Below are positions 1-64,000 of a stretch of 64,000 nucleotides of DNA, piece by piece. Position numbers and translations under genes: made by a program. A model generated the notes under the pieces. That model worked only from the letters and a program-made list of their open reading frames with translations, had not been told where the DNA came from and made no database searches. Origin of the DNA: Pyrinomonadaceae bacterium (GTDB taxonomy: Bacteria > Acidobacteriota > Blastocatellia > Pyrinomonadales > Pyrinomonadaceae); the NCBI GenBank assembly GCA_028284415.1, contig JANQRU010000006.1, positions 186,001 to 250,000 on the forward strand, read 5' to 3'. Position 1 is the stretch's first letter. Each line of letters starts with the position of its first letter.

Positions 1-697
1 GCATTGTTTCCGGTCTCGTCGTTGCAACAGTCAAAGTTCTCTTCTGCTCACTCTCCTTAATCGGATACTGCAAATAATAAAGCTTTCCGTCCTTCTTCTC
101 TTTATCTTCAACTTCGAGATCAGACAAAACTGTCTCGTCTTTCGGACACCAATTTACGATTCTCGCACCGCGATAAATATTTCCTTCTTCATATAAAGCA
201 ACGAAAACATTGCGAACAGCTTTTGATAAACCTTCGTCCATCGTAAAGGCTTCGCGTGACCAATCAACCGAAATTCCCTCACGGCGAATTTGTTTGAGAA
301 TCGTTCCGCCATATTGTTCTTTCCAATCCCAGACTTTTTTTGTAAACGCCTCCCTGCCGATATCTTGCGGAGTTTTACCTTCATCTTTTTTGAGCTGACG
401 TGTAACCATCAGTTGAGTCGAAATTCCCGCGTGATCCATTCCCGGAACAAAAAGCGTGCGAAATCCCTGCATACGTTTGCGGCGAGTCAAAACATCCATA
501 ATCGTATGTTGCAAGGCGTGTCCCATATGCAAACTGCCTGTTACATTTGGTGGTGGAATGACGATTGAGTATTTTTCCGCATCGGGATTCTCATTGATTT
601 CGGGGCGAAAACATCCATTTTCCTCCCAGCGTTGATAGTGACTTTCTTCGGCTTCTTTCGGGTTATATTGTTTTGATAATTCCATTTTCGTGTTCAT
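1..697 (-). CDS. valS: Valyl-tRNA synthetase, N-terminal part (runs off window)
   Basis: Class I aminoacyl-tRNA synthetase that charges tRNA-Val in the cytoplasm. Only the first 232 codons are here; the gene continues past base 1. The HIGH signature appears as HMGH (about residues 57-60) inside PPPNVTGSLHMGHAL, followed by PGMDHAGISTQ, a combination typical of ValS. The start is placed at the ATG at 697; a second in-frame ATG at 685 (MELSKQYN) is equally possible because neither has a clear Shine-Dalgarno sequence. A terminator-like hairpin lies between this gene and the response regulator upstream, so valS probably has its own promoter in 698-768. Identification is firm; the start is uncertain by four codons. 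Confidence 0.95.
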   Translation of the reverse strand, partial: MNTKMELSKQYNPKEAEESHYQRWEENGCFRPEINENPDAEKYSIVIPPPNVTGSLHMGHALQHTIMDVLTRRKRMQGFRTLFVPGMDHAGISTQLMVTRQLKKDEGKTPQDIGREAFTKKVWDWKEQYGGTILKQIRREGISVDWSREAFTMDEGLSKAVRNVFVALYEEGNIYRGARIVNWCPKDETVLSDLEVEDKEKKDGKLYYLQYPIKESEQKRTLTVATTRPETM

Positions 698-768
698 TCT
701 GACTTTAATAATGTTTGTTGATTCTAAACAAACTAGTAATTATTTTCTATCTAAGATATTCAAAAATA

Positions 769-807
769 AAAGGTTAGTTTTAATCTCGAAAGAAAAAACT
801 AACCTTT
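769..807 (-). terminator. Rho-independent terminator after the long response regulator
   Basis: A 13-bp perfect stem (769-781 pairing with 795-807) is followed on the minus strand by a T-rich tract. It sits 24 bases beyond the stop codon of the response regulator gene and separates it from valS. Confidence 0.75.
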
Positions 808-830
808 ATAAAGAAATATTTTTTTGAACC

Positions 831-2480
831 TTAATCTTTCATTTTTTCTTCCGCCATTTTTTTGATTATTAAGTCCGCCATTTGCGGAACGACTTCCCAA
901 GCAATTTCTTTAATGGCTCGCTCGGAAAGTTTTTCGACGACTTTTTGTGTGATAATTTCTACCATCTCAATTGAAATAGTTTGTTCTATTACTTCTTTCG
1001 TATTTTCATTTACAGCTTTCGGCGTAGATTCTTGCTCACGTTCTTCTTCACTTACAGGTTCATTAACTGCATCTTCTTCCACTTGCTCTGTGACTTCAGC
1101 TACTGGAGAAACTTCTTGATTTTCTAATCCATCTACTTGGGCAGTTTCTGGAGCAACTTCTTCCTGTTCTTCCGAAATGGCTTGTTCTTGCTCTTCTTCA
1201 ACCTCTTCCTGTTCAGAAACATCAGATTGTGCTTCTTCTTCAGGTAAATCCATCGGTGGAAGTTCAAGCAAATTCATTTCATCCAATTCCAAAACAGATG
1301 CCGCTTCGGGTATCGGAAGTTCAGCTGTTTTCTCTCCGTCATTTTCACCAAACTCGGCGAATGCAACTGATGCAGGGCTTGGTTGAGACTCAAATTCTTC
1401 TACATTTTCAACCTCATCAGAAAGCTCTTCTTCAGAACTTTCAACAACAGGTGTAAATTCAAAATCTTTTTCAACAGTTTCCTCTGATTCGGATGTGAAA
1501 TCAAAACTTTCCTCTGAATCTTCTATTTCTACTTCGTCTTCGACATCTTCAACTGCTTCCAGTTCTTGTGTGTCAATAAAATCCTGATTTTCTTCACCAA
1601 TAAGTTCTTCAGTGTCATCCTCACTTGATTCATCATCTGCATAAAGTGTCGTATCACTATCTGGTTCATTTTCAGATAGCTCCATTTCTCTATACATATC
1701 AGATTCTTCTTCCTCAGAAATAATTGATTCTTCTTCTGATTCAATTTCTTCTGTGGCAAATAACTCATCTGAATCTGTTTCATTTGATTCATTGATTTCT
1801 TCCCCTACTTCCAAATCTGATTGGCTATCAGGATAATCAACTTCGGATTGGGAAGTTTCTGCCTCAACTACATCCCTTGTTGGTTCGGGAGAAGATTCGA
1901 ATCTTGCTACATCGTTTACAGGTAAACTACCAACCTGATCGGTTTGAATCATTTCATCATCAATACCGGGTTCGCCATAATCAGCAAACTCATCATGAAC
2001 CTCAGCTTCAGTTTCAAAACTGTCTGTATCATCATCAATCAAAATTTCTTCAGTTGTATCAAAAGATGAAACAGATGATTCAGAATTGTCTGAGTTTTCA
2101 GAGTTTTCGCCGTTCGGATCTAATAAAAACGTTACTTTATCAACTAATTGGCTGATTGATTGAAATGGTTTTGTTAAATAATCATCCGCACCGACTCTTT
2201 TTGCTTCGTCTTCGTCAAATGGTTCAAAAGAACCAACCAGTAAAATTACCGGAGTGCTGCCAGATGTATCTTTAATTTTTTCGCAAATTTCGTAACCATT
2301 TAAGCCGGGCATATTTACGTCTGCCAAAACCAAATCGGGTGCATCTTCCCGCAATTTGTCCATTGCAGAGTTGCCATCCCCAACAGATATAACCTCAATG
2401 CCTTCATCGGCAAAGGTTAAATTAACTACCTTTTGGATTGTGATTGAATCGTCTGCTAATAACAGTTTACGTTTGGACAC
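831..2480 (-). CDS. Response regulator with long acidic linker and C-terminal helical domain
   Basis: A receiver domain occupies about residues 1-125: LLLADDSITIQ gives the acidic pocket, LVLADVNMPG the phospho-acceptor Asp, LTKPF the conserved Lys. It is followed by roughly 340 residues extremely rich in Glu, Asp and Ser, then about 50 helical residues (EIAWEVVPQMADLIIKKMAE) of a kind I recall at the C-termini of some deltaproteobacterial and acidobacterial response regulators; loosely like PopZ-type helices, which I cannot confirm. No DNA-binding or enzymatic output domain is visible. An upstream ATG at 2507 is possible, but a GTG at 2480 is preferred because AAGGAG lies nine bases before it and it begins right at the receiver domain (549 aa). 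Downstream in the same direction as another receiver gene. Confidence 0.8.
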   Translation of the reverse strand: MSKRKLLLADDSITIQKVVNLTFADEGIEVISVGDGNSAMDKLREDAPDLVLADVNMPGLNGYEICEKIKDTSGSTPVILLVGSFEPFDEDEAKRVGADDYLTKPFQSISQLVDKVTFLLDPNGENSENSDNSESSVSSFDTTEEILIDDDTDSFETEAEVHDEFADYGEPGIDDEMIQTDQVGSLPVNDVARFESSPEPTRDVVEAETSQSEVDYPDSQSDLEVGEEINESNETDSDELFATEEIESEEESIISEEEESDMYREMELSENEPDSDTTLYADDESSEDDTEELIGEENQDFIDTQELEAVEDVEDEVEIEDSEESFDFTSESEETVEKDFEFTPVVESSEEELSDEVENVEEFESQPSPASVAFAEFGENDGEKTAELPIPEAASVLELDEMNLLELPPMDLPEEEAQSDVSEQEEVEEEQEQAISEEQEEVAPETAQVDGLENQEVSPVAEVTEQVEEDAVNEPVSEEEREQESTPKAVNENTKEVIEQTISIEMVEIITQKVVEKLSERAIKEIAWEVVPQMADLIIKKMAEEKMKD

Positions 2481-2597
2481 GAAAATTTGCTCCTTAAAAA
2501 TTATCAAAATGATGAAAAATATTTTATCTCATTACAGATAATTTTGTTTTGAAAAATTAACACTCGTCATTGTATTACGTCAAGAAAATTTTATTAG

Positions 2598-3011
2598 TTA
2601 TGCATCTTTTTTTGCCTTTCTTTTTTGAAGCGACATTTGCAACATAACTTTTAGCTGGGATGTAGTAAAAGGTTTTGGTAAAAAAGCTATTGCTCCGGCA
2701 GCAAAACTTTCTGATGACAATCTCGGATTTTGTTCAGCAGTCATCATAATAACGGGGATGTTCATAAGTTTTTTTTCTGACTGCATAAATTTCACAAGTT
2801 CTGTCCCCTGTATGTAAGGCATTACAACGTCAAAAATAGCCGCTTCAAAATGGGCTTCTGACTGCAATAATTTATAAGCTTCTTTTCCGTCACGTGCAGA
2901 AATTACCGTGTATCCTTCTTTTTCAACAATGGCTTTTACAAGCCTTAAAATTGCCGGATCATCATCAGCGACTAAAACCTTTTTTTGAACTTCATTTTGT
3001 TCTTCACTCAT
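2598..3011 (-). CDS. Single-domain response regulator (CheY-like)
   Basis: 137 aa consisting only of a receiver domain: VLVADDDPAIL holds the acidic pair, AAIFDVVMP the phospho-acceptor Asp, VIMMTAEQ the Thr switch region and FLPKPF the conserved Lys. There is no output domain, so it presumably passes phosphate on or acts by protein contact. It lies between pdxA and the long response regulator, all on the minus strand with short gaps, and may share their transcript. No histidine kinase is encoded nearby, so the partner is unknown. The Lys-rich tail (SLQKRKAKKDA) is unremarkable. Confidence 0.85.
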   Translation of the reverse strand: MSEEQNEVQKKVLVADDDPAILRLVKAIVEKEGYTVISARDGKEAYKLLQSEAHFEAAIFDVVMPYIQGTELVKFMQSEKKLMNIPVIMMTAEQNPRLSSESFAAGAIAFLPKPFTTSQLKVMLQMSLQKRKAKKDA

Positions 3012-3060
3012 TATAAAAATTTACCTTATGTTTGATGTCAATGTCCATCATAACAGACAT

Positions 3061-4110
3061 TTACAATTCAAGACGAATTTTAGCTAAATCAGCCGCTAAT
3101 TTTATTGCAACTTTAAGACTTTCTGAGTCAGCAATATTCTTTCCGGCTATATCAAAAGCTGTTCCATGGTCAACCGATGTTCTAATCAGAGGTAAACCCA
3201 AAGTAACATTTACAGAAGCTCCAAATGATAGACATTTTACAGCAATCGTAGCTTGATCGTGATAGCAAGCAATAACTCCATCAAACTCGCCCTGATACGC
3301 CCTTAAAAAAATGGTGTCAGGAGAAAAAGCACCGCTTACGTCAATTCCAAACTTTTCCCTACATTCTTTGATTGCAGGCTCTATTTCTTTTGCTTCTTCG
3401 CTGCCAAACATCCCAAATTCTGAAGCATGTGGATTCAGCCCGGCAACTGCAAGCCTTATGTCTTTTTTCAAGAGCTTTTTGAGTTCTTGTTCAGAAAATC
3501 TTATCAGTTCAACAAGGTTATCTTTTTTCACTATCTCAATAGCTTTTTTCAAAGAAACATGTGTCGAAAGCAAAACAACTCGTAATTTATTGGCAAAAAA
3601 GCTCATTGCAAAGTCTTTAGTTTTTGTCAGTTCAGCTAAAAACTCTGTGTGACCCGGGAAATTATAGCCTCCCATATTTATGGATTTTTTGTTTATGGGA
3701 GCAGTCGTTATTGCATCAATCTGTTTGGATTTCCAAAGAGATACTGCTGTTTCGATATACTCAGCAGAAGCCTTACCTGCAACTGAGGATTCTTCTCCTG
3801 TTGGAAAATCATCTTGAAGATTGTCTAAATTGTAAAATATCGGCAAATCTGATTTAGAGGGGAGATTGTCACCTACTTTTACTTCGGTATATTCGAGTTC
3901 TTTGCCTATTTTCTTAGCTGTATCAAAAAAATATGAGCTATCGCCAATAATAATTGGCTGACAAATTTTATTTAATTCGCCGTCGTGAAGTGATTTGGCA
4001 ATTATTTCCCCACCAATTCCGGCAGGGTCTCCCATCGTTATACCAATTTTGGGTAAGTATTTATTTTGTGTTGTTTCTGTTGGGGGTACTTCGTTTCTTT
4101 TATTATTCAC
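3061..4110 (-). CDS. pdxA: 4-hydroxythreonine-4-phosphate dehydrogenase
   Basis: 349 aa. PdxA oxidises 4-phosphohydroxy-L-threonine, giving the intermediate that PdxJ uses to make pyridoxine 5'-phosphate. Family motifs are clear: GITMGDPAGIGGEI at the N-terminus, TAPINKKSINMGGYNFPGHT in the middle, and metal-binding His residues in GHTEFLAEL and ACYHDQATIAVK. Length fits the family (about 330) with a 20-residue N-terminal extension. The start is four bases after the stop of the Hfq-like gene, so the two are almost certainly co-transcribed and possibly translationally coupled. Placement downstream of ftsZ is unusual, and nothing else from vitamin B6 synthesis is nearby. Confidence 0.95.
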   Translation of the reverse strand: MNNKRNEVPPTETTQNKYLPKIGITMGDPAGIGGEIIAKSLHDGELNKICQPIIIGDSSYFFDTAKKIGKELEYTEVKVGDNLPSKSDLPIFYNLDNLQDDFPTGEESSVAGKASAEYIETAVSLWKSKQIDAITTAPINKKSINMGGYNFPGHTEFLAELTKTKDFAMSFFANKLRVVLLSTHVSLKKAIEIVKKDNLVELIRFSEQELKKLLKKDIRLAVAGLNPHASEFGMFGSEEAKEIEPAIKECREKFGIDVSGAFSPDTIFLRAYQGEFDGVIACYHDQATIAVKCLSFGASVNVTLGLPLIRTSVDHGTAFDIAGKNIADSESLKVAIKLAADLAKIRLEL

Positions 4111-4114
4111 CTAC

Positions 4115-4405
4115 TTAATTGTAATCGCGTTCTTCTGCCTTGAAGAGATACTTTATATTTTGCTTGAGAAGCAAAAGGTTTGGAGCGTCATCTCTGTGAA
4201 TTTTTAATGCCCCTTTATCATACCATTCAATAGTTCCAACAATTTCTTCTCCATCTTGCAAAATGATAACCATCTCGGTGTGTCCATCCATTTGCTTTTT
4301 GTAATAATACGTTTCAGCAAGAGTTTCGACAGGGGGTGGTTGTTTTTTGCGCGAACTATCGTAACGCTTATTAGCATACTTTCTTGAGCTGTATTTTTCT
4401 TTCAT
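4115..4405 (-). CDS. Hfq/Sm-like RNA-binding protein
   Basis: 96 aa. Residues about 30-90 read as a bacterial Sm fold: [11 protein letters not shown], then [20 protein letters not shown] (Sm1-like) and [17 protein letters not shown] (Sm2-like, normally KHAIS in classical Hfq). The N-terminal 28 residues are strongly basic ([19 protein letters not shown]) and could add RNA contacts. Classical Hfq rings bridge small RNAs and mRNAs; divergent Hfq-like proteins such as this are known in several non-proteobacterial phyla, some with different functions. It lies 70 bases after ftsZ and 4 bases before pdxA on the same strand. Fold assignment is fairly secure, RNA-chaperone function inferred. Confidence 0.75.
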
Positions 4406-4475
4406 AGCTTCGTCTCTTGAGTCCGCGAGGCTTAATTTTCAAAATCACAAAAAGTAAGAAACACAAGCAAAAAGA

Positions 4476-5627
4476 TTAATCTGCTTGTCGGCGAATAAAT
4501 GTGGGAACATCTAAATCCTCTTTTGTAGCTTCATTTTGGTTGACTGTATTTTGCACATTCGGTCTAACCTGAAAATTTTGTCCGACAGCTTGAGTATCTA
4601 CTTTATCTTGATTTGGATTTTCAATAATTGCAACTTGATTTTCAAAACCGGTTGCGATGACAGTGATTTTCACTTCATCTTCATTACCGCCGCTGTAAAC
4701 TGTACCAAAGATTATATTTGCATCTTCATGTGCTTCATCATGAACTAAAGCAATTGCTTCTTCTATCTCATTAAGAGGTGTATTTTCTGAACCAGTAATA
4801 TTTATCAATGCACCTTTTGCACCTTTTATAGAGTTTTCTTCAAGAAGTTTTGAATCAATCGCAGCTTTCATAGCTTTGATAGCTGCACCATCACCTGTTC
4901 CATGACCGATCCCCATCAATGCAACACCCATTCCTTTCATAACTGATTTAACATCAGCAAAATCGAGGTTGATAATTCCCGGAACAGTAATCAAATCTGA
5001 AATCCCCTGGACGGCTTGTAATAAAATGTCATCGGCTCTTTGGAAAGCTTCTTTGATAGAAATTTTCTCTTCGACTTCTTTTAACTTGGAATTTGGAATG
5101 GTAATTATTGTATCAACACATCCACGCAATTCAGCCAAACCTTTTTCAGCTTGCTTCATGCGTTTTTTACCTTCTACCCCAAAAGGCTTTGTGACAACAG
5201 CGACAGTTAAAGCTCCCATTTCAATAGCTAAAGCAGCGATTACTGGAGCAGCTCCGGTTCCTGTTCCACCACCCAGTCCGGTAGTCACAAAAACCATATC
5301 AGAATCTTCCAGCACATCCATTATTTTTTCAGTATCTTCAATTGCCGCTTCGCGCCCGATGTTTGGATCAGCCCCTGCTCCCAAACCGCGAGTTAAACGT
5401 GATCCAAGTTGAATTTTAATCGGAGCTTGTGAATCATTGAGTGCCTGTACATCTGTATTTGCTACGATAAATTCAACATTTTGGACTCCAGCTTCGATCA
5501 TTCGATTGACCGCGTTTCCGCCACCACCGCCAACACCGATAACCTTGATTTTCGCACCGGTTACTGGTGGCTCATCCATAAATATTTTTATTCCATTATT
5601 TGTGCTTTGAAGACCGTCCGTTGTCAT
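4476..5627 (-). CDS. ftsZ: Cell division protein FtsZ
   Basis: 383 aa tubulin-like GTPase that polymerises into the Z-ring. The tubulin signature GGGTGTG is at residues 119-125, the N-terminal nucleotide loop [13 protein letters not shown] at about 31-43, and the T7 synergy-type region around [11 protein letters not shown]. The body ends near residue 325 and is followed by a short linker and a conserved C-terminal peptide [11 protein letters not shown] that binds FtsA. The start is supported by AAGGAAG a few bases upstream. A 149-base gap separates it from ftsA, the largest inside the dcw cluster, so ftsZ may also have its own promoter as in many bacteria. Confidence 0.98.
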
Positions 5628-5776
5628 TATAATTGCTTCCTTTTTATTAAATAAATAGAACTTGTGATGTATATTTCAGAGGAAAAGTGCTTTTTTATTA
5701 TTTCAACAAGATATAGTGCCTATGGCGAAATAGCATACAACGATTTGGGGTTAAAAATCTAGTCGAAATGTTAAAT

Positions 5777-7018
5777 TTATCTAAATTTTCCTCTAAAATT
5801 TTCAAACCATTCAGCAACTTTGCGAGTAGGTGACTTTCCGCCTAAGTTATACTCGCGAATTTGCGAACGCATTGAAGATAAAGCAAGTCCTGTAGCCACA
5901 GTCCATTCGGGACTTTCCAGTTCATCCAATAACCCCCCAAAAAGTCTTTTTTGGGGAAATCCAACTCTTGTAGGGGCATCAAAAACTTGTTCAGCAACTT
6001 CTACCATTCCGCGAATTGTAGAAGTTCCTCCAGTCAAAATCACACCACTCGAAATTTGTGATGTAGCACTTGCTACTTCCTGAGCAATGTGTTGCAAAAG
6101 TTCAATGCCACGAGGCTGTAAAATGTCACAAAGAATCTCTTTTGTAAGCTGTCGTGTTTCGCTTCTGCCAACGGGGGTAATCTCTATAATTTGTTGTTTC
6201 TCTTCCTCATCCATCAGATAGCCAGCAATGCAACCCATTTTACGCTTTAGTTGCTCTGCTTGAGGAATAGAAACTCTTAGCCCAGTCGCAATATCTTTCG
6301 TAAAATGCATCCCTCCAAATGGGAAAACAGCAGTATGCTGTACAGCTCCGCGACCAAAAATCATTAAACTTGTTATTTCTGCACCGATATTTACTAAAGC
6401 ACAACCATATTCTCTATCTTCGTCCGACAAGGTGCTCGTTGCTGCCGCCAAAGGCTCTAGCATCATCTCTTCGATCTCAAGACCTGAATCGTGAACCGCC
6501 TTAATAATGTTTTGACCGCCCGCACTTGGGCTTGTCACTATATGAACAAGAGCCTCCAGCCTTGAACCTCTCATTCCAATTGGTTCAATAATTCCATCTT
6601 GACCATCAATTATGAATTCCTGAGGCAAACGGTCGGCGATTTCCCACCCAGCAGGAAGTTGTATTGCACTGGCAGAATCAATAGCTCTTTCGACATCTTC
6701 AGTTGTTATTTCACGTCCAGCACCGGCAACTGCTACAACTCCACTCTTATTTTCTCCTCTAAGATGTTCTCCAGAGAGATTTACAGTTGCCATCTGAGCT
6801 TCTAAACCGCTCATACGCTCAGCTTCATCAACTGCTTTTTTTATTGATTCAATGACAGCATTTGTAGTTGTTACGATTCCGCGTCGGAGTCCTCTGGATT
6901 CAGCCTGTCCAAATCCGACGATAACCATTTTCCCATCATCGCCTGCTTCACCAATCACGCAACGAACACGGCTGGTTCCGATATCTAATCCTACTGCTTG
7001 TATAGAATGATTTATCAT
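5777..7018 (-). CDS. ftsA: Cell division protein FtsA
   Basis: 413 aa actin-like ATPase that tethers FtsZ to the membrane. Phosphate-1 region AVGLDIGTSRVRCVIGE at the N-terminus, the FtsA-specific SHS2/1C subdomain (VNLSGEHLRG, then the IDGQDGIIEPIGMRGSRLEA region), phosphate-2 region ALVNIGAEITSL and adenosine motif VILTGGTSTIRGM are all present. The C-terminal helix RKVAEWFENFRGKFR is a clear amphipathic membrane-targeting sequence. Eight bases separate it from ftsQ upstream. Ordinary length and composition; no anomalies seen. Confidence 0.97.
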   Translation of the reverse strand: MINHSIQAVGLDIGTSRVRCVIGEAGDDGKMVIVGFGQAESRGLRRGIVTTTNAVIESIKKAVDEAERMSGLEAQMATVNLSGEHLRGENKSGVVAVAGAGREITTEDVERAIDSASAIQLPAGWEIADRLPQEFIIDGQDGIIEPIGMRGSRLEALVHIVTSPSAGGQNIIKAVHDSGLEIEEMMLEPLAAATSTLSDEDREYGCALVNIGAEITSLMIFGRGAVQHTAVFPFGGMHFTKDIATGLRVSIPQAEQLKRKMGCIAGYLMDEEEKQQIIEITPVGRSETRQLTKEILCDILQPRGIELLQHIAQEVASATSQISSGVILTGGTSTIRGMVEVAEQVFDAPTRVGFPQKRLFGGLLDELESPEWTVATGLALSSMRSQIREYNLGGKSPTRKVAEWFENFRGKFR

Positions 7019-7026
7019 TTTTTTAT

Positions 7027-7851
7027 TTAGGAATCTCGATAAACAATGATTGGATTAACTCCACTCATAATTGCACCTTGGACACGATTGCCTTTTCCTG
7101 CAATAACTTCTAAACCTTCCTGCAAACGCTTCTTGAATTTCTCCTTTCCAAGAGAAATAGTTACGTTTTCTCCAGAATCAACTACCACAGCCTCGGGGTC
7201 TTTAAGATCAGCTAAATTAACAGCTACAACTCTATCGGCTAAATCATATTCTTGCCATTCTTTTTTCAATTCTAAATAAAGTTGGATTCTCTTTTTGTTG
7301 TTTTCTTTTGCTTTTTCCGTGTCTTCATCATTCCAACCAAACATTGTGAACGACGGACGTTTATCTTCTGAATTTACACGTCCAAGAATTGTAGCTTCTT
7401 CATCTACCCAATAGTCTTTACCGTCAAGCCTAACTACAGCCTTCGGATCTCTTTCATCAACGATAACCTGAATCGAATCAGGCAAAACTCTTGAGACACT
7501 TACATCCTTTGCGTACTTAAATTTTTTGACCTCTTTTTTTATTGCGTCGAGATCAGCATTCCAAACGCCTGTTTTAACCGTTAAAGTTTTTACAATGGCT
7601 TCAATCTTTTCTTGTGGGATATTTTCAACTCCTTTTAACTCGACAGTCTCAATATCGAAAAAAGAAGAGGCTGTAGCGGTTCTATATCCCATAAACATCA
7701 GTAAACCTAAACAAAATAAAATACAAAAAATGAAAAACATCGGGACAAAAAAGTTAGCAATTTTACTCGAACTTTTTTTGCTTCTTGTGGTTCTTCTTTT
7801 TCTTGCGGTTGTTCCTGTTTTACGCTTTGTTGTTCTTCTTTTTCTAGCCAT
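7027..7851 (-). CDS. ftsQ: Cell division protein FtsQ (POTRA)
   Basis: 274 aa bitopic membrane protein of the FtsQ/DivIB family. An extremely basic N-terminus of about 30 residues ([20 protein letters not shown]) precedes one membrane segment (about 34-55, [20 protein letters not shown]). The POTRA domain follows: [20 protein letters not shown], then [18 protein letters not shown], and then the beta domain ([12 protein letters not shown]). It links early and late divisome proteins in the periplasm. Its start overlaps the end of murC by eight bases, indicating translational coupling. The cytoplasmic basic tail is much longer than usual and resembles tails on FtsW and FtsI in the same cluster. 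Confidence 0.9.
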
Positions 7852-9235
7852 GTTTGCTCCTCAAAAGGTCTAAAATTTCATCGGAAAGCTTTGTAATACT
7901 TCCCGCTCCAAGCGTTATAACTAAATCATTAGGTTCCAAGTTATTAACAACATTTTCTGCGGCAGTTTCAACACCACCAATATAATTCACATTTCTATGA
8001 CCGAATTCTTCAATTTTTTCACCTAAAACTTCAGCAGTAATCCCCTCAATAGGCTTTTCACTGGCAGGATATATATCGAGCAAATAAACTACATCCGCAT
8101 TATTAAAGGACGTAGCAAAATCTTCCATTAAGTCTTGAGTGCGAGTATAACGATGTGGTTGAAACACAATAACTATTCTTCTACCATCCGAAGCATTTTT
8201 AGCAGCTTCTAAAGTAGCCAAAATTTCGGTTGGGTGATGTCCATAATCATCAAATACTTTTATATCATTCACTTCACCTTTGTATTGAAAACGTCTGTTT
8301 GCATTCTTAAATTGTGCAAAGGCTTCAGAAATCTTTTCAAATGGAATCTCTAATTCCAGTGCAACAGCAATTGCTGCTAAAGAATTGTAAACATTGTGTT
8401 TTCCGGGAACAGGCAAAACTACCTGACCAAGTTCATCATCGCGTAAATAAACTGTAAAAGTTGAGCCAAAATCTTCATTGAACCTAATATCGTCAGCTGA
8501 TACATCTGCTTGGCGGCTGAAACCGTAAGTTATAATCCGACGCTTTAAGTTTGGAATGATTGACTGTACATTTGGATCATCAAGACACAGTATGTTTGCA
8601 CCGTAGAAAGGAACTTTGTTTGAAAAATCCGTGAAGCATTGCATTACATCATCCATTCCCTTGTATGATTCCATATGCTCACGATCAATATTTGTTACAA
8701 CAGCGATTGTCGGATAAAGCATTAAAAATGAACGATCACTTTCATCTGCCTCAGTTACAAACCAATCACTTTTACCAAGCTTTGCATTTGAGCCGAGTGT
8801 TTCAACAACACCTCCTACAACGGTTGTCGGATCAACTCCGGCGTACCCTAAAACGGTCGCAACCATCGAAGTCGTCGAAGTTTTTCCATGCGAACCTGAA
8901 ACCGCAACAGAATAAGGTTTCAAAGTCATCAATTCCGCAAGCATTTCCGCACGCGGAATAATTGGAATCTTACGGCTTTTTGCTTCAACTATTTCAGGAT
9001 TGTCTTCTTTAATTGCAGATGAATAGACAACCACTTGTGCATCTCCAATATTTTCTGCGGCGTGACCTTCAAAAACTTTTATCTTAAAAAGAGTTTCAAG
9101 TCGAGCCGTATTTTTTGACTTATTTAAATCTGAACCGGTTATATTAAATCCGAGATTACACAAAACCTCAGCGATGCCGGACATCCCGATTCCACCAATC
9201 CCTATAAAATGTATGTTCTTTACGTGTCTAAACAT
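7844..9235 (-). CDS. murC: UDP-N-acetylmuramate--L-alanine ligase
   Basis: 463 aa. Adds L-Ala to UDP-MurNAc, the first amino acid of the peptidoglycan stem peptide. The N-terminal Rossmann loop [14 protein letters not shown], the ATP-binding loop [11 protein letters not shown] (about residue 110), the carbamylated-Lys region and the C-terminal motif [11 protein letters not shown] are all present and specific for MurC. It lies 11 bases after murG and overlaps ftsQ by 8. MurB and Ddl, often next in order, are absent between murC and ftsQ, so they must be encoded elsewhere. Confidence 0.97.
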
Positions 9236-9246
9236 CTAGTCAATTT

Positions 9247-10329
9247 TCAGTTTTTGTTGACTGCTAATTCTTCTATCAAATCTACTGTTGCCGAAGCTGC
9301 GTCGGCTCTTGCCATCTTCTTGGCATTCTTTTCCATTTCGGTGATTTTCTCGGGCGAATTTATAAAATCTTTAATTACTTTTGCCAAGCTCTCACCGTCC
9401 AAATCTTTTTGTAAGATCATCTTCGCTGCACCATTGTTTTCCAAGGCTTCAGCATTTTTTCGTTGATGATCGTCTGCGGCTGTCGGTAAAGGAATCATAA
9501 TCGCAACCTTTCCCGCCGCTGCAAGTTCCGCACAGGTTGTTGCACCTGCACGAGAAATTATTAAATCCGTTTTTTCAAATTGCGAAACCATATCAGAAAT
9601 GTATTCCCGTATATCGGCTTCGCTCCAATCATTTTCGGCATAGCCCTTTTTGACTGTTTCAAAATCAAGTTTGCCCGTCTGATGTGTGATGTTCAGCTTA
9701 TCTTTTACATTCTTTAAATTTGCCAGAGCATCAATCATCGCAAGATTTATCGCTCTTGCACCTTGTGAACCGCCAAATAGCAAAAGGTTGATTTTTTCAC
9801 CTCTATCTTTCGGCTCAATTTCAAAAAACTCCTTGCGAACGGGATTTCCGGTAACAACACCTTTATCGCCGAAATATGGCAAAGCCTCTTCAAATGTTAG
9901 AGCCGCTTTTGTAACAAATCTCGCAAGTTGGCGATTTGTAAAACCCGGCAGAGCATTAGAATCCATCGCCAAAGTTGGAATTCGCATAAGGCTCGCCATC
10001 AATAAAACAGGTCCCGTAACATATCCGCCCGCACCAGCCACAAGATCGGGCTTAAACTGTTCCAAAATCTTTCGAGCCTGCAAAAAACTTTTGGGCAAAA
10101 GTGCAAGTCCTTTGATCTTTCCAACCAAGCCAACGCTTTTTAAGCCTTTACTTTCAATTGTCAAAAGTTCAAAACCATTTTCAGGAACAATTCGTGATTC
10201 AAGTCCGCGTTCCGTTCCTACGAACTTAACCTCACTTTTTTCATCACGCTGCAAAATTTCATTTGCAACGGCAATTCCCGGGTAAATATGTCCGCCTGTT
10301 CCTCCGGCGGCTATCAAAACTCGCATCAA
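9247..10329 (-). CDS. murG: UDP-GlcNAc:undecaprenyl-PP-MurNAc-pentapeptide GlcNAc transferase
   Basis: 360 aa GT28-family enzyme on the cytoplasmic face of the membrane that converts lipid I to lipid II. The glycine-rich N-terminal loop AAGGTGGHIYPGIAVA and the second-domain loop LLFGGSQGARAIN are typical, as are the ISRAGATTCAELAA and PLPTAADDHQRKNAEAL donor-site motifs. Only one base separates its start from the stop of ftsW. Length is normal for MurG. Confidence 0.97.
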   Translation of the reverse strand: MMRVLIAAGGTGGHIYPGIAVANEILQRDEKSEVKFVGTERGLESRIVPENGFELLTIESKGLKSVGLVGKIKGLALLPKSFLQARKILEQFKPDLVAGAGGYVTGPVLLMASLMRIPTLAMDSNALPGFTNRQLARFVTKAALTFEEALPYFGDKGVVTGNPVRKEFFEIEPKDRGEKINLLLFGGSQGARAINLAMIDALANLKNVKDKLNITHQTGKLDFETVKKGYAENDWSEADIREYISDMVSQFEKTDLIISRAGATTCAELAAAGKVAIMIPLPTAADDHQRKNAEALENNGAAKMILQKDLDGESLAKVIKDFINSPEKITEMEKNAKKMARADAASATVDLIEELAVNKN

Positions 10330-10330
10330 A

Positions 10331-11566
10331 TTACTTTAATCTCGTTTTCCTTCTAGTCGTTTTTCGCTTTCTTGGCGTCTTTCTTTTCGTAGTCTTTTTC
10401 TTGCTAGTTTTTTTCTTTCGCTGTTTTTGTGGTGTCCGCGTTGCATGAATTCCATTTTCAAACGAAATAAATCCCGCGTGTTGCGAAATATTCAGCAAAA
10501 TGCCTATTGCAAAAAGCGTTACAATCACTGACGAGCCACCATAAGAGATAAATGGAAGTGGAATTCCTTTAGCAGGCAAAATTGAAATTACAACGCTGAT
10601 ATTAAATAGAGCCTGCATCACAATTCCTGTAATAATCCCGATTCCAAGTAACATTCCAAAACGATCTGGAGCAAGCAAAGCAGCTCGCGTTCCACGCCAA
10701 AGCAAAAGCCCGAATGCTAACACAACCGCTAGTGTTCCGACAAGTCCGAATTCCTCACCAACAACTGCAAAAATAAAATCTGAATATGGATACGGCAGAT
10801 AGAACAATTTCTGCTGTCCGCGTGCAAATCCTTCACCTAAAATTCCGCCTGAACCAATAGCATAAAGTGATTGCACAACTTGGTAGCCCGATGAATCCGC
10901 TTTCGCAAATGGATCCATAAAAGCCATCATACGTTCAAAACGCCAAGGTGCTAGAACAAGTGCTAAAGTTCCAAAGACCAAAAGAATTGTGCTGACAACG
11001 GCAAGGTGTAAAATCTTAGCTCCACCTGCGAAATAAACGCTAACAAAAACTGCACAAAGAACTATTACAGTTCCTAAATCAGGTTCGAGAAAGATTAATC
11101 CACAAAGTAGTGCTAAAACTCCCGCACACGGCAAAACCGTTTCGCGTATGTCACCAACCCACTTTTCATTTTTTGTCAAAAAATACGCTAAGAAAATTGG
11201 CAAAGCAATCTTGGCAAATTCAGACGGCTGAAAAGACATTCCGGGAAAGCGTATCCAACGTCTTGCCCCATTTATCGGCGGGAAAGCAAACACCGCAAGA
11301 AGCAAAATGACAGTAATTATCAAAAATCCGTAAACGACATATTTATGTTGATACCATTTATAATGAATCTTGCTTGCCGCATACATCACGGCTAAACCAG
11401 TAATCGTAAAACCAAACTGCTTGAAAAAATATGCAAACTGCGTTTCGCCGCCTGTTTCACGTAGCGAGATCATCGCTGATGCGGAATAAACCATTACCGC
11501 CCCAAACAACGCCAACGCCGCTGTTATAGCAAACATAAACCAATCTATTCGCAGTTTTTTTGCCAT
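10331..11566 (-). CDS. ftsW: Septal peptidoglycan glycosyltransferase FtsW
   Basis: 411 aa SEDS-family polymerase with about ten membrane segments. Diagnostic stretches are PSEFAKIALPIFLAYF, the FAVVGEEFGLVG loop, and GIPLPFISYGGSSV near the end. FtsW works with the class B penicillin-binding protein FtsI at the septum. The last 35 residues (about 377-411) are a low-complexity Lys/Arg/Thr tail (KKKTSKKKTTKRKTPRKRK) predicted to be cytoplasmic, which is not a usual FtsW feature. MurD ends six bases upstream. Confidence 0.95.
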   Translation of the reverse strand: MAKKLRIDWFMFAITAALALFGAVMVYSASAMISLRETGGETQFAYFFKQFGFTITGLAVMYAASKIHYKWYQHKYVVYGFLIITVILLLAVFAFPPINGARRWIRFPGMSFQPSEFAKIALPIFLAYFLTKNEKWVGDIRETVLPCAGVLALLCGLIFLEPDLGTVIVLCAVFVSVYFAGGAKILHLAVVSTILLVFGTLALVLAPWRFERMMAFMDPFAKADSSGYQVVQSLYAIGSGGILGEGFARGQQKLFYLPYPYSDFIFAVVGEEFGLVGTLAVVLAFGLLLWRGTRAALLAPDRFGMLLGIGIITGIVMQALFNISVVISILPAKGIPLPFISYGGSSVIVTLFAIGILLNISQHAGFISFENGIHATRTPQKQRKKKTSKKKTTKRKTPRKRKTTRRKTRLK

Positions 11567-11572
11567 TTTCGT

Positions 11573-12967
11573 TTAACCGTCAGTTTTAGCACTTTTGCTA
11601 TTCGTTGGAAGCAAATTACCTACCGCACTCTTAAATACCTCGCCTCTTTCTTCATAGCTTTTGAACATATCGAAACTTGCACAAGCTGGTGCGAGTAAAA
11701 CCGAATCACCAGGTTTGGCACTTTGAAAACTTTTTGTGACTGCATCTTCCATCGAATCAGCATGAAGTGTTTCTGCAACATTCTTCAATTGCGATTTGAT
11801 ATTGTCAGCATCTTCACCGATTAAAACGAGTTTTCGCACTTTTTTTTCAATCAGTTCTTCAAGCGGTGTATATGGTGCGTTCTTTCCCAAACCGCCCAAG
11901 ATCAAAACTATCTTTCCTTCTTCTTCCGAAAGTGCTTCAAGGGCTTTCAGGGTTGCATCAACGCTTGTCGCTTTTGAATCGTTATAAAATTGGACGCCTT
12001 CGATTTCTCTAACAAATTCAAGCCGATGTTCGACCGCTTTGAAATTTTGAATCGTTTCTTTCATTGAATCAGGTGAAGCACCACAAGCAAGTCCCGTAGC
12101 AAGTCCAGCCAAAATGTTCTGCACATTATGAATCCCACGAAGCGTCATATCATCCCGTGTTGTCAAAACTTTTTCTTTTCCACCTGCACGACAAATTAAT
12201 TCTCGCCCTCGCAAAAACAAACCTTCATCCAACTCTTTTGCAGTCGAAAATAAAGTTACATGGGATTTCAATGTTTGTGCCCAAGAACTTGTGATTTCGT
12301 CATCAGCGTTCAAAATTGCTAAATTATCTGTCGTCTGATTCATAAACAAGCGATGTTTGGCAGCTGCGTAGTCAGTAAAAAAATCATAACGATCCATATG
12401 ATTCGGCGTTACGTTCAAACAAATTCCAATATTCGGACAAAAATCTTTGATCGTTTCAAGTTGAAAACTAGAAAGTTCTCCAACCGTCCAAGTCTCATCA
12501 GTAGCTTGTTCAGCTAAAGACAAAAGCGTTGTGCCTATGTTTCCACCGACTAGAGTTTCAATTCCGGCATTTTTCAAGAGTTCACCGATCAAAGTGGTTG
12601 TCGTGGTCTTACCGTTTGAACCAGTAATCCCAACTATTCGACCTTTCATAAAACGATATGCCAACTCTACTTCACCGATAACTTCGCCATCTTTGCGGTC
12701 AACGTATCTCGCCGGGATTACAGATGTTGGAACTCCGGGAGAGATAACGACTAAATCAATCTGATCTAGTAGCCATCCCGGAAGTTTGCCATCTATCAAA
12801 CCAACTCTATATTTATCTTTCAAAGAACGTGCTTCTTCCGACCATTCAGAAATTTCTTTTTTATCATGAAGTGCAACCGTCGCTCCTTTTTGAGCCAGAA
12901 ACTTTGCCGATTCAACACCGGATTTTCCTGCTCCGAGAACTAAAGATTTTCGTCCCTTTATATCCAT
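11573..12967 (-). CDS. murD: UDP-N-acetylmuramoylalanine--D-glutamate ligase
   Basis: 464 aa. Adds D-Glu to UDP-MurNAc-L-Ala. The N-terminal VLGAGKSGVESAKFLA binds the UDP part; the P-loop is GITGSNGKTTTTTLIG; ELSSFQLETI and FYNDSKATSVDATLKALE are characteristic MurD motifs; the C-terminal domain ends with VLLAPACASFDMF. It sits five bases after mraY and six before ftsW. No anomalies. Confidence 0.97.
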   Translation of the reverse strand: MDIKGRKSLVLGAGKSGVESAKFLAQKGATVALHDKKEISEWSEEARSLKDKYRVGLIDGKLPGWLLDQIDLVVISPGVPTSVIPARYVDRKDGEVIGEVELAYRFMKGRIVGITGSNGKTTTTTLIGELLKNAGIETLVGGNIGTTLLSLAEQATDETWTVGELSSFQLETIKDFCPNIGICLNVTPNHMDRYDFFTDYAAAKHRLFMNQTTDNLAILNADDEITSSWAQTLKSHVTLFSTAKELDEGLFLRGRELICRAGGKEKVLTTRDDMTLRGIHNVQNILAGLATGLACGASPDSMKETIQNFKAVEHRLEFVREIEGVQFYNDSKATSVDATLKALEALSEEEGKIVLILGGLGKNAPYTPLEELIEKKVRKLVLIGEDADNIKSQLKNVAETLHADSMEDAVTKSFQSAKPGDSVLLAPACASFDMFKSYEERGEVFKSAVGNLLPTNSKSAKTDG

Positions 12968-12972
12968 TAAAT

Positions 12973-14130
12973 CTATCTAAGTTTGAGCGTTGATAAACTC
13001 AATAAAGCAAACAAAATTGCAATAATTACGAATCTGAATACCACCTTGGATTCTTTCCATCCAGACAACTCAAAATGATGGTGAATCGGTGACATCTTAA
13101 AAACTCTTTTCCCTGTCAACTTAAATGAGGTTACTTGAATCATTACTGACAAGGCTTCAATTATGAAAACTCCGCCAACAAATGGCAGCATAAATTCTTG
13201 CTTGGTCAGAATGGCTACTGTTCCTAAAGCTCCACCAATCGCAAGCGAGCCGACATCTCCCATAAAGACCTCAGCCTTTGGTGCATTAAACCAAAGAAAA
13301 CCTAAACTTGCTCCGACCATCGCACCACAAAAAATAGTTAATTCAGCAGCTTCGGGTTTGTGCGTTAGATCAAGATACTCTGCCCAACGCCCATCACTGG
13401 TTATATAAGTTAAACCTGTCAGAGCAGACATGGCGATAAATGTAACGCTGATAGCCAATCCATCTAATCCATCTGTAAGATTTACCGCGTTTGAAGAACC
13501 AAGAAGAATAAAAATTATGAATCCCAGATAAACCCAAGGTCCTACCCAGCTAATACTTGTAAAAGGATTCGGATCAGCCGTTGCCTTTATGAAAGGAATG
13601 CTGATATTCCAAGGGTAATTAGCCACTGAATTAAGGGGATAATTAGCTACAAAATACAAAGCTCCCCAAACTCCCACTGCTACAATTACTTGACCGAGTA
13701 ATTTTTGTTTTCCTGTTAAGCCAAGATTTCTTTTTTTAACGATTTTTATGTAATCGTCGGCAAACCCGATTAGACCAAAGAGTGTCGTAGCACCTAAGGC
13801 GAGCCATAAATAAAGACTGTCCATACGTGCCCAAAGCACAGTTGAAACAAAAACTGAGCCAAGAATTAAAACCCCACCCATCGTTGGAGTTCCCTTTTTG
13901 GCTTTATGAGATTCGGGTCCCTCTTCTCTTATCTCTTGACCAAACTTTAGGGCTTCAAGTTTTTTGATTACTTTGCTACCTAATAACAACGAGATCAGAA
14001 GTGCGGTAATAACAGCCCAAGCGGTTCGGAATGTAACATATTGAATTACGTTCAAACCCTTAAAAATATACGATTCGCCCCCCGCACCGTATTGTTTAAA
14101 AACTATTTCGTATAAAAAATAATAGAGCAT
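12973..14130 (-). CDS. mraY: Phospho-N-acetylmuramoyl-pentapeptide-transferase
   Basis: 385 aa integral membrane enzyme, about ten membrane segments, that moves phospho-MurNAc-pentapeptide onto undecaprenyl phosphate to form lipid I. Catalytic motifs: [12 protein letters not shown] with the paired Asp, [26 protein letters not shown], and the signature [13 protein letters not shown] near the C-terminus. GTPTMGGVL in the first cytoplasmic loop is also typical. The 46-base gap to murF contains three copies of the 7-bp repeat described separately. Confidence 0.97.
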
Positions 14131-14136
14131 TTTATC

Positions 14137-14157
14137 AGTGGTCAGTTGTTAGTTTTC
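14137..14157 (+). repeat. Three 7-bp tandem repeats (mraY-murF gap)
   Basis: Three consecutive heptamers each starting AGT (AGTGGTC, AGTTGTT, AGTTTTC) fill part of the 46-base gap between murF and mraY. They share the phase and AGT core of the heptamer arrays at 25134, 25685, 26661 and 52643, though this copy is the most degenerate. Confidence 0.5.
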
Positions 14158-14176
14158 TCAAAACCAACTCTAAAAA

Positions 14177-15631
14177 CTAAGCAACTTTATACCTTTCAAC
14201 CAGTTTCTCAATAACTTTTTCAGTCCGAACACCACGCGAACCTTTTACTAAAATTAAATCGTCTTTTTTAACTTCTTTTGCTAAATAATCACCTGCTGAA
14301 TCTGAATCAGGAAAAAATGAAGCTCTGTTATCAAACTCATTTTCAATTGCGGCTAAAACCATATCTTCTGCAAATCCTCTGACACCTATCAGACAATCAA
14401 TTCCAGTTTCAGTTAGGTCTCTTCCTGTTTGACGATGAATTTCTTTCTCATCTTCACCAAGCTCAAGCATTTCGCCAGCTACAACGATTGTTCTATTTTC
14501 GGGTTTAGCACCGTCTTTTAAAGTGTTGACCATTTTCAAAAGAGCAGCCGGATTTGAATTATATGAATCATTTATAACTGTAAATCCTTCTTGAAAATGT
14601 AAAATCTCACCCCTCTGTGTCGGTGGCTTAATGGTATTCAAAGCATCTGCTATTTCTTTAGCCGACATTCCAAAAGAGTATCCAACAGCTGCTGCTGACA
14701 GAGCATTTAAAACATTGTGCTTCCCCGAAAGTTGAAAAATAACTTCTTCTTCACCACTAGGAGTTTTCAGTGTAAAATGTGTTTCGCCAAAACGCTTCAT
14801 TTCAATGTTTTCAGCTTTCACATCAGCTTCATTTTCAATTCCGTAAATTACATTTTTTCCTCTGTGCAAATTCCGCATTTCAGCAACACGAAAATCATCT
14901 GCGTTTAGAATTGCCGTTCCATTTTCTTTTAATCCCTCTACCAATTCGGCTTTTGCTTTGGCAACATTTTCAATTGAGCCCAAATGTTCTACGTGAACAG
15001 GTAAAACGTTTAATTCGACCGCAAAGTCAGGTGGCGTAATTTCACAGAGTCTTGCTATCTCTCGATTTGGCGTGGACATACCCATTTCCAAAACGGCAAC
15101 TTCATAGGAATCATCTTCGACTAATTTCAAAACAGTCATAGGATGTCCTAATCCATTGTTGAAATTCTTTTCAGTTTTCAAAACTTTTCGCCCTGATGAT
15201 TGAAGAACATGAGCAGTTAATTCTTTAGCAGTTGTTTTTCCTGCACTTCCTGTTATAGCAACAACAGGCTTATCCCAATTTAAATAGACATTGTGAGCAA
15301 GCTTTTGAAAAGCAACGATTACATCATCCGAAAAAATCAATCTGTCCGTGTATTTTTTTAATGATTCTTTATGCTCTTCGTAGCGGTCTTGGCGAACAAC
15401 GCAGGCAATTGCACCGCTCTCAAAAGCCTTTGGAACAAACTTTGTGGCATCCATAAAATCGCCATTGAAACAATTGTTTTTGAACTCAGGTTGTGAGAAT
15501 GCAAAAAACACTTCACCCGCTTTTACATTTCTTGAATCGGTTGGGAAGTTTTTTACTTCCGATTCTAGTAAAGCGGGGTTTAAGTTTGACGCATCTGCGT
15601 TCATATATTTAATGGCGGTTTCAAGTTTCAA
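14177..15631 (-). CDS. murF: UDP-MurNAc-tripeptide--D-alanyl-D-alanine ligase
   Basis: 484 aa. Adds D-Ala-D-Ala to complete the UDP-MurNAc pentapeptide. It is MurF rather than MurE by LKTEKNFNNGLGHPMTVL and LEMGMSTPNREIARLCEI after the P-loop ITGSAGKTTAKEL (about residue 130), and by VINDSYNSNPAALLKMV in the C-terminal half. The start overlaps the end of ftsI by four bases (ATGA type), a sign of coupling. That overlap leaves no room for murE, which commonly lies between ftsI and murF. Confidence 0.95.
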   Translation of the reverse strand: MKLETAIKYMNADASNLNPALLESEVKNFPTDSRNVKAGEVFFAFSQPEFKNNCFNGDFMDATKFVPKAFESGAIACVVRQDRYEEHKESLKKYTDRLIFSDDVIVAFQKLAHNVYLNWDKPVVAITGSAGKTTAKELTAHVLQSSGRKVLKTEKNFNNGLGHPMTVLKLVEDDSYEVAVLEMGMSTPNREIARLCEITPPDFAVELNVLPVHVEHLGSIENVAKAKAELVEGLKENGTAILNADDFRVAEMRNLHRGKNVIYGIENEADVKAENIEMKRFGETHFTLKTPSGEEEVIFQLSGKHNVLNALSAAAVGYSFGMSAKEIADALNTIKPPTQRGEILHFQEGFTVINDSYNSNPAALLKMVNTLKDGAKPENRTIVVAGEMLELGEDEKEIHRQTGRDLTETGIDCLIGVRGFAEDMVLAAIENEFDNRASFFPDSDSAGDYLAKEVKKDDLILVKGSRGVRTEKVIEKLVERYKVA

Positions 15632-17664
15632 GTTTCCCTATTCTTTCTTGCTCCTGTTTTCTTTTTTCCTGTTTTTTTGCGGTCGGCAACAGTAGATTTA
15701 CCATTTTTACCTTTATTATTCTTACTCTCTTTTGGTTTTTCTTTAGGTTTTGTCTTTCTACCTTTTGTAACTTTTTCTTTTTTATTTACTTTGTCTTTTT
15801 CTTTTTTCTTGTCTTCTTTTTTTGTACTCTCTTCTTCTATCAAATCGGGATTTTCATTGTCGTTTAGCTCATCTTCTTCGACAGCAAAGTCATCTGGCAA
15901 AGTTCCATCAGGTGTTACATTCAGTTCGGGCAGAACTTGCTCAGCTATTTCACGAAAAACTGGAGCAGCTACCTGTCCACCATTTCGTAAAGCACCTTGT
16001 GGTTCATCCATTACAACAGCAATGACCACACGCGGATTGTCTGCGGGGGCAAATCCGATGAAGGAAGAGACGTATTTGTTTCTATTTACAGCTTTGAGTT
16101 TAGCGTCGTATTTCCAAGCTGTTCCGGTCTTACCTGCGGAAGTATAACCCTTTAATTGAGCTCTTTTAGCCGTACCATCTGTAACAACCTCACGCATCAT
16201 CTTACGTAAGCTACGAGCAGTTTCTTCAGTCACAACTCTTTCCGATTTCGGCTTTGTTGTGAAAACTGTTTGTCCGTCAGATTTTCTAATTTCTTTGATG
16301 ATTCGCGGTTGGATCTTTACACCGTCATTAGCAATAGTCGCAAAAGCAGTCGCACTTTGCAAAGCTGTAACGCCGATTTCATATCCTATTGACATTGAAG
16401 CTAGAGAATCACCGTTCCACTTCTTCGGATGACGCAAAATTCCGCCTGCTTCAGCGGGCAGTTTTACACCTGTTTTATGACCAAAACCAAATTCACGAGC
16501 ATAGCGGTAAAATCTATTTTTTCCGACTTCCATACCCGTTTTTATTGCCCCAACATTGCTAGAATGAGCAAATGCCTTTGAGTAAGAAACCGTTCCTACT
16601 GCGTGTGAATCCTTAAATGTATGTCCACTTACAGTTATCGTTCCATTACCGCAATCAATGTCGCTTTCAGGTTTAATTAATTCTTCTTCGAGTGCCGCCC
16701 CAAACGTAACCAACTTAAAGACTGAACCGGGTGAATAATTATCCTGAATTGCTCTGTTTTTCCACATCGCTGGTTTTAGCTTGCGATATTCGTTTGGATC
16801 AAATGAAGGATAATTAGCCATTGCTAAAATTTCACCTGTTTTTGGATCAAGCACGATAGCTTTACCTGATTTCGAACCTGATTTTTTAGCAGCTTTGGCA
16901 AGAGCCTCTTCAGTTTTGTATTGAATGGAGTTACTGATAGTTAAAACGACATCTCTAGGCGGTTCACGGTGAACCTCAGTTTCTTCATAAACTCTTCCTA
17001 ATCTGTCCCGTTCTCGAAGCAAGCTAACCACCTCACCTTTCAGAACTTCTTCTTGCGACATTTCAATACCAGCTCGACCCAGATGCTCGGAATTTGTAAA
17101 ACCAATTATATGAGCTGCCAGATTTTTATATGGATATGTCCTTTTTTGCTCTTTCTTCCAGTGAAGTCCAGCAAATTTAGGCATATCATATTTCTTTAGA
17201 TCTTCCTCAGATAAAACTCGATTAACCTCTTTATATTTTTCTTCATCCAATCGACGAGCAATCCAGACAAATCTCCTGTTCTTCTTCTTACCATTTTTCA
17301 GGTCTTTAATAACTTTTTTTGTATTTATATCCAGAACTTCAGATATTTTTTGGGCAGTATCTTCGATATCTTCGATTTTGGTTGGGTCAGCATAAAGAGA
17401 TTTAACTCTAATACTCATTGCCAGAGTTCTTTCATTCCGGTCAAAAATTGTTCCTCGCAGCGTCTTTGTTTTGTGCTCATACTGTCTTTGTTCCAGAGCT
17501 TTTTCGCGCAACCAGGAGTGCTGATTTACTTGTAAATGCACAAGCCTCACGCCGATTGCCACAATCCAAAAGATAAATACAGCGACAATAAGCATATACC
17601 GCGTAAAAACGGTCTGCAGTGAGTTTTTCTTTCGTGTGCTTTTTTTTCTAGAACGTCTAGGCAT
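15628..17664 (-). CDS. ftsI: Septal class B penicillin-binding protein FtsI (PBP3-like transpeptidase)
   Basis: 678 aa. A basic N-terminus (RRSRKKSTRKK), one membrane segment (about 22-42), a dimerisation domain (DRNERTLAMS), and the transpeptidase domain. Active-site motifs: SVFK in YSPGSVFKLVTF (nucleophile Ser), SSN in AFAHSSNVGAIK, and KTG in TSAGKTGTAWKY. It cross-links septal peptidoglycan with FtsW. No PASTA domain. The last 75 or so residues are an odd Lys/Glu-rich tail (KKEDKKKEKDKVNKKEK) that would lie in the periplasm, absent from standard FtsI. Fourteen bases downstream of ftsL. Confidence 0.93.
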   Translation of the reverse strand: MPRRSRKKSTRKKNSLQTVFTRYMLIVAVFIFWIVAIGVRLVHLQVNQHSWLREKALEQRQYEHKTKTLRGTIFDRNERTLAMSIRVKSLYADPTKIEDIEDTAQKISEVLDINTKKVIKDLKNGKKKNRRFVWIARRLDEEKYKEVNRVLSEEDLKKYDMPKFAGLHWKKEQKRTYPYKNLAAHIIGFTNSEHLGRAGIEMSQEEVLKGEVVSLLRERDRLGRVYEETEVHREPPRDVVLTISNSIQYKTEEALAKAAKKSGSKSGKAIVLDPKTGEILAMANYPSFDPNEYRKLKPAMWKNRAIQDNYSPGSVFKLVTFGAALEEELIKPESDIDCGNGTITVSGHTFKDSHAVGTVSYSKAFAHSSNVGAIKTGMEVGKNRFYRYAREFGFGHKTGVKLPAEAGGILRHPKKWNGDSLASMSIGYEIGVTALQSATAFATIANDGVKIQPRIIKEIRKSDGQTVFTTKPKSERVVTEETARSLRKMMREVVTDGTAKRAQLKGYTSAGKTGTAWKYDAKLKAVNRNKYVSSFIGFAPADNPRVVIAVVMDEPQGALRNGGQVAAPVFREIAEQVLPELNVTPDGTLPDDFAVEEDELNDNENPDLIEEESTKKEDKKKEKDKVNKKEKVTKGRKTKPKEKPKESKNNKGKNGKSTVADRKKTGKKKTGARKNRET

Positions 17665-17678
17665 AATTTGAACTTGAA

Positions 17679-18248
17679 TTATCTTTTAGTTGATTGGGTT
17701 TGGGATGTTCCGTTTTTTCTGAAATTCTCTGCCGTATATTCTTCGACTTCTTTATCAATAATAATCTTTCGTTTTTCAGTCTTTTTATCTTTCTTTAGCT
17801 CTTTTTTCTCCTTATTTTTACTTTTAGACTTTTTGGTTTTCTCGGTCACCAGAGAAGTTTTTTCTGTTGGTAAATCAATTTTCTTGTTGCTTTTCTCTGA
17901 TGAATCCTCAAGCTCTTCCTTTTTTCCAATGACTTGAATATTTCTAGCGGTCATTGTGGTCAAACCGAGCTTTTTCGCAGCTTTTTTTATTTCGTTTGGA
18001 GAAAGTGCAATCTCCCTTGCAAGTTTTAAGCGACGTGTCTCAGATTTTAGTTCTTCGATTTCTTTACGAAGTTTGGCGTTTTTCATTCCGTAATCCATTG
18101 AAGAAAAATGGGAACGGGCAGCCCAGAAAAATCCTGTCACCAGAATTAATCCGCATACAACGGTTAATAAACAATACTTCCAAGGGATTGGATCATGTTG
18201 GCGGCGTACTTTTGAATGTCTTTTTTTAGGCAGGTTTCTTTTTCTCAT
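17679..18248 (-). CDS. ftsL: FtsL-like divisome protein
   Basis: 189 aa bitopic membrane protein identified by position (rsmH-ftsL-ftsI) and architecture. A basic cytoplasmic N-terminus (MRKRNLPKKRHSKVRRQ) leads into one membrane segment (about 25-45, YCLLTVVCGLILVTGFFWAA), then a leucine-zipper-like coiled coil (NAKLRKEIEELKSETRRLKL) and the PNEIKKAAKKLGL motif usual in FtsL. The last 80 residues are Lys/Glu/Ser-rich, longer than usual. The reading frame is open to 18422, but that extension overlaps rsmH; the ATG at 18248 is chosen because it lies after rsmH and has GAGAG upstream. Confidence 0.8.
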   Translation of the reverse strand: MRKRNLPKKRHSKVRRQHDPIPWKYCLLTVVCGLILVTGFFWAARSHFSSMDYGMKNAKLRKEIEELKSETRRLKLAREIALSPNEIKKAAKKLGLTTMTARNIQVIGKKEELEDSSEKSNKKIDLPTEKTSLVTEKTKKSKSKNKEKKELKKDKKTEKRKIIIDKEVEEYTAENFRKNGTSQTQSTKR

Positions 18249-18268
18249 AATATTACTCTCAAAAAGAA

Positions 18269-19225
18269 TTATTTTTTTTGGCAAGCACGAAGTTTCGCAC
18301 TTCTTGAACGTGGATTCTCCGTTTGTTCTTTTTCGCTTGGAGCGATCGGTTTGCGAGTCAGAATCTTTACTTGTTGGGAAGCCCCGCAAATACACTGGGG
18401 AAATTTCGGCGGACAAAAACACTTTCCACTGAGTTTTTGCATCGTTTTTTTAACGATTCTGTCTTCTAATGAATGAAATGTTATAACAACCAATCTTCCA
18501 TTCGTTTTCAAAATTTCTACGCTGTCACGTAAAAAATCTTCTAAAATTTCTAATTCTTTGTTTACCGCTATCCTTAATGCTTGAAAGGTTTTAGTAGCGG
18601 GGTGAGTTTTGCTTTTTCTGCTTTGTCTAACAGCTCCTTTGACAAGTTCAGCAAGCTCAAAAGTGGTTCTAACCGGAACACCTTTTTTTCTTCTTTCAAC
18701 AATCCGACGAGCTATTCGTCTCGAAAATCTTTCTTCCCCATATTGATAAATGACGTTTGCAATTTCTTCTTCTGTTAATCTCTCAAGCAATTCAGCAGCC
18801 GTTTCTTCATCAGAGCTTTTGTCCATTCGCATATCAAGCGGGGCGTCAAACCTGAAACTAAAACCTCTTGACTCACTATCAAACTGTAAAGACGAAACTC
18901 CCAGATCAGCGATGACTCCGTCCACCTCGGCGATTTCATGATTTTCTATCACTTGCTTAATTTCAGAAAAATTTGAGTGGACTATGCTTATCCTTTCTCC
19001 AAATTTTTCAAGTCTTTTTTCTGCAAATGCGAGTGCTTCTGTGTCTTGATCAATTCCAAATACTTTAGTTTTTGTAGTAACAGATAATATTTTTTCTGTA
19101 TGACCGCCGAGACCTAATGTTGCATCAACAATAATCGATTTATCTTTTGGCTCAAGAAAATCAATTACCTCCGTCAATAATACGGGCTTATGCAAACTAT
19201 CATCTTTTGTTGCAAAAATATTCAA
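18269..19225 (-). CDS. rsmH: 16S rRNA (cytosine1402-N4)-methyltransferase
   Basis: 318 aa, formerly MraW. Methylates C1402 in the 30S decoding site. Motifs include HKPVLLTEVIDFL, the SAM-binding IVDATLGLGGHTEKIL, DGVIADLGVSSLQFD, RGFSFRFDAPLDMRMD, and FHSLEDRIVKK. It is the first gene of the dcw cluster in this window; mraZ, usually just upstream, is absent. The promoter for the cluster should lie in the 426-base region 19226-19651. Confidence 0.97.
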   Translation of the reverse strand: MNIFATKDDSLHKPVLLTEVIDFLEPKDKSIIVDATLGLGGHTEKILSVTTKTKVFGIDQDTEALAFAEKRLEKFGERISIVHSNFSEIKQVIENHEIAEVDGVIADLGVSSLQFDSESRGFSFRFDAPLDMRMDKSSDEETAAELLERLTEEEIANVIYQYGEERFSRRIARRIVERRKKGVPVRTTFELAELVKGAVRQSRKSKTHPATKTFQALRIAVNKELEILEDFLRDSVEILKTNGRLVVITFHSLEDRIVKKTMQKLSGKCFCPPKFPQCICGASQQVKILTRKPIAPSEKEQTENPRSRSAKLRACQKK

Positions 19226-19651
19226 AGAACAAAAACTCTCTTACATTAAAATGTTTTTGAAATAATTAATTGTTTTTTTAAGTTAAGTTGGATTCTCCTC
19301 ATCTTTACGTGGTTTTGTGTTTTTTAATAAGCTATGTTTTCCAACTCTAAAAGAATAATTTGTTAAGCAACTTTTCTAGTTTTTGGGGGAAAGTGCTTAA
19401 TGTTGTGTAAATTCTTAAACACTATATTGGGAAAGAAATTTTATCTAATTTGTCATTTTAGACTGCTTTCATCTAATTGATATGGATTTTACGATTATTT
19501 TAGAAGTATTGTCAAGATAATTTATAAAGAAATCCTGCTTAAGCACTTGATTAAACTTTGAACAGATAAAAATATCTTTGAAGATTTAATATTTTTAACT
19601 CCAATGTATAATAAAAAATTAAATTTATAATGTAATTTATTCACAAATTTA
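19226..19651. other. 426-base divergent intergenic region between dcw cluster and ZIP gene
   Basis: No open reading frame of note on either strand; in particular no mraZ. It is very AT-rich. On the plus strand two TATAAT matches (19607-19612 and 19626-19631) lie just before the ZIP start but lack a good -35. The promoter driving rsmH and the dcw cluster on the minus strand must also be here, though I see no clear sigma-70 pair and no convincing GTGGG repeats of the MraZ-box kind. Confidence 0.5.
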
Positions 19652-20458
19652 ATGGAACTAAACTTCATCCAATTATTGATATTTGGTATCGTCGTCGCAC
19701 TTGCTACAGTTATCGGCGGATGGGTTCTTTTTCCCTCAGGTATCTACAAAAATTACAAGAAATCACTTAAATACCTACTGGCTCTAGGAGCAGGCTTTAT
19801 GCTTGCCGTAACCTTTGTAGAGGTGCTCCCAAAGACACTTTTACTATGGCAAACGCAAAAGAACCTTCCTGACATTGGCGATACTTTCTACATTCCGATG
19901 TTGCTCTTCTTAATCGGATATCTTTTAACTCAATTTTTTGAACATACGATTGCCCCACATTTTCATTTAGGAGAGGAAGTTCATACTGATCATCAAATCC
20001 CGGTTAAATCTGCCTATGCCGCCATTGGTGGATTGCTTATTCATGCTTTTTTTGATGGAGTTTCTATTTCCGCAGCTTCTCAGGTTGGATCTGAAATTGG
20101 CATTTTAATGTTCATTGCCATCTTCCTACATAAATTTCCTGAAGGGTTTACGATTGCATCATTAGTATTAGCAACCGGAAAAGGATTTAAGGAAGTCTTA
20201 ATTGCGACTTCGCTAGTTGGCTTAACAACTCTTTTAGGTGTGATCGGATTTTATTTGATTGGTACGAATTTAGAATATACTGTCGCGTATGCACTGCCTT
20301 TAGCTGGTGGTGTAACGCTCTACGTTGCTGCAAGTGATTTAATACCTGAGGTAAATCATCATGGTGGTAAAAATCCACTTGTTTCGATTTCGGTTTTTGC
20401 AGGGGTAGCTTTATTCTTTCTTTTGCACTATGTATTACATCTATATTTGGAAGGGTAA
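19652..20458 (+). CDS. ZIP-family divalent metal transporter
   Basis: 268 aa with about eight membrane segments. ZIP signature motifs in the metal-binding helices are present: HAFFDGVSI (H-x3-D) and HKFPEG (H-x3-E). A His-rich loop between helices 3 and 4 (HTIAPHFHLGEEVHTDH) is typical of ZIP proteins. Such proteins import zinc, iron or manganese; specificity cannot be read from sequence. It stands alone upstream of the TPM genes with a 64-base gap and may not be co-regulated with them. Confidence 0.9.
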   Translation: MELNFIQLLIFGIVVALATVIGGWVLFPSGIYKNYKKSLKYLLALGAGFMLAVTFVEVLPKTLLLWQTQKNLPDIGDTFYIPMLLFLIGYLLTQFFEHTIAPHFHLGEEVHTDHQIPVKSAYAAIGGLLIHAFFDGVSISAASQVGSEIGILMFIAIFLHKFPEGFTIASLVLATGKGFKEVLIATSLVGLTTLLGVIGFYLIGTNLEYTVAYALPLAGGVTLYVAASDLIPEVNHHGGKNPLVSISVFAGVALFFLLHYVLHLYLEG

Positions 20459-20522
20459 TAAAACTGAATTTGTTTAATTTGTAGGTTTTTAGACATTTCG
20501 AGCATAATAGTTAAATAATCCA

Positions 20523-21422
20523 ATGAGAAATTTAGCAACAAAATCGACTCTCATATTTTTCACCATCTTATTTGCGTTTACTTCTCTTTTTTCTCAGATA
20601 TCAGGTTCTTTTTCATTGGACGAATCTCCTTTACCTACTCCAACTTCCCCTGTTATGGACTATGCTGATGTCCTTGATTCTGCAACAAAAAGCAGAATTG
20701 AAGAAAGAATAAATCAGTTCAAAGAAACCTCCAATCCTTCGGTTGAGCTAGCTGTTGCAATTGTTAAAACTACAAATGGAAGACCTATCTTTGATTATTC
20801 GTTAGCCGTTGCCAGGGGTTGGGGAATAGGTTCAAGAGATGATGACAATCCAGGATTATTGCTATTTATAGCGATTGATGACCGTAAATACTTTACTCAG
20901 GTTAGTCGTGATCTAGAAGATGAATTACCTGATGGATTAGTTGGTTCATTACAGAGAAGATATCTAGTTCCACAATTTAAGCGTGGTAATTACTCAAAAG
21001 GAGTGGAAGATACGATTGATGCATACATCCGCACCATCAGAGCCAAGCAAAACAATGAAGGAATTCCAACTTCAACAGGAGAGAACCAAGAATACACTGA
21101 CCCGAGAGATTATGAATATAATAATTTTGAATGTGACGATTTTATTATTTGTTTGGTAATAATTGGAATAATCATATTTATAATCCTTGCTAATTCAGGT
21201 GGCGGTGGCGGTGGCGGTCGTGGTGGCGGACGCAAACGCAAAAAGAAATCCAGCAGCTCTGGTGATTTCTGGTCAGGAGTGGCAACTGGTATTTTGATTG
21301 ATGCAATTAGCAATAGCGGCGGTTCGTCTGGCTCCAGTTGGGGCGGAAGCTCAGGTGGCGGCTGGGGTGGCTTTGGCGGTGGCGGAGACTTCGGCGGCGG
21401 CGGTGCCGGCGGTGGTTGGTAA
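20523..21422 (+). CDS. TPM-domain membrane protein with Gly-rich tail
   Basis: 299 aa. A signal peptide (about 1-25) is followed by a TPM domain (about 38-180): VMDYADVLD at the start, then AVARGWGIGSRDDDNPGLLL, FIAIDDRKYF, and a C-terminal helix. Then a membrane segment (about 206-222, FIICLVIIGIIIFIILA), Gly stretches and a basic KRKKK patch, ending in a Gly/Ser/Trp-rich tail (SSWGGSSGGGWGGFGGGGD). TPM proteins are often encoded near LemA, as here, and are linked to envelope integrity or membrane-protein assembly; the family was once called a phosphatase on thin evidence. Close relative of the next gene. Confidence 0.85.
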   Translation: MRNLATKSTLIFFTILFAFTSLFSQISGSFSLDESPLPTPTSPVMDYADVLDSATKSRIEERINQFKETSNPSVELAVAIVKTTNGRPIFDYSLAVARGWGIGSRDDDNPGLLLFIAIDDRKYFTQVSRDLEDELPDGLVGSLQRRYLVPQFKRGNYSKGVEDTIDAYIRTIRAKQNNEGIPTSTGENQEYTDPRDYEYNNFECDDFIICLVIIGIIIFIILANSGGGGGGGRGGGRKRKKKSSSSGDFWSGVATGILIDAISNSGGSSGSSWGGSSGGGWGGFGGGGDFGGGGAGGGW

Positions 21423-21484
21423 GTTCATTTATTTTAGTGAAACACTTTCAAAGAAAATAACACTATAGAATAGGAGGAAATTTT

Positions 21485-23497
21485 ATGCATCAACTGAAAA
21501 AACTCTTATTCGCCAAAAGTCTATTTTTCTTCATTTTCTTGGGTCTTTTTTCAGTACCACAAATTTTTCCTCAAAAACCGTTTTCGATTGATGAATCTCC
21601 CCTTCCTAAACCGACAAGTTATGTGATGGATTATGCTGGAGTCGTTGATTTAACGACCAAATCGAGATTAGAAAAACGCATAAATGACTTCAGATTAGCC
21701 ACAAACCCTACCGTCGAAATGGGTGTGGCAATTGTAAGAACCACCGGCAATATAGATATTTTTGATTATTCCTTAGCGGTTTCCAGAGGTTGGGGCATCG
21801 GAACCAGACAAGACGACAATCCAGGATTATTGCTATTTATAGCGATTGATGACCGTAAATATTTTACACAAATTAGTCGTGATTTAGAAGATGAATTGCC
21901 TGACGGAGTGGTAGGTTCTTTACAGAGAAGATTCTTAGTTCCGGAATTCAAAAAAGGAAATTATAGTAAAGGAATCGAAGATACGATCGAAGCATACATA
22001 AAAAGAATTTCTGATAAACAAAACATTCCATACAAAAAAAACAGACCCGCAAAAAGAACAACCATCGGAGAAATGCCCGCTATCCCAACCAGAACTACTC
22101 ACGCAAGCAGATATTCGCTAGATAAAAGTTTGGTTCATGACTATACAAACGCCATTTCGCCTGTCCGTGAACTACTTTTAGAAAATGATCTCAAAAAATA
22201 TAAACCTCAGTCTGAGATTATTTTTATGAGTTCTGTAAATGGAAATTCAATTGATGAATATGCATCTAAAACTGCTAAAGAATGGGGTATCTTTTCGGAT
22301 GATGAGAAAAAATCAAAAATTCTGCTTGTGGTTGCCGTTGAAGACAGAGAATACTCATTGCAAATGAATGAGAGTCTCAAAAAATATCTTCCTGACAAAT
22401 TACTAAAAAAGATAAACGAAAAATATATTGATTATATATTTGATTTGGACATTCTTGATTCAAATCGACTCGCTAGAATCTGGCTGGCAGTTGCTACTTA
22501 CAGAGATGTTATAACACAAAAGAAAAACGGTGAACCACTTACATTTATTCCGTTGATTAAAACCAAAGAAGATTTAGAGTTTATAAGGAAGGTTGGGTTA
22601 ATATCAGACTTCTCTGATTCAAAATATCATTCGGAATTTCAAAAACTAAGCGATTGGGCAAGCTCACAAAAGTATGATGAAAACATAAATTTTTTGATTG
22701 TTCCAGAGACTTTTGAGCAACCTATTGAGGCTTTCGCAAAAGAATATTCCCGTAAATGGAAAATTAATCCTGACAGCAAAACTCAATCAGATATATTCAT
22801 CCTGATAAGTTCAAAAGATAGAGAATTTTCTTTCATTACTACTAAGGCTTTTGATGAGGCAATCCCGCAAGAATTACAAAATAGTATTTTTGATGACTAC
22901 CTGAACGCGTCAATTGAAAAAGGCAATATTTATGAAGGCGTGCGAAATACTTTAAGTTCGTTCAATCAGGTTTTTAACCAAAAGAAATCAGGTGAACCTC
23001 TAGACCATAAATTATCACAAGTATATATAGAACCGAGTCCTACACCTACGCCAACTCCGAATGTATATACCGGCAATCGAACTGATAGATATAGGTTTAG
23101 CAACAAGACTGAAAGATCAAATCCGGTTAAAAATGTCGTAATTTGTTTTTTCATTTTCATTATATTTTATTTTATCCTGAGCTTTTTCAGATTTCTTGCC
23201 AACAGTTTTTATAGAAGCAGAAGTTATGACACGCTTGATTTGAATAAATCAAAAATCAAAAAGGATAAGCTTTACAATTCTAATTTGGAATTGCTCTCTG
23301 CTATTTTTAATGCCTTGGCTGAAGGGCAAAGTAATACTTGGGATAATGGAGGCGGAAGTTACAGCAGCAGTAGCAGCTATTCATCTTCGAGTAGTTGGAG
23401 TAGTTCTTCTTCATCAAGTAGCTCTGGCGGAAGTAGTTTCGGAGGATTTGGTGGCGGCGGAAGTTTTGGCGGTGGCGGCTCAGGTGGAAGTTGGTAA
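21485..23497 (+). CDS. Membrane protein with three TPM-like repeats and Ser/Gly tail
   Basis: 670 aa, SD AGGAGG. Signal peptide (about 1-30), a canonical TPM domain (46-178) closely matching the upstream protein, and then two diverged copies: about 218-346 (AKEWGIFSDDEKKSKILLVV, then AVEDREYSLQMNESLKKYLP) and about 370-500 (YSRKWKINPDSKTQSDIFIL, then SSKDREFSF). Both keep the order W-x-I, hydrophobic strand, (E/K)DRE(Y/F), acidic helix with Pro, which fits the TPM core. A Pro/Thr linker (PSPTPTPTPT), one membrane segment (about 548-572) and a Ser-rich then Gly-rich tail ending GGSGGSW complete it. The repeat assignment is mine, from motif order. Confidence 0.75.
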   Translation: MHQLKKLLFAKSLFFFIFLGLFSVPQIFPQKPFSIDESPLPKPTSYVMDYAGVVDLTTKSRLEKRINDFRLATNPTVEMGVAIVRTTGNIDIFDYSLAVSRGWGIGTRQDDNPGLLLFIAIDDRKYFTQISRDLEDELPDGVVGSLQRRFLVPEFKKGNYSKGIEDTIEAYIKRISDKQNIPYKKNRPAKRTTIGEMPAIPTRTTHASRYSLDKSLVHDYTNAISPVRELLLENDLKKYKPQSEIIFMSSVNGNSIDEYASKTAKEWGIFSDDEKKSKILLVVAVEDREYSLQMNESLKKYLPDKLLKKINEKYIDYIFDLDILDSNRLARIWLAVATYRDVITQKKNGEPLTFIPLIKTKEDLEFIRKVGLISDFSDSKYHSEFQKLSDWASSQKYDENINFLIVPETFEQPIEAFAKEYSRKWKINPDSKTQSDIFILISSKDREFSFITTKAFDEAIPQELQNSIFDDYLNASIEKGNIYEGVRNTLSSFNQVFNQKKSGEPLDHKLSQVYIEPSPTPTPTPNVYTGNRTDRYRFSNKTERSNPVKNVVICFFIFIIFYFILSFFRFLANSFYRSRSYDTLDLNKSKIKKDKLYNSNLELLSAIFNALAEGQSNTWDNGGGSYSSSSSYSSSSSWSSSSSSSSSGGSSFGGFGGGGSFGGGGSGGSW

Positions 23498-23552
23498 TTT
23501 TCCTGTTAGAGTTTATTATTTCTAAACTGATTAAGTAGAAAACAAAATCTTT

Positions 23553-24281
23553 ATGAGACATTATTTTGCAGAATTTATTGATGATCTAAAGAGCACTCAC
23601 GGAACTAATCTTGCTTCCGTGATTTTATACGGCTCAGCGGCGGCGGGGGATTTTATACCGCACGAATCCGATTACAATTTGCTCGTTGCATTAAATAGAA
23701 TTACGCCGAAAGACTTGCGTAATGCACACGCATGCATGCGTGAATGGAATAAAATGGGACATCCGATTCCGGTCTATTTTACGGTTGATGAATTAAATGA
23801 TGCGGGTGATGTATTCCCAATCGAATTTCATTTTATGGAGCGTGCAAGAAAGGTCTTGTATGGCAAAGATGTTCTTGCAGATGTCAAAATTTCTGATAAG
23901 TATCTGCGACATCAGACAGAGTTTGAACTTCGCAGTAAATTAATAAAACTTCGTCGTACATACATACACGCATCAACTGATGTTGAAGCTTTAATTGATT
24001 TGATGGCTGAAAGCCTGACGAGCTTTGCGGCTTTGTTTAGAGCTGTGCTTCTGCTTTTGGGCTACGAACCACCTGTAACCAAAGAAGATATTGTCGGTCA
24101 GACAGTTCTAAACCTTGCTATCAATGGAAAACCGTTTGAAAAAATATTCGATATTCGGGAAAATATAAATTTCCCTACTTTAGATGAGGTTTCAGCCAAT
24201 CAGCTTTTTGCTGATTATTTGGAGCAAATTGAAAAAGTCATTGAAGCAGTTAATAGTATGGAAACGACTTATGCTGAATGA
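23553..24281 (+). CDS. Nucleotidyltransferase-fold protein, possibly altered active site
   Basis: 242 aa. Residues 22-46 match the minimal nucleotidyltransferase motif: ILYGSAAAGDFIPHESDYNL, with G27-S28 and S39-D40. The usual Asp-x-Asp pair appears as D40-Y41-N42, so the second catalytic Asp is replaced by Asn. The C-terminal two-thirds is helical (HEPN-like in appearance: ELRSKLIKLRRTYIHA and a hydrophobic helix). It sits between TPM and lemA genes on the same strand with short gaps, so probably shares their transcript, but I know of no assigned function. It may have lost catalysis or use a nearby acidic residue. Confidence 0.6.
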   Translation: MRHYFAEFIDDLKSTHGTNLASVILYGSAAAGDFIPHESDYNLLVALNRITPKDLRNAHACMREWNKMGHPIPVYFTVDELNDAGDVFPIEFHFMERARKVLYGKDVLADVKISDKYLRHQTEFELRSKLIKLRRTYIHASTDVEALIDLMAESLTSFAALFRAVLLLLGYEPPVTKEDIVGQTVLNLAINGKPFEKIFDIRENINFPTLDEVSANQLFADYLEQIEKVIEAVNSMETTYAE

Positions 24282-24315
24282 TATTTAATCTTAGTTATTT
24301 TTTGGGAGAAGAATT

Positions 24316-24984
24316 ATGAAAAAAGTAGTTTTATTATCGCTCACTTTATTTATTGCATTTGGTTTATCCGGCTGCAGTTACAATGAATTAACGGAAAAAC
24401 AACAAAATGTTAAAGGCAAATGGGCAAATGTTGAAAGTAATCTTCAAAGACGTGCCGATTTAATCCCTAATCTTGTTAAAGCTGCTCAAATGGCTGGCAT
24501 TCAAGAGCAAGAAGTTTTCGGGAAAATTGCCGATGCACGCTCAAGATTACTAAACACAATGAAGGAAGCTCCGAAAGGCGAAAGTGGAGCGAAAACTCCC
24601 GAACAAAAACAAGCTATTTTGGAAGCCAACAATAGTTTTGGCGGAACAATCGGTCGCTTGCTTGTACTGCAAGAGCGATATCCGGTTTTACGGTCAAATG
24701 AAAATTTCTTGAAACTCCAAGATGAACTAGCCGGGACAGAAAACCGCATAAATGTTGCTCGAATTGATTACAACAAGGTTGTTACTGATTACAACACAAC
24801 ACGTAATCAATTCCCTGCTGTCATAACTGCAAGTTTAGTTGGATTTAAGGAAGAGCCTTATTTCAAAGCTGATGAAAAATCTAAACAAGCTCCAGACATT
24901 GGTGATCCGAATGATTTAAGAGAAAAGAAAACTGAAACAGCACCCGCTCCTGCAAATGCTAATGCAAATAAAGAAAAGAAATAG
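24316..24984 (+). CDS. lemA: LemA-family lipoprotein
   Basis: 222 aa. A lipoprotein signal peptide ends with the lipobox LSGC (Cys20). The LemA core follows: YNELTEKQQNVKGKWANVES, LQRRADLIPNLVKAAQMAGI, then a long helical region ending IDYNKVVTDYNTTRNQFPAV, and a short Ala/Asn/Lys-rich tail. LemA proteins often sit beside TPM genes, as here. SD GGGAGAAG lies before the ATG. Its stop codon directly abuts the stop codon of the convergent BMC operon (no bases between), so the two transcripts must overlap at their ends. Confidence 0.9.
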   Translation: MKKVVLLSLTLFIAFGLSGCSYNELTEKQQNVKGKWANVESNLQRRADLIPNLVKAAQMAGIQEQEVFGKIADARSRLLNTMKEAPKGESGAKTPEQKQAILEANNSFGGTIGRLLVLQERYPVLRSNENFLKLQDELAGTENRINVARIDYNKVVTDYNTTRNQFPAVITASLVGFKEEPYFKADEKSKQAPDIGDPNDLREKKTETAPAPANANANKEKK

Positions 24985-25314
24985 TTAAAACCCGCGGGAA
25001 CTACACATCGAACAATGATCACAAGGCTTGCCGTTTGGCTCAAACGTGCAAGTCTTTTGTGCGTCTTGATTTTCAAACACTTCATCAACAATTGCTTCGA
25101 TGACATCGTATTTATCCAAACTTGGATGATTAGAGTGGTGAGTGGTAAGTGGTAAGTGGTGAGTATTTTTGTTTAATTTACCTTCAATAGAATCTAAACG
25201 GTCATTAATTTTTCCAATGCTTTCTTGAATTGAATGCAAATCACTAGCTTGCGAATCATTATCTAAAAGATTTGCAATTTTTTCAGCTAATTTTTGAGTT
25301 TTCTCATTAGACAT
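24985..25314 (-). CDS. Small Cys-rich protein at the end of the BMC operon
   Basis: 109 aa, family not recognised. Order: an N-terminal heptad-rich helix (about 3-48, IGKINDRLDSIEGKL), a His/Thr linker 51-60 (THHLPLTTHH) encoded by four 7-bp DNA repeats, a predicted amphipathic helix 66-82 (LDKYDVIEAIVDEVFE), and a C-terminal Cys cluster with C89, C98, C101, C104 and H100 (KPCDHCSMCSSRGF). The Cys cluster looks like a metal or cluster site. The amphipathic helix resembles BMC encapsulation peptides. It starts three bases after the last pentamer gene, so it belongs to the operon. It could be cargo, an adaptor to the shell, or an electron carrier; none is shown. Confidence 0.7.
   Translation of the reverse strand: MSNEKTQKLAEKIANLLDNDSQASDLHSIQESIGKINDRLDSIEGKLNKNTHHLPLTTHHSNHPSLDKYDVIEAIVDEVFENQDAQKTCTFEPNGKPCDHCSMCSSRGF
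25134..25161 (+). repeat. Four 7-bp tandem repeats inside the BMC Cys-rich gene
   Basis: Four exact-phase heptamers AGTGGTG, AGTGGTA, AGTGGTA, AGTGGTG followed by a fifth AGT. They encode, on the minus strand, residues 51-60 of the Cys-rich protein in frame. Confidence 0.8.
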
Positions 25315-25317
25315 CTT

Positions 25318-25629
25318 TTACTTTTTGCCTTTCACCCTTTTACTTCTTTTATCTTCGGGTAACAAATCAACATAGTCAACCACGCCAACAATTGCTGAGT
25401 CAATCGCTGCTCCAGGTCTGCTGGTTGCTGCGGTTGAAGCACTAAAACCTTCTCTAGCAATAATTACAACGTCGCCTTCACCTGCATCAACGGCATCGAG
25501 TGCAAGCAAGGTTGTCTTTGTATCTTCCAATTCAGGCGTAAGTTGCCGACACAACATAATCCGCGAACCTTCGTAACGTTGATTTTTCTGTGTCGCAACT
25601 ACATTTCCGATTACTCTTGCAATTAACAT
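25318..25629 (-). CDS. BMC pentameric shell protein (EutN/CcmL/BMC-P), third copy
   Basis: 103 aa. EutN/CcmL fold shown by MLIARVIGNVVATQKN at the N-terminus, LLALDAVDAGEGDVVIIARE in the middle and DSAIVGVVDYVDLL at the end. Such proteins form pentamers that cap the vertices of the microcompartment shell. It has a longer basic tail (DKRSKRVKGKK) than its two paralogs. Weak SD (AAGAG very close to the ATG). It follows the second BMC-P gene by 71 bases containing 7-bp repeats. Confidence 0.93.
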   Translation of the reverse strand: MLIARVIGNVVATQKNQRYEGSRIMLCRQLTPELEDTKTTLLALDAVDAGEGDVVIIAREGFSASTAATSRPGAAIDSAIVGVVDYVDLLPEDKRSKRVKGKK

Positions 25630-25684
25630 TTGCTCTTAAATTAATTTGTAAAAAGAGCCGTTAACATCATGTTTAATGATTTTT

Positions 25685-25712
25685 GCTAACTGCTCACTGC
25701 TTACTGTTCACT
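25685..25712 (-). repeat. Four 7-bp tandem repeats between two pentamer genes
   Basis: Heptamers GCTAACT, GCTCACT, GCTTACT, GTTCACT on the plus strand (AGT-initial on the minus strand). They fill part of the 71-base gap between the second and third BMC-P genes and belong to the same degenerate family as the other arrays in the window. Confidence 0.7.
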
Positions 25713-25982
25713 GTTATATATATGTGAATCTGAATCAATTATCGCAATAATTGTGCAATCTGTCGGAGTAGCGTCTCTTTTAAATGGAAAAGAAGCCTCT
25801 TTTCCACGACACCAAAAAACCAATTCTCCAACTCCGGCACCGATTGCATCTAATGCAACCAAAGGTTTTCCAACAGGTTCTAGCTTTTCATTCAGATTTT
25901 GCACAAGCATAATCTTTCGCCCTTTGAGCGATTCATTCTTAATTGTAGAAACTACATTTCCGATTACTCGTGCAAGCTGCAT
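25701..25982 (-). CDS. BMC pentameric shell protein (EutN/CcmL/BMC-P), second copy
   Basis: 93 aa. MQLARVIGNVVSTIKNESLK, LVALDAIGAGVGELVFWCRG and CTIIAIIDSDSHI mark a BMC-P vertex protein. Its ATG directly follows the stop codon of the DoxX gene (TAAATG), so its translation is probably coupled to doxX; a purine-rich AGAAGAG in the doxX end may serve as ribosome-binding site. The last codons overlap the 7-bp repeat array (the stop is at 25701-25703), so the very C-terminus (HIYNSEQ) is repeat-derived and probably not conserved. Confidence 0.93.
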   Translation of the reverse strand: MQLARVIGNVVSTIKNESLKGRKIMLVQNLNEKLEPVGKPLVALDAIGAGVGELVFWCRGKEASFPFKRDATPTDCTIIAIIDSDSHIYNSEQ

Positions 25983-26378
25983 TTACTCTTCTGATTGTCT
26001 GAAATGTGAAAAAGCTAGAGCTAAAAATAATGCGATAAGCAAAACGCTATATTCAATACCGTTTCGCCCTGCTCCGACTACGAACCAACCTTCTTTCAAA
26101 TGAACAAGAAAAATTCCAAACAATAGGTGTATGGAAAAAATAATAGCAATTGGAGTTACAAAAAAACCAATCGCTAAAAAAAGACTTCCAACAATTTCAA
26201 AAATCGTAATTCCCCAAGCTAAATAAAATCCAAGTGGAAGACTGTAAAGTGTTAAAAACTCACCAAAATCATCTACGATTCCCAAATAAATCCGTGCAAT
26301 TCCATGTATAAAAAGCAAAACAGCAACAACTATACGCAAGAATGTGAGTGCATAAGTTTGTTGCTGATGTTTATTCAT
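25983..26378 (-). CDS. DoxX-family membrane protein embedded in the BMC operon
   Basis: 131 aa with four membrane segments. DoxX features: TFLRIVVAVLLFIHGIARI, an E in the second-third helix region (ITIFEIVGSLFLAIGF), HLKEGWFVVGAGRNGIEYSV. DoxX proteins sit in the inner membrane and are linked to sulfur or redox metabolism in a few cases; most are uncharacterised. Its start overlaps the end of the first BMC-P gene by four bases and its stop abuts the start of the second, so it is translationally locked into the shell-gene order. A membrane protein inside a BMC operon is unexpected, and whether it works with the compartment is unknown. Confidence 0.85.
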   Translation of the reverse strand: MNKHQQQTYALTFLRIVVAVLLFIHGIARIYLGIVDDFGEFLTLYSLPLGFYLAWGITIFEIVGSLFLAIGFFVTPIAIIFSIHLLFGIFLVHLKEGWFVVGAGRNGIEYSVLLIALFLALAFSHFRQSEE

Positions 26379-26653
26379 TTTTCGGGAGTTACATAATCAA
26401 TCGTATCAATTACGCCAACAATCGCTGTATCAACCGGGCAATCTTTATTTCCTTCAGCCATACGTGCTGATGAACCACCAACGAGCAAAACTTTTTCGTG
26501 AAAGCCTGCACCAACGGTATCAACCGCGACGACATAATCATCGCGGTCGGTTCCGTCTAAATTAATTGGCTTGCAAACTAGAAGTTTTTTGCCTCTCAGA
26601 CGCTCATCTTTTTGTGTGGAAACGACTGTTCCCAAAATTCTGGCGATACGCAT
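26375..26653 (-). CDS. BMC pentameric shell protein (EutN/CcmL/BMC-P), first copy
   Basis: 92 aa. MRIARILGTVVSTQKDERLR, VVAVDTVGAGFHEKVLLVGG and DTAIVGVIDTIDYV mark a BMC-P protein. It starts 77 bases after the hexamer gene without a visible Shine-Dalgarno sequence, and the intervening RNA can fold into a long hairpin. Both features would keep pentamer synthesis below hexamer synthesis, as expected for shells needing few vertices and many facets; that is an inference. Confidence 0.93.
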   Translation of the reverse strand: MRIARILGTVVSTQKDERLRGKKLLVCKPINLDGTDRDDYVVAVDTVGAGFHEKVLLVGGSSARMAEGNKDCPVDTAIVGVIDTIDYVTPEK

Positions 26654-26660
26654 TTAATAA

Positions 26661-26725
26661 AGTGGTAAGTGGTAAATGGTGAGTGGTAAGTAATTTTTTC
26701 AATCTTACTCTTCACCATTTATCAC
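26661..26725 (-). repeat. 7-bp repeat array forming an inverted repeat between BMC-H and BMC-P genes
   Basis: Four heptamers (26661-26688: AGTGGTA, AGTGGTA, AATGGTG, AGTGGTA) plus a near-complement at 26704-26725. The 22-base arms 26669-26690 and 26704-26725 pair with about four mismatches around a 13-base loop, making a long hairpin in the mRNA. No U-tract follows, so it is more likely a processing, stability or attenuation structure than a complete terminator. Confidence 0.65.
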
Positions 26726-26730
26726 AAATA

Positions 26731-27012
26731 TTAATCAGACAAGGCTACGGGTAAGTTTTCGTCAACGCTTCCATGTGGTCTTGGGATTACGTGAACACTT
26801 ACGAGTTCACCAACACGTCTTGCCGCGGCGGCACCTGCATCGGTCGCAGCTTTAACGGCAGCAACATCTCCGCGAACAATAGCAGTTACAAATCCCGCAC
26901 CAATTTTTTCGTAACCAACCAAATGAACATTTGCCGCTTTGACCATCGCATCTGAGGCTTCGATCATTGCCACAAGTCCTTTTGTTTCAACCATTCCTAA
27001 TGCTTCTTGCAT
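26731..27012 (-). CDS. BMC hexameric shell protein (BMC-H)
   Basis: 93 aa single BMC domain. [20 protein letters not shown] at the start, the pore-loop sequence KIGAG (compare KIGSG in PduA), [20 protein letters not shown] and VHVIPRPH near the end are canonical. Hexamers of this protein tile the shell facets and their central pores pass substrates. It is the only BMC-H gene here and no tandem-domain BMC-T gene is present. A good SD (CAGGAG, about nine bases before ATG) suggests it is the best-translated shell gene. It follows the aldolase by 57 bases. Confidence 0.97.
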
Positions 27013-27069
27013 TTATTTTTGCTCCTGAAATTAATGATTAAGATAATACGTAAATTTAATTGATTTTTC

Positions 27070-27873
27070 TTATTGATTCAAATGTACAACTTGATTTAGA
27101 AGTTCGATAAGCTCTTCCCGAGTGAAAGAAATTTTTGCACCATTTGAGTTTCCATTATCATTGGATTGAACGTCAAGCTCGCAAGTTATGTTTGTATCGT
27201 GCAAATATCCACAGGATTGACAGCGTGCGGAAGAATCAAGATAACCTGCTTTTTCTCTGATGTTAATTAACTTTTCGATAGCGTCTGACGGTAGATTATT
27301 TGTGTTTCCTAAAGCTCTCGAAAGTATTGCAATTTTTGCGGTGTGTTCGAGCGTTTCCATTCTGTCCCAAGCTTCCCACAAATCTTTTCCGTAAGCGACA
27401 GCTCCGTGATTTGCCATCAAAAGTGCGTTGTGATGCGGAACAAACGGCTTCATTGATTCGGTCAATTCATCGGTCGAGGGAGTTCCGTAATCCGTTAAAG
27501 GAACACAACCGAGAGTTAATATAACCTCTGATAAGATCGGCTGTTCAATTGCCAAACCTGCCACGGAAAAAGCTGTTCCATGCGGCGGATGTGCATGACA
27601 AACGGCGTGGATATCGGGGCGCATTTTGTAAATCAAAAGGTGCATTGCAAGCTCAGAAGACGCTTTATTTTCATTCAAAGCATTGCCGTCCATGTCTGTG
27701 ATCGCTAAACCATCTTCGGTCATACGCCCTTTTGAGGTCATTGTCGGAGTCGCTAAAACCCGATTCTCATCTAGACGTATGCTCACATTGCCGTCTGAAG
27801 ACACAACATAGCTGCGTTCATACATCAAATGTCCGACTTCAATGACTAATTTTCTTGCTTCTGATTCTTTCAC
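27070..27873 (-). CDS. Class II (FucA-type) aldolase with C-terminal Cys motif and possible encapsulation helix
   Basis: 267 aa. Zinc-dependent class II aldolase/adducin family; relatives cleave L-fuculose- or L-rhamnulose-1-phosphate to DHAP and lactaldehyde. Likely metal ligands are H93, H95 (HAHPPHG) and H156 (ANHGAV) with catalytic E74 (SSELAMH). After the enzymatic core (to about 212) is a Cys segment C218, C221, C231 with H225, then a flexible Asn/Gly/Ser linker and an amphipathic helix 249-265 (SFTREELIELLNQVVHLN), the layout of a BMC encapsulation peptide. The start is a GTG at 27873 with no clear SD. It heads the BMC operon and is its only enzyme. Substrate is inferred from the family, not shown. 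Confidence 0.85.
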   Translation of the reverse strand: MKESEARKLVIEVGHLMYERSYVVSSDGNVSIRLDENRVLATPTMTSKGRMTEDGLAITDMDGNALNENKASSELAMHLLIYKMRPDIHAVCHAHPPHGTAFSVAGLAIEQPILSEVILTLGCVPLTDYGTPSTDELTESMKPFVPHHNALLMANHGAVAYGKDLWEAWDRMETLEHTAKIAILSRALGNTNNLPSDAIEKLINIREKAGYLDSSARCQSCGYLHDTNITCELDVQSNDNGNSNGAKISFTREELIELLNQVVHLNQ

Positions 27874-27907
27874 TTGACTACAATTTAATTAATTTCTAAA
27901 AAGATTT

Positions 27908-27981
27908 AAGCCACAGATTAACACAGATGAATACGCTTGGAGAAATTTCCAAAGTTATTCATCTGTGCCAATCTGTGGCTT
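27908..27981. repeat. Long inverted repeat (74 bp) upstream of the BMC operon
   Basis: Two 26-base arms, 27908-27933 and 27956-27981, are reverse complements apart from two adjacent mismatches; the 22-base centre has a further inner stem (TTGGA/TCCAA). The arm contains the direct-repeat words CCACAGATT and CACAGATGAA, a sequence type I recall as scattered intergenic repeats in several phyla. It lies 25 bases past the stop of the small membrane protein gene and before the aldolase start, so it may also separate the two transcripts. Confidence 0.75.
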
Positions 27982-28006
27982 GTGGTTCTTATAGCTTAAA
28001 AGCTAA

Positions 28007-28300
28007 CTATTTTTTCTCAACTACAACGGGAGGAACAAGATTAATAATATCTTTCTTTTGTTTTGCCTCGCGGCGTTCTCTCATTTTCCTTTCCCATTTC
28101 AGACGGCAATTTTCTCTCTTTAGTCGTCTGTTTTCCATTTTCAATTTAAAGCTTTCATATCTTTCAGAGCTTTTATAGCTTCTTGTGCTATTAGTGTTTG
28201 CTTGTCCTGTTAAGCCCAAGACCAAGCTCGCAACAAAAAGTCCTACAGCAAAAGTTAAAACAAATGGAACTATTCTTTTTACAAATTCTAAATAACGCAT
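28007..28300 (-). CDS. Small membrane-anchored basic coiled-coil protein
   Basis: 97 aa, not recognised. One N-terminal membrane segment (about 7-30, FVKRIVPFVLTFAVGLFVAS) then a very basic helix (about 43-80, FKLKMENRRLKRENCRLKWE, then RKMRERREAKQKK) and a hydrophobic end (LVPPVVVEKK). It lies 74 bases after rex and upstream of the BMC operon, all minus strand. It may be an envelope or periplasmic scaffold; no function can be assigned. The coding signal is convincing for its length because of its defined membrane and coiled-coil parts. Confidence 0.6.
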   Translation of the reverse strand: MRYLEFVKRIVPFVLTFAVGLFVASLVLGLTGQANTNSTRSYKSSERYESFKLKMENRRLKRENCRLKWERKMRERREAKQKKDIINLVPPVVVEKK

Positions 28301-28374
28301 AATTCTTAATACCCCTTGAAAATTGTTTATATATATTATTTACGACGAAAATTTGAAATCGGTTTCAAACTATC

Positions 28375-29022
28375 TCAGTTATTTCCGTTTATATTGTTCA
28401 CATGTGATAAAAAGTAAGACAAACTTTCCAATGAAATAGTTAAATCAATCGTTTTTAATTTAACTCCATCGTGGACACGCAAAGGTGTCGGTGCAAAGTT
28501 CATCACGGCTTTTATCCCTGATTTTGTAACCTCTTCCAAAACGCTTTGTGCAAATTGGGCAGGTACGGCAATAACCGCTACGTCTATTTTATCTTTTTTG
28601 GCAACTTTAGCAAAATTTTTGAATGCGAATACATCAACATCACCTATTCGCTGACCAATTTTGCCCTTATCATTGTCAAAAAGTGCGACAACATCAAAAT
28701 TAGTTTGCGTAAATCCATAGTAGTCTGCCAAAGCTGTTCCCAAACGCCCTGCACCAATTATCCCAACCCGATGATTTTTATCTAAGCCAAGAATTTTTTG
28801 CAGATGATCGCGTAAATCCTCGACGTAATAGCCGACTCCACGAACACCAAACTCACCAAAACAAGCCAGGTCTTTACGAATCTGTGCTGAATTCAAATGA
28901 AAACGCTCGGCAAGTTTGTCAGACGAAACTGTCCTTTTCCCTTCTGCAAGCAATTCATTCAAACAACGCAGATAGACACTCAAACGATTGGTGGTTAATT
29001 CTGATATTTTCTCTACTTTCAT
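28375..29022 (-). CDS. rex: Redox-sensing transcriptional repressor Rex
   Basis: 215 aa. N-terminal winged helix (ISELTTNRLSVYLRCLNEL, then LNSAQIRKDLACFGEFGVRG, the Rex recognition region) and a Rossmann NAD(H)-binding domain with VGIIGAGRLGTALADY; C-terminal swapped helix at the end. Rex binds DNA when NAD+ is high and lets go when NADH rises, controlling fermentation and respiration genes. A Rex-type operator overlaps its own promoter. It is the first of a same-strand series running into the BMC genes, suggesting that BMC metabolism could be under redox control, though no operator is visible in front of the aldolase. Confidence 0.95.
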   Translation of the reverse strand: MKVEKISELTTNRLSVYLRCLNELLAEGKRTVSSDKLAERFHLNSAQIRKDLACFGEFGVRGVGYYVEDLRDHLQKILGLDKNHRVGIIGAGRLGTALADYYGFTQTNFDVVALFDNDKGKIGQRIGDVDVFAFKNFAKVAKKDKIDVAVIAVPAQFAQSVLEEVTKSGIKAVMNFAPTPLRVHDGVKLKTIDLTISLESLSYFLSHVNNINGNN

Positions 29023-29033
29023 CTATTTGAGAT

Positions 29034-29063
29034 ATTATAGTCTAAATTTTCTAATTGTGAAAA
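29034..29063 (-). promoter_or_regulatory. Candidate rex promoter
   Basis: On the minus strand a perfect TATAAT (29039-29034) with TTTTCA (29063-29058) 18 bases upstream. The -10 is 11 bases from the start codon of rex, so the leader would be very short. The -35 overlaps the Rex-type operator. Confidence 0.5.
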
Positions 29064-29072
29064 AGGTTACAA
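29055..29072. promoter_or_regulatory. Candidate Rex operator
   Basis: TTGTGA-6 bases-TTACAA, an 18-bp near-perfect palindrome with the half-sites and spacing of known Rex boxes (TTGTGA-n6-TCACAA). It covers the -35 of the candidate rex promoter, fitting autorepression. It also lies upstream of ruvA on the other strand, but 30 bases ahead of that promoter. Confidence 0.7.
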
Positions 29073-29101
29073 ACAAGAGATGTTTTAATTGTTTCAAGCC
29101 G

Positions 29102-29130
29102 TTGCCCCAAAACTCAAATTACATTACAAT
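29102..29130 (+). promoter_or_regulatory. Candidate sigma-70 promoter for ruvA
   Basis: TTGCCC (29102-29107), 17-base spacer, TACAAT (29125-29130). This gives transcription starting near 29137, about 16 bases before the ruvA ATG. Confidence 0.55.
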
Positions 29131-29152
29131 CCTGTTTCATACTTGAAACATT

Positions 29153-29770
29153 ATGATTGGATATTTATCTGGAAAATTATTAGAAAAAGAAGCAAACACC
29201 GTCATCATAGATGTCAATGGTGTCGGTTATGAAGTTACGATTCCGCTCTCGACATTTTATGAATTGGGTGAAATTGGTGATGAAGCCGAATTACGAATTT
29301 TTACATATGTTCGTGAAGATACGCTTCAACTTTACGGATTCAAAACCTTGCGTGAAAAAGAACTCTACTTAAAACTAATTTCCGTTCAAGGAATCGGTGC
29401 TAAATCAGGAATCTCTATGCTTTCGGGAATGTCTGCCGATGAAATTATCGTTGCCATCCGAACAGATAATCTTGCTCGCTTAACTTCAATTCCGGGCGTC
29501 GGTAAAAAAACTGCTGAACGGATAGTTATTGAACTGCGTGATAAACTAAACGACTTAACAACAGGCGAAACAGTCGCCACAATGAATCAAGATTCAAAAC
29601 CTGTCGAAGGTGTTGATGAAGTTTATGATGATGCACTTTCAGCACTTGTAAATCTAGGTTATCAACAAAACGCCGCCGCCAAAGCCTTGAAAAAAGCCGT
29701 CAATGAAGGAACAGAGATGTCTGTTCAAAAACTACTTAGAAGAAGCCTACAACTTCTTGCCAAAGGCTAA
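29153..29770 (+). CDS. ruvA: Holliday junction branch migration protein RuvA
   Basis: 205 aa. Tetrameric DNA-binding subunit that recognises Holliday junctions and loads the RuvB motor. The OB-fold N-terminus (MIGYLSGKLLEKEANTVIID), two helix-hairpin-helix motifs (LISVQGIGAKSGISMLSG and LTSIPGVGKKTAERIVIEL) and the C-terminal RuvB-binding helix region (DDALSALVNLGYQQNAAAKA) are all present. RuvB is encoded 1.3 kb downstream with two unrelated genes between them; ruvC is not in the window. Confidence 0.97.
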   Translation: MIGYLSGKLLEKEANTVIIDVNGVGYEVTIPLSTFYELGEIGDEAELRIFTYVREDTLQLYGFKTLREKELYLKLISVQGIGAKSGISMLSGMSADEIIVAIRTDNLARLTSIPGVGKKTAERIVIELRDKLNDLTTGETVATMNQDSKPVEGVDEVYDDALSALVNLGYQQNAAAKALKKAVNEGTEMSVQKLLRRSLQLLAKG

Positions 29771-29797
29771 TAATCGTAAATAAGAAGGCACAATTTT

Positions 29798-30535
29798 ATG
29801 TCAAAACTTTTCGTTTTAATTATTTTAATTTTTTGTGTTTATTGTGGAAACTTATTGTCACAAAGTTTTCCTGCTAATTCAGTAATCCTTGAGCAAAAAA
29901 CAGTTACAACGGATAGGCAATTGGTTCTATGGATGCAAAATCCTAAAAAGAATCCACGCGATGCTGATGTTGAAGAGCCTTATACATGTCCTGAAGAAAC
30001 TCGTGGTAGTTATTATTCAGGAAAAGCAAATGTCTCTTTAATTGACTTAAAAAACAAAACAATCATTAACACAATCGAAATCTCTGGTAATGGTATTTCC
30101 AGTAGTGATAATACCTTGGACTTACCTTATTGGATACACAAAGGTTATTATGAAGTGCCTTTGATTGATAAAAACAAAGAAGGCAAGCCTATTTTGTTAA
30201 ATCTCAAAGATTACAATAATGATAGCAAGCAACATGAATTCGCACTTTTCGATGCTGTTGCCTGCATGGGCTTGCCGTCAACACTGCTCGGTTACAGCCA
30301 AAACCAAGATAAAGTTATCCAATATCAAACTGAGTTAAAAACCTCTGAAGGTAAATCTAAAAGATTTTGGGTAGATTATTTGTTTGGACAAAAGCCCAAT
30401 AAAAAAGGTGTTTGGAAATACGAAATAGATTATCGAGGGCGCGGTGGTGCTCTAGAGAAATACGAAATTCGGTATGATAAAGCAAAAGAAAAGTTTTATG
30501 GTGAACGAATTTCTATCGTAGATGAAACTAATTGA
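29798..30535 (+). CDS. Secreted protein of unknown function
   Basis: 245 aa, not recognised. Signal peptide (about 1-22, LFVLIILIFCVYCGNLLSQS) followed by a soluble beta-rich domain. Four Cys are outside or at the edge of the signal, including EEPYTCPEETRGSYYSG and DAVACMGLPSTLLG, which could form a disulfide. The C-terminal YEIDYRGRGGALEKYEIRYD looks like paired strands. It lies 27 bases after ruvA, so may be co-transcribed by accident of position rather than function. Confidence 0.65.
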   Translation: MSKLFVLIILIFCVYCGNLLSQSFPANSVILEQKTVTTDRQLVLWMQNPKKNPRDADVEEPYTCPEETRGSYYSGKANVSLIDLKNKTIINTIEISGNGISSSDNTLDLPYWIHKGYYEVPLIDKNKEGKPILLNLKDYNNDSKQHEFALFDAVACMGLPSTLLGYSQNQDKVIQYQTELKTSEGKSKRFWVDYLFGQKPNKKGVWKYEIDYRGRGGALEKYEIRYDKAKEKFYGERISIVDETN

Positions 30536-30570
30536 TAAGAATTTTTATTTTGACATTTCCAGATTAATAG

Positions 30571-31032
30571 ATGGTAACCGAATCGAAAATACCTAATAAA
30601 ATAGGCGTTTATAATGCTTTGATAGTTTGGGCTATATTGATAGTATTTTTGATTTTGCAACTGTTGATGGGTTCAAAAATAATAATGCAAATATTACCTG
30701 CATTATCAGGATTAGCATTTATTATATCTTTACTGTTCTTTTGGCGAGGAAGAGAAAATGCAAAGCGAATTCTAAATAATAAAAATTCTACATTTCGCTC
30801 ATTAATAGAAGGCGGATTGATTGGAGCAATTATCTTTCCTTTGTTAGTTTTAGCTTTCACTTGGAAATTCTTTTTAGACAACTTGGTTTGGAACGATAGC
30901 GAAGTATTTAATCAAGCAATTAGAGTTTTATTACTTACAATTTTGTTTGGATTTATGACAGGGACTTTTGGTGGATTTGTAGTACAAAGATTTAACGAAA
31001 AGACTATTGAAAAGATTAAAAATAATTCTTAA
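30571..31032 (+). CDS. Four-helix membrane protein of unknown function
   Basis: 153 aa with four predicted membrane segments (about 12-32, 36-54, 75-95 and 117-140) and short charged loops such as RGRENAKRILNNKNS. No enzymatic motif. It ends immediately before the ruvB start codon (no bases between TAA and ATG), so ruvB is probably translated by coupling from this gene. Function unknown. Confidence 0.65.
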   Translation: MVTESKIPNKIGVYNALIVWAILIVFLILQLLMGSKIIMQILPALSGLAFIISLLFFWRGRENAKRILNNKNSTFRSLIEGGLIGAIIFPLLVLAFTWKFFLDNLVWNDSEVFNQAIRVLLLTILFGFMTGTFGGFVVQRFNEKTIEKIKNNS

Positions 31033-32082
31033 ATGGCAAATGATTTTGAAATAATTGAAACCCGAGATGCGACTGTTGTTTCTGATGAAGAGCGGAAATT
31101 TGAGCTGTCTCTGCGACCGACACATTTGGGTGAATACATCGGTCAGAAAAAAATAAAAGACACGCTTCGGGTGTATATGAAAGCGGCTCTCAAACGCCGT
31201 GAAGCACTTGACCATATTTTGCTTGCAGGTCCTCCAGGGACAGGAAAAACTACTCTTGCCGCGATTGCTGCAAATGAAATGGGAGCGGAATTTAAATCTA
31301 CTGCCGCACCGATCATTGAAAAAGCAGGAGATTTAGCTGCACAGCTTACAAATTTAGAAGAAGGCGATGTGCTTTTTATTGATGAAATTCATCGCTTGAA
31401 CCCTGCCATTGAAGAAGTTCTTTATCCTGCGATGGAAGATTATCAATTGGACATAATGATTGGGCAAGGAACGGCGGCACGTTCAATAAAATTGGAGCTT
31501 CCGAAATTTACGCTCGTTGGCGCAACTACCCGTCCGGGTTTGATAACTGCTCCGCTGCGTGGACGTTTTGGAATTGTTTATAATCTGGATTTTTATTCAG
31601 TTGATGATTTACAAACGATTGTTGTACGTTCGGCAGGGATTTTGGACGTTGAAATTGATGAAAACGGAGCAAGACAAATTGCCAAACGCTCGCGCGGAAC
31701 ACCAAGAATTGCTAACAGACTTTTAAGAAGAGTTAGAGATTTTGCTGAGGTCGATTACGATGGAAAAATCACCGAGGAAGTCGCCAAAGATGCCTTAAAC
31801 AGAATGGAAGTTGATGTTTTCGGACTAGACGAAGTTGACCGAAAACTGATGCTTACAATCATCGAAAAATTTGACGGCGGTCCTGTTGGTTTGGGTACGC
31901 TTTCTGCTTCAATCCACGAAGAAAAAGATTCGATCGAAGAAATCATCGAACCATACTTAATTCAAATCGGTTTCTTGAACCGAACCCCGAGAGGACGTAT
32001 GGCAACTCGTTTGGCTTATGAACACTTCGGTTTGGATAATTTGTTAAATAGACAAAACAATATGCCAAGTCTATTTGAATAA
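31033..32082 (+). CDS. ruvB: Holliday junction branch migration ATPase RuvB
   Basis: 349 aa AAA+ motor. Walker A GPPGTGKT at residues 66-73, Walker [12 protein letters not shown], sensor 1 region [11 protein letters not shown], arginine-finger region and the C-terminal winged helix ([21 protein letters not shown]). With RuvA it drives branch migration of Holliday junctions. Its ATG abuts the stop codon of the upstream membrane protein gene. Confidence 0.97.
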
Positions 32083-32159
32083 AGATAAGTGCGAAGTCAA
32101 AAAATAATCTAATTGAAACTTTTAGTATCAAACGATTATTTTTATCTTCTTTCATAATC

Positions 32160-32912
32160 TTGACCGTACTTTATTTTCTGATAATGGGTTTTATCTCTCT
32201 TTTTGCCGACAAAATAATTTTCCAGCCACCAAAATCTTCTTACAAAGATGATATTTCAGTTATAAAAATTGAAACTACCAAGAATCAAAAAATCTCAGCT
32301 AACTATTTCAAAAACCCTGACTCCGAATATACGATACTTTTTAGCCATGGAAACGCAGAGGATATCGGTTTGGCACAAACATTTTTTGAAGAGCTTTACG
32401 AATCGGGATTTTCAGTTTTAGCTTATGATTACAGAGGTTATGGAACCAGTGATGGAAATCCTTCTGAAGAAAACGCTTATGAAGATGCTGAGTCTGCTTA
32501 TAGATATTTAACCGAATCATTAAATGTTCCAGCCGAAAAAATTATTATTCATGGAAGATCACTTGGCGGTGCAGTTTCAATTGATCTTGCTTCAAAGCAA
32601 AAATGCGGAGGGTTAATTGTCGAAAGTTCTTTTGTTTCAGCATTTCGAGTTATGACTGGATACAAAATCTTCCCTTTCGATAAATTTGAAAGTATAAGCA
32701 AAATTAAGGACGTAAACTGCCCAATTTTATTTATTCACGGCAAAAAAGACACTCTGATTCCCTTTTGGCATACAGAAAAATTACTTGAAGAAGCCAAGTC
32801 AAAAACACACACATTTTGGATCGAAGATGCGGGGCATAATGATGTGTTCTTAAAGGCTCAAGATGATTACTTAAAAGCAATAAAAGATTTTTCTCAAAAA
32901 CTTACAAAATAA
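32160..32912 (+). CDS. Alpha/beta hydrolase, possibly membrane-anchored
   Basis: 250 aa. An N-terminal hydrophobic segment (about 1-18) precedes an alpha/beta-hydrolase domain: oxyanion region LFSHGNAEDIGL, nucleophile elbow GRSLGGAVSI (Ser), CPILFIHGKKDTLIP (Asp), and DAGHND (His). Resembles the BEM46/ABHD13 type of serine hydrolase. The frame opens with a TTG at 32160; an in-frame ATG at 32184 is the alternative, and neither has a good SD. A bidirectional terminator follows. Substrate unknown. Confidence 0.85.
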   Translation: MTVLYFLIMGFISLFADKIIFQPPKSSYKDDISVIKIETTKNQKISANYFKNPDSEYTILFSHGNAEDIGLAQTFFEELYESGFSVLAYDYRGYGTSDGNPSEENAYEDAESAYRYLTESLNVPAEKIIIHGRSLGGAVSIDLASKQKCGGLIVESSFVSAFRVMTGYKIFPFDKFESISKIKDVNCPILFIHGKKDTLIPFWHTEKLLEEAKSKTHTFWIEDAGHNDVFLKAQDDYLKAIKDFSQKLTK

Positions 32913-32915
32913 AAA

Positions 32916-32943
32916 ACCCGAGCATTTCTAGAAACCCTCGGGT
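32916..32943 (-). terminator. Terminator between hydrolase and gyrA
   Basis: Perfect 7-bp stem ACCCGAG/CTCGGGT (32916-32922 and 32937-32943) with a 14-base loop. A run of six A at 32911-32916 gives a U-tract on the minus strand, so it best serves gyrA; it also lies right after the hydrolase stop and can act in both directions. Confidence 0.8.
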
Positions 32944-32966
32944 AAATTTCAAATCATACAAAGGTT

Positions 32967-35516
32967 TTATTCGTCATTATTATCATCAGCACCACCATTT
33001 GTATCCAGCAAAGAAGCACTTGTTACCAAATCATTTTTGTTGGTCCTTATGAGCATTACACCCTGAGCAGAGCGACCTGTTTCGCGGACATTTCCTACTC
33101 CAATACGGATCAATTTGGCTTGTTGAGTGATAATCATTATTTCCGAATCGTCTTCAACAGGGAATGAAGCAACAACTTTTCCTGTTTTTTCAGTTGTTTT
33201 CATATTGATTACTCCCTTTCCACCGCGTTTGATCAGGCGATAATTTCCAACCTCCGTTCGTTTACCGAATCCTTGCTCGGAAATCGTCAGGATTTTTTGA
33301 CTTTCATCGTCAACGGCACAAACGCCGACAACAAAATCGCCTTTTCGCAAACTTACGCCGCGAACCCCGCGTGCGACTCTTCCCATTGGGCGAACATCGG
33401 TTTCCTTAAAGCGAATAGCCATTCCATCATGTGTTGCAATGAGGATTTCTTTTGAACCATCCGTTTGAATGATATCAAGAAGTTCGTCGTCATCGTCAAT
33501 GTTTATCGCATTAATACCATTTACACGAATATTCTGATACTGCGAAAGAGCGGTCTTTTTGATAACGCCTTTTCTCGTGACCATTGTTAAGAAAGCATCA
33601 TCTGTAAAATCCCTAACAGGAACAACAGTTACAAGTCTGCGTGCCGATGGAATGCTGACCAAATTGACGATTGCCTTTCCGCGAGCCGACGGTAAAGCAT
33701 CTGGAATTTCGTGAACACGGAGTTTATAAACCTGTCCATCATCTGTGAAAACCATCAGATAGTCGTGGGTCGAAGCAACAAATAAATGTTGGACAAAATC
33801 CTCATCTTTGGCAGTTGCTCCAAAACGACCTTTTCCGCCGCGTCCTTGTCTTGAATACGTCGCAATTGGTGTGCGTTTTACATACCCCGCTTTTGTAACG
33901 GTAATAGCAACTTCTTCATCAGGAATTAAATCTTCTATGTTTAATTCAACCCCCGCATCAACGATGTGAGTTCTGCGTTCGTCACCATAAGCTTTTTTTA
34001 CTTCTTCCAATTCTTCAATAATGACTTGTCGTAAAACGTTTTCATTATTCAGAATATTTTCTAATTCATTGATGAGCTTGATAATTTCTTCGTACTCATC
34101 AAGAATTTTTTGACGCTCAAGAGCAGATAATCTGCGAAGTTGTAGATCAAGAATTGCCTGTGCCTGAATTTCACTAAAAGCGAGACTGGTGATGACCTTC
34201 TGCATCTTCTTAACAAAAGCTGCTTGATTATCAGCAACACCACGCCATTTTTTGACTTCGCTTGCCGTTTCAAAATCACCCGTCAGCCATCTTTTTGCTT
34301 CATCAACCGAACGGGAATTTCTAATAAGCGGAATGATGTAATCGAGTGCATCAATCGCCTTGTTCAAACCTTCTAAAATATGAGCTCTGGCTTGTGCTTT
34401 TTTGAGTTCAAATTCGGTTCGACGACGAACGACTTCTCTTCTAAACTCTACAAACGCTTCAAGCATCTGTTTCAATGTCAGAATTTTGGGCTGTCCATCT
34501 ACAATCGCAATGTTGATAATTCCAAATGAACTTTGAAGAGCGGTTAGTTTGAAGAGCTTATTGAGCACGACTTGAGGAACGGCATCACGTTTTAGTTCAA
34601 CAACAATTCTCATTCCTTCACGACTGGATTCATCCCGAATTTCTGAAATTCCTTCAAGTCTCTTCAAATGAACAAGCTGAGCCATTTTCTCGATAAGTCT
34701 GGCTTTGTTTAATTGATACGGAATTTCTGTGATTATAATTGCGTTTCTCTCACGTTTGCCATTACCGATAATGTCAATTACAGCTTTCGCACGCATCTTA
34801 ACGATGCCACGTCCTTCTTTGTAAGCTTTGTGAATCTCTTCCCGACCATAAATAAACCCACCTGTTGGAAAGTCAGGTCCAGGAATGATTTCAATCAATT
34901 CATCAGCCGTGATATTAGAATTATTGAGCAAAGCAATAGTTCCATCCACAACTTCTGTAAGATTGTGTGGCGGAATTTTCGTCGCCATTCCGACGGCAAT
35001 TCCCTCAGAGCCATTTACTAGCAAATTCGGAATTCGTGTTGGTAAAACAGTCGGTTCAGATAAAGATTCATCGTAGTTTGGCTGAAAATCAACGGTTTCT
35101 TTTTCGATATCTGCCAGAATCGCGTTTGTCATTCGCTCCATACGCACTTCCGTATAACGCATTGCAGCGGCAGAATCGCCGTCAATTGAGCCAAAATTAC
35201 CTTGCCCATTAACGAGTGGGTATCGCATTGAAAAATCTTGTGCAAGACGGACTACTGTGTCGTAAACAGCCGTGTCCCCATGCGGATGGTATTTACCTAT
35301 TGTGTCCCCAACAACCCTAGCGGATTTCTTATAAGGTTTGTTATAATAGTTACCGAGCTCTTGCATTGCCCACAAAACGCGGCGATGCACGGGCTTCAAG
35401 CCATCGCGGACATCTGGTAATGCACGTCCGATGATTACGGACATCGCATAATCCAGATAAGACCGCTTCATTTCATCTTCAATATTTATCTGATTACGTT
35501 CTAAAGTTGTATCCAT
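32967..35516 (-). CDS. gyrA: DNA gyrase subunit A
   Basis: 849 aa. Type IIA topoisomerase subunit. Catalytic Tyr121 in [11 protein letters not shown]; quinolone-resistance region [13 protein letters not shown], with Thr at the position of E. coli Ser83, as seen naturally in some species. The C-terminal beta-pinwheel begins about residue 510 and contains a GyrA box as QGRGGKG (570 region), which distinguishes gyrase from ParC. A short acidic tail ([12 protein letters not shown]) ends the protein. gyrB is not in this window. Confidence 0.97.
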
Positions 35517-35772
35517 TAAAAGTACCTTCTTTTTTGAAATTATCCTTCTAAAATTTTGTTACTTTGAGTTTGTTTCAAAGGGCGTGAACATTAGATAAAG
35601 TTTTGGAAAAATTGCTTCATTAAATATATTTATATTTTACAGGTGTTTCGCTTTTTAAGCAACCTCTCAAACGCCGAAAAAACTTAACTTAAATCAACTA
35701 TTTACATATTTTTAACTCACACAATTTCAAGTAAATTCTTCAGCAAAAAACTGCTACTCTTGGAGGAGAAAA

Positions 35773-36543
35773 ATGCCAGCAACTTTAACCCCCGAAACTG
35801 ATGAGAAACAAGAGCGTCGTGTTTCCAGAGTTCCAATAACTTTACCTCTCAAAGTAGAAGGTAAAGACGATACCAACACATCGTGGGATGAAATATCACG
35901 TTTGAATGACGTTTCGCCATTTGGGGCGTCATTTAATTTAACCCGCCCAGTTAAGAGAGGAAGATTAGTTCAATTAACATTACCCATGCCAAGGCGTATG
36001 CGTTGTTATGACCATATGGAATCGCAATATAAGGTATGGGCAATCGTCCGTCGCTGTATCTTAGTAGAAGATGAAAATGGAGAAGAATCTTATTTTCATG
36101 GTGTTGCTTTCATAGGTAAACAGCCTCCTAAAAGTTATTTTGAAAACCCTGCAACTCTTTACGAATTGACTCAAAAAGAAGATGATGGACTTTGGAGTAT
36201 TACTTACGCAGATTTAAATCCTGATGAGAGTCATTTACCAAAGCAAGATCGCAGACATTCTCGGTATGGAATTCCTGTTAATCTAAAAGTTGAGATATTA
36301 GATAAGGACGGCACACCTGTAAATAGCGAAACCACTGTTACGGAAAATGTCAGCTTAGGTGGAGCGTCTGTTTTCACTTCCTTGAATGTTGAAGTTAATT
36401 CATTCATCAAAGTAACCAGCGATCAATATGACATTGCTATAAAAGCAATCGTTCGCGGAAAACGTATCGGTCCCGATGGAATTCCACGTTTGCACATAGA
36501 ATTTATTGATAATTTCTTTCCGCTTAAAGGAATTGACCTATAA
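35773..36543 (+). CDS. Tandem PilZ-domain protein
   Basis: 256 aa. Two PilZ-like domains: first with ERRVSRVPITLPLKV and NDVSPFGASF (about 15-60), second with DRRHSRYGIPVNLKV and ENVSLGGASVF (about 155-205). Each keeps the RxxxR and D/N-x-S-x-x-G elements that bind cyclic di-GMP. No other domain is attached, so it is probably a c-di-GMP effector acting by protein contact. A strong SD (GGAGGAG) precedes the ATG. The 256-base region upstream holds divergent promoters for this gene and gyrA; I see no clear motif there. Confidence 0.8.
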   Translation: MPATLTPETDEKQERRVSRVPITLPLKVEGKDDTNTSWDEISRLNDVSPFGASFNLTRPVKRGRLVQLTLPMPRRMRCYDHMESQYKVWAIVRRCILVEDENGEESYFHGVAFIGKQPPKSYFENPATLYELTQKEDDGLWSITYADLNPDESHLPKQDRRHSRYGIPVNLKVEILDKDGTPVNSETTVTENVSLGGASVFTSLNVEVNSFIKVTSDQYDIAIKAIVRGKRIGPDGIPRLHIEFIDNFFPLKGIDL

Positions 36544-36595
36544 AAATAAAATTAAAAACCAAATAACTTGCAAATTAGTTCTTAAAGCTTAAAAT

Positions 36596-37255
36596 TTGCT
36601 TGTGAAAAATTCTCATCCAACAACTCACGAAATTTCCCCTACACTTGTAAAAATGGTTAGGGGATTAGTTTTTTTATTTTCTAAAACTATCTGGCGTGTA
36701 AATTTTCACAACAAAGAAAAAATCCCAAACGAACTAAAAAGTGGGTTAATAATTGCCTCAAACCATCAAACGTATTTTGATCCTTTTTGGATTTGTTTAC
36801 CGATACAAAAAGATATACGTTTTATGGCTTGGGATAAAGCTTTTGAGTGGTTTTTGGTAGGAAAATTGATTACTAAGTTAGGAGCATTTCCAATAAGCCT
36901 AAAACGCGGAGGCACGATAAAATCTCTGAAAGCGTCGCTAGATTTTCTACAAAATGGAAAAAGTCTTATGATTTTTCCGGAAGGTGAACGAGGATTAACC
37001 GATGGGAATCTGCTTAAATTCAAGACTGGTGCAGTTCGCCTTGCCATGGAGGCAGATGTACCAATTCTCCCTGTTACAATCCAAGGTGGAAACCAAATTT
37101 GGGCGAGAGGGCAAAAACTACCAAGATTTGGAAAAATAGATATTTATTTTCATGATCTATTTTACCTTCCTGAAAAGGAAAATAGCGAAGAATCAAGCGA
37201 ATATGTAAAAAAAAGAACAGATGAGTTGAAAGGCATCATCGCCTCTCAACTCTAA
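36596..37255 (+). CDS. 1-acyl-sn-glycerol-3-phosphate acyltransferase-like protein (PlsC family)
   Basis: 219 aa. PlsC motifs: NHQTYFDPF (H-x4-D), GAFPISLKRGG, FPEGERG and PILPVTIQGG. Makes phosphatidic acid from lysophosphatidic acid, or acylates a related lipid. The frame opens with TTG at 36596; a GTG at 36602 is an alternative. No good SD for either. Convergent with the kinase gene, whose stop lies seven bases from this stop. Confidence 0.9.
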   Translation: MLVKNSHPTTHEISPTLVKMVRGLVFLFSKTIWRVNFHNKEKIPNELKSGLIIASNHQTYFDPFWICLPIQKDIRFMAWDKAFEWFLVGKLITKLGAFPISLKRGGTIKSLKASLDFLQNGKSLMIFPEGERGLTDGNLLKFKTGAVRLAMEADVPILPVTIQGGNQIWARGQKLPRFGKIDIYFHDLFYLPEKENSEESSEYVKKRTDELKGIIASQL

Positions 37256-37261
37256 AATCTC

Positions 37262-39091
37262 TTAATTTTTTCTGGGTGGCGGAAAAGGTCGTTTTGGAGG
37301 TTTATTATTTTTTCTTTTGTTTTCTCTCATACGCTTAAGAGCTTCTCTTCTTTGTATGTCCAAAGCTCTTCTAACCTGTCTCTTCTGTGCGGGTGAAAGC
37401 TTATCATATTGCTCTCGAGACATCGGAAATCCTTTTGGTAAAACAGGGCGTGGAGGTCTGACTTTTCTGGCATCACTATTTTTGCTTTTTGGGTCAAAAG
37501 GATTGCTTCTGTTTTCAACTTTTGTCTTTCCTATAACTCGTCCATCTTTAGTAATTATTTTACCGTCTTTTGTTATTTTTAGTCCATCGGGAGTGATTAT
37601 TTCTCCTTCTGATATAACCAATTTTCCATCGCCCCCAACTGCAACCTTATTTTTATTAACCCCTTTACTTTTTTCTTTAGGCTTGGTTTCAGTCTTTGTG
37701 GCAACCTCACTTGGTTTTGAAGACTTGGGTTCGACTCGTTTCTCAGGTGATTCTTCCAAAGGAACTTCAACAAGTTTTACGGGTTCTTCTTCCACGTTTG
37801 TGTTAGCGTTTTCTAGTTCTGTATCTGTGTTTGATATTTCCGCAGTTGTTTCAAGTAAAGGTTTATTTGATTCAAATGCAGAGTTTTCCACAGGATTGGC
37901 TGTGGTTGTGGAAGGATTCCAAAAATAAACTATTGAAGCCGCTGTTCCAACGATTGCTAAAATTCCAAGTGCGGCAATCGCTCCTCCGAGCTTTCCACCT
38001 AAACTACTTTGAGTAGTAGGTGGAGCTACTTTTGCGTTTTCATCTGTATCTTGCTTACCTCCAACCAGAGTTTGAGGACGTACAAGTTTGGTCTGAACTG
38101 ATGCTTCGGCAATTTGTTGTTCAGACAAAACTTCGGTTTTTATATCCGACTGTTTCAGTGGTGCTGCTGTTTCTTTGTCCGGAATGAGTTTAGTATTTTG
38201 AGTAAGAAGATCGGTGTCAACATTTGTATTTGGAGCAGTACTTCTTTTAACTGAAACTTCTGTAACCTCCTCACCGGAAAGCATTTTACGCATCTCAATT
38301 GCTTCTTGGGGACGTTGATTAGCATTGAGTGACATCGCGTTCTCTAAGACCGCCGAAAATGTTTCGGGAATTTGATCGTGGATCAAATGAGCAGGGAGAA
38401 GCGGATCTTCTTCCTCATTCATAACCATCATCACGCGAGTTAAAGCATCAGCGGGAGCTTTTCCCGTTGCAAGGTGATAAATGGTTGCCGCCAGCGAATA
38501 AAGATCACTTCGCGGGTCAGTTCCTGTTCCTTGAATTTGCTCTAGAGAAGCATAATTCCGTGAATATCCAAAAATACTATTTGCAGCCGTTTGGTGATTA
38601 GCATCAGTTGGATTTCCCTTCGCCAAACCAAAATCAAGCAAAATAACTTTTCCATCGGAGGTAAGTTTTAGATTCTGAGGCTTTATATCTCGGTGGATGA
38701 CAGGATCATCTTGATTATGCAAGTATTCCAAAGCTTCAAGGAGTTGCTCTGTCCAATTCATTACATCCTCAATTGAAAAAGCTTTTCCGGATTTTTCCAT
38801 TGTCTCAAATAAATCATCGCCCGGAATGTACTCCATAACGATATATTGCCCGTTATCCTCAATGAAAAAGTCCGTAACTTTTGGCAAAGCTGAATGCTTG
38901 AGACTATTTAACAATCGTGCTTCGCGTTTGAATGCTTTAAGATACTTTTCATCAGGTAAAAGCGTTCCTTTAATTGCGACGGTGCTATTAAACCTTTGGT
39001 CTGTCGCAAGATAAACCGCTCCCATACCGCCTTGACCAATTTGTTTTTCAATGCGGTATCTTTTTTGTAGGATTTTTCCAGTCTCAATCAT
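37262..39091 (-). CDS. Transmembrane Ser/Thr protein kinase (Pkn2/PknB type)
   Basis: 609 aa. Kinase domain about 10-270: IGQGGMGAVYLATD (Gly loop), VAIKGTL (Lys), VIHRDIKPQNLKL (catalytic loop), ILLDFGLAKG (DFG). A linker, one membrane segment (about 370-391) and an external C-terminal region with short DGK-I-I repeats (TPDGLKITKDGKIITKDGR) and a basic Pro/Arg/Lys end. No PASTA, WD40 or TPR sensor domain. Typical of the many Hanks-type kinases in Acidobacteria. Paralog at 42983-45187. Substrates unknown. Confidence 0.92.
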   Translation of the reverse strand: MIETGKILQKRYRIEKQIGQGGMGAVYLATDQRFNSTVAIKGTLLPDEKYLKAFKREARLLNSLKHSALPKVTDFFIEDNGQYIVMEYIPGDDLFETMEKSGKAFSIEDVMNWTEQLLEALEYLHNQDDPVIHRDIKPQNLKLTSDGKVILLDFGLAKGNPTDANHQTAANSIFGYSRNYASLEQIQGTGTDPRSDLYSLAATIYHLATGKAPADALTRVMMVMNEEEDPLLPAHLIHDQIPETFSAVLENAMSLNANQRPQEAIEMRKMLSGEEVTEVSVKRSTAPNTNVDTDLLTQNTKLIPDKETAAPLKQSDIKTEVLSEQQIAEASVQTKLVRPQTLVGGKQDTDENAKVAPPTTQSSLGGKLGGAIAALGILAIVGTAASIVYFWNPSTTTANPVENSAFESNKPLLETTAEISNTDTELENANTNVEEEPVKLVEVPLEESPEKRVEPKSSKPSEVATKTETKPKEKSKGVNKNKVAVGGDGKLVISEGEIITPDGLKITKDGKIITKDGRVIGKTKVENRSNPFDPKSKNSDARKVRPPRPVLPKGFPMSREQYDKLSPAQKRQVRRALDIQRREALKRMRENKRKNNKPPKRPFPPPRKN

Positions 39092-39251
39092 TTTTTCAAC
39101 TCCAAGAAAAACTGCTGAAATTATAATAACATTTTTACCTAAAACCTAATTTTCAATTAATTTTTTACAAAATAAGAAACAATCTTGAAAATCTACCGAT
39201 AATTTAATTGGGAGAGGTTTATCTTTAGTACGCTGAAGGAGAAATTTTGTT

Positions 39252-39743
39252 ATGCCGAAAATAAAGAGATCGCCACCGATTCATCAACACTACAGAAAAC
39301 CAAATAATGTAGAAAAACCCAAACCACAAAATAGAGATGATGATTTTCGGGAAAACGGCTCAAGAAATATTTCTCCACACAACCTAAACTCCTCCCGTGA
39401 AGGTTTTGACTATGGCTCTTACAAAAAATACGAAATTGAGGATTATTACGAAAAGGGCAAAAAAGGTAAAAAATACGTAAAAGGAAATAATGGCAAACGT
39501 GCTGCTCTGGAAGAGGCAATCGAAGAAGCCATTCAAAAAGCTCTTGAAGAACAAGCTATTCTTGAAGAGTTGAAACAAGAGGCTCTCAAACAAGAAGAAA
39601 TAAAACAAGAGCAGATTCGTGAAGAGGTAAAACGCGACGATATAAAAGATACTGAGCAAGATTCAACATTGAAAAAAGATACTCACAAAAAAGAGCTTTT
39701 ACATAATGAACGTCACACACCGCACGAAACTCAGCGAGGATAA
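39252..39743 (+). CDS. Highly charged coiled-coil protein, unknown
   Basis: 163 aa, not recognised. The N-terminal half is basic and disordered-looking (KIKRSPPIHQHYRKPNN), with a Tyr/Lys segment (YEIEDYYEKGKKGKKYVKG); the second half is an unbroken Glu/Lys/Gln helix (about 84-130, LEEAIEEAIQKALEEQAILE). No signal peptide or membrane segment. AAGGAG is located about 11 bases before the ATG. Stands alone between divergent kinase and convergent gene at 39855. Function unknown. Confidence 0.55.
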   Translation: MPKIKRSPPIHQHYRKPNNVEKPKPQNRDDDFRENGSRNISPHNLNSSREGFDYGSYKKYEIEDYYEKGKKGKKYVKGNNGKRAALEEAIEEAIQKALEEQAILEELKQEALKQEEIKQEQIREEVKRDDIKDTEQDSTLKKDTHKKELLHNERHTPHETQRG

Positions 39744-39796
39744 AACTCACATACCAAGTAAATAAATTCAAGAAATTCTTTATCAAACAACATTTA

Positions 39797-39823
39797 GGGC
39801 ATCCTTAGAAATTTAGGATGCCC
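39797..39823. terminator. Bidirectional terminator
   Basis: Perfect 9-bp stem GGGCATCCT/AGGATGCCC (39797-39805 and 39815-39823) with a 9-base loop, between two convergent genes. Confidence 0.75.
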
Positions 39824-39854
39824 ATTCGTTAACTTAAGTTTCTTTCTAAATCAA

Positions 39855-40337
39855 TTAATAGGCACTCGAACCAACTAACGGTAATCTATATATTCTCGCT
39901 AAAGTATTTAATTCATATCTTAGCTTTGCCCAATTTGCTTCGGTTTTTTTGCCAAGACGTCGCTTTTTCACCGTGCGATTAATGTCAGTAGCTAGGTTCA
40001 AAACTTTTCTAACTTGAGCTTTGTTTTCTATCCAACGATCACTTTTATCAAACTCTCTTTCGAGTTCATCAGTTTCATTTTCTAACTTTCTCGCTTTTTT
40101 CATCAAATTATCTTCGCGTTCTGTACCATCTAATCTGCTGTTATCCAATGACTCATCGAAATTATCAACAAAATTATCTGCTCTTGTTTCAACGCGTTTA
40201 ATAACTTTCTCTACCTGTTTCTTTGTATAAATCTTACCGCGAGCTTTGCGTGGTTGGGCATTGCTAATATCAGCAATTACTAAGATCATAAATACGGCTG
40301 AAACACCTACGATTAATTTCATCAAGTTCTCTTTCAT
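39855..40337 (-). CDS. Secreted helical protein, unknown
   Basis: 160 aa, not recognised. Signal peptide (about 1-27, LIVGVSAVFMILVIADISNA) and a charged helical mature region (VIKRVETRADNFVDNFDESL, then KKARKLENETDELEREFD). A clear SD AAGGAGAG precedes the ATG. No Cys or catalytic motif. The shape suggests a periplasmic helical-bundle protein; I have no function for it. Confidence 0.65.
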   Translation of the reverse strand: MKENLMKLIVGVSAVFMILVIADISNAQPRKARGKIYTKKQVEKVIKRVETRADNFVDNFDESLDNSRLDGTEREDNLMKKARKLENETDELEREFDKSDRWIENKAQVRKVLNLATDINRTVKKRRLGKKTEANWAKLRYELNTLARIYRLPLVGSSAY

Positions 40338-40435
40338 TTTTATCTCTCCTTAATTATCAAAAAATATGAATGATATTTTATAAATTCGTTTGAGCTTTTT
40401 TATCAATGCTCACTATTTCAGACGCAGAGACATTT

Positions 40436-40464
40436 GAAAAAGTCGAACTAATTTCGACTTTTTC
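40436..40464. terminator. Terminator downstream of the DNA glycosylase gene
   Basis: Perfect 12-bp stem (40436-40447 with 40453-40464, arm GAAAAAGTCGAA) and 5-base loop, with T-tract formed by the stem end. Lies 129 bases past the glycosylase stop on the minus strand, in an otherwise empty AT-rich 255-base gap. Confidence 0.6.
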
Positions 40465-40592
40465 ACAAAATAATTTTTCTTGTAAATTATTATGCAAAAA
40501 GGATTTGTAAGATACGTCTAATTATAAATTATTGAATTATACAGTGAACTATAAATTGAGATTTAATTGAAGATTTCTTAAAAAAGTTTAGT

Positions 40593-41483
40593 TTAGTTTT
40601 TCTGCTCGTCAAGCCATCTTTTGCTCATATCAAACCACATAACAAGCCCTTTCCAATCCCCAAATCGCTCATAAAATTTTTCAATTTTCTTATCTGTACA
40701 AGTTTTTCCATTGTTATGTTTCTTGTAAAACTCTGAACGCAAAAAGGAATCTAAAGCAAGACCATCATACCTCCCGATTAATTTGAGAAGATTCTCTGCT
40801 GCGTAGTTTCCAACACCTTTTATTTTTTTCATTTCTTTTTTTAATTCGGGCGTTGGTAAATCAGTTTTTGACCATTCTTCCGGTTTTACTTTTCCAATTG
40901 CCACAGACTCAGCTAGTTCAACAAAATACTCAGAACGATAACCCGCTCTGATCTCTTCTTTGTAAAAATCTACATCAACGTTTGCCATTGCCTCTGCTGT
41001 TGGAAAAGATTTTCCCCCTTTGTTATTTTCTTCTCCGAGCTTCTGAACTAAATTTGTCACCATATTTTTGGTCAAAGCCCAAGAGCAATTTGTCGTACAG
41101 ATTGTTTTGACTAAATCCTCATAGACATTCGGCGAACGCAAAAGTCTGCCCGCTCCTAATTTCTTGATCCACGTAAACTCTTTTTCTTCTTCGATGAGTT
41201 GATAAAATTCAGTCAAATCTTCATCAATCCGAAATATACGTTTTACACACTTCTTAATTTTTTCTTGTGTTTTCTTTGAGGTGCGTTTATCTGAGAATTG
41301 AATTTTTATCTTTTTGTCAGTTTCACTTATATCTGCCGAAACAGGCTTTTTACTAGTTTCATTTTGAAAGGTGTAAGTAAGTTTCCAATTATCTTCATCG
41401 AGACTAAATGGGGCGAGTTGATACCACCCGTGGCTGTAAATGGTATTTTTGTAGCTAAAATTTTGTGGTCTGTTAATGAACAT
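40593..41483 (-). CDS. HhH-GPD base-excision DNA glycosylase (AlkA/OGG-like)
   Basis: 296 aa. The helix-hairpin-helix and GPD region is IKGVGNYAAENLLKLIGRYD followed by LALDSFLRSEFY, giving the catalytic Asp. The position that holds Lys in OGG1-type bifunctional enzymes is Tyr (GVGNY), so it is probably a monofunctional, AlkA-like glycosylase. The N-terminal beta part (FSYKNTIYSHGWYQLAPFSL) resembles the AlkA/OGG N-domain. Removes damaged bases such as alkylated purines; the exact lesion is unknown. Confidence 0.8.
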   Translation of the reverse strand: MFINRPQNFSYKNTIYSHGWYQLAPFSLDEDNWKLTYTFQNETSKKPVSADISETDKKIKIQFSDKRTSKKTQEKIKKCVKRIFRIDEDLTEFYQLIEEEKEFTWIKKLGAGRLLRSPNVYEDLVKTICTTNCSWALTKNMVTNLVQKLGEENNKGGKSFPTAEAMANVDVDFYKEEIRAGYRSEYFVELAESVAIGKVKPEEWSKTDLPTPELKKEMKKIKGVGNYAAENLLKLIGRYDGLALDSFLRSEFYKKHNNGKTCTDKKIEKFYERFGDWKGLVMWFDMSKRWLDEQKN

Positions 41484-41502
41484 TTATTTTAGAGATAAAA
41501 AT

Positions 41503-41536
41503 AAAGTTCCATATCAAATCAATGATCTGGAACTTT
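41503..41536 (-). terminator. Terminator after the TPR gene
   Basis: 9-bp stem AAAGTTCCA/TGGAACTTT (41503-41511 and 41528-41536) followed on the minus strand by a T-rich run, 24 bases past the TPR stop codon. Confidence 0.65.
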
Positions 41537-41560
41537 GTTTGTAAAAAAAATCAACTTGAT

Positions 41561-42952
41561 TTAGTTATTGCTAATGGCATTCATTAGGCGTTCTGCTAAA
41601 CCGGGATCGATTTCTTTTAATTTATCGTGCTGTTGCTTAGCAGCAGTTAGATTATTACCTAGAAAATACATATACCCTAAGTTATATCTGGCTTTTGCAA
41701 AATTTGGACTGAGCTCCAAACATTTCTTATAAGCTTCAATTGCTTTATCTCTTTGACCATCAGCATAAAGAGCATTTCCAAGCAAATAAAACCCATCAGA
41801 ATAATCTGGATTATCTTGTGTGAATTGTTGTAACCCCTTAACTGCATCTTTGTAATGCTTTGTTGCAGTTTTCGTCTGATTTAGAAAATCATAAGCTCTT
41901 CCCAAATAGAAATTTGATTCTCCATCGCCCGGTTGTAGTTCAAGAGCTTTTTTACAAGTCCTGATAGCGGCTTCATATTGCTTCGAGTCATTATAAGCAC
42001 GACACAGGTTTGTGTAAGCCATATATTGATTAGGAACTAACTCAATAGCTTTTTTAGCCGTTTCAATTGCATAAGCAGTTTTATCATTGAGGCTAAAATA
42101 CCAACTCAAGCTGACGTGTAGGTCACCGTCATTTGGGTATTGCTCAATAGCTTTTTTTGTAACCTCTATCGCTTCATCATATTTTCCCTGATTACGATAA
42201 ATCTCTGCCAAATTTACATAAGCACCGTAAAATTTATTATCCGTAGCAATAACAGTTTTGTAAGCATTTGCCGCTTCGTCCAACTTCTTTTGTCTTTGTA
42301 AAGAATCTGCAATATAAAACCAAGACCATGCGCCAAACCTTGTTCCCTTTTGAAGTGCTAAACGCGATGCCGATTCTTGATTATCATAATCGCCAATTGC
42401 GTTGTAGCTTTTTGCCATAAAATAATGAACATTTGGATTTTGAACCTTCAGACTTACGGCTTGCTGAAATGATCTGATTGCATCATTATACTGTTTCTTT
42501 TCATGGTAAATCTGCCCTTCGGCGATATAAAAATATGGTCTCTTGGGGGCTAATCTGATAGCCTGCTGGACATCTTGAAGAGCTAAATCCAGCTCTTTAC
42601 GTAAGAAATTAGCTTGCCACCGAACAGCAAAAACTTCTAATGGTCGATAGCCTTGATTTAGGGCAATGCTAAATTCGTTAACTGCTTGATCATACTGTTT
42701 TAAGTTAAAATGCGAATACCCCTTAGAAAATCTAGCAAATGGGAAGTTTGGCATTAAGACAAGAGCTTCGGCATACTTGTTTAACGCAGTCTTGTAATCT
42801 TTTTTACGATAAAATTGATCACCTTCAAGTGCCAAACTTCTTGCTTTTCGCCGTTCCTTTCTGCTTTGAGCATCAGAATCAATTGGCAAAGCCAAAAGAA
42901 ACGTTCCCAATAGAACCAATATTACTAAATTTATAAAACCCTTTTTGGTCAT
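41561..42952 (-). CDS. Secreted TPR-repeat protein
   Basis: 463 aa. A signal peptide (about 1-29) and about eleven tetratricopeptide repeats through the whole mature protein (for example YAEALVLMPNFPFARFSKGY, AYKKCLELSPNFAKARYNLG). TPRs mediate protein contacts; located outside the cytoplasm it could scaffold envelope machinery. It starts 30 bases after the kinase at 42983, strongly suggesting co-transcription and perhaps a working link with the kinase external domain. Confidence 0.85.
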   Translation of the reverse strand: MTKKGFINLVILVLLGTFLLALPIDSDAQSRKERRKARSLALEGDQFYRKKDYKTALNKYAEALVLMPNFPFARFSKGYSHFNLKQYDQAVNEFSIALNQGYRPLEVFAVRWQANFLRKELDLALQDVQQAIRLAPKRPYFYIAEGQIYHEKKQYNDAIRSFQQAVSLKVQNPNVHYFMAKSYNAIGDYDNQESASRLALQKGTRFGAWSWFYIADSLQRQKKLDEAANAYKTVIATDNKFYGAYVNLAEIYRNQGKYDEAIEVTKKAIEQYPNDGDLHVSLSWYFSLNDKTAYAIETAKKAIELVPNQYMAYTNLCRAYNDSKQYEAAIRTCKKALELQPGDGESNFYLGRAYDFLNQTKTATKHYKDAVKGLQQFTQDNPDYSDGFYLLGNALYADGQRDKAIEAYKKCLELSPNFAKARYNLGYMYFLGNNLTAAKQQHDKLKEIDPGLAERLMNAISNN

Positions 42953-42982
42953 TTTTGATCTCCTAACTACTTAAATCTGCTA

Positions 42983-45187
42983 TTACTGAATGATATCCGT
43001 TCGCCCTCCACGTTTTTTCGGAGTTTTCTTTGGAGTCGGCTTTCTTGGCGGCTTTTTAACTGGTGTTTTTCTAGTTACAACCCGAGGCGTAGGTCTTGGT
43101 GTACTCCTTCTAACCGGCGTTGATGCGGGTTTTGTTCTAGACCCGGATGTTGTAACAGTTGTTTTTTTAGTCCCAGTCGGAGTACTCGGACTATCAGGCT
43201 GTTCTTCCGTATTTGTCTCAGTATTTGTATTTGCTAAGTCCTCTCCGGTATTTGTGTTTGAATCAGTATTGACATTTTCGTCAATTGTATTTGACTCCAC
43301 AATATCCGGCGTAGGTTCAGGCGTTGGCTCAACTGAAGGTTGAGGTGTAGGATTGGTGTTCGCATCATTGGTTCCAGCTCCGGTACTTCCGCCATACATA
43401 TACCAACCAACTCCTAGAGCCGAACCGAGAAGCAATACTAAAACCAACCCAAGTCCGCCAAGTATTGCAATATATTTTCCTGTTGAACTCTTTGAAGTAG
43501 GTGGAATTGCTGCCGCAGCAACAGCTTTTTCTTGATCTTCCTGCGGTGCAATTTTCTCTTGAGAATCTTCCGTCACATCAGAAAACTCTTCTGATTCATT
43601 GAAATCATTTGTTAAGGCGAAGTCCGTAGTTTTATCTCCTACTTCCTCTTGCCCTTTAACCGAATCATTTTCAAAACTAGAAAAATCCGTTGTTTCGCTT
43701 TGAACTTCACTATCTGCACTTTCTGAATCAACGTTTACCTGATCTTCCAAAGAAATCAAAGGGACAGTAGCTTCAGGTGCAAAATCTTCACCACCTTCAT
43801 TTGTAAATCCATCGCTGGTGGAAAAATCTTCCGCGTTTGAAGTATCTTTAACATTTACCCCAGCACTTGTTTTAAAGTCAGGATCATCGGGTATTGCCGA
43901 AGGTATGTCCGAATAATCATCACTTGTTGCAAAATCATTTGAAGTCTCATTAACAACATTTTGCTCATTTGTCGGCAAAGCATTATCTAACAAAACTTCC
44001 GTTTCCATTCCGATTGCATCATCATTTGCTTCTGCAATCGGTAAATCCTCAGCATTTACCTGAACAGTGGCATCCAAATCATTATTTACTTCACTGACTT
44101 CCGGAATGCTGGGTATTTCAGATGAATCTATAACTTCTGTTTTTTGTGCAGAAACATCTTCTTCAACTGAATCCATTTGTGCCATTGGTGAACTTTGAAC
44201 TTCGGGTTCAGAAACAGAATCAGACGGAATTGACTCAACTGGAATCGGCGGAACGTCAGAAATAACCTCAGTTTTTTCGCCAACTTTTTCCGGTAGCTCA
44301 ATGTCATCAGTATTAAATGCAACCGTCTCAGCAGACATTGAATTTTGAACTTTGTTGAAAGCACGTCGCAAAGATTTTTGCATATCACGAGCACTTTCAT
44401 GACGTTTTTCCTGGCTGATTTCCATTCCCTGCAAAATTATGTCAGAGATTGATTTTGGTACTTCAGCATTTAGTTCATCAATGGATTTAATTGGATCAGG
44501 CAGGTTAGCCAAAAGACTATCTGCACGGGTTAACGAATCAGGCGGAACTGTACTTGTAAGAAGCTGATACAAAGTTGCCGAAAGCGAATAAATATCGCTA
44601 CGCGGACTTGTTCCTGTTCCCCTTATTTGCTCCATAGGTGCATAGTGTGGTGTGTATCCAACCACGCTACCTGATGTTGTCAGACGGGTCTGTCCAAGGG
44701 CTTGTTTTGATAAACCAAAATCAAGCAATACGATGTGATTATCGTCTGTCAATTTCAGGTTTTGAGGTTTAATATCCCGATGAATTATTGGTGGTTCATT
44801 GGTATGCAAATAATGCAATGCTTCTAGTAATTGATCTGCCCAAAACATCACCCAATTCAAAGGAAATGGCTTTTCAGAAGTTTTTAATCTCTGCGATAAA
44901 TCATCACCTGAGATATGTTCCATTACCAGATATTGTTCATCTTTCTCCACAAAGTGATCGCTGACTTTTGGCAACACGGGATGACGCAGATTTGCTAAAG
45001 TTTTAGCTTCTCTTTCAAATGCTTCTGCCAACATTGGATCGTCTCCAACTGTTGTTCGCTTGAGTGCCATCGCACTACCGAGACGCTGATCTACAGCAAG
45101 ATAAACTTCGCCCATACCACCTTTACCTATTAGATGTACTATTAGGTAGCGGTTCTGAAGTAATGTATTAGGGGCTAATGGTTTCAT
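42983..45187 (-). CDS. Transmembrane Ser/Thr protein kinase with long acidic linker
   Basis: 734 aa. Kinase domain about 10-275: LIGKGGMGEVYLAVDQ, MALKRTTV, IIHRDIKPQNLKL, IVLLDFGLSKQ. About 290 residues of low-complexity acidic Ser/Asp/Glu sequence follow, with several TEVI-type repeats (EKTEVISD, QKTEVIDS, METEVLLD) that are possible phosphosites. One membrane segment lies about 570-600 and then an external Asn/Thr then Pro/Lys/Arg-rich tail (KPPRKPTPKKTPKKRGG). Paralog of the kinase at 37262. Operon order is zinc-ribbon protein, this kinase, TPR protein. Confidence 0.9.
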   Translation of the reverse strand: MKPLAPNTLLQNRYLIVHLIGKGGMGEVYLAVDQRLGSAMALKRTTVGDDPMLAEAFEREAKTLANLRHPVLPKVSDHFVEKDEQYLVMEHISGDDLSQRLKTSEKPFPLNWVMFWADQLLEALHYLHTNEPPIIHRDIKPQNLKLTDDNHIVLLDFGLSKQALGQTRLTTSGSVVGYTPHYAPMEQIRGTGTSPRSDIYSLSATLYQLLTSTVPPDSLTRADSLLANLPDPIKSIDELNAEVPKSISDIILQGMEISQEKRHESARDMQKSLRRAFNKVQNSMSAETVAFNTDDIELPEKVGEKTEVISDVPPIPVESIPSDSVSEPEVQSSPMAQMDSVEEDVSAQKTEVIDSSEIPSIPEVSEVNNDLDATVQVNAEDLPIAEANDDAIGMETEVLLDNALPTNEQNVVNETSNDFATSDDYSDIPSAIPDDPDFKTSAGVNVKDTSNAEDFSTSDGFTNEGGEDFAPEATVPLISLEDQVNVDSESADSEVQSETTDFSSFENDSVKGQEEVGDKTTDFALTNDFNESEEFSDVTEDSQEKIAPQEDQEKAVAAAAIPPTSKSSTGKYIAILGGLGLVLVLLLGSALGVGWYMYGGSTGAGTNDANTNPTPQPSVEPTPEPTPDIVESNTIDENVNTDSNTNTGEDLANTNTETNTEEQPDSPSTPTGTKKTTVTTSGSRTKPASTPVRRSTPRPTPRVVTRKTPVKKPPRKPTPKKTPKKRGGRTDIIQ

Positions 45188-45225
45188 TTTATACTTCCAA
45201 TCTAATTGTTAAGTTGTTTTGTTAT

Positions 45226-45813
45226 TTATTGCTCTTCCGCCAATAACTGTTTAGTTGGCACAATTGCTTCCCGATTTTTATGTTGCCAACATCTGCCTCC
45301 ACCTTTCACACGCCTTGAGCATGGTGTTCCCTTTTTGGTTTCAGCCCCACAAAAATAGACAGGCTCATCCGTCTTTTTTTGCTTACCTTCCGTCACATTG
45401 GTTGTTACCAAACTATCTTTGGACAAAAGATTTTTCTTTGATTCTGTAGTTACACTCGATTCTTGTTTGGGATTTTTGGTGGAAGTATTTTCTTTGTCAT
45501 TTAGATTGTACCCAAAACTTTCAGATTCATCTTGTAAACTACTACTTTTTAAAGAACGTTTTATATTTGGAGAAGAATTCTGCGTTTGGTTTGTCTTCTC
45601 AATGGTTAAAGTACTATCAGATACAATGAATAATGAACCGAAGCCCCAAAAGCCGAATCCCAATAGAATTACGGCGATAGCTTTTGGTAAAATTTCATCA
45701 AATTTATATTCCGTTTCGCAAAGTTCACAAAATTTTCGACTTGAAAAAACCGTCCAATTGATTCGTTCAATCCTTTCGCCACAATTACAACAATACTTTG
45801 GTTTATAAAGCAT
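45226..45813 (-). CDS. Zinc-ribbon membrane protein with C-terminal Cys/His motif
   Basis: 195 aa. The N-terminal four-Cys ribbon (CCNCGERIERI and FCELCETEY) is followed by a membrane segment (about 48-69), a Ser/Asn/Lys linker and a C-terminal motif CGAETKKGTPCSRRVKGGG then RCWQH. The latter is a Cys/His pattern seen in a family I believe is DUF5763. It likely binds zinc at both ends, on opposite sides of the membrane. It lies 38 bases before the kinase gene on the same strand. Function unknown. Confidence 0.6.
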   Translation of the reverse strand: MLYKPKYCCNCGERIERINWTVFSSRKFCELCETEYKFDEILPKAIAVILLGFGFWGFGSLFIVSDSTLTIEKTNQTQNSSPNIKRSLKSSSLQDESESFGYNLNDKENTSTKNPKQESSVTTESKKNLLSKDSLVTTNVTEGKQKKTDEPVYFCGAETKKGTPCSRRVKGGGRCWQHKNREAIVPTKQLLAEEQ

Positions 45814-46033
45814 TTTTTACCCTGTTAATTATAATTATTGAGGTTGTTAGTATTTAAATTTAGGGGGTAAAACTAACTTTTCAAATAATTTATCCTTAAA
45901 ATAAATTGCAAAAATTCGGATTTTATTATAACGCATAAGTCCTTCAATGTTAAGATATTTAAAATCAAACTTTGAGCAACCGTATTTCGTAATAGAGCGT
46001 CAGATTATTTAATCTAAAGCTTACAATTTAACT

Positions 46034-47026
46034 ATGCGTTTTTATAAAGTCTTTTTAGCCATAACTTTTCTGTTTTTGAGTGCCAATATTTTAATTGCCC
46101 AAGACGACGATGACATAATAAATGTGGACTCATCTATTGTGCGTCTCAACGTTGGTGTGGTTGATCGTTCGGGACAGCCGATTACCAATCTAAACAAGAA
46201 TAATTTTACTCTGTACGAAAACGGCGTTAAGCAAAATATTGTGAGATTTGAACCAACTGTTGCTCCATTTAGCGTGGTGATGATTCTTGATATGAGCGGT
46301 TCAACTCTTGGATTTAGACAAACCATCCAAATGTCTGCTTTTCGTTTTATTGATGCACTTTCAACGAATGATCGGGTTTCAATCATAGAATTCTATGACA
46401 AGGTAAATGTATTAAATGATTTTACGACCAATCGTAAAACTCTCGCTAACTCCATTAATGTCGCCAACGGCAGAGGAAAAACTCAGTTATACAAAGCTCT
46501 TAACCTGGCTCTTAATAAACTTTCGCAAGAGCAAAACCGTCGCAAAGCTATTATCGTTTTGACTGATGGCGTTGACACAACGGTGCGTGAACAAGATAGA
46601 CAAGTCCTTGCAAAATTAGATGATAAAGATATTCCTAATCACATCAAACCTGAAACAAATCAGATTTTGAATAGTGTTTTAGGTAAATCTTCCGCACTTG
46701 GAGTCACGATTTATCCGCTTGCTTTACCAACGGGTGATCCTTCAAAACTTGCAGATCCAACTCCGATCCAAGTAGAAATGTTTCAAGCCGCAAGATTTCG
46801 TCTAAAAATGCTTGCTGACCGAACGGGTGGAACATTGAATGCAATCAATCGCCTTGAGCAGATGGGAAGACTTTATGCTGAAGTCGCTGCTGATGTTCGT
46901 TCGCTTTACACAATCGAATATCAACCGACCAATACCAAAAAAGATGGTAAATGGCGTGAGATAAAAATTGAAGTTGATAAGCCTGAATTAATCTCAAGAA
47001 CTCGCCCTGGTTATTTTGCAAAGTAA
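46034..47026 (+). CDS. Secreted VWFA-domain protein (acidobacterial VWFA-related type)
   Basis: 330 aa. Signal peptide (about 1-22), an N-terminal beta domain (VRLNVGVVDRSGQPITNLNK, with NFTLYENGVKQ) and a von Willebrand A domain with an intact MIDAS: ILDMSGSTLG (D-x-S-x-S) and VLTDGVDTT. Ends with YTIEYQPTNTKKDGKWREIK, PGYFAK. This architecture matches the VWFA-related family first defined in Acidobacteria, and is a main reason for my taxonomic guess. Probably an extracytoplasmic metal-dependent adhesion or assembly protein. Confidence 0.88.
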   Translation: MRFYKVFLAITFLFLSANILIAQDDDDIINVDSSIVRLNVGVVDRSGQPITNLNKNNFTLYENGVKQNIVRFEPTVAPFSVVMILDMSGSTLGFRQTIQMSAFRFIDALSTNDRVSIIEFYDKVNVLNDFTTNRKTLANSINVANGRGKTQLYKALNLALNKLSQEQNRRKAIIVLTDGVDTTVREQDRQVLAKLDDKDIPNHIKPETNQILNSVLGKSSALGVTIYPLALPTGDPSKLADPTPIQVEMFQAARFRLKMLADRTGGTLNAINRLEQMGRLYAEVAADVRSLYTIEYQPTNTKKDGKWREIKIEVDKPELISRTRPGYFAK

Positions 47027-47096
47027 GCCTTCGGATTATCCATCTACAAAGCTTGACATAAAATCGCAAGGTTTGTAGTCTAATTATTCGTTTTGT

Positions 47097-47170
47097 GCAC
47101 CCGTAGCTCAGCTGGATAGAGTGCTTGACTACGAATCAAGAGGTCATAGGTTCGAATCCTGTCGGGTGCG
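47097..47170 (+). tRNA. tRNA-Arg (anticodon ACG)
   Basis: 74 bases. Acceptor stem GCACCCG/CGGGTGC, D-arm with AGCTCAGCTGGATAGAG, anticodon stem-loop CTTGA-CTACGAA-TCAAG giving anticodon ACG (wobble A edited to inosine, reads CGN), T-arm with GGTTCGAATCC, discriminator G. The CCA end is not encoded. Very close to the E. coli tRNA-Arg(ACG) sequence. Confidence 0.97.
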
Positions 47171-47178
47171 TTAAAAAA

Positions 47179-47198
47179 GATGGTCAAATTTGACCATC
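47179..47198 (+). terminator. Rho-independent terminator after the tRNA
   Basis: A perfect 20-base palindrome (47179-47198) flanked by an A-run before and a run of T after (47199-47205). It ends the tRNA transcript and can also serve the convergent minus-strand genes. Confidence 0.85.
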
Positions 47199-47249
47199 TT
47201 TTTTTGCTTTTTAGGTTTTCATTCTAAATTTATTAGAAAGACAATTTTT

Positions 47250-48068
47250 TTATGTAGCTTCTTTTTTACGCCCCTCAGCAATCTTGCTTAAAAGTGAAAC
47301 TACTAAATCCCAACCAAAATATTTCAGAAATATGGTCAACCAAGGAACTACACCAACGAAAAACATAAAGCCTGAGCTAAATCTGCTTTGAAGGTAATTC
47401 AAATATAAAATGTCTCCATTTTCAACACCAACAAACTCAGCAGGGCGAATGGATACAATTAACCAGATTGCTGGAACTAGAAAGATTAGAATGCCAAGTA
47501 AAGTTCCAAAGAAAGTTTGAGCAATCTTTGATTTTTCGAATTTAACCTGACTCCAGATCAACAATAAAAGCATAAAGCCAAATAAGCTCCAACCAACAAA
47601 CCCCCTTATGTATTTACCAATAAATTCCCATAACCATAATGGTTCAGGATAAAAGATTATAGAAACAGAGCTAATGAATATTATGAAAACTGTGAGTAAT
47701 ATCGTTCCAAATGCCAGTCCATCTTGCCAACCGGGAGAAAGTGAAGCAAACAATGATTCAATTACAGGCGGTTTATCTCTCTTAACAGACAATTCGATTT
47801 CTGAATTTTCTTCATCTAAAAATTTATAGTTCCAATTCAAAATAATAAATTGTGTGTCTTCATTCCTACCTGTTAAAGATTTCTGAGCAACAAACTTTTC
47901 GCCTTTTTTCAGAAATAAATCAGGAAACTCAACTTCTAAAACAAATTCTTTTTCTTCTTTATAGCCTGGTAGTTCGAAGTGTTCTGCAATTGGAAGCAAA
48001 AATTTGTCTGAAAAGCCTGCATTTTCTGGTAACGTATATTCAGAATAATTGATTCTAATTTTTTGCAT
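47250..48068 (-). CDS. Membrane protein of unknown function
   Basis: 272 aa, not recognised. The N-terminal ~110 residues are soluble and beta-like (LEVEFPDLFLKKGEKFVAQK, NWNYKFLDEENSEIELSVKR), then four membrane segments (about 118-138, 152-172, 182-205, 232-250) and a short basic end. It follows the M50-like protease gene by 56 bases on the same strand and may be its partner, but this is only positional. Confidence 0.65.
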   Translation of the reverse strand: MQKIRINYSEYTLPENAGFSDKFLLPIAEHFELPGYKEEKEFVLEVEFPDLFLKKGEKFVAQKSLTGRNEDTQFIILNWNYKFLDEENSEIELSVKRDKPPVIESLFASLSPGWQDGLAFGTILLTVFIIFISSVSIIFYPEPLWLWEFIGKYIRGFVGWSLFGFMLLLLIWSQVKFEKSKIAQTFFGTLLGILIFLVPAIWLIVSIRPAEFVGVENGDILYLNYLQSRFSSGFMFFVGVVPWLTIFLKYFGWDLVVSLLSKIAEGRKKEAT

Positions 48069-48124
48069 ATTTTCTCCACCTTCTGCATCTATACCTTTAT
48101 TATCCAGCTTATGGATTTATTAAG

Positions 48125-48793
48125 TTATGCGATATAAGCTGAGATTTCTAGACAATTTTTTATGCTGTTGACAACAAAATCCATTAAACCAGCATTTCCC
48201 TTACCTACAAAAGCCAAAACTATTCCGTAGCAAATGATATTCATCACTGGCAGAATCAAAAGAGTTTTTATAATTCCAACTTTTTGCAAATCGGTTTGAC
48301 GAAAGCTTGTTTCAGTCCAGTTTGTGATTAGGTGAAATGCGGTTGACCAACCTAATAAGCCGAGGAAGTATTCAGTTTTAATACCTGCGATAAGGGCTAT
48401 GATAACGATAGAGATTGAAATTGTCGGAAAGAAATAAGGTGCAAGGGCGATCCAAGTTTGTCCGATGGAACTTCGACCAACTTGTCTAACTTCTCCGCCT
48501 TCATGTGCAGTTACTTTTATGCTTGTAGGGATTTTCAAGAAAAATAAACCGATGATTACGTGTGTTAATTCATGTTCGAGAGTTTGCAAATATGACCAGA
48601 TACTTGTGAATAACCTTGAAGCAACAGCATTTATTGGGAAAAAGGATAAAAATCCGACTCCAAATGCTATCCAACGCGAGTCCTTGTAAGAGATTTCAGT
48701 AATGATCTTAAGAGTTTCTTTACCAAACCCATAGATCAAAAAAGGTGTGGCAACGAGAAACAAAACCATTAAAATTTTAGATAGAACCTGCAT
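48125..48793 (-). CDS. M50-type membrane metalloprotease-like protein
   Basis: 222 aa integral membrane protein with about five or six membrane segments. The zinc motif HELTH (in QTLEHELTHVIIGLFFL) lies within a membrane segment, and a candidate third ligand Asp is in FRQTDLQKVG. The fold resembles Peptidase_M50B. Site-2-type proteases cut substrates inside the membrane, often to release regulators; no substrate is visible here. Proteolytic activity is inferred from the motif. Confidence 0.7.
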   Translation of the reverse strand: MQVLSKILMVLFLVATPFLIYGFGKETLKIITEISYKDSRWIAFGVGFLSFFPINAVASRLFTSIWSYLQTLEHELTHVIIGLFFLKIPTSIKVTAHEGGEVRQVGRSSIGQTWIALAPYFFPTISISIVIIALIAGIKTEYFLGLLGWSTAFHLITNWTETSFRQTDLQKVGIIKTLLILPVMNIICYGIVLAFVGKGNAGLMDFVVNSIKNCLEISAYIA

Positions 48794-48841
48794 CTTTATT
48801 GCTAAAGATTCTAACTCATTATTCTTGCTTTGAAAATAAAT

Positions 48842-49798
48842 TTATTCGTCCCGTAATACCAATTGCATACGAATATCCGAACGTGCGAATTCGCTATTCG
48901 GGTCTTGTTCGATCTCAACAAAACCAAATCTTCTATACATATTTATTGCCGGAACTTGTTTTCTGGCTGATTCCAAGATAATGCTTTTTTTACCTTCTTT
49001 TTTCGCATAGTCAATGCAGGCGATCATCAATTTTTTGCCAATGCTGTAGCCACGATATTTTCTTGTAACCGCCATTTTTGCAAGTTCAAAAGCTTCTTCA
49101 TTTATATTTATCAAAGCGGCTGTACCGACAATTTCATCGCCTAATTTGGCAAGCAAAATCTGTCCACCGGGTTCGATTATATGCTCATTCGGATGATCTA
49201 ATTGCTCGCGGTCGTGTTCTTCAACCTCAAAAAACTCCTCTACCCATTCATAGTTCAATCGTCCAAAATCTTCTGCATACTGCTCTTCAAACTCAATTAT
49301 TTCAACGTTGTCTTTTTGCTTTTTAATGACTTCTTGAGTGCGTTTTTTGAAGCCTTTTTCTTCCACACGATTTTCAAGAATTTCCAAAAACTCTAAATAA
49401 TCTTTGTCAGAAAGCATTTTCTTTAGCCCCGTAACACCTGCATTCCAGACTTTTTCAAATTTTGGTAGTTCCGTTTTTGCTTTTTCGCTTAGACGCAGAA
49501 GTCTCCGACGACTATCTTCCGAACACTGACTTGATTCCAAGTAACCAGCTTTGGTCATTTTGTTTACGATCGTTATAACCGAAGGATGTGCAAAGCCAAT
49601 CGTGTCAGCGATTTTTGTAATAGTCATCTCATCGTTTTCATCTAACAACCTAAAAATGACGTACCAATTTGGCTCTATATCCATTCCGAGTTCTTTATAA
49701 AGCCTTCTGCCATCGTGCAACATTGCATCGCTAACACGCTTTAGTCTTGTAACAAAACTTAGAAAACCCAATTCAGTTAAATAATCTTGTTCAGCCAT
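48842..49798 (-). CDS. MarR-family regulator fused to a GNAT acetyltransferase
   Basis: 318 aa. The N-terminal ~150 residues are a MarR winged helix (ITKIADTIGFAHPSVITIVN, then KAGYLESSQCSEDSRRRLLR); the C-terminal ~165 are a GNAT domain (EHIIEPGGQILLAKLGDEIV, RKYRGYSIGKKLMIACIDYA, NMYRRFGFVEIEQD). Such fusions occur in several phyla; the regulator half probably responds to a ligand that the acetyltransferase half may modify. Two palindromes just upstream of the start are the likely autoregulatory operators. Target substrate unknown. Confidence 0.9.
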   Translation of the reverse strand: MAEQDYLTELGFLSFVTRLKRVSDAMLHDGRRLYKELGMDIEPNWYVIFRLLDENDEMTITKIADTIGFAHPSVITIVNKMTKAGYLESSQCSEDSRRRLLRLSEKAKTELPKFEKVWNAGVTGLKKMLSDKDYLEFLEILENRVEEKGFKKRTQEVIKKQKDNVEIIEFEEQYAEDFGRLNYEWVEEFFEVEEHDREQLDHPNEHIIEPGGQILLAKLGDEIVGTAALININEEAFELAKMAVTRKYRGYSIGKKLMIACIDYAKKEGKKSIILESARKQVPAINMYRRFGFVEIEQDPNSEFARSDIRMQLVLRDE

Positions 49799-49812
49799 AG
49801 CAAAACCTCCTT

Positions 49813-49830
49813 TATGTAGTGTCCTACATA
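49813..49830. promoter_or_regulatory. Candidate MarR operator 1
   Basis: TATGTAG-TGTC-CTACATA, an 18-base inverted repeat with perfect 7-base arms, 14 bases upstream of the MarR-GNAT start. Confidence 0.65.
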
Positions 49831-49848
49831 TTAAAACTAAAATAACGA

Positions 49849-49860
49849 GTAGTCAACTAC
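49849..49860. promoter_or_regulatory. Candidate MarR operator 2
   Basis: GTAGT-CA-ACTAC, a 12-base inverted repeat with perfect 5-base arms, sharing the GTAG/CTAC core with the site at 49813. Both lie between the MarR-GNAT start and the end of the upstream gene. Confidence 0.55.
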
Positions 49861-49902
49861 ATTTCCTCATAAATTAAAATGGATTTATTAATTTCTACGA
49901 AT

Positions 49903-51258
49903 TTATTCGAGAACAATTAAGGCTGTTTGACCGCCACCTTGCGTGACATTAACGAGTGCAGATGAGGAAAGTCTGACCATTCCACCTTCGGTTTTGTTCT
50001 GAAATAGGAAAGGATCAAAATCAACTAGCAGTTTTTCGATAGATACATTTTTGTCATAAAAGGGAAACTCATGTTTTTCAATTGAAGCTTTTTCCTGCAC
50101 CACAAAAGAATCCTCCAATGCTTCATCTATGGCTTTTTCCCAATCATTTTGCGAAACCTGCCAACCTAATACGATGCCTTTCCCGCCATAGTCATCATTT
50201 GGCTTGATTAAGAAATTATCTTTGTATTTTCTTAAGAGTTCTAGTAAATCCACCTCTTCGCTATGAAATGTGGTTTTTGCGTCTTCAACTTTTCGTGTCC
50301 AGGGTATGTGTTTTGAGATTATTTCAAGTTGTTCATCAGTAAAAATATTTACATATTTTTCATCAGTCAAAATTGCAAAACTCATCTTTTTGTGTGGGAT
50401 TTTCACACGAAAAGAATTTGCCATACATAAATTTCCGTCTATGTATGCCTGAATAATCGGATGATCTTCTTCAACTTTTTCAAGCAATTCGTGGATCAAA
50501 ACACGTTTGTAGAAAACATCTATCTCAAAATCTAAAGCGTGTAATTTTTCACCGTCATATTCCAAATCAAATGGGTCAGCAATTAAAGTTGGAAAGCCAT
50601 TTGACTCAAAATATTCTTTTAATGAATGGAATTCGGCTTCAGTTGCGACACCTTCCCAATCTACTATTGCTATGTTTGGCTTGCTTTTTTTACCGCCAAA
50701 TTCCCTGTAAGAGATAAAAAGCGATTGAAGCAACTTTTGGTGAGGTTTCGGTCGCCAATGATTATGCTCTTTCAAAAAATCTTTTACTAAAGGTATTTTT
50801 TCAAGCACCTTTTCAATCTGAACCTGATCGCCAACTCCTGAAGGAGTTTCTCCGTTGTACTCCAGAAACTTAAACTCTCTTCCCTCTATAAAAGTATCTA
50901 GACGACTCGAATTACAGATTTTGTCATAACCGGGATCATAGCGAACAAGCTTTTCTTCCATCTCAGTTAAATCTAATCTTTTTAATAGTTCATTGTCTTC
51001 AAGTGCTGCAAAAGTCAGACGTTCTTCAGCCTCTGCAATAGTTTCGGCGGCGTGAGCTATTTCGTTGTAAAATTCGCGGGATAAAAAGTGCGGTCTTAAG
51101 AAAGGACTCAACGGACGTTCATCAAATACGAGCCATAAATCTTTTTGAACTCGGTTCAATTTATCAATAAGCTCAGTGTCATTTTGGTAAGTATCAAGAA
51201 GAGCTTGATTTAATTCGACTATTTTTTCTTCAAATTCACTTTGCATATATTTGTCCAT
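49903..51258 (-). CDS. Circularly permuted ATP-grasp-like protein
   Basis: About 451 aa from the ATG chosen here. Motifs FLEYNGETPSGVGD, NFLIKPNDDYGGKGIVLGW (ATP-grasp nucleotide loop, late in the chain) and GGMVRLSSSALVNVTQGGGQ suggest a circularly permuted ATP-grasp ligase of the glutathionylspermidine synthase-like group. Product unknown. The frame is open to an ATG at 51279, but that codon lies within the stem of the upstream terminator, so I favour the ATG at 51258 (MDKYMQSE) or 51246 (MQSE, with GGA seven bases before). Confidence 0.7.
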   Translation of the reverse strand: MDKYMQSEFEEKIVELNQALLDTYQNDTELIDKLNRVQKDLWLVFDERPLSPFLRPHFLSREFYNEIAHAAETIAEAEERLTFAALEDNELLKRLDLTEMEEKLVRYDPGYDKICNSSRLDTFIEGREFKFLEYNGETPSGVGDQVQIEKVLEKIPLVKDFLKEHNHWRPKPHQKLLQSLFISYREFGGKKSKPNIAIVDWEGVATEAEFHSLKEYFESNGFPTLIADPFDLEYDGEKLHALDFEIDVFYKRVLIHELLEKVEEDHPIIQAYIDGNLCMANSFRVKIPHKKMSFAILTDEKYVNIFTDEQLEIISKHIPWTRKVEDAKTTFHSEEVDLLELLRKYKDNFLIKPNDDYGGKGIVLGWQVSQNDWEKAIDEALEDSFVVQEKASIEKHEFPFYDKNVSIEKLLVDFDPFLFQNKTEGGMVRLSSSALVNVTQGGGQTALIVLE

Positions 51259-51273
51259 CAAATCAAATAAAAA

Positions 51274-51300
51274 AGGCATCTTTGAAGGGAAAAGATGCCT
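51274..51300 (-). terminator. Terminator after the amidohydrolase operon
   Basis: Perfect 10-bp stem AGGCATCTTT/AAAGATGCCT (51274-51283 and 51291-51300), 7-base loop, then a T-run on the minus strand, 25 bases past the stop of the last amidohydrolase gene. Confidence 0.85.
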
Positions 51301-51325
51301 ACTAAATTCTTAAATTGTAAAATTT

Positions 51326-52690
51326 TTACTTGCCACCTAATTTTCTATCTTTGAACGCCTCAAAGAACTTAGTATGGCGACTCGTCAGAGGTATTTTTCT
51401 CCCGCTAATGAACATATGCTTGATGTTCGTTCTTACTTCTAAAATATCCCCGTCTGTCACAACGATATTAGCCATTTTACCAACATCAATCGAACCAACC
51501 ATTTTATCAACACCAAGAATTTGTGCTGGATAAAGTGTAACACTCTTTAAGGCTTCCTCAGGAGATAAACCATAGGATGAAGCCAGTCCTGCTTGGTACG
51601 GAAGTTCACGTGCATTAGCTCCATTATCACCAGTTGAGATACAGAATTTTACACCTGCTTTTTGCAACATAGAAGGTGCCTCAAAAAAGAGATCATACGG
51701 ATCATCTTCTCTATTTGGATTATTGTGAACACGATTGTAAATAACGGAAATGTTATTTTTCTTGAGTTCATCAGTCACTTCATGTGCATAAGCCCCACCG
51801 TAGATAATGGCTTTTACTTTCATCTCATTCGCAAATTTTATAACTCCGCGAATATCTCTTGCCCTTTGTGCAGAAAAGACAATTGGTTTTTCACCATTTA
51901 CGTAAGGAATCATTGCCTCCATTTTCAAATCAGTTTTTGGTTTTGGCAAAGATTTATCTTTTTCATACGCAACTTTTACGTCAGCATATCTTTTGGCTTT
52001 TTTAAAAGCGTCTTTCAAATCCTTTACACGATTATCACGTCTCTTAATTGCCTGATTAAAATCAATAAATCTTGGTCCCGTTAAAAAGCTAAACCCAGCA
52101 AAAGTGCTGATTTGTGGGAAGTTCACAACCAAGCCAAATTGCGGTACTACCGCCATCTCATCTTGGGTAGAACCATTTAAATTAATAATTGCTGATTGCC
52201 CGGAAACGATACCACCACGAGGCATTGAATGAGCCATTGTAATTCCGTTTACGCGAGTAACATTTATATGTGACATATGTGGATTGATGCCGAGAATCGC
52301 TTTCGCGTTAGGATTTATGTTTCCCGTTTCAGCAACATCTACTGTTCCGATTACAGCATTACCGATTTCCAGTAACCCCATATTTGTTCCCGCATCGATC
52401 ATTCCGGGATAGACACTCAGCCCCTTGCCATCAATTCGCTCTGCTCCGCCCGGAATTCTCGCATTTGATCCAACTGCTGTGATTTTTCCATTTTGAATTA
52501 CAACAGTTCCATTTGGAATTGTTGCCCCTGAAACTGTCACAATTCTTGCATTCGTGATTGCAAATGTTCCCGCTTTTCCCGTTAGGTTCTGATCTGCAGG
52601 ACCATTTTGAGCAAACAAACTTCCTACTGCCAGAAGGAACAAACTAATAACTAATAACTGATAACTGATAACTGTTTTTAATCTTTTCAT
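51326..52690 (-). CDS. Secreted amidohydrolase paralog lacking the HxH metal motif
   Basis: 454 aa. Signal peptide (about 1-28) and an amidohydrolase fold: N- and C-terminal beta parts (ITNARIVTVSG, IPNGTVVIQNGKI; VGSIDVGKMANIVVTDGDIL). Where active relatives have DAHSH, this has VYPGMIDAGTNMG (101 and 103 are Gly and Asn), the next His motif is FSAQ, but the late Asp remains in STGDNGANARE. Hydrolase activity is therefore doubtful. Residues 6-16 of the signal peptide (VISYQLLVIS) are encoded by 7-bp repeats. Its ATG overlaps the upstream stop by one base (TAATG). Confidence 0.85.
   Translation of the reverse strand: MKRLKTVISYQLLVISLFLLAVGSLFAQNGPADQNLTGKAGTFAITNARIVTVSGATIPNGTVVIQNGKITAVGSNARIPGGAERIDGKGLSVYPGMIDAGTNMGLLEIGNAVIGTVDVAETGNINPNAKAILGINPHMSHINVTRVNGITMAHSMPRGGIVSGQSAIINLNGSTQDEMAVVPQFGLVVNFPQISTFAGFSFLTGPRFIDFNQAIKRRDNRVKDLKDAFKKAKRYADVKVAYEKDKSLPKPKTDLKMEAMIPYVNGEKPIVFSAQRARDIRGVIKFANEMKVKAIIYGGAYAHEVTDELKKNNISVIYNRVHNNPNREDDPYDLFFEAPSMLQKAGVKFCISTGDNGANARELPYQAGLASSYGLSPEEALKSVTLYPAQILGVDKMVGSIDVGKMANIVVTDGDILEVRTNIKHMFISGRKIPLTSRHTKFFEAFKDRKLGGK
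52643..52673 (-). repeat. 7-bp tandem repeats encoding a signal-peptide core
   Basis: Four clear heptamers (AATAACT, AATAACT, GATAACT, GATAACT) plus a preceding ACT. They lie inside the start of the amidohydrolase gene and encode in frame part of its signal-peptide hydrophobic stretch. Confidence 0.8.
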
Positions 52691-54063
52691 TAATCTAAAC
52701 CTCCTTCGGGAACAGGAGTTGATTTTGGTTTAGGTTTAGTTGCAGGTTTCTTAGACTTTCCGCGTTTATTCGGTGGAAGATTTGGCTCCATTGCTTCGAG
52801 ACGTTTTCTTTCAGCAGCCAGCTGACTTCGTCTAGCAATATCTTTTTTTCGATCAAAGTAAACTTCTCCATCTATCAGAGTCATTTCAGCTTTTGTATAA
52901 ACGCTGAATGGATGTTTACTCCAGATCGCTATATCTGCATCTTTTCCAACTTCAATTGAGCCAGTCATCTTATCAATTCCAAGCTGTTTTGCCGGGTTAA
53001 GAGTAATCATCTTCAAGGCTTCCTGTTCAGGAACACCACCATATTTTATGGCTTTTGCAGCATCTAAATTTAGGCGACGAATTCTTTCGCCTGAATCGGA
53101 ATTAATCGAAACAACAACACCATTTTTCCATAAAATATAAGCATTGTATGGAATTGTATCGTATGCTTCTATCTTAAAACCCCAATAATCAACAAAAATC
53201 GAAACACCTGTTCCAAATTTTGCAATTTCAGGGGCGATTTTGTAGGCTTCAAGTCCATGTTGAAGAGTTGAAACTGTAAATCCAAATTCTTTGGCAAGTT
53301 TCATCAAATTCAAGTGCTCATCCGAACGATAACCGTGGGCATGAACTAATCTTTTGCCTTCCAATATCTCTACAATTGGCTCAAGTTCGACGCTTCTTTT
53401 CGGAGGGGTTCTCATTTTTCCTGCACGAAAATCATCCCATTTTTTCTTGTAATCTTTGGCACGCTCGAAGGCATCACGCATAACTTCCAGAGTTCCCATA
53501 CGGGTTGCAGGATAACGTCTTGGCTGTCCGGGAGCATTTCTTGCACGCTTCACATTTTCACCCATCGCAAATTTAATTCCGGGTGGTGCTTCTGGAATCA
53601 AAAACTCTTCAATAGGTTTGCCATATTTGAATTTAACTACAGTATTTAGTCCACCGATCGGATTTGCTGAACCGTGTAGTAAATTCGCTGCCGTAACTCC
53701 ACCACCTAACGCACGATAGATCGTAATGTCCTTTGGATTTAAGACATCACGTATGCGAGCCATTGATGTGACTGCATAGGAAATTTCGTTAACGGAATCC
53801 ATCATTGCATGTGAATGAGCGTCAATGATTCCAGGAGTTACGAATTTCCCGCTGGCATCTATGACTTGAGCATTTCCGGCGTTCAGATTTTTGCCAATGC
53901 GAGAAATTTTGCCGTTCTGCACTAGAATATCTGTATTTTGCTTAGTGCCATTAACAGCCGTCATTACCGTCGCATTTTTTATCAACACATTTTGACCAAT
54001 TGCCAAACTTGGCAATATCAAACAAATTGAAATTATCGTTAGAAAAATGACTTTACTTTTCAT
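52690..54063 (-). CDS. Secreted amidohydrolase, metal site intact
   Basis: 457 aa. Signal peptide (about 1-22); VTPGIIDAHSHAMMD gives H82-x-H84, further His at LVHAHGYRSDE and STLQHGLEAY, and the catalytic Asp in SINSDSGERIRR. Imidazolonepropionase-like family of metal-dependent hydrolases; substrate unknown. The C-terminal tail is Pro/Lys-rich (KPATKPKPKSTP). Middle gene of a three-gene operon; 16 bases after 54080. Confidence 0.9.
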   Translation of the reverse strand: MKSKVIFLTIISICLILPSLAIGQNVLIKNATVMTAVNGTKQNTDILVQNGKISRIGKNLNAGNAQVIDASGKFVTPGIIDAHSHAMMDSVNEISYAVTSMARIRDVLNPKDITIYRALGGGVTAANLLHGSANPIGGLNTVVKFKYGKPIEEFLIPEAPPGIKFAMGENVKRARNAPGQPRRYPATRMGTLEVMRDAFERAKDYKKKWDDFRAGKMRTPPKRSVELEPIVEILEGKRLVHAHGYRSDEHLNLMKLAKEFGFTVSTLQHGLEAYKIAPEIAKFGTGVSIFVDYWGFKIEAYDTIPYNAYILWKNGVVVSINSDSGERIRRLNLDAAKAIKYGGVPEQEALKMITLNPAKQLGIDKMTGSIEVGKDADIAIWSKHPFSVYTKAEMTLIDGEVYFDRKKDIARRSQLAAERKRLEAMEPNLPPNKRGKSKKPATKPKPKSTPVPEGGLD

Positions 54064-54079
54064 TATTTTATCTTAGTTT

Positions 54080-55723
54080 TTAAGGATTTTTTGTTCCTGT
54101 AAATGATGCCGGACCTTGGGCTGTGTCGGCAGTGCCTTCAACCTTATTCCCAGTGACTGTTCCGCTAAATGAAACCTCAATATCTTGCCCACCTGCTGAA
54201 ATCGTCACATCAAAATTGAAGCCTTTTTCAGTAGCCTCCCCATTTTTGATCTGTGCTGTTCCAAACAGCGTAGAACTAATAGTTCCTGTCAGAACTTTTC
54301 CTTGTTGGTTTAAAACTAGAGTCGAATCTATGCTCTGACCGGGTGCCTCAATTGTCAAAGTCCACGTACCCGCAACTTGTGCAAGCTTAGAAGGTGCATT
54401 TCCCGAGGTTGTCGTGGCTGTCTTTTTCCGTTCGGGCTTTTTCGGTTGTTCAAATAACTTACCGTCAACAAAAACGTGTGTAATTCTCTTATCGTCAGCA
54501 AAAATATCACCTTTCATCACAACCAAGTTGGCAATTTTTCCTTTATCAATTGAACCAAGCTGACCGTCAACGCCCAAGATTTCTGCCGCATTCAGAGTCA
54601 TTGCCTGAAGTGCATCAGACTTTGACAAGCCATTTTTAGTTGACTCCTCAGCGTTTTTGAAAAAGTCTTTAATGTTTTTCAAACCACCCGACTGAAATGC
54701 AAATTTCACACCTGCTTGCTTCAGTCTTGCTGCAACCTTTGGAACTTCTACTCTTAATCTCAAAGTCCTGAGCGGCTCACGATCAGCCTCTTTGTTTTCT
54801 GAAAGTGTTCTCTTTGGATAATTGAGTGAAAGTAAAACGGGAACGTTTTGTGTTTTTAATCTGTTGGTTAGACGACTTGCTTCATGTCCGCCTGAGATTA
54901 TTCCCTTCAAGTTAAATTCCTTGATCAGGTCTAGTGTTCTGACCATTTCCCTTTCAGTAACTGCATTAAACACGATTGGCATTTTGCCATTTACAATCGG
55001 AATTAAAGCTTCCAACGAAGGGTCTGCCTCAGGACGCTTGATACCACGCGGATTTTTCGCGTACATTTTTTTGATTTCATCAAGCCTTTTCGCATCATGG
55101 AACATCTGTCTCAAGGCTGCAAAAGTTCCCATTAAAGATGTTGGGAATATGCCTCCGCGATTTGTTCTGTACGTAACGTGCTGAGCAAAAGCAGATTTCA
55201 CAACCATTGAAGAAACAGAATCACCTGCGAGATTGATTACTGCCGAGTGACCGTTAAAAATTCCGTCAGAATGTCCGGTCAAAACCGTTGTAAAACCATT
55301 ATTCCTCTGGCTTGTAAACTGTCCATCACCCGCTTTCAAACTATCAATAACCATTCGCTCAGGTCTCAAAACAGCAGGATAATTTGAATTTGATTGCGGT
55401 TGATTGTTTTGTCCTGTTGGACTCGGCGGGCGTCTTTGTGCTCTTTGAACTGCAAGATTTGTATTTGCATCAATGAATCCGGGATAAACTGTTAATCCCT
55501 TGCCATCAAAAACTTTCGCATCAGCCGGTATATTTACATTTGTACCGACTGACTCGATCAGACCGTCACGTATCACAATAGTTCCATTTGAAATATTAGA
55601 ACCTGAAACTGTAACGATTTGAGCATTTTTAATCGCGTATGTTCCCCTTTGTGCAAAGACAGAAACGGACAGACAAACTAACGCAAAAATTGCGATAGAA
55701 AAACGCAAGAAATGTTTTTTCAT
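54080..55723 (-). CDS. Degenerate secreted amidohydrolase with C-terminal beta domain
   Basis: 547 aa. Signal peptide (about 1-24) and an amidohydrolase-like body in which the HxH motif is replaced (VYPGFIDANTNLAV), the inner His motif is FNAV and the late Asp is lost (FQSGGLKN). The final ~105 residues form a separate beta domain (VAGTWTLTIEAPGQSIDSTL, then FSGTVTGNKVEGTADTAQGP) like a lipocalin-type barrel. Probably no longer a hydrolase; may bind substrate or partner the intact paralog. First gene of the operon. Confidence 0.85.
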   Translation of the reverse strand: MKKHFLRFSIAIFALVCLSVSVFAQRGTYAIKNAQIVTVSGSNISNGTIVIRDGLIESVGTNVNIPADAKVFDGKGLTVYPGFIDANTNLAVQRAQRRPPSPTGQNNQPQSNSNYPAVLRPERMVIDSLKAGDGQFTSQRNNGFTTVLTGHSDGIFNGHSAVINLAGDSVSSMVVKSAFAQHVTYRTNRGGIFPTSLMGTFAALRQMFHDAKRLDEIKKMYAKNPRGIKRPEADPSLEALIPIVNGKMPIVFNAVTEREMVRTLDLIKEFNLKGIISGGHEASRLTNRLKTQNVPVLLSLNYPKRTLSENKEADREPLRTLRLRVEVPKVAARLKQAGVKFAFQSGGLKNIKDFFKNAEESTKNGLSKSDALQAMTLNAAEILGVDGQLGSIDKGKIANLVVMKGDIFADDKRITHVFVDGKLFEQPKKPERKKTATTTSGNAPSKLAQVAGTWTLTIEAPGQSIDSTLVLNQQGKVLTGTISSTLFGTAQIKNGEATEKGFNFDVTISAGGQDIEVSFSGTVTGNKVEGTADTAQGPASFTGTKNP

Positions 55724-55750
55724 AACTTTAAGAAATGATTAAATTGGAAA

Positions 55751-55853
55751 TTGGAACTTCAAAAATTTATTTACGGTATTTTAGAACAAAATGTTGCAAG
55801 ATGGAAAGTTTTATTTATGAATTCATAAAAAATATGCATTTTTGAAGTTCCAA
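55751..55853. repeat. 103-bp element with 16-bp inverted ends
   Basis: Perfect 16-base inverted repeats at 55751-55766 and 55838-55853 (arm TTGGAACTTCAAAAAT), 71 bases apart, with an inner perfect 16-base palindrome at 55814-55829. It fills the gap between the Ada-like gene and the amidohydrolase operon. No open reading frame; I see no clear target-site duplication. Confidence 0.65.
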
Positions 55854-55862
55854 AGGTAGGCT

Positions 55863-56909
55863 TTATTTTTGTTCATTTTCTTTTTCAAGCAATTTCTTTT
55901 TCCTTTCAACGCCCCAACGATAACCGCTCATTTTGCCGTTGCTACCGATCACGCGATGACACGGAATTACCAACGCCACACGATTTTTCGCACAAGCCGA
56001 GGCAACTGCTCGAACTGCTTTTTTGTTTCCGATTTTTTCTGCCACCTCGCTATAAGAAAGCGTTTCGCCATAAGGAATTTTTCGCAATGCTTCCCAAACT
56101 TTCATCTGAAAAGCAGTTGCCTGAACATCTATTGGCAAATCAAGATTTGGGCTATGACCACTCAAATGAGCTAAAATTGTGTCAACAAATTCTTTTAATT
56201 TTTCGTCGTTCTCAGAAAAATCAGCCTTTGAATATTCATCTTTCAAATCCTTAAACAACTCATTGTCATTGTCACCAAACTTTACTCCGCAAATACCTTT
56301 TTCAGTTCTTGCAACCAATAAACGACCTAAATCACAGTCGGTTATCGTCCAAAAAATCTCCATTCCTTCTCCTTTCTTTTTATAAGTTTTCGGTGTCATC
56401 CCTAATTTTTCTGAAGCTTTCTCATATAGACGGCTACTCGAACCGAAGCCCGCTTCATACATCGCATCAGTCACATCCCGACCGTTTTTTACTTCATCTT
56501 TAAATTTTTGCATACGCTTATTTTCAGCATATTTTTTTGGCGTAACTCCAATTACTTCCTTAAAAGATCTCTGCAAATGATAGGAACTTACATTTAATTT
56601 GCTACTCAAATTTTTTAGAGAAATATTTTCTTCGGTTTCCAACAATCGGCAGGCTTTCAAAACTGTCTCAATCTTTGTATTGACGGTATTTTCTAACTTC
56701 GGCTGACAACGCAAACAAGCCCGAAACCCCTTTTTTTCAGCTTTTTCATATGCATCTACAAAAAAGACGTTTTTCTTCTTTGGAAGTCTCGCCGTACAAG
56801 ATGGCTTACAGAAAATCTTGGTTGTTTTCACACAAGTCCAAAACAAACCATCAAAACGCTTATCATTTTGCTTTACTGCTTGCCAAAAAATTTCACTATT
56901 CATATTCAT
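55863..56909 (-). CDS. ada: Ada-type bifunctional methylation repair protein and regulator
   Basis: 348 aa. The N-terminal Ada zinc domain has C34, C38, C65, C68 with exactly the spacing of E. coli Ada. An AraC-type helix-turn-helix follows (KNLSSKLNVSSYHLQRSFKE; MYEAGFGSSSRLYEKASEKL), then the methyltransferase domain with VIPCHRVIGSNGKMSGY holding the acceptor Cys. Removes methyl groups from O6-methylguanine and phosphotriesters and activates repair genes when methylated. Stands alone between the DCC gene and the amidohydrolases. Confidence 0.95.
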   Translation of the reverse strand: MNMNSEIFWQAVKQNDKRFDGLFWTCVKTTKIFCKPSCTARLPKKKNVFFVDAYEKAEKKGFRACLRCQPKLENTVNTKIETVLKACRLLETEENISLKNLSSKLNVSSYHLQRSFKEVIGVTPKKYAENKRMQKFKDEVKNGRDVTDAMYEAGFGSSSRLYEKASEKLGMTPKTYKKKGEGMEIFWTITDCDLGRLLVARTEKGICGVKFGDNDNELFKDLKDEYSKADFSENDEKLKEFVDTILAHLSGHSPNLDLPIDVQATAFQMKVWEALRKIPYGETLSYSEVAEKIGNKKAVRAVASACAKNRVALVIPCHRVIGSNGKMSGYRWGVERKKKLLEKENEQK

Positions 56910-57010
56910 ACTTTTTATTTATTTTTCGCTAATTTTATTCTGCCTGATAAGCATCTAATACTTGCGAGGTTAAATCTATCCGAAAATTGCGGTAGAATTT
57001 AATAAAGGCT

Positions 57011-57418
57011 ATGAATGAACAAAAAAATGCCATTGTCTTGTTTGATGGAGTTTGCAATTTTTGCAACGGCTCGGTGAATTTTATAATTGACAAGGATTCA
57101 AAAAATTATTTCAAATTCGCCCCTTTGCAGTCAGAAATTGCCGAAGAACTCGCTTCAAAACATGGGATCGACAAAGAAAAAACTGATTCTATTATTTTAA
57201 TTGAAAACGAAAAAGCCTACACGCATTCGACTGCTGCTTTGAGAATCGCAAGACATTTAGATGGCGTTTTGTCAAAACTTTATGTATTTATAATCGTACC
57301 GAAATTTATACGCGATGCCTTTTACAAATTATTTGCAAAGTATCGTTATAAATTATTCGGTATGCAAGATACTTGTATGATCCCTACGCCCGAAATGCGT
57401 GAAAGATTTTTAGGATAA
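57011..57418 (+). CDS. DCC-family thiol-disulfide oxidoreductase-like protein (DUF393)
   Basis: 135 aa. The N-terminus IVLFDGVCNFCNGSVNF has the DxxC-x2-C motif (C15, C18) that names the family, and FKFAPLQSE is also typical. Likely redox role; substrate unknown. It lies seven bases before the DUF427 gene, then mutS2, so probably a short operon. Confidence 0.88.
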   Translation: MNEQKNAIVLFDGVCNFCNGSVNFIIDKDSKNYFKFAPLQSEIAEELASKHGIDKEKTDSIILIENEKAYTHSTAALRIARHLDGVLSKLYVFIIVPKFIRDAFYKLFAKYRYKLFGMQDTCMIPTPEMRERFLG

Positions 57419-57425
57419 AGAAATT

Positions 57426-57707
57426 ATGAAAGCTATTTGGAATGGAAAAGTTGTCGCAGAAAGCGATGAAACAATCGTTGTCGAAGGAAATCACTATTTT
57501 CCTGCCGACTCAATAAATAAAGATTATTTTGAACCGACCGAGACAAGCACGGTCTGCGGCTGGAAAGGAACGGCAAGCTATTACACATTGAATGTCGATG
57601 GCGAAAAAAATGCAGATGCAGCTTGGTACTACCCGAAAGCAAAAGATGCTGCCAAAGAGATCGAAAACTATGTCGCCTTCTGGAAAGGTGTTGAAGTCAC
57701 AGAATAA
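57426..57707 (+). CDS. DUF427 protein
   Basis: 93 aa, entirely one DUF427 domain: MKAIWNGKVVAESDETIVVE, NHYFPADSINKDYFEPTETS, GWKGTASYYTLNVDG, AAWYYPKAKDAAKEIENYVA. Common small soluble protein of unknown role. Ten bases before mutS2. Confidence 0.9.
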   Translation: MKAIWNGKVVAESDETIVVEGNHYFPADSINKDYFEPTETSTVCGWKGTASYYTLNVDGEKNADAAWYYPKAKDAAKEIENYVAFWKGVEVTE

Positions 57708-57717
57708 ATAACTCGAA

Positions 57718-60213
57718 ATGTTCAGCCTCGAAACCTTACAATTTGAAAAATTGCTTGAGCTCATAGCTCGAAATGCCCAGACACCAATGGGCAAAAACTT
57801 TGTGCTGGACATTGAACCGCTGAATAGCAGTCTCCAACTTGAAAAAGATTTGGCGGCAATCTCGGAAACTTTTGCATTAAAGCAAGAAGAGATTACTTGG
57901 AATTTTTCGGGATTGAGCGATCCGTCTGAAGCGGTTTCGCTTTTGCAAATTGAAAACTCTTCGCTTGAGCCTACTATTCTTCGTGAGATTGCCAGACATC
58001 TTTCACAAGCCCTGTTTGCAAAAAACGCAATTCAAGCAGAAAAAGAGTTGGCTCCGACACTTTGGGAAATAGTCCAAAATCTTCCCAAAGACCTTTCAAA
58101 AATCGCCGATAAAATAAATAAAAAGATTCTGCCAAATGGCGAACTGGATGATTCAGCCTCGCCCGAATTAAATCGTTTGCGACGGGAAATAAACTCTCAA
58201 CGCGGGAGATTAACGAAATCACTCGAAAGCGTAATGCGTTCGAAAAGCACTGCGATCCAAGATGACATTGTAACGGTCAGAAACGATCGCTATGTCATCC
58301 CCGTCAAAGCAAGCTTTTCAGGCAAGATTAATGGCGTAACACACGGAGCTTCGTCCTCTGGAGCAACCGTTTTTATCGAACCGCTTGAAGCAATCGAGGC
58401 AAACAATGAGCTACAAAAATTAAAAGCCAAGGAAGAAAGCGAAATTGCCAGAATTTTATTTTCTTTAACGGAAAATCTACGCCAAAATCTACCTTCTGTC
58501 GAAAATGCCATTGAAGCCATCGGCGAACTCGACTTCGTTAAAACAAAGGTTGTTTTCGCCGAAAAATATAACGCCATCGTCCCAAAAATCTCTGTAGATG
58601 AAACCTTGGAATTAATCGAAGCAAGACATCCATTACTAGAAGAAAGTTTAAAAATTTCTTCTAGTAAGTCGAATAAAAAACTGACAGGAACGCGACCGTC
58701 AGGAAGCGTGTCAAACACACCTCAGAATCCAAAATCCGAAATAGTGCCAGTTTCATTTAAACTCACCCAACAAAACTCCGTAATGATTATTTCCGGTGCA
58801 AATGCGGGTGGAAAGACGGTTGTATTAAAGACTGCGGGATTGCTTTCTTTGATGGCAATTTCGGGTTTACCTGTTCCGGCACAATCGGCGAAAGTGCCAT
58901 TCTATAAATCCGTTTTGGCGGACATCGGTGATAATCAATCTCTGTCGGCAAATCTTTCGACGTTTTCTTCGCACATCTCAAATATCGCTTCGATGATGAA
59001 AAATTTGCAGTCTCCCGCACTCGTCTTACTAGATGAAGTCGGCACGGGAACAGACCCTGAAGAAGGTTCGGCTTTGGGCGTCTCTGTCGTGGATCATTTT
59101 CGTCAAAACTCCGCACAAGTTATTGCTTCAACTCATTACAAAGGTTTAAAAATTTACGCAGCAAACGATGAAGACGTAATAAATGCATCGGTTGAGTTCG
59201 ATGAAAAAACGCTTGAGCCGACATACAAACTTTTAACAGGAATCGCCGGAGCATCTTCAGGTTTAGAGATCGCCAGACGTTTTGGCATACGCGATGATGT
59301 TATCGAAAAAGCTCGTCAAAACTTAGACATTTCCGCTCAAGAAGCCGAAAATTATTTGCACAAACTGCAAAAAGAAACCAAACAAGCTGAAGATTTACGA
59401 ACCGCCCTCGAAGAAGAACGCCAAGCGACTGCTGAAAAATATGCGGATTTAGATATAGACTTTCGCAAAAAAGAAAAGAGACGTCGCAAAGAATTTGAGA
59501 ACGAATTAAACCAAGTAATCCGTAATTTTGAAAAACAAACCAAAGAATTCTTAAAAACTCTCAAAGACAAAAAAGAACGCAAAAAATTTGAAAAACAGAT
59601 CGCTTCACAGCGTTCTGAATTAAGAAGACACGGAGACGCGGAGATACAAAGACGGAGTGACAAAACCAAGTCAGTAACAATGGTGTCTGACGATGGTTCA
59701 GATTCAAAAACCGAAGACCAAAAACCGAAAGTTATAAACAAACCAATCGAAGTTGGCTCAAGAGTCCTACTAAAAAAATTTGGCACAATCGGTAAGGTTG
59801 AAAAGATTAACAACAGTCAAGCCGAAGTCCTTGTCGGCTCAATGCGTATGAAGCAAAAACTTGCTGATCTACAAGCTGTCGAATCTGAAAAAAGACCAAG
59901 CAAAAATCGCCTTGCTGAACTACAAAAGAAAGCTAAACAATCAAATGTAAACCTAGAAATAAACACCGTCGAATCCGAACTAAACCTGATCGGCAAAACC
60001 ACTCTCGAAGCCGAAGATGAAGTTGATAAATTCCTAGACGATTCCTACGTTTCCAAACTAAAACAAGTCCGCATCGTCCACGGCTTCGGCACAGGTGCTT
60101 TGAAAAATTTCGTCCACCAATTCCTCAAAGGACACCCGCACGTCTCAAATTTCCAATTCGCCCCACAAAACCAAGGCGGAAATGGTGCTACAATTGTTGA
60201 ATTAAAGCAATGA
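57718..60213 (+). CDS. mutS2: Endonuclease MutS2
   Basis: 831 aa. MutS core and clamp, ATPase with Walker A ISGANAGGKTVVLKTAG (about residue 360) and LLDEVGTGTDPEEGSAL, and a C-terminal Smr nuclease domain (LNLIGKTTLEAEDEVDKFLD, VRIVHGFGTGALKNF). Implicated in suppressing recombination and in ribosome rescue. Two atypical segments: about residues 315-342 (SSKSNKKLTGTRPSGSVSNT), between the core and the ATPase, and about 635-665, whose DNA (59628-59661) reads as 8-bp period repeats. Both look like short repeat insertions that kept frame. Confidence 0.92.
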   Translation: MFSLETLQFEKLLELIARNAQTPMGKNFVLDIEPLNSSLQLEKDLAAISETFALKQEEITWNFSGLSDPSEAVSLLQIENSSLEPTILREIARHLSQALFAKNAIQAEKELAPTLWEIVQNLPKDLSKIADKINKKILPNGELDDSASPELNRLRREINSQRGRLTKSLESVMRSKSTAIQDDIVTVRNDRYVIPVKASFSGKINGVTHGASSSGATVFIEPLEAIEANNELQKLKAKEESEIARILFSLTENLRQNLPSVENAIEAIGELDFVKTKVVFAEKYNAIVPKISVDETLELIEARHPLLEESLKISSSKSNKKLTGTRPSGSVSNTPQNPKSEIVPVSFKLTQQNSVMIISGANAGGKTVVLKTAGLLSLMAISGLPVPAQSAKVPFYKSVLADIGDNQSLSANLSTFSSHISNIASMMKNLQSPALVLLDEVGTGTDPEEGSALGVSVVDHFRQNSAQVIASTHYKGLKIYAANDEDVINASVEFDEKTLEPTYKLLTGIAGASSGLEIARRFGIRDDVIEKARQNLDISAQEAENYLHKLQKETKQAEDLRTALEEERQATAEKYADLDIDFRKKEKRRRKEFENELNQVIRNFEKQTKEFLKTLKDKKERKKFEKQIASQRSELRRHGDAEIQRRSDKTKSVTMVSDDGSDSKTEDQKPKVINKPIEVGSRVLLKKFGTIGKVEKINNSQAEVLVGSMRMKQKLADLQAVESEKRPSKNRLAELQKKAKQSNVNLEINTVESELNLIGKTTLEAEDEVDKFLDDSYVSKLKQVRIVHGFGTGALKNFVHQFLKGHPHVSNFQFAPQNQGGNGATIVELKQ

Positions 60214-61556
60214 GGAGAACTAATTCAGTGAAACTACTCACCTTAATACTACTTTTATTTTCTTGCTTTTATCCCGCATATATATATTCGCAGAAAACTT
60301 CAGATAGTTTATTAGTTGGTGAATTAGGCTCTTTTAATTGCTCTGAGTATGCAAAAAATTCATTAGATAACTTCTTTGTTGCTTTACAAAATCAACCAGA
60401 TAAAAAAGGTATAATAGTGCTTTATGGTGAAAAAGATAATCAAGGCAAAATTTTAGCTTTTAAAAGAAATGTGATAAATCGCTCTAAATTACTCAGTTTT
60501 GACATGAGCCGAGTTAAAATTATTTTCGGCAAGCCTCAAAAAGTAGCTCGCGTGCAATTTTGGATTACTTCAGAAGGTTCACAACTACTTAAAAAAATAG
60601 AAACATTTGAGAAGAGTACGCTTTCTTCACCAATCCGATTTGATGAGGGTTATGCAGATTTGTCAAAAGACTCGAAAACTGTTGAAACAATCAGATACGA
60701 TGAATCTGCTGAAACTTGTGACTTAGGTTTAAATTTTGAAGATTTTGCTGCTGAGTTTTTTGAAAACTTTGAGTTTACAGGCTATCTGGTTATTTACAAC
60801 TCACCTAGTAAATTTTTAAAAATTTCGGAAATACTAACAGAAAAACTAAACCAAAAATATAAAGTCCCTAAGTTTCGTATAAAAACAATTTACGGAGGCA
60901 GAAAAAGTGAACCACAAATCGAGTTATGGTTTGTACCAATTGGAACAAGATTGCTTAGACCAGAACTTATTGATGAATTTGGCAATACTCCTTGTGGTGA
61001 TATTTTAGCAAGAATAGATAATCTTTTTATTTCACTCCAAAATAAACCCGAATCAATCGGATATGTAGTTACCTATGGTGATGAAAACAAAAAACTTAGT
61101 ATTCTATATCGTGAAATGCTAATCAAAGGACAAATTAGATACAGAGGGTTATACAAAAATCGTATAAAATTTATTCGTGGGGAAAAGGAATCTGAAATTC
61201 GCAATGAACTATGGATTGTTCCCAAAGGGACAAATCCACCTAATTTTAAGAAAGCTAAATATACTTTCAAGCTTTCTGATTCGACTAAACCTTTCAAATT
61301 TGCTGATGAAAATTATTTGGGTTATTGCCCGGCAGCAGGCTATGAAAAGGCGTTCTTTGAAGTTTTGTTTTCTAACCCCAAGGCTCGTGGCAATCTTGTG
61401 ATTTATGCCAAATCTCAAAAAGAATATTTAAAAAGAAAGGAAGACCTTCTTCAAAAACTTTCTAAAATTTCTGCTAAAAGGTTAAGATTCTTTTACGTTA
61501 AAGAAGATTATTTAAGTGTAGAATACTGGATTGTTCCTAAAAGGAAACGAAAGTAA
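60210..61556 (+). CDS. Secreted protein with four ~80-residue repeats, unknown family
   Basis: 448 aa from the ATG that overlaps the mutS2 stop (ATGA); a GTG at 60228 may be the true start because AGGAG lies 10 bases before it. Signal peptide, then four related repeats (about 44-126, 170-246, 262-340, 373-444). Each begins near a Cys (C44, C170, C262, C373), contains a G-x-(L/V)-V-x-Y strand, an Arg-rich helix, an R-x-(K/R)-x-(I/F) strand and ends with (Q/E)-x-W-(I/F)-(T/V)-P (FWIT, LWFVPIG, LWIVPKG, YWIVPKR). I do not recognise the family. It lies between mutS2 and dnaG. Confidence 0.75.
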   Translation: MRRTNSVKLLTLILLLFSCFYPAYIYSQKTSDSLLVGELGSFNCSEYAKNSLDNFFVALQNQPDKKGIIVLYGEKDNQGKILAFKRNVINRSKLLSFDMSRVKIIFGKPQKVARVQFWITSEGSQLLKKIETFEKSTLSSPIRFDEGYADLSKDSKTVETIRYDESAETCDLGLNFEDFAAEFFENFEFTGYLVIYNSPSKFLKISEILTEKLNQKYKVPKFRIKTIYGGRKSEPQIELWFVPIGTRLLRPELIDEFGNTPCGDILARIDNLFISLQNKPESIGYVVTYGDENKKLSILYREMLIKGQIRYRGLYKNRIKFIRGEKESEIRNELWIVPKGTNPPNFKKAKYTFKLSDSTKPFKFADENYLGYCPAAGYEKAFFEVLFSNPKARGNLVIYAKSQKEYLKRKEDLLQKLSKISAKRLRFFYVKEDYLSVEYWIVPKRKRK

Positions 61557-61572
61557 AATCCTTTTTACTAAA

Positions 61573-63465
61573 ATGCTCTATCCACAATATTTTATTGATG
61601 ATCTGAAAAATCGTGCCGACATTGTGCGGATTATTGGCGATTTTGTGGAACTTAAGAAAAAAGGGGCGAATTGGATGGGATGTTGTCCGTTTCATCAGGA
61701 GAAAACGCCATCTTTTTCGGTGAGTGCGAGTAAGGGTTTTTATAAATGTTTCGGTTGCGGAAAAGGTGGGAATATTTTTACTTTTTTGATGGAAATCGAG
61801 GGTTTGAATTTTCCCGAAGCAATTAAGGAAGTTGCGGAGAAAGCGGGTGTCCCTTTGCCTGAGCCAGTTGATGATAAAACTTATCAGAAACGCAAAGAGA
61901 AAAAGGAAAAAGAGAAAAAACTTGCCGATAAGGTCATTGAGTTAAACCAAATAGCCTTGGAGTTCTGGGAAAAGCATCTTGAGGATGACAATCCGCATTC
62001 GAAAGCGGCAAGAGAATACCTAAAGGGACGCGAATTGGATGAGCAAACAATCAAAACATTTCGCATCGGTTTTGCTCCAGATTCTTGGGATTGGGTTTTG
62101 AATCTTTTGAAGAAAAAAGGTTTTGAAGAAAAATTGATACGCGAAAGCGGTTTGGTTTCGATTAATGAAGAAAAAGACCGCATTTATGATCGCTTTCGCG
62201 GACGTATAATTTTCCCCGTTTTGGATATAAATGGAAATCCAATCGCTTTCGGGGCGAGGACTTTAGGAAATGACCAGCCTAAATATCTAAATTCGCCTGA
62301 AACTCCCGCGTATATCAAAGGCGAACACCTTTATGGACTTTTTCAAAATAAAGAAGAAATTCGCCGTCAAAAATACGGAATTTTGGTCGAAGGATACTTG
62401 GATTTAATCGCACTTTATCAATTCGGTGTGAAGAATTGCGTAGCTAGTTTGGGAACCGCTCTAACTTCGGGGCAAGCAAAGATTTTAGGTCGTTTTGCAC
62501 GAAAAGTTGTTATCAATTACGACGGTGATTCGGCAGGTGTAAAGGCGGCGAAACGTGCTATCGAAACATTACTTTCGCAAGATTTTGAAATAAAGGTTCT
62601 TGTGCTTCCCGATGGTAAAGACCCTGATGATTTCATACGAGCGGAAGGATTTGATGCTTATAAAGAACAGCACAAAACTCACGCACTTCCCTATTTGCAA
62701 TTTGTTTTGGAAACAATCGTTCAAGATAGAAATATTTCACTACCTAAACAAAAGGCGGCTGCTGTTGAAGACGTTTTGCCAGTTGTTGCATCTGTTCGTA
62801 ACACGATTGAAAAAAGAGAAACATTAAAGCAAGCTCTGCGTTATTTTCAAATGAACGACCGCGTTTTGGAAGATTTTCTTTGGAAAGAAATTCAGACAAA
62901 CAGGCGTTATCAAAGTAATTTTGAAAATGATGAAGTCGAGCAATTTGAAAATGACAAGATAAAAAAACTTGTCATAAAGCGGAATACGAAAAAGATCACG
63001 GTCGCCGAACAGCACCTGCTTGAACTATTAATTCACGATGCAGAGCTTAGAAGCGAGATTTTACCTCAATTGGAAGAAACTGATTTTGAAGCCTTGGCAC
63101 TCGCTTCGGTTTTTGAATCTTTAATTGAATTTGAAAGTGAAAATAAAGAAGTTACCAGCGAAATTTTACTTGAAAGTGTTAAGGATGATGAGGTTGCCGC
63201 CGACATCGTGCCGATTCTTTTGATGAGTGAGCCTCCGAGAGATGAGGATGAGGCGATTGATGAAGTCTTGCATGATGCAGAAAATTGTCTTGTTTCTTTA
63301 CGTTCGATGGCTATCTCCAGACGAATTTTAGAAATCAGTCAAGAATTAGCTTTTGCAGAACAAATTGGTGATGATGAGCTTCTGAATAATTTAGTTTCGG
63401 AGCAAATAGAATTAGCCAGGATGAAGAGAGATTTGCAGACAAAACTAGCGGAATATTCTCAATAA
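61573..63465 (+). CDS. dnaG: DNA primase
   Basis: 630 aa from the ATG at 61573 (MLYPQYFIDDLKNRADIV); the frame is open to 61531 inside the previous gene, but DnaG proteins start at this motif. CHC2 zinc ribbon ligands C38, H41, C59, C62; Toprim domain LVEGYLDLIALYQFGVKNCV and INYDGDSAGVKAAKRAIE; C-terminal helicase-binding region. Synthesises RNA primers for replication. It is followed by rpoD, as in the macromolecular-synthesis operon, though rpsU is not upstream. Confidence 0.97.
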   Translation: MLYPQYFIDDLKNRADIVRIIGDFVELKKKGANWMGCCPFHQEKTPSFSVSASKGFYKCFGCGKGGNIFTFLMEIEGLNFPEAIKEVAEKAGVPLPEPVDDKTYQKRKEKKEKEKKLADKVIELNQIALEFWEKHLEDDNPHSKAAREYLKGRELDEQTIKTFRIGFAPDSWDWVLNLLKKKGFEEKLIRESGLVSINEEKDRIYDRFRGRIIFPVLDINGNPIAFGARTLGNDQPKYLNSPETPAYIKGEHLYGLFQNKEEIRRQKYGILVEGYLDLIALYQFGVKNCVASLGTALTSGQAKILGRFARKVVINYDGDSAGVKAAKRAIETLLSQDFEIKVLVLPDGKDPDDFIRAEGFDAYKEQHKTHALPYLQFVLETIVQDRNISLPKQKAAAVEDVLPVVASVRNTIEKRETLKQALRYFQMNDRVLEDFLWKEIQTNRRYQSNFENDEVEQFENDKIKKLVIKRNTKKITVAEQHLLELLIHDAELRSEILPQLEETDFEALALASVFESLIEFESENKEVTSEILLESVKDDEVAADIVPILLMSEPPRDEDEAIDEVLHDAENCLVSLRSMAISRRILEISQELAFAEQIGDDELLNNLVSEQIELARMKRDLQTKLAEYSQ

Positions 63466-63729
63466 TATCAATCACAAAATTTGGTAAAAAAATTTAGAAG
63501 TTTAGCCAAAAATAAATAAACAAAAAGAGCAAAAAAATCATCTAATTTAGTGAATATAAATTGTGAAATTTGATGAAATTTCACTTGTTTTGACAGTTTA
63601 TGCTCTTATCAAAAATATTTACGTTTTAAGGTGAAACAATTTATTTGATTTGAGCGTTTAATTATATTTTAAAAACAACGTATAATGAGTAGTTTTGAAT
63701 CAAAATAATTTACTTAAATTATTAAAAAT
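63466..63729. promoter_or_regulatory. dnaG-rpoD intergenic region with candidate promoters and a palindrome
   Basis: A 22-base inverted repeat with 9-base arms GTGAAATTT/AAATTTCAC lies at 63563-63584. Immediately after is TTGACA at 63590-63595 with AATATT 18 bases on (63614-63619). A perfect TATAAT at 63681-63686 with a poor -35 is a second candidate nearer to rpoD. Either could give rpoD its own transcription. No open reading frame. Confidence 0.5.
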
Positions 63730-64000
63730 ATGGCAGAAGAATTAAACGACAAAGAGAAACTTATAAAACGCCTTCTTAAGATGGGAAAAAAGAAGGAGTT
63801 TTTAACTTTTGACGAACTAAATAGTGAAATACCCGACGATTTAATGTCGCCGGACGATATTGAAGAAGTTTTGGGGAGATTAGAAGCATCAGGCATTTCG
63901 GTTGCCGATGCTGACGCACACCTTCTCGCACAAGCGGCACACGTCGCAATGAACAGCAAAAATGATGAAGATGGTGACTTGGACTTATCTGCTGGAAAAC
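63730..64000 (+). CDS. rpoD: Primary sigma factor RpoD, N-terminal part (runs off window)
   Basis: 90 codons to the window end. The first 65 residues match sigma-70 region 1.1: KLIKRLLKMGKKKEFLTFDE, LNSEIPDDLMSPDDIEEVLG, RLEASGISVADADAHL. Its position directly after dnaG supports RpoD rather than an alternative sigma factor. The DNA-binding regions lie beyond the window. A TATAAT at 63681 is upstream. Confidence 0.85.
   Translation, partial: MAEELNDKEKLIKRLLKMGKKKEFLTFDELNSEIPDDLMSPDDIEEVLGRLEASGISVADADAHLLAQAAHVAMNSKNDEDGDLDLSAGK

Follow-up and report, generated by a model that had tools for sequence, protein, structure and literature searches.

A predicted autoregulatory Rex operator within a probable, mainly respiratory Rex regulon, beside an ACI-type microcompartment locus in Pyrinomonadaceae

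Introduction

Operators of the redox-sensing repressor Rex (ROPs) have been described in Gram-positive bacteria, including the ROP of S. aureus, TTGTGAAW4TTCACAA (PMC2883068), and that of S. avermitilis (PMC5355995). The candidate operator described here has in common with these sites its half-site sequence, 6-bp core spacing and overlap with a promoter, and it resembles them in autoregulation, which is a prediction in the present case, and in having an NADH dehydrogenase among its targets. It differs in its Acidobacteriota host, in one mismatch and in the microcompartment (BMC) locus that adjoins it, and the site here is predicted from sequence.

The adjoining locus finds its closest counterpart in the ACI-type BMC (PMC8217296), with which it shares a class II aldolase with a C-terminal extension, BMC-H, three BMC-P, and an AldDH with a BMC-H on a satellite locus in Acidobacteria. 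Neither Rex nor an operator is mentioned in the text of that paper as covered here. The nine genes that run from rex to position 24985 do not include a hydroxyacid dehydrogenase, a further enzyme of the ACI type. No relevant paper in the literature collection that was searched treats Rex together with BMCs.

Results

The gene rex (28375–29022, minus strand) encodes a redox-sensing repressor with a winged-helix N-terminus and an NAD(H)-binding Rossmann domain. Its identity is given by Rex family models and solved structures: the product scores 254 bits against the NCBIfam subfamily model and exceeds the cut-off of the equivalog model, and PDB Rex chains match it down to 8e-46. The best promoter match across 24.9–29.3 kb lies before this gene, on the minus strand (29034–29061), with a −35 of TTCACA (29061–29056), a 16-bp spacer and a −10 of TATAAT (29039–29034), for 11 of 12 promoter positions.

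Within the window (the whole 64-kb stretch of DNA analysed), TTGTGA-n6-TTACAA occurs exactly once, as an 18-bp inverted repeat at 29055–29072 (TTGTGAAAAAGGTTACAA; no strand assigned). The repeat agrees with TTGTGA-n6-TCACAA at 11 of 12 positions, with one mismatch, and under a first-order Markov model the probability of a site with at most one mismatch within the 130-bp rex-ruvA intergenic region is P = 0.0014. The −35 of the rex promoter falls inside the repeat, so that both the Rex-box palindrome and its overlap with the −35 stand as originally predicted, the former now with a conserved dyad. By base match alone, the palindrome would make a weak case, as 21 sites in the 5.0-Mb genome differ from the motif at no more than one position, versus 14 for the reversed control, a mild enrichment; we therefore base the operator call on position and conservation rather than on base match by itself. 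Taken on these grounds, 29055–29072 is very probably a real operator.

Conservation was assessed in 20 rex upstream regions of the same family, picked solely for the right half, TTCAC. At a spacer of 6, the left half TTGTGA was matched at 4.4 of 6 positions on average, compared with 0.55–2.45 of 6 at the other tested spacers (2–13), and none of 20,000 shuffles reached the observed spacer-6 value (p = 5e-5). All 20 relatives have the left-half G and its partner C. Several genomes place the site just 7–10 bp from the −10, and a −35 role therefore cannot explain its conservation. In another collection of 72 rex upstream regions, which overlaps the 20 relatives, 14 have a site with at most two mismatches versus 0.55 expected from shuffles. 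In GC-rich genera of the Pyrinomonadaceae, rex is present and the 200 bp before it contain no recognisable box, and autoregulation by the TTGTGA-n6-TCACAA motif is accordingly not universal in the family.

Pattern searches of genomes gave a sketch of the regulon. Sites with no more than one mismatch to the motif, versus its reversed control, numbered 12 versus 4, 11 versus 4 and 25 versus 9 in three relatives, and 69 versus 31 when pooled over four genomes. In the genome studied here, one intergenic site lies 40 bp before the type-2 NADH dehydrogenase gene (ndh). Of 20 genomes with rex, 7 have a box 49–57 bp before the ndh start codon, compared with none of 10 genomes lacking rex (Fisher p 0.038), a contrast confounded by genus because rex-bearing members of the rex-poor genus likewise have no ndh box. 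Targets common to several genomes are rex, ndh, UDP-glucose dehydrogenase (ugd; box found in three genomes) and a multihaem cytochrome c; sites close to the alternative complex III (ActD) and Rieske genes turn up in single genomes. This motif set resembles a largely classical, mainly respiratory Rex regulon of Pyrinomonadaceae, and this classical-like target set is the best evidence for assigning the motif to Rex. In the genome scan suggested with the original prediction, the motif recurs before ndh, and its own genome is just mildly enriched. Autorepression, also part of that prediction, draws support from the dyad and its spacing among the 20 relatives, the ndh box and the recurring respiratory targets, and autoregulation of rex through 29055–29072 appears very likely.

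Other inverted repeats were observed in the same setting. A conserved palindrome, TGTTTCA-n4-TGAAACA (29133–29150), lies over the ruvA promoter, TTGCCC-17-TACAAT. When one mismatch is allowed, the genome has 18 such sites and the reversed control 2; among the 18 are sites upstream of genes for an umuC-like polymerase, a UmuD-like S24 peptidase, DNA alkylation repair and a Rad52-like protein. The palindrome is probably a DNA-damage (SOS) box of the lineage, and no copy was found near the best LexA homologue (G000:C8:664532). Upstream of rex in other acidobacterial families (L263–L277), there is often a different inverted repeat, CTTGTGAA-n-GAACAAG, 26–47 bp before the start codon.

The genes that follow rex run in its direction, on the minus strand, as had been claimed. 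A 97-aa small membrane protein (28007–28300), whose N-terminus is hydrophobic and for which Pfam and NCBIfam give no match, is kept between rex and the aldolase in many relatives. It is followed by the class II aldolase (pfam00596; 27070–27873), which has a C-terminal extension and is the signature enzyme of the ACI-type BMC (PMC8217296), and by genes for a BMC-H shell protein (26731–27012), three BMC-P shell vertex proteins (26375–26653, 25701–25982 and 25318–25629), a DoxX-family membrane protein within the operon (25983–26378) and an unknown 109-aa protein kept at the operon end (24985–25314). An Aldedh gene stands beside a second BMC-H at about 845.4–847.6 kb of G000:C8, in the manner of an ACI satellite. 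With this content, the locus agrees with the ACI type described by Sutter et al. 2021 (PMC8217296). The substrate of the ACI BMC is unknown (PMC8217296), and the lactaldehyde invoked in the original prediction is therefore an assumption.

Between the gene for the 97-aa protein and the aldolase, a 133-bp gap contains a conserved RNA hairpin, CCACAGATT...AATCTGTGG, with a 26-bp stem (27908–27981, minus strand), a T-rich tail and a fold z-score of −9.4. Many relatives have the same hairpin, CCACAGRTTAAC...GTTAATCTGTGG, immediately ahead of the aldolase start, and a T-rich stretch separates its stem from the start codon. Across an alignment of 16 sequences, 97.6% of cells are paired and two pairs have changed on both sides, with no comparable signal when the partner was slid. 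The 3′ arm, GTGTTAATCTGTGG, holds an extended −10-like motif, TGn-TAATCT, and remains at loci that no longer have the 5′ arm (L058, L066 and L159). Rfam returned nothing above threshold for the hairpin, with sub-threshold chance matches only. The element may be an attenuator or terminator, may serve in start control or may mark a separate promoter. Its presence weakens the simple picture of a BMC driven at full strength from the rex promoter. An abundant interspersed repeat was considered and rejected, as there are only five 3′-arm matches genome-wide; an inverted pair resembling it is present elsewhere (L169/L170), and an origin from a repeat is possible.

We compared 78 aldolase loci with enough flank; the relatives are Pyrinomonadaceae, of the class Blastocatellia. 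Wherever both genes were visible (54 of 54 loci), rex lies upstream of the aldolase on the same strand, at gaps of 36–1,533 bp that shorten to 36–104 bp in many relatives, and at the other 24 of the 78 the BMC is kept, ruvA is nearby and rex was not seen. Other families in the class have the order rex-aldolase-BMC-H as well, at L261, L262, L265 and L278; two of these four loci have no ruvA within 1.5 kb upstream, and the rex-BMC linkage therefore outlasts the ruv linkage there. The two genes likewise stay linked where ruvA is more than 4 kb away or not seen (L237, L246 and L249). Both ruvAB and lemA are conserved neighbours of the locus as well, and the comparison indicates that the rex-BMC neighbourhood is ancient and that ruvAB and lemA are old neighbours too. 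Most members of one genus (L149–L164; G084, G082, G074 and others) have lost rex, yet retain the BMC and the gene for the small membrane protein beside ruvA, often together with the hairpin.

Searches for further Rex boxes bear on how far the site reaches. The original prediction saw no second box before the aldolase, and this was borne out: the best candidate after the rex stop and ahead of the aldolase start has four mismatches, and at 66 loci the 110 bp preceding the aldolase hold none with three or fewer. No Rex box was found at the promoter of the satellite BMC-H/AldDH locus, and relatives with tight rex-aldolase spacing have none. Of the proposed regulatory link with the BMC, then, the linkage is real and old (54 of 54), but the reach of the box is opposed by the hairpin, the boxless satellite, the boxless relatives with tight spacing and the 24 loci without rex.

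Discussion

With considerable confidence, and judging from sequence comparisons, we propose an autoregulatory Rex operator at 29055–29072 that belongs to a mainly respiratory Rex regulon, with read-through into the BMC as a possibility. By analogy with the Rex family, Rex dimers would occupy the site at low NADH/NAD+ and obstruct RNA polymerase at the −35 that overlaps it; NADH would then release Rex, as family members suggest, and allow transcription of rex and the small membrane protein. The regulon of the same Rex in this family would be mainly respiratory, with genes for type-2 NADH dehydrogenase, UDP-glucose dehydrogenase, cytochromes and alternative complex III. Transcription of rex is directed into the ACI-type BMC operon, and some BMC transcription may follow the same signal by read-through, which the conserved hairpin just before the aldolase would probably limit. 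Control of the BMC by 29055–29072 through such read-through is predicted as possible, at a probability we place well short of even.

The alternatives differ mainly in what they make of the BMC. Somewhat under an even chance is our estimate for a frozen ancestral order, in which rex and the BMC are adjacent only as parts of a ruvB-ruvA-rex-BMC-lemA block and the BMC is regulated separately, at the hairpin or from a promoter within the hairpin's 3′ arm. The conserved ruvAB and lemA neighbours, the persistence of the BMC without rex, and a 3′ arm (GTGTTAATCTGTGG) that outlives the 5′ arm and carries TGn-TAATCT all speak for it, but rex and the aldolase are invariably on the same strand and remain linked with ruvA distant or not seen, also at L265/L278. 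Less probable, and tentative at best, is control of the whole rex-BMC operon by the Rex box, such that high NADH would induce the microcompartment and rex as a single transcript. This would suit the constant strand and order at 54 of 54 loci, the short gaps (36–104 bp) of many relatives, an order kept in other families even at the two loci without ruvA within 1.5 kb, and an operon preceded here by just one good promoter; against it stand the conserved hairpin with its T-rich tail ahead of the aldolase, the tight-spacing genera without a box, the 24 loci with a BMC and no rex, and the boxless satellite locus. A redox-sensor-led BMC operon of this kind, in which a rise in NADH would lead Rex to switch on the rex-BMC transcript and the hairpin would gate the share reaching the shell genes, we regard as unlikely. 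Finally, that the palindrome is a chance feature or merely a conserved −35 element is highly improbable: its right half does coincide with the −35 TTCACA in most relatives, and single sites with one mismatch are not rare genome-wide, but the left half is kept at the exact dyad spacing even for sites away from the −35, and the motif also stands before ndh and ugd in several genomes.

The ACI microcompartment is common in soil Acidobacteriota. A neighbouring, conserved NADH sensor with a recognisable candidate operator, together with a conserved hairpin before the first BMC gene, offers two direct and testable entry points, and the data outline a mainly respiratory Rex regulon for Pyrinomonadaceae.
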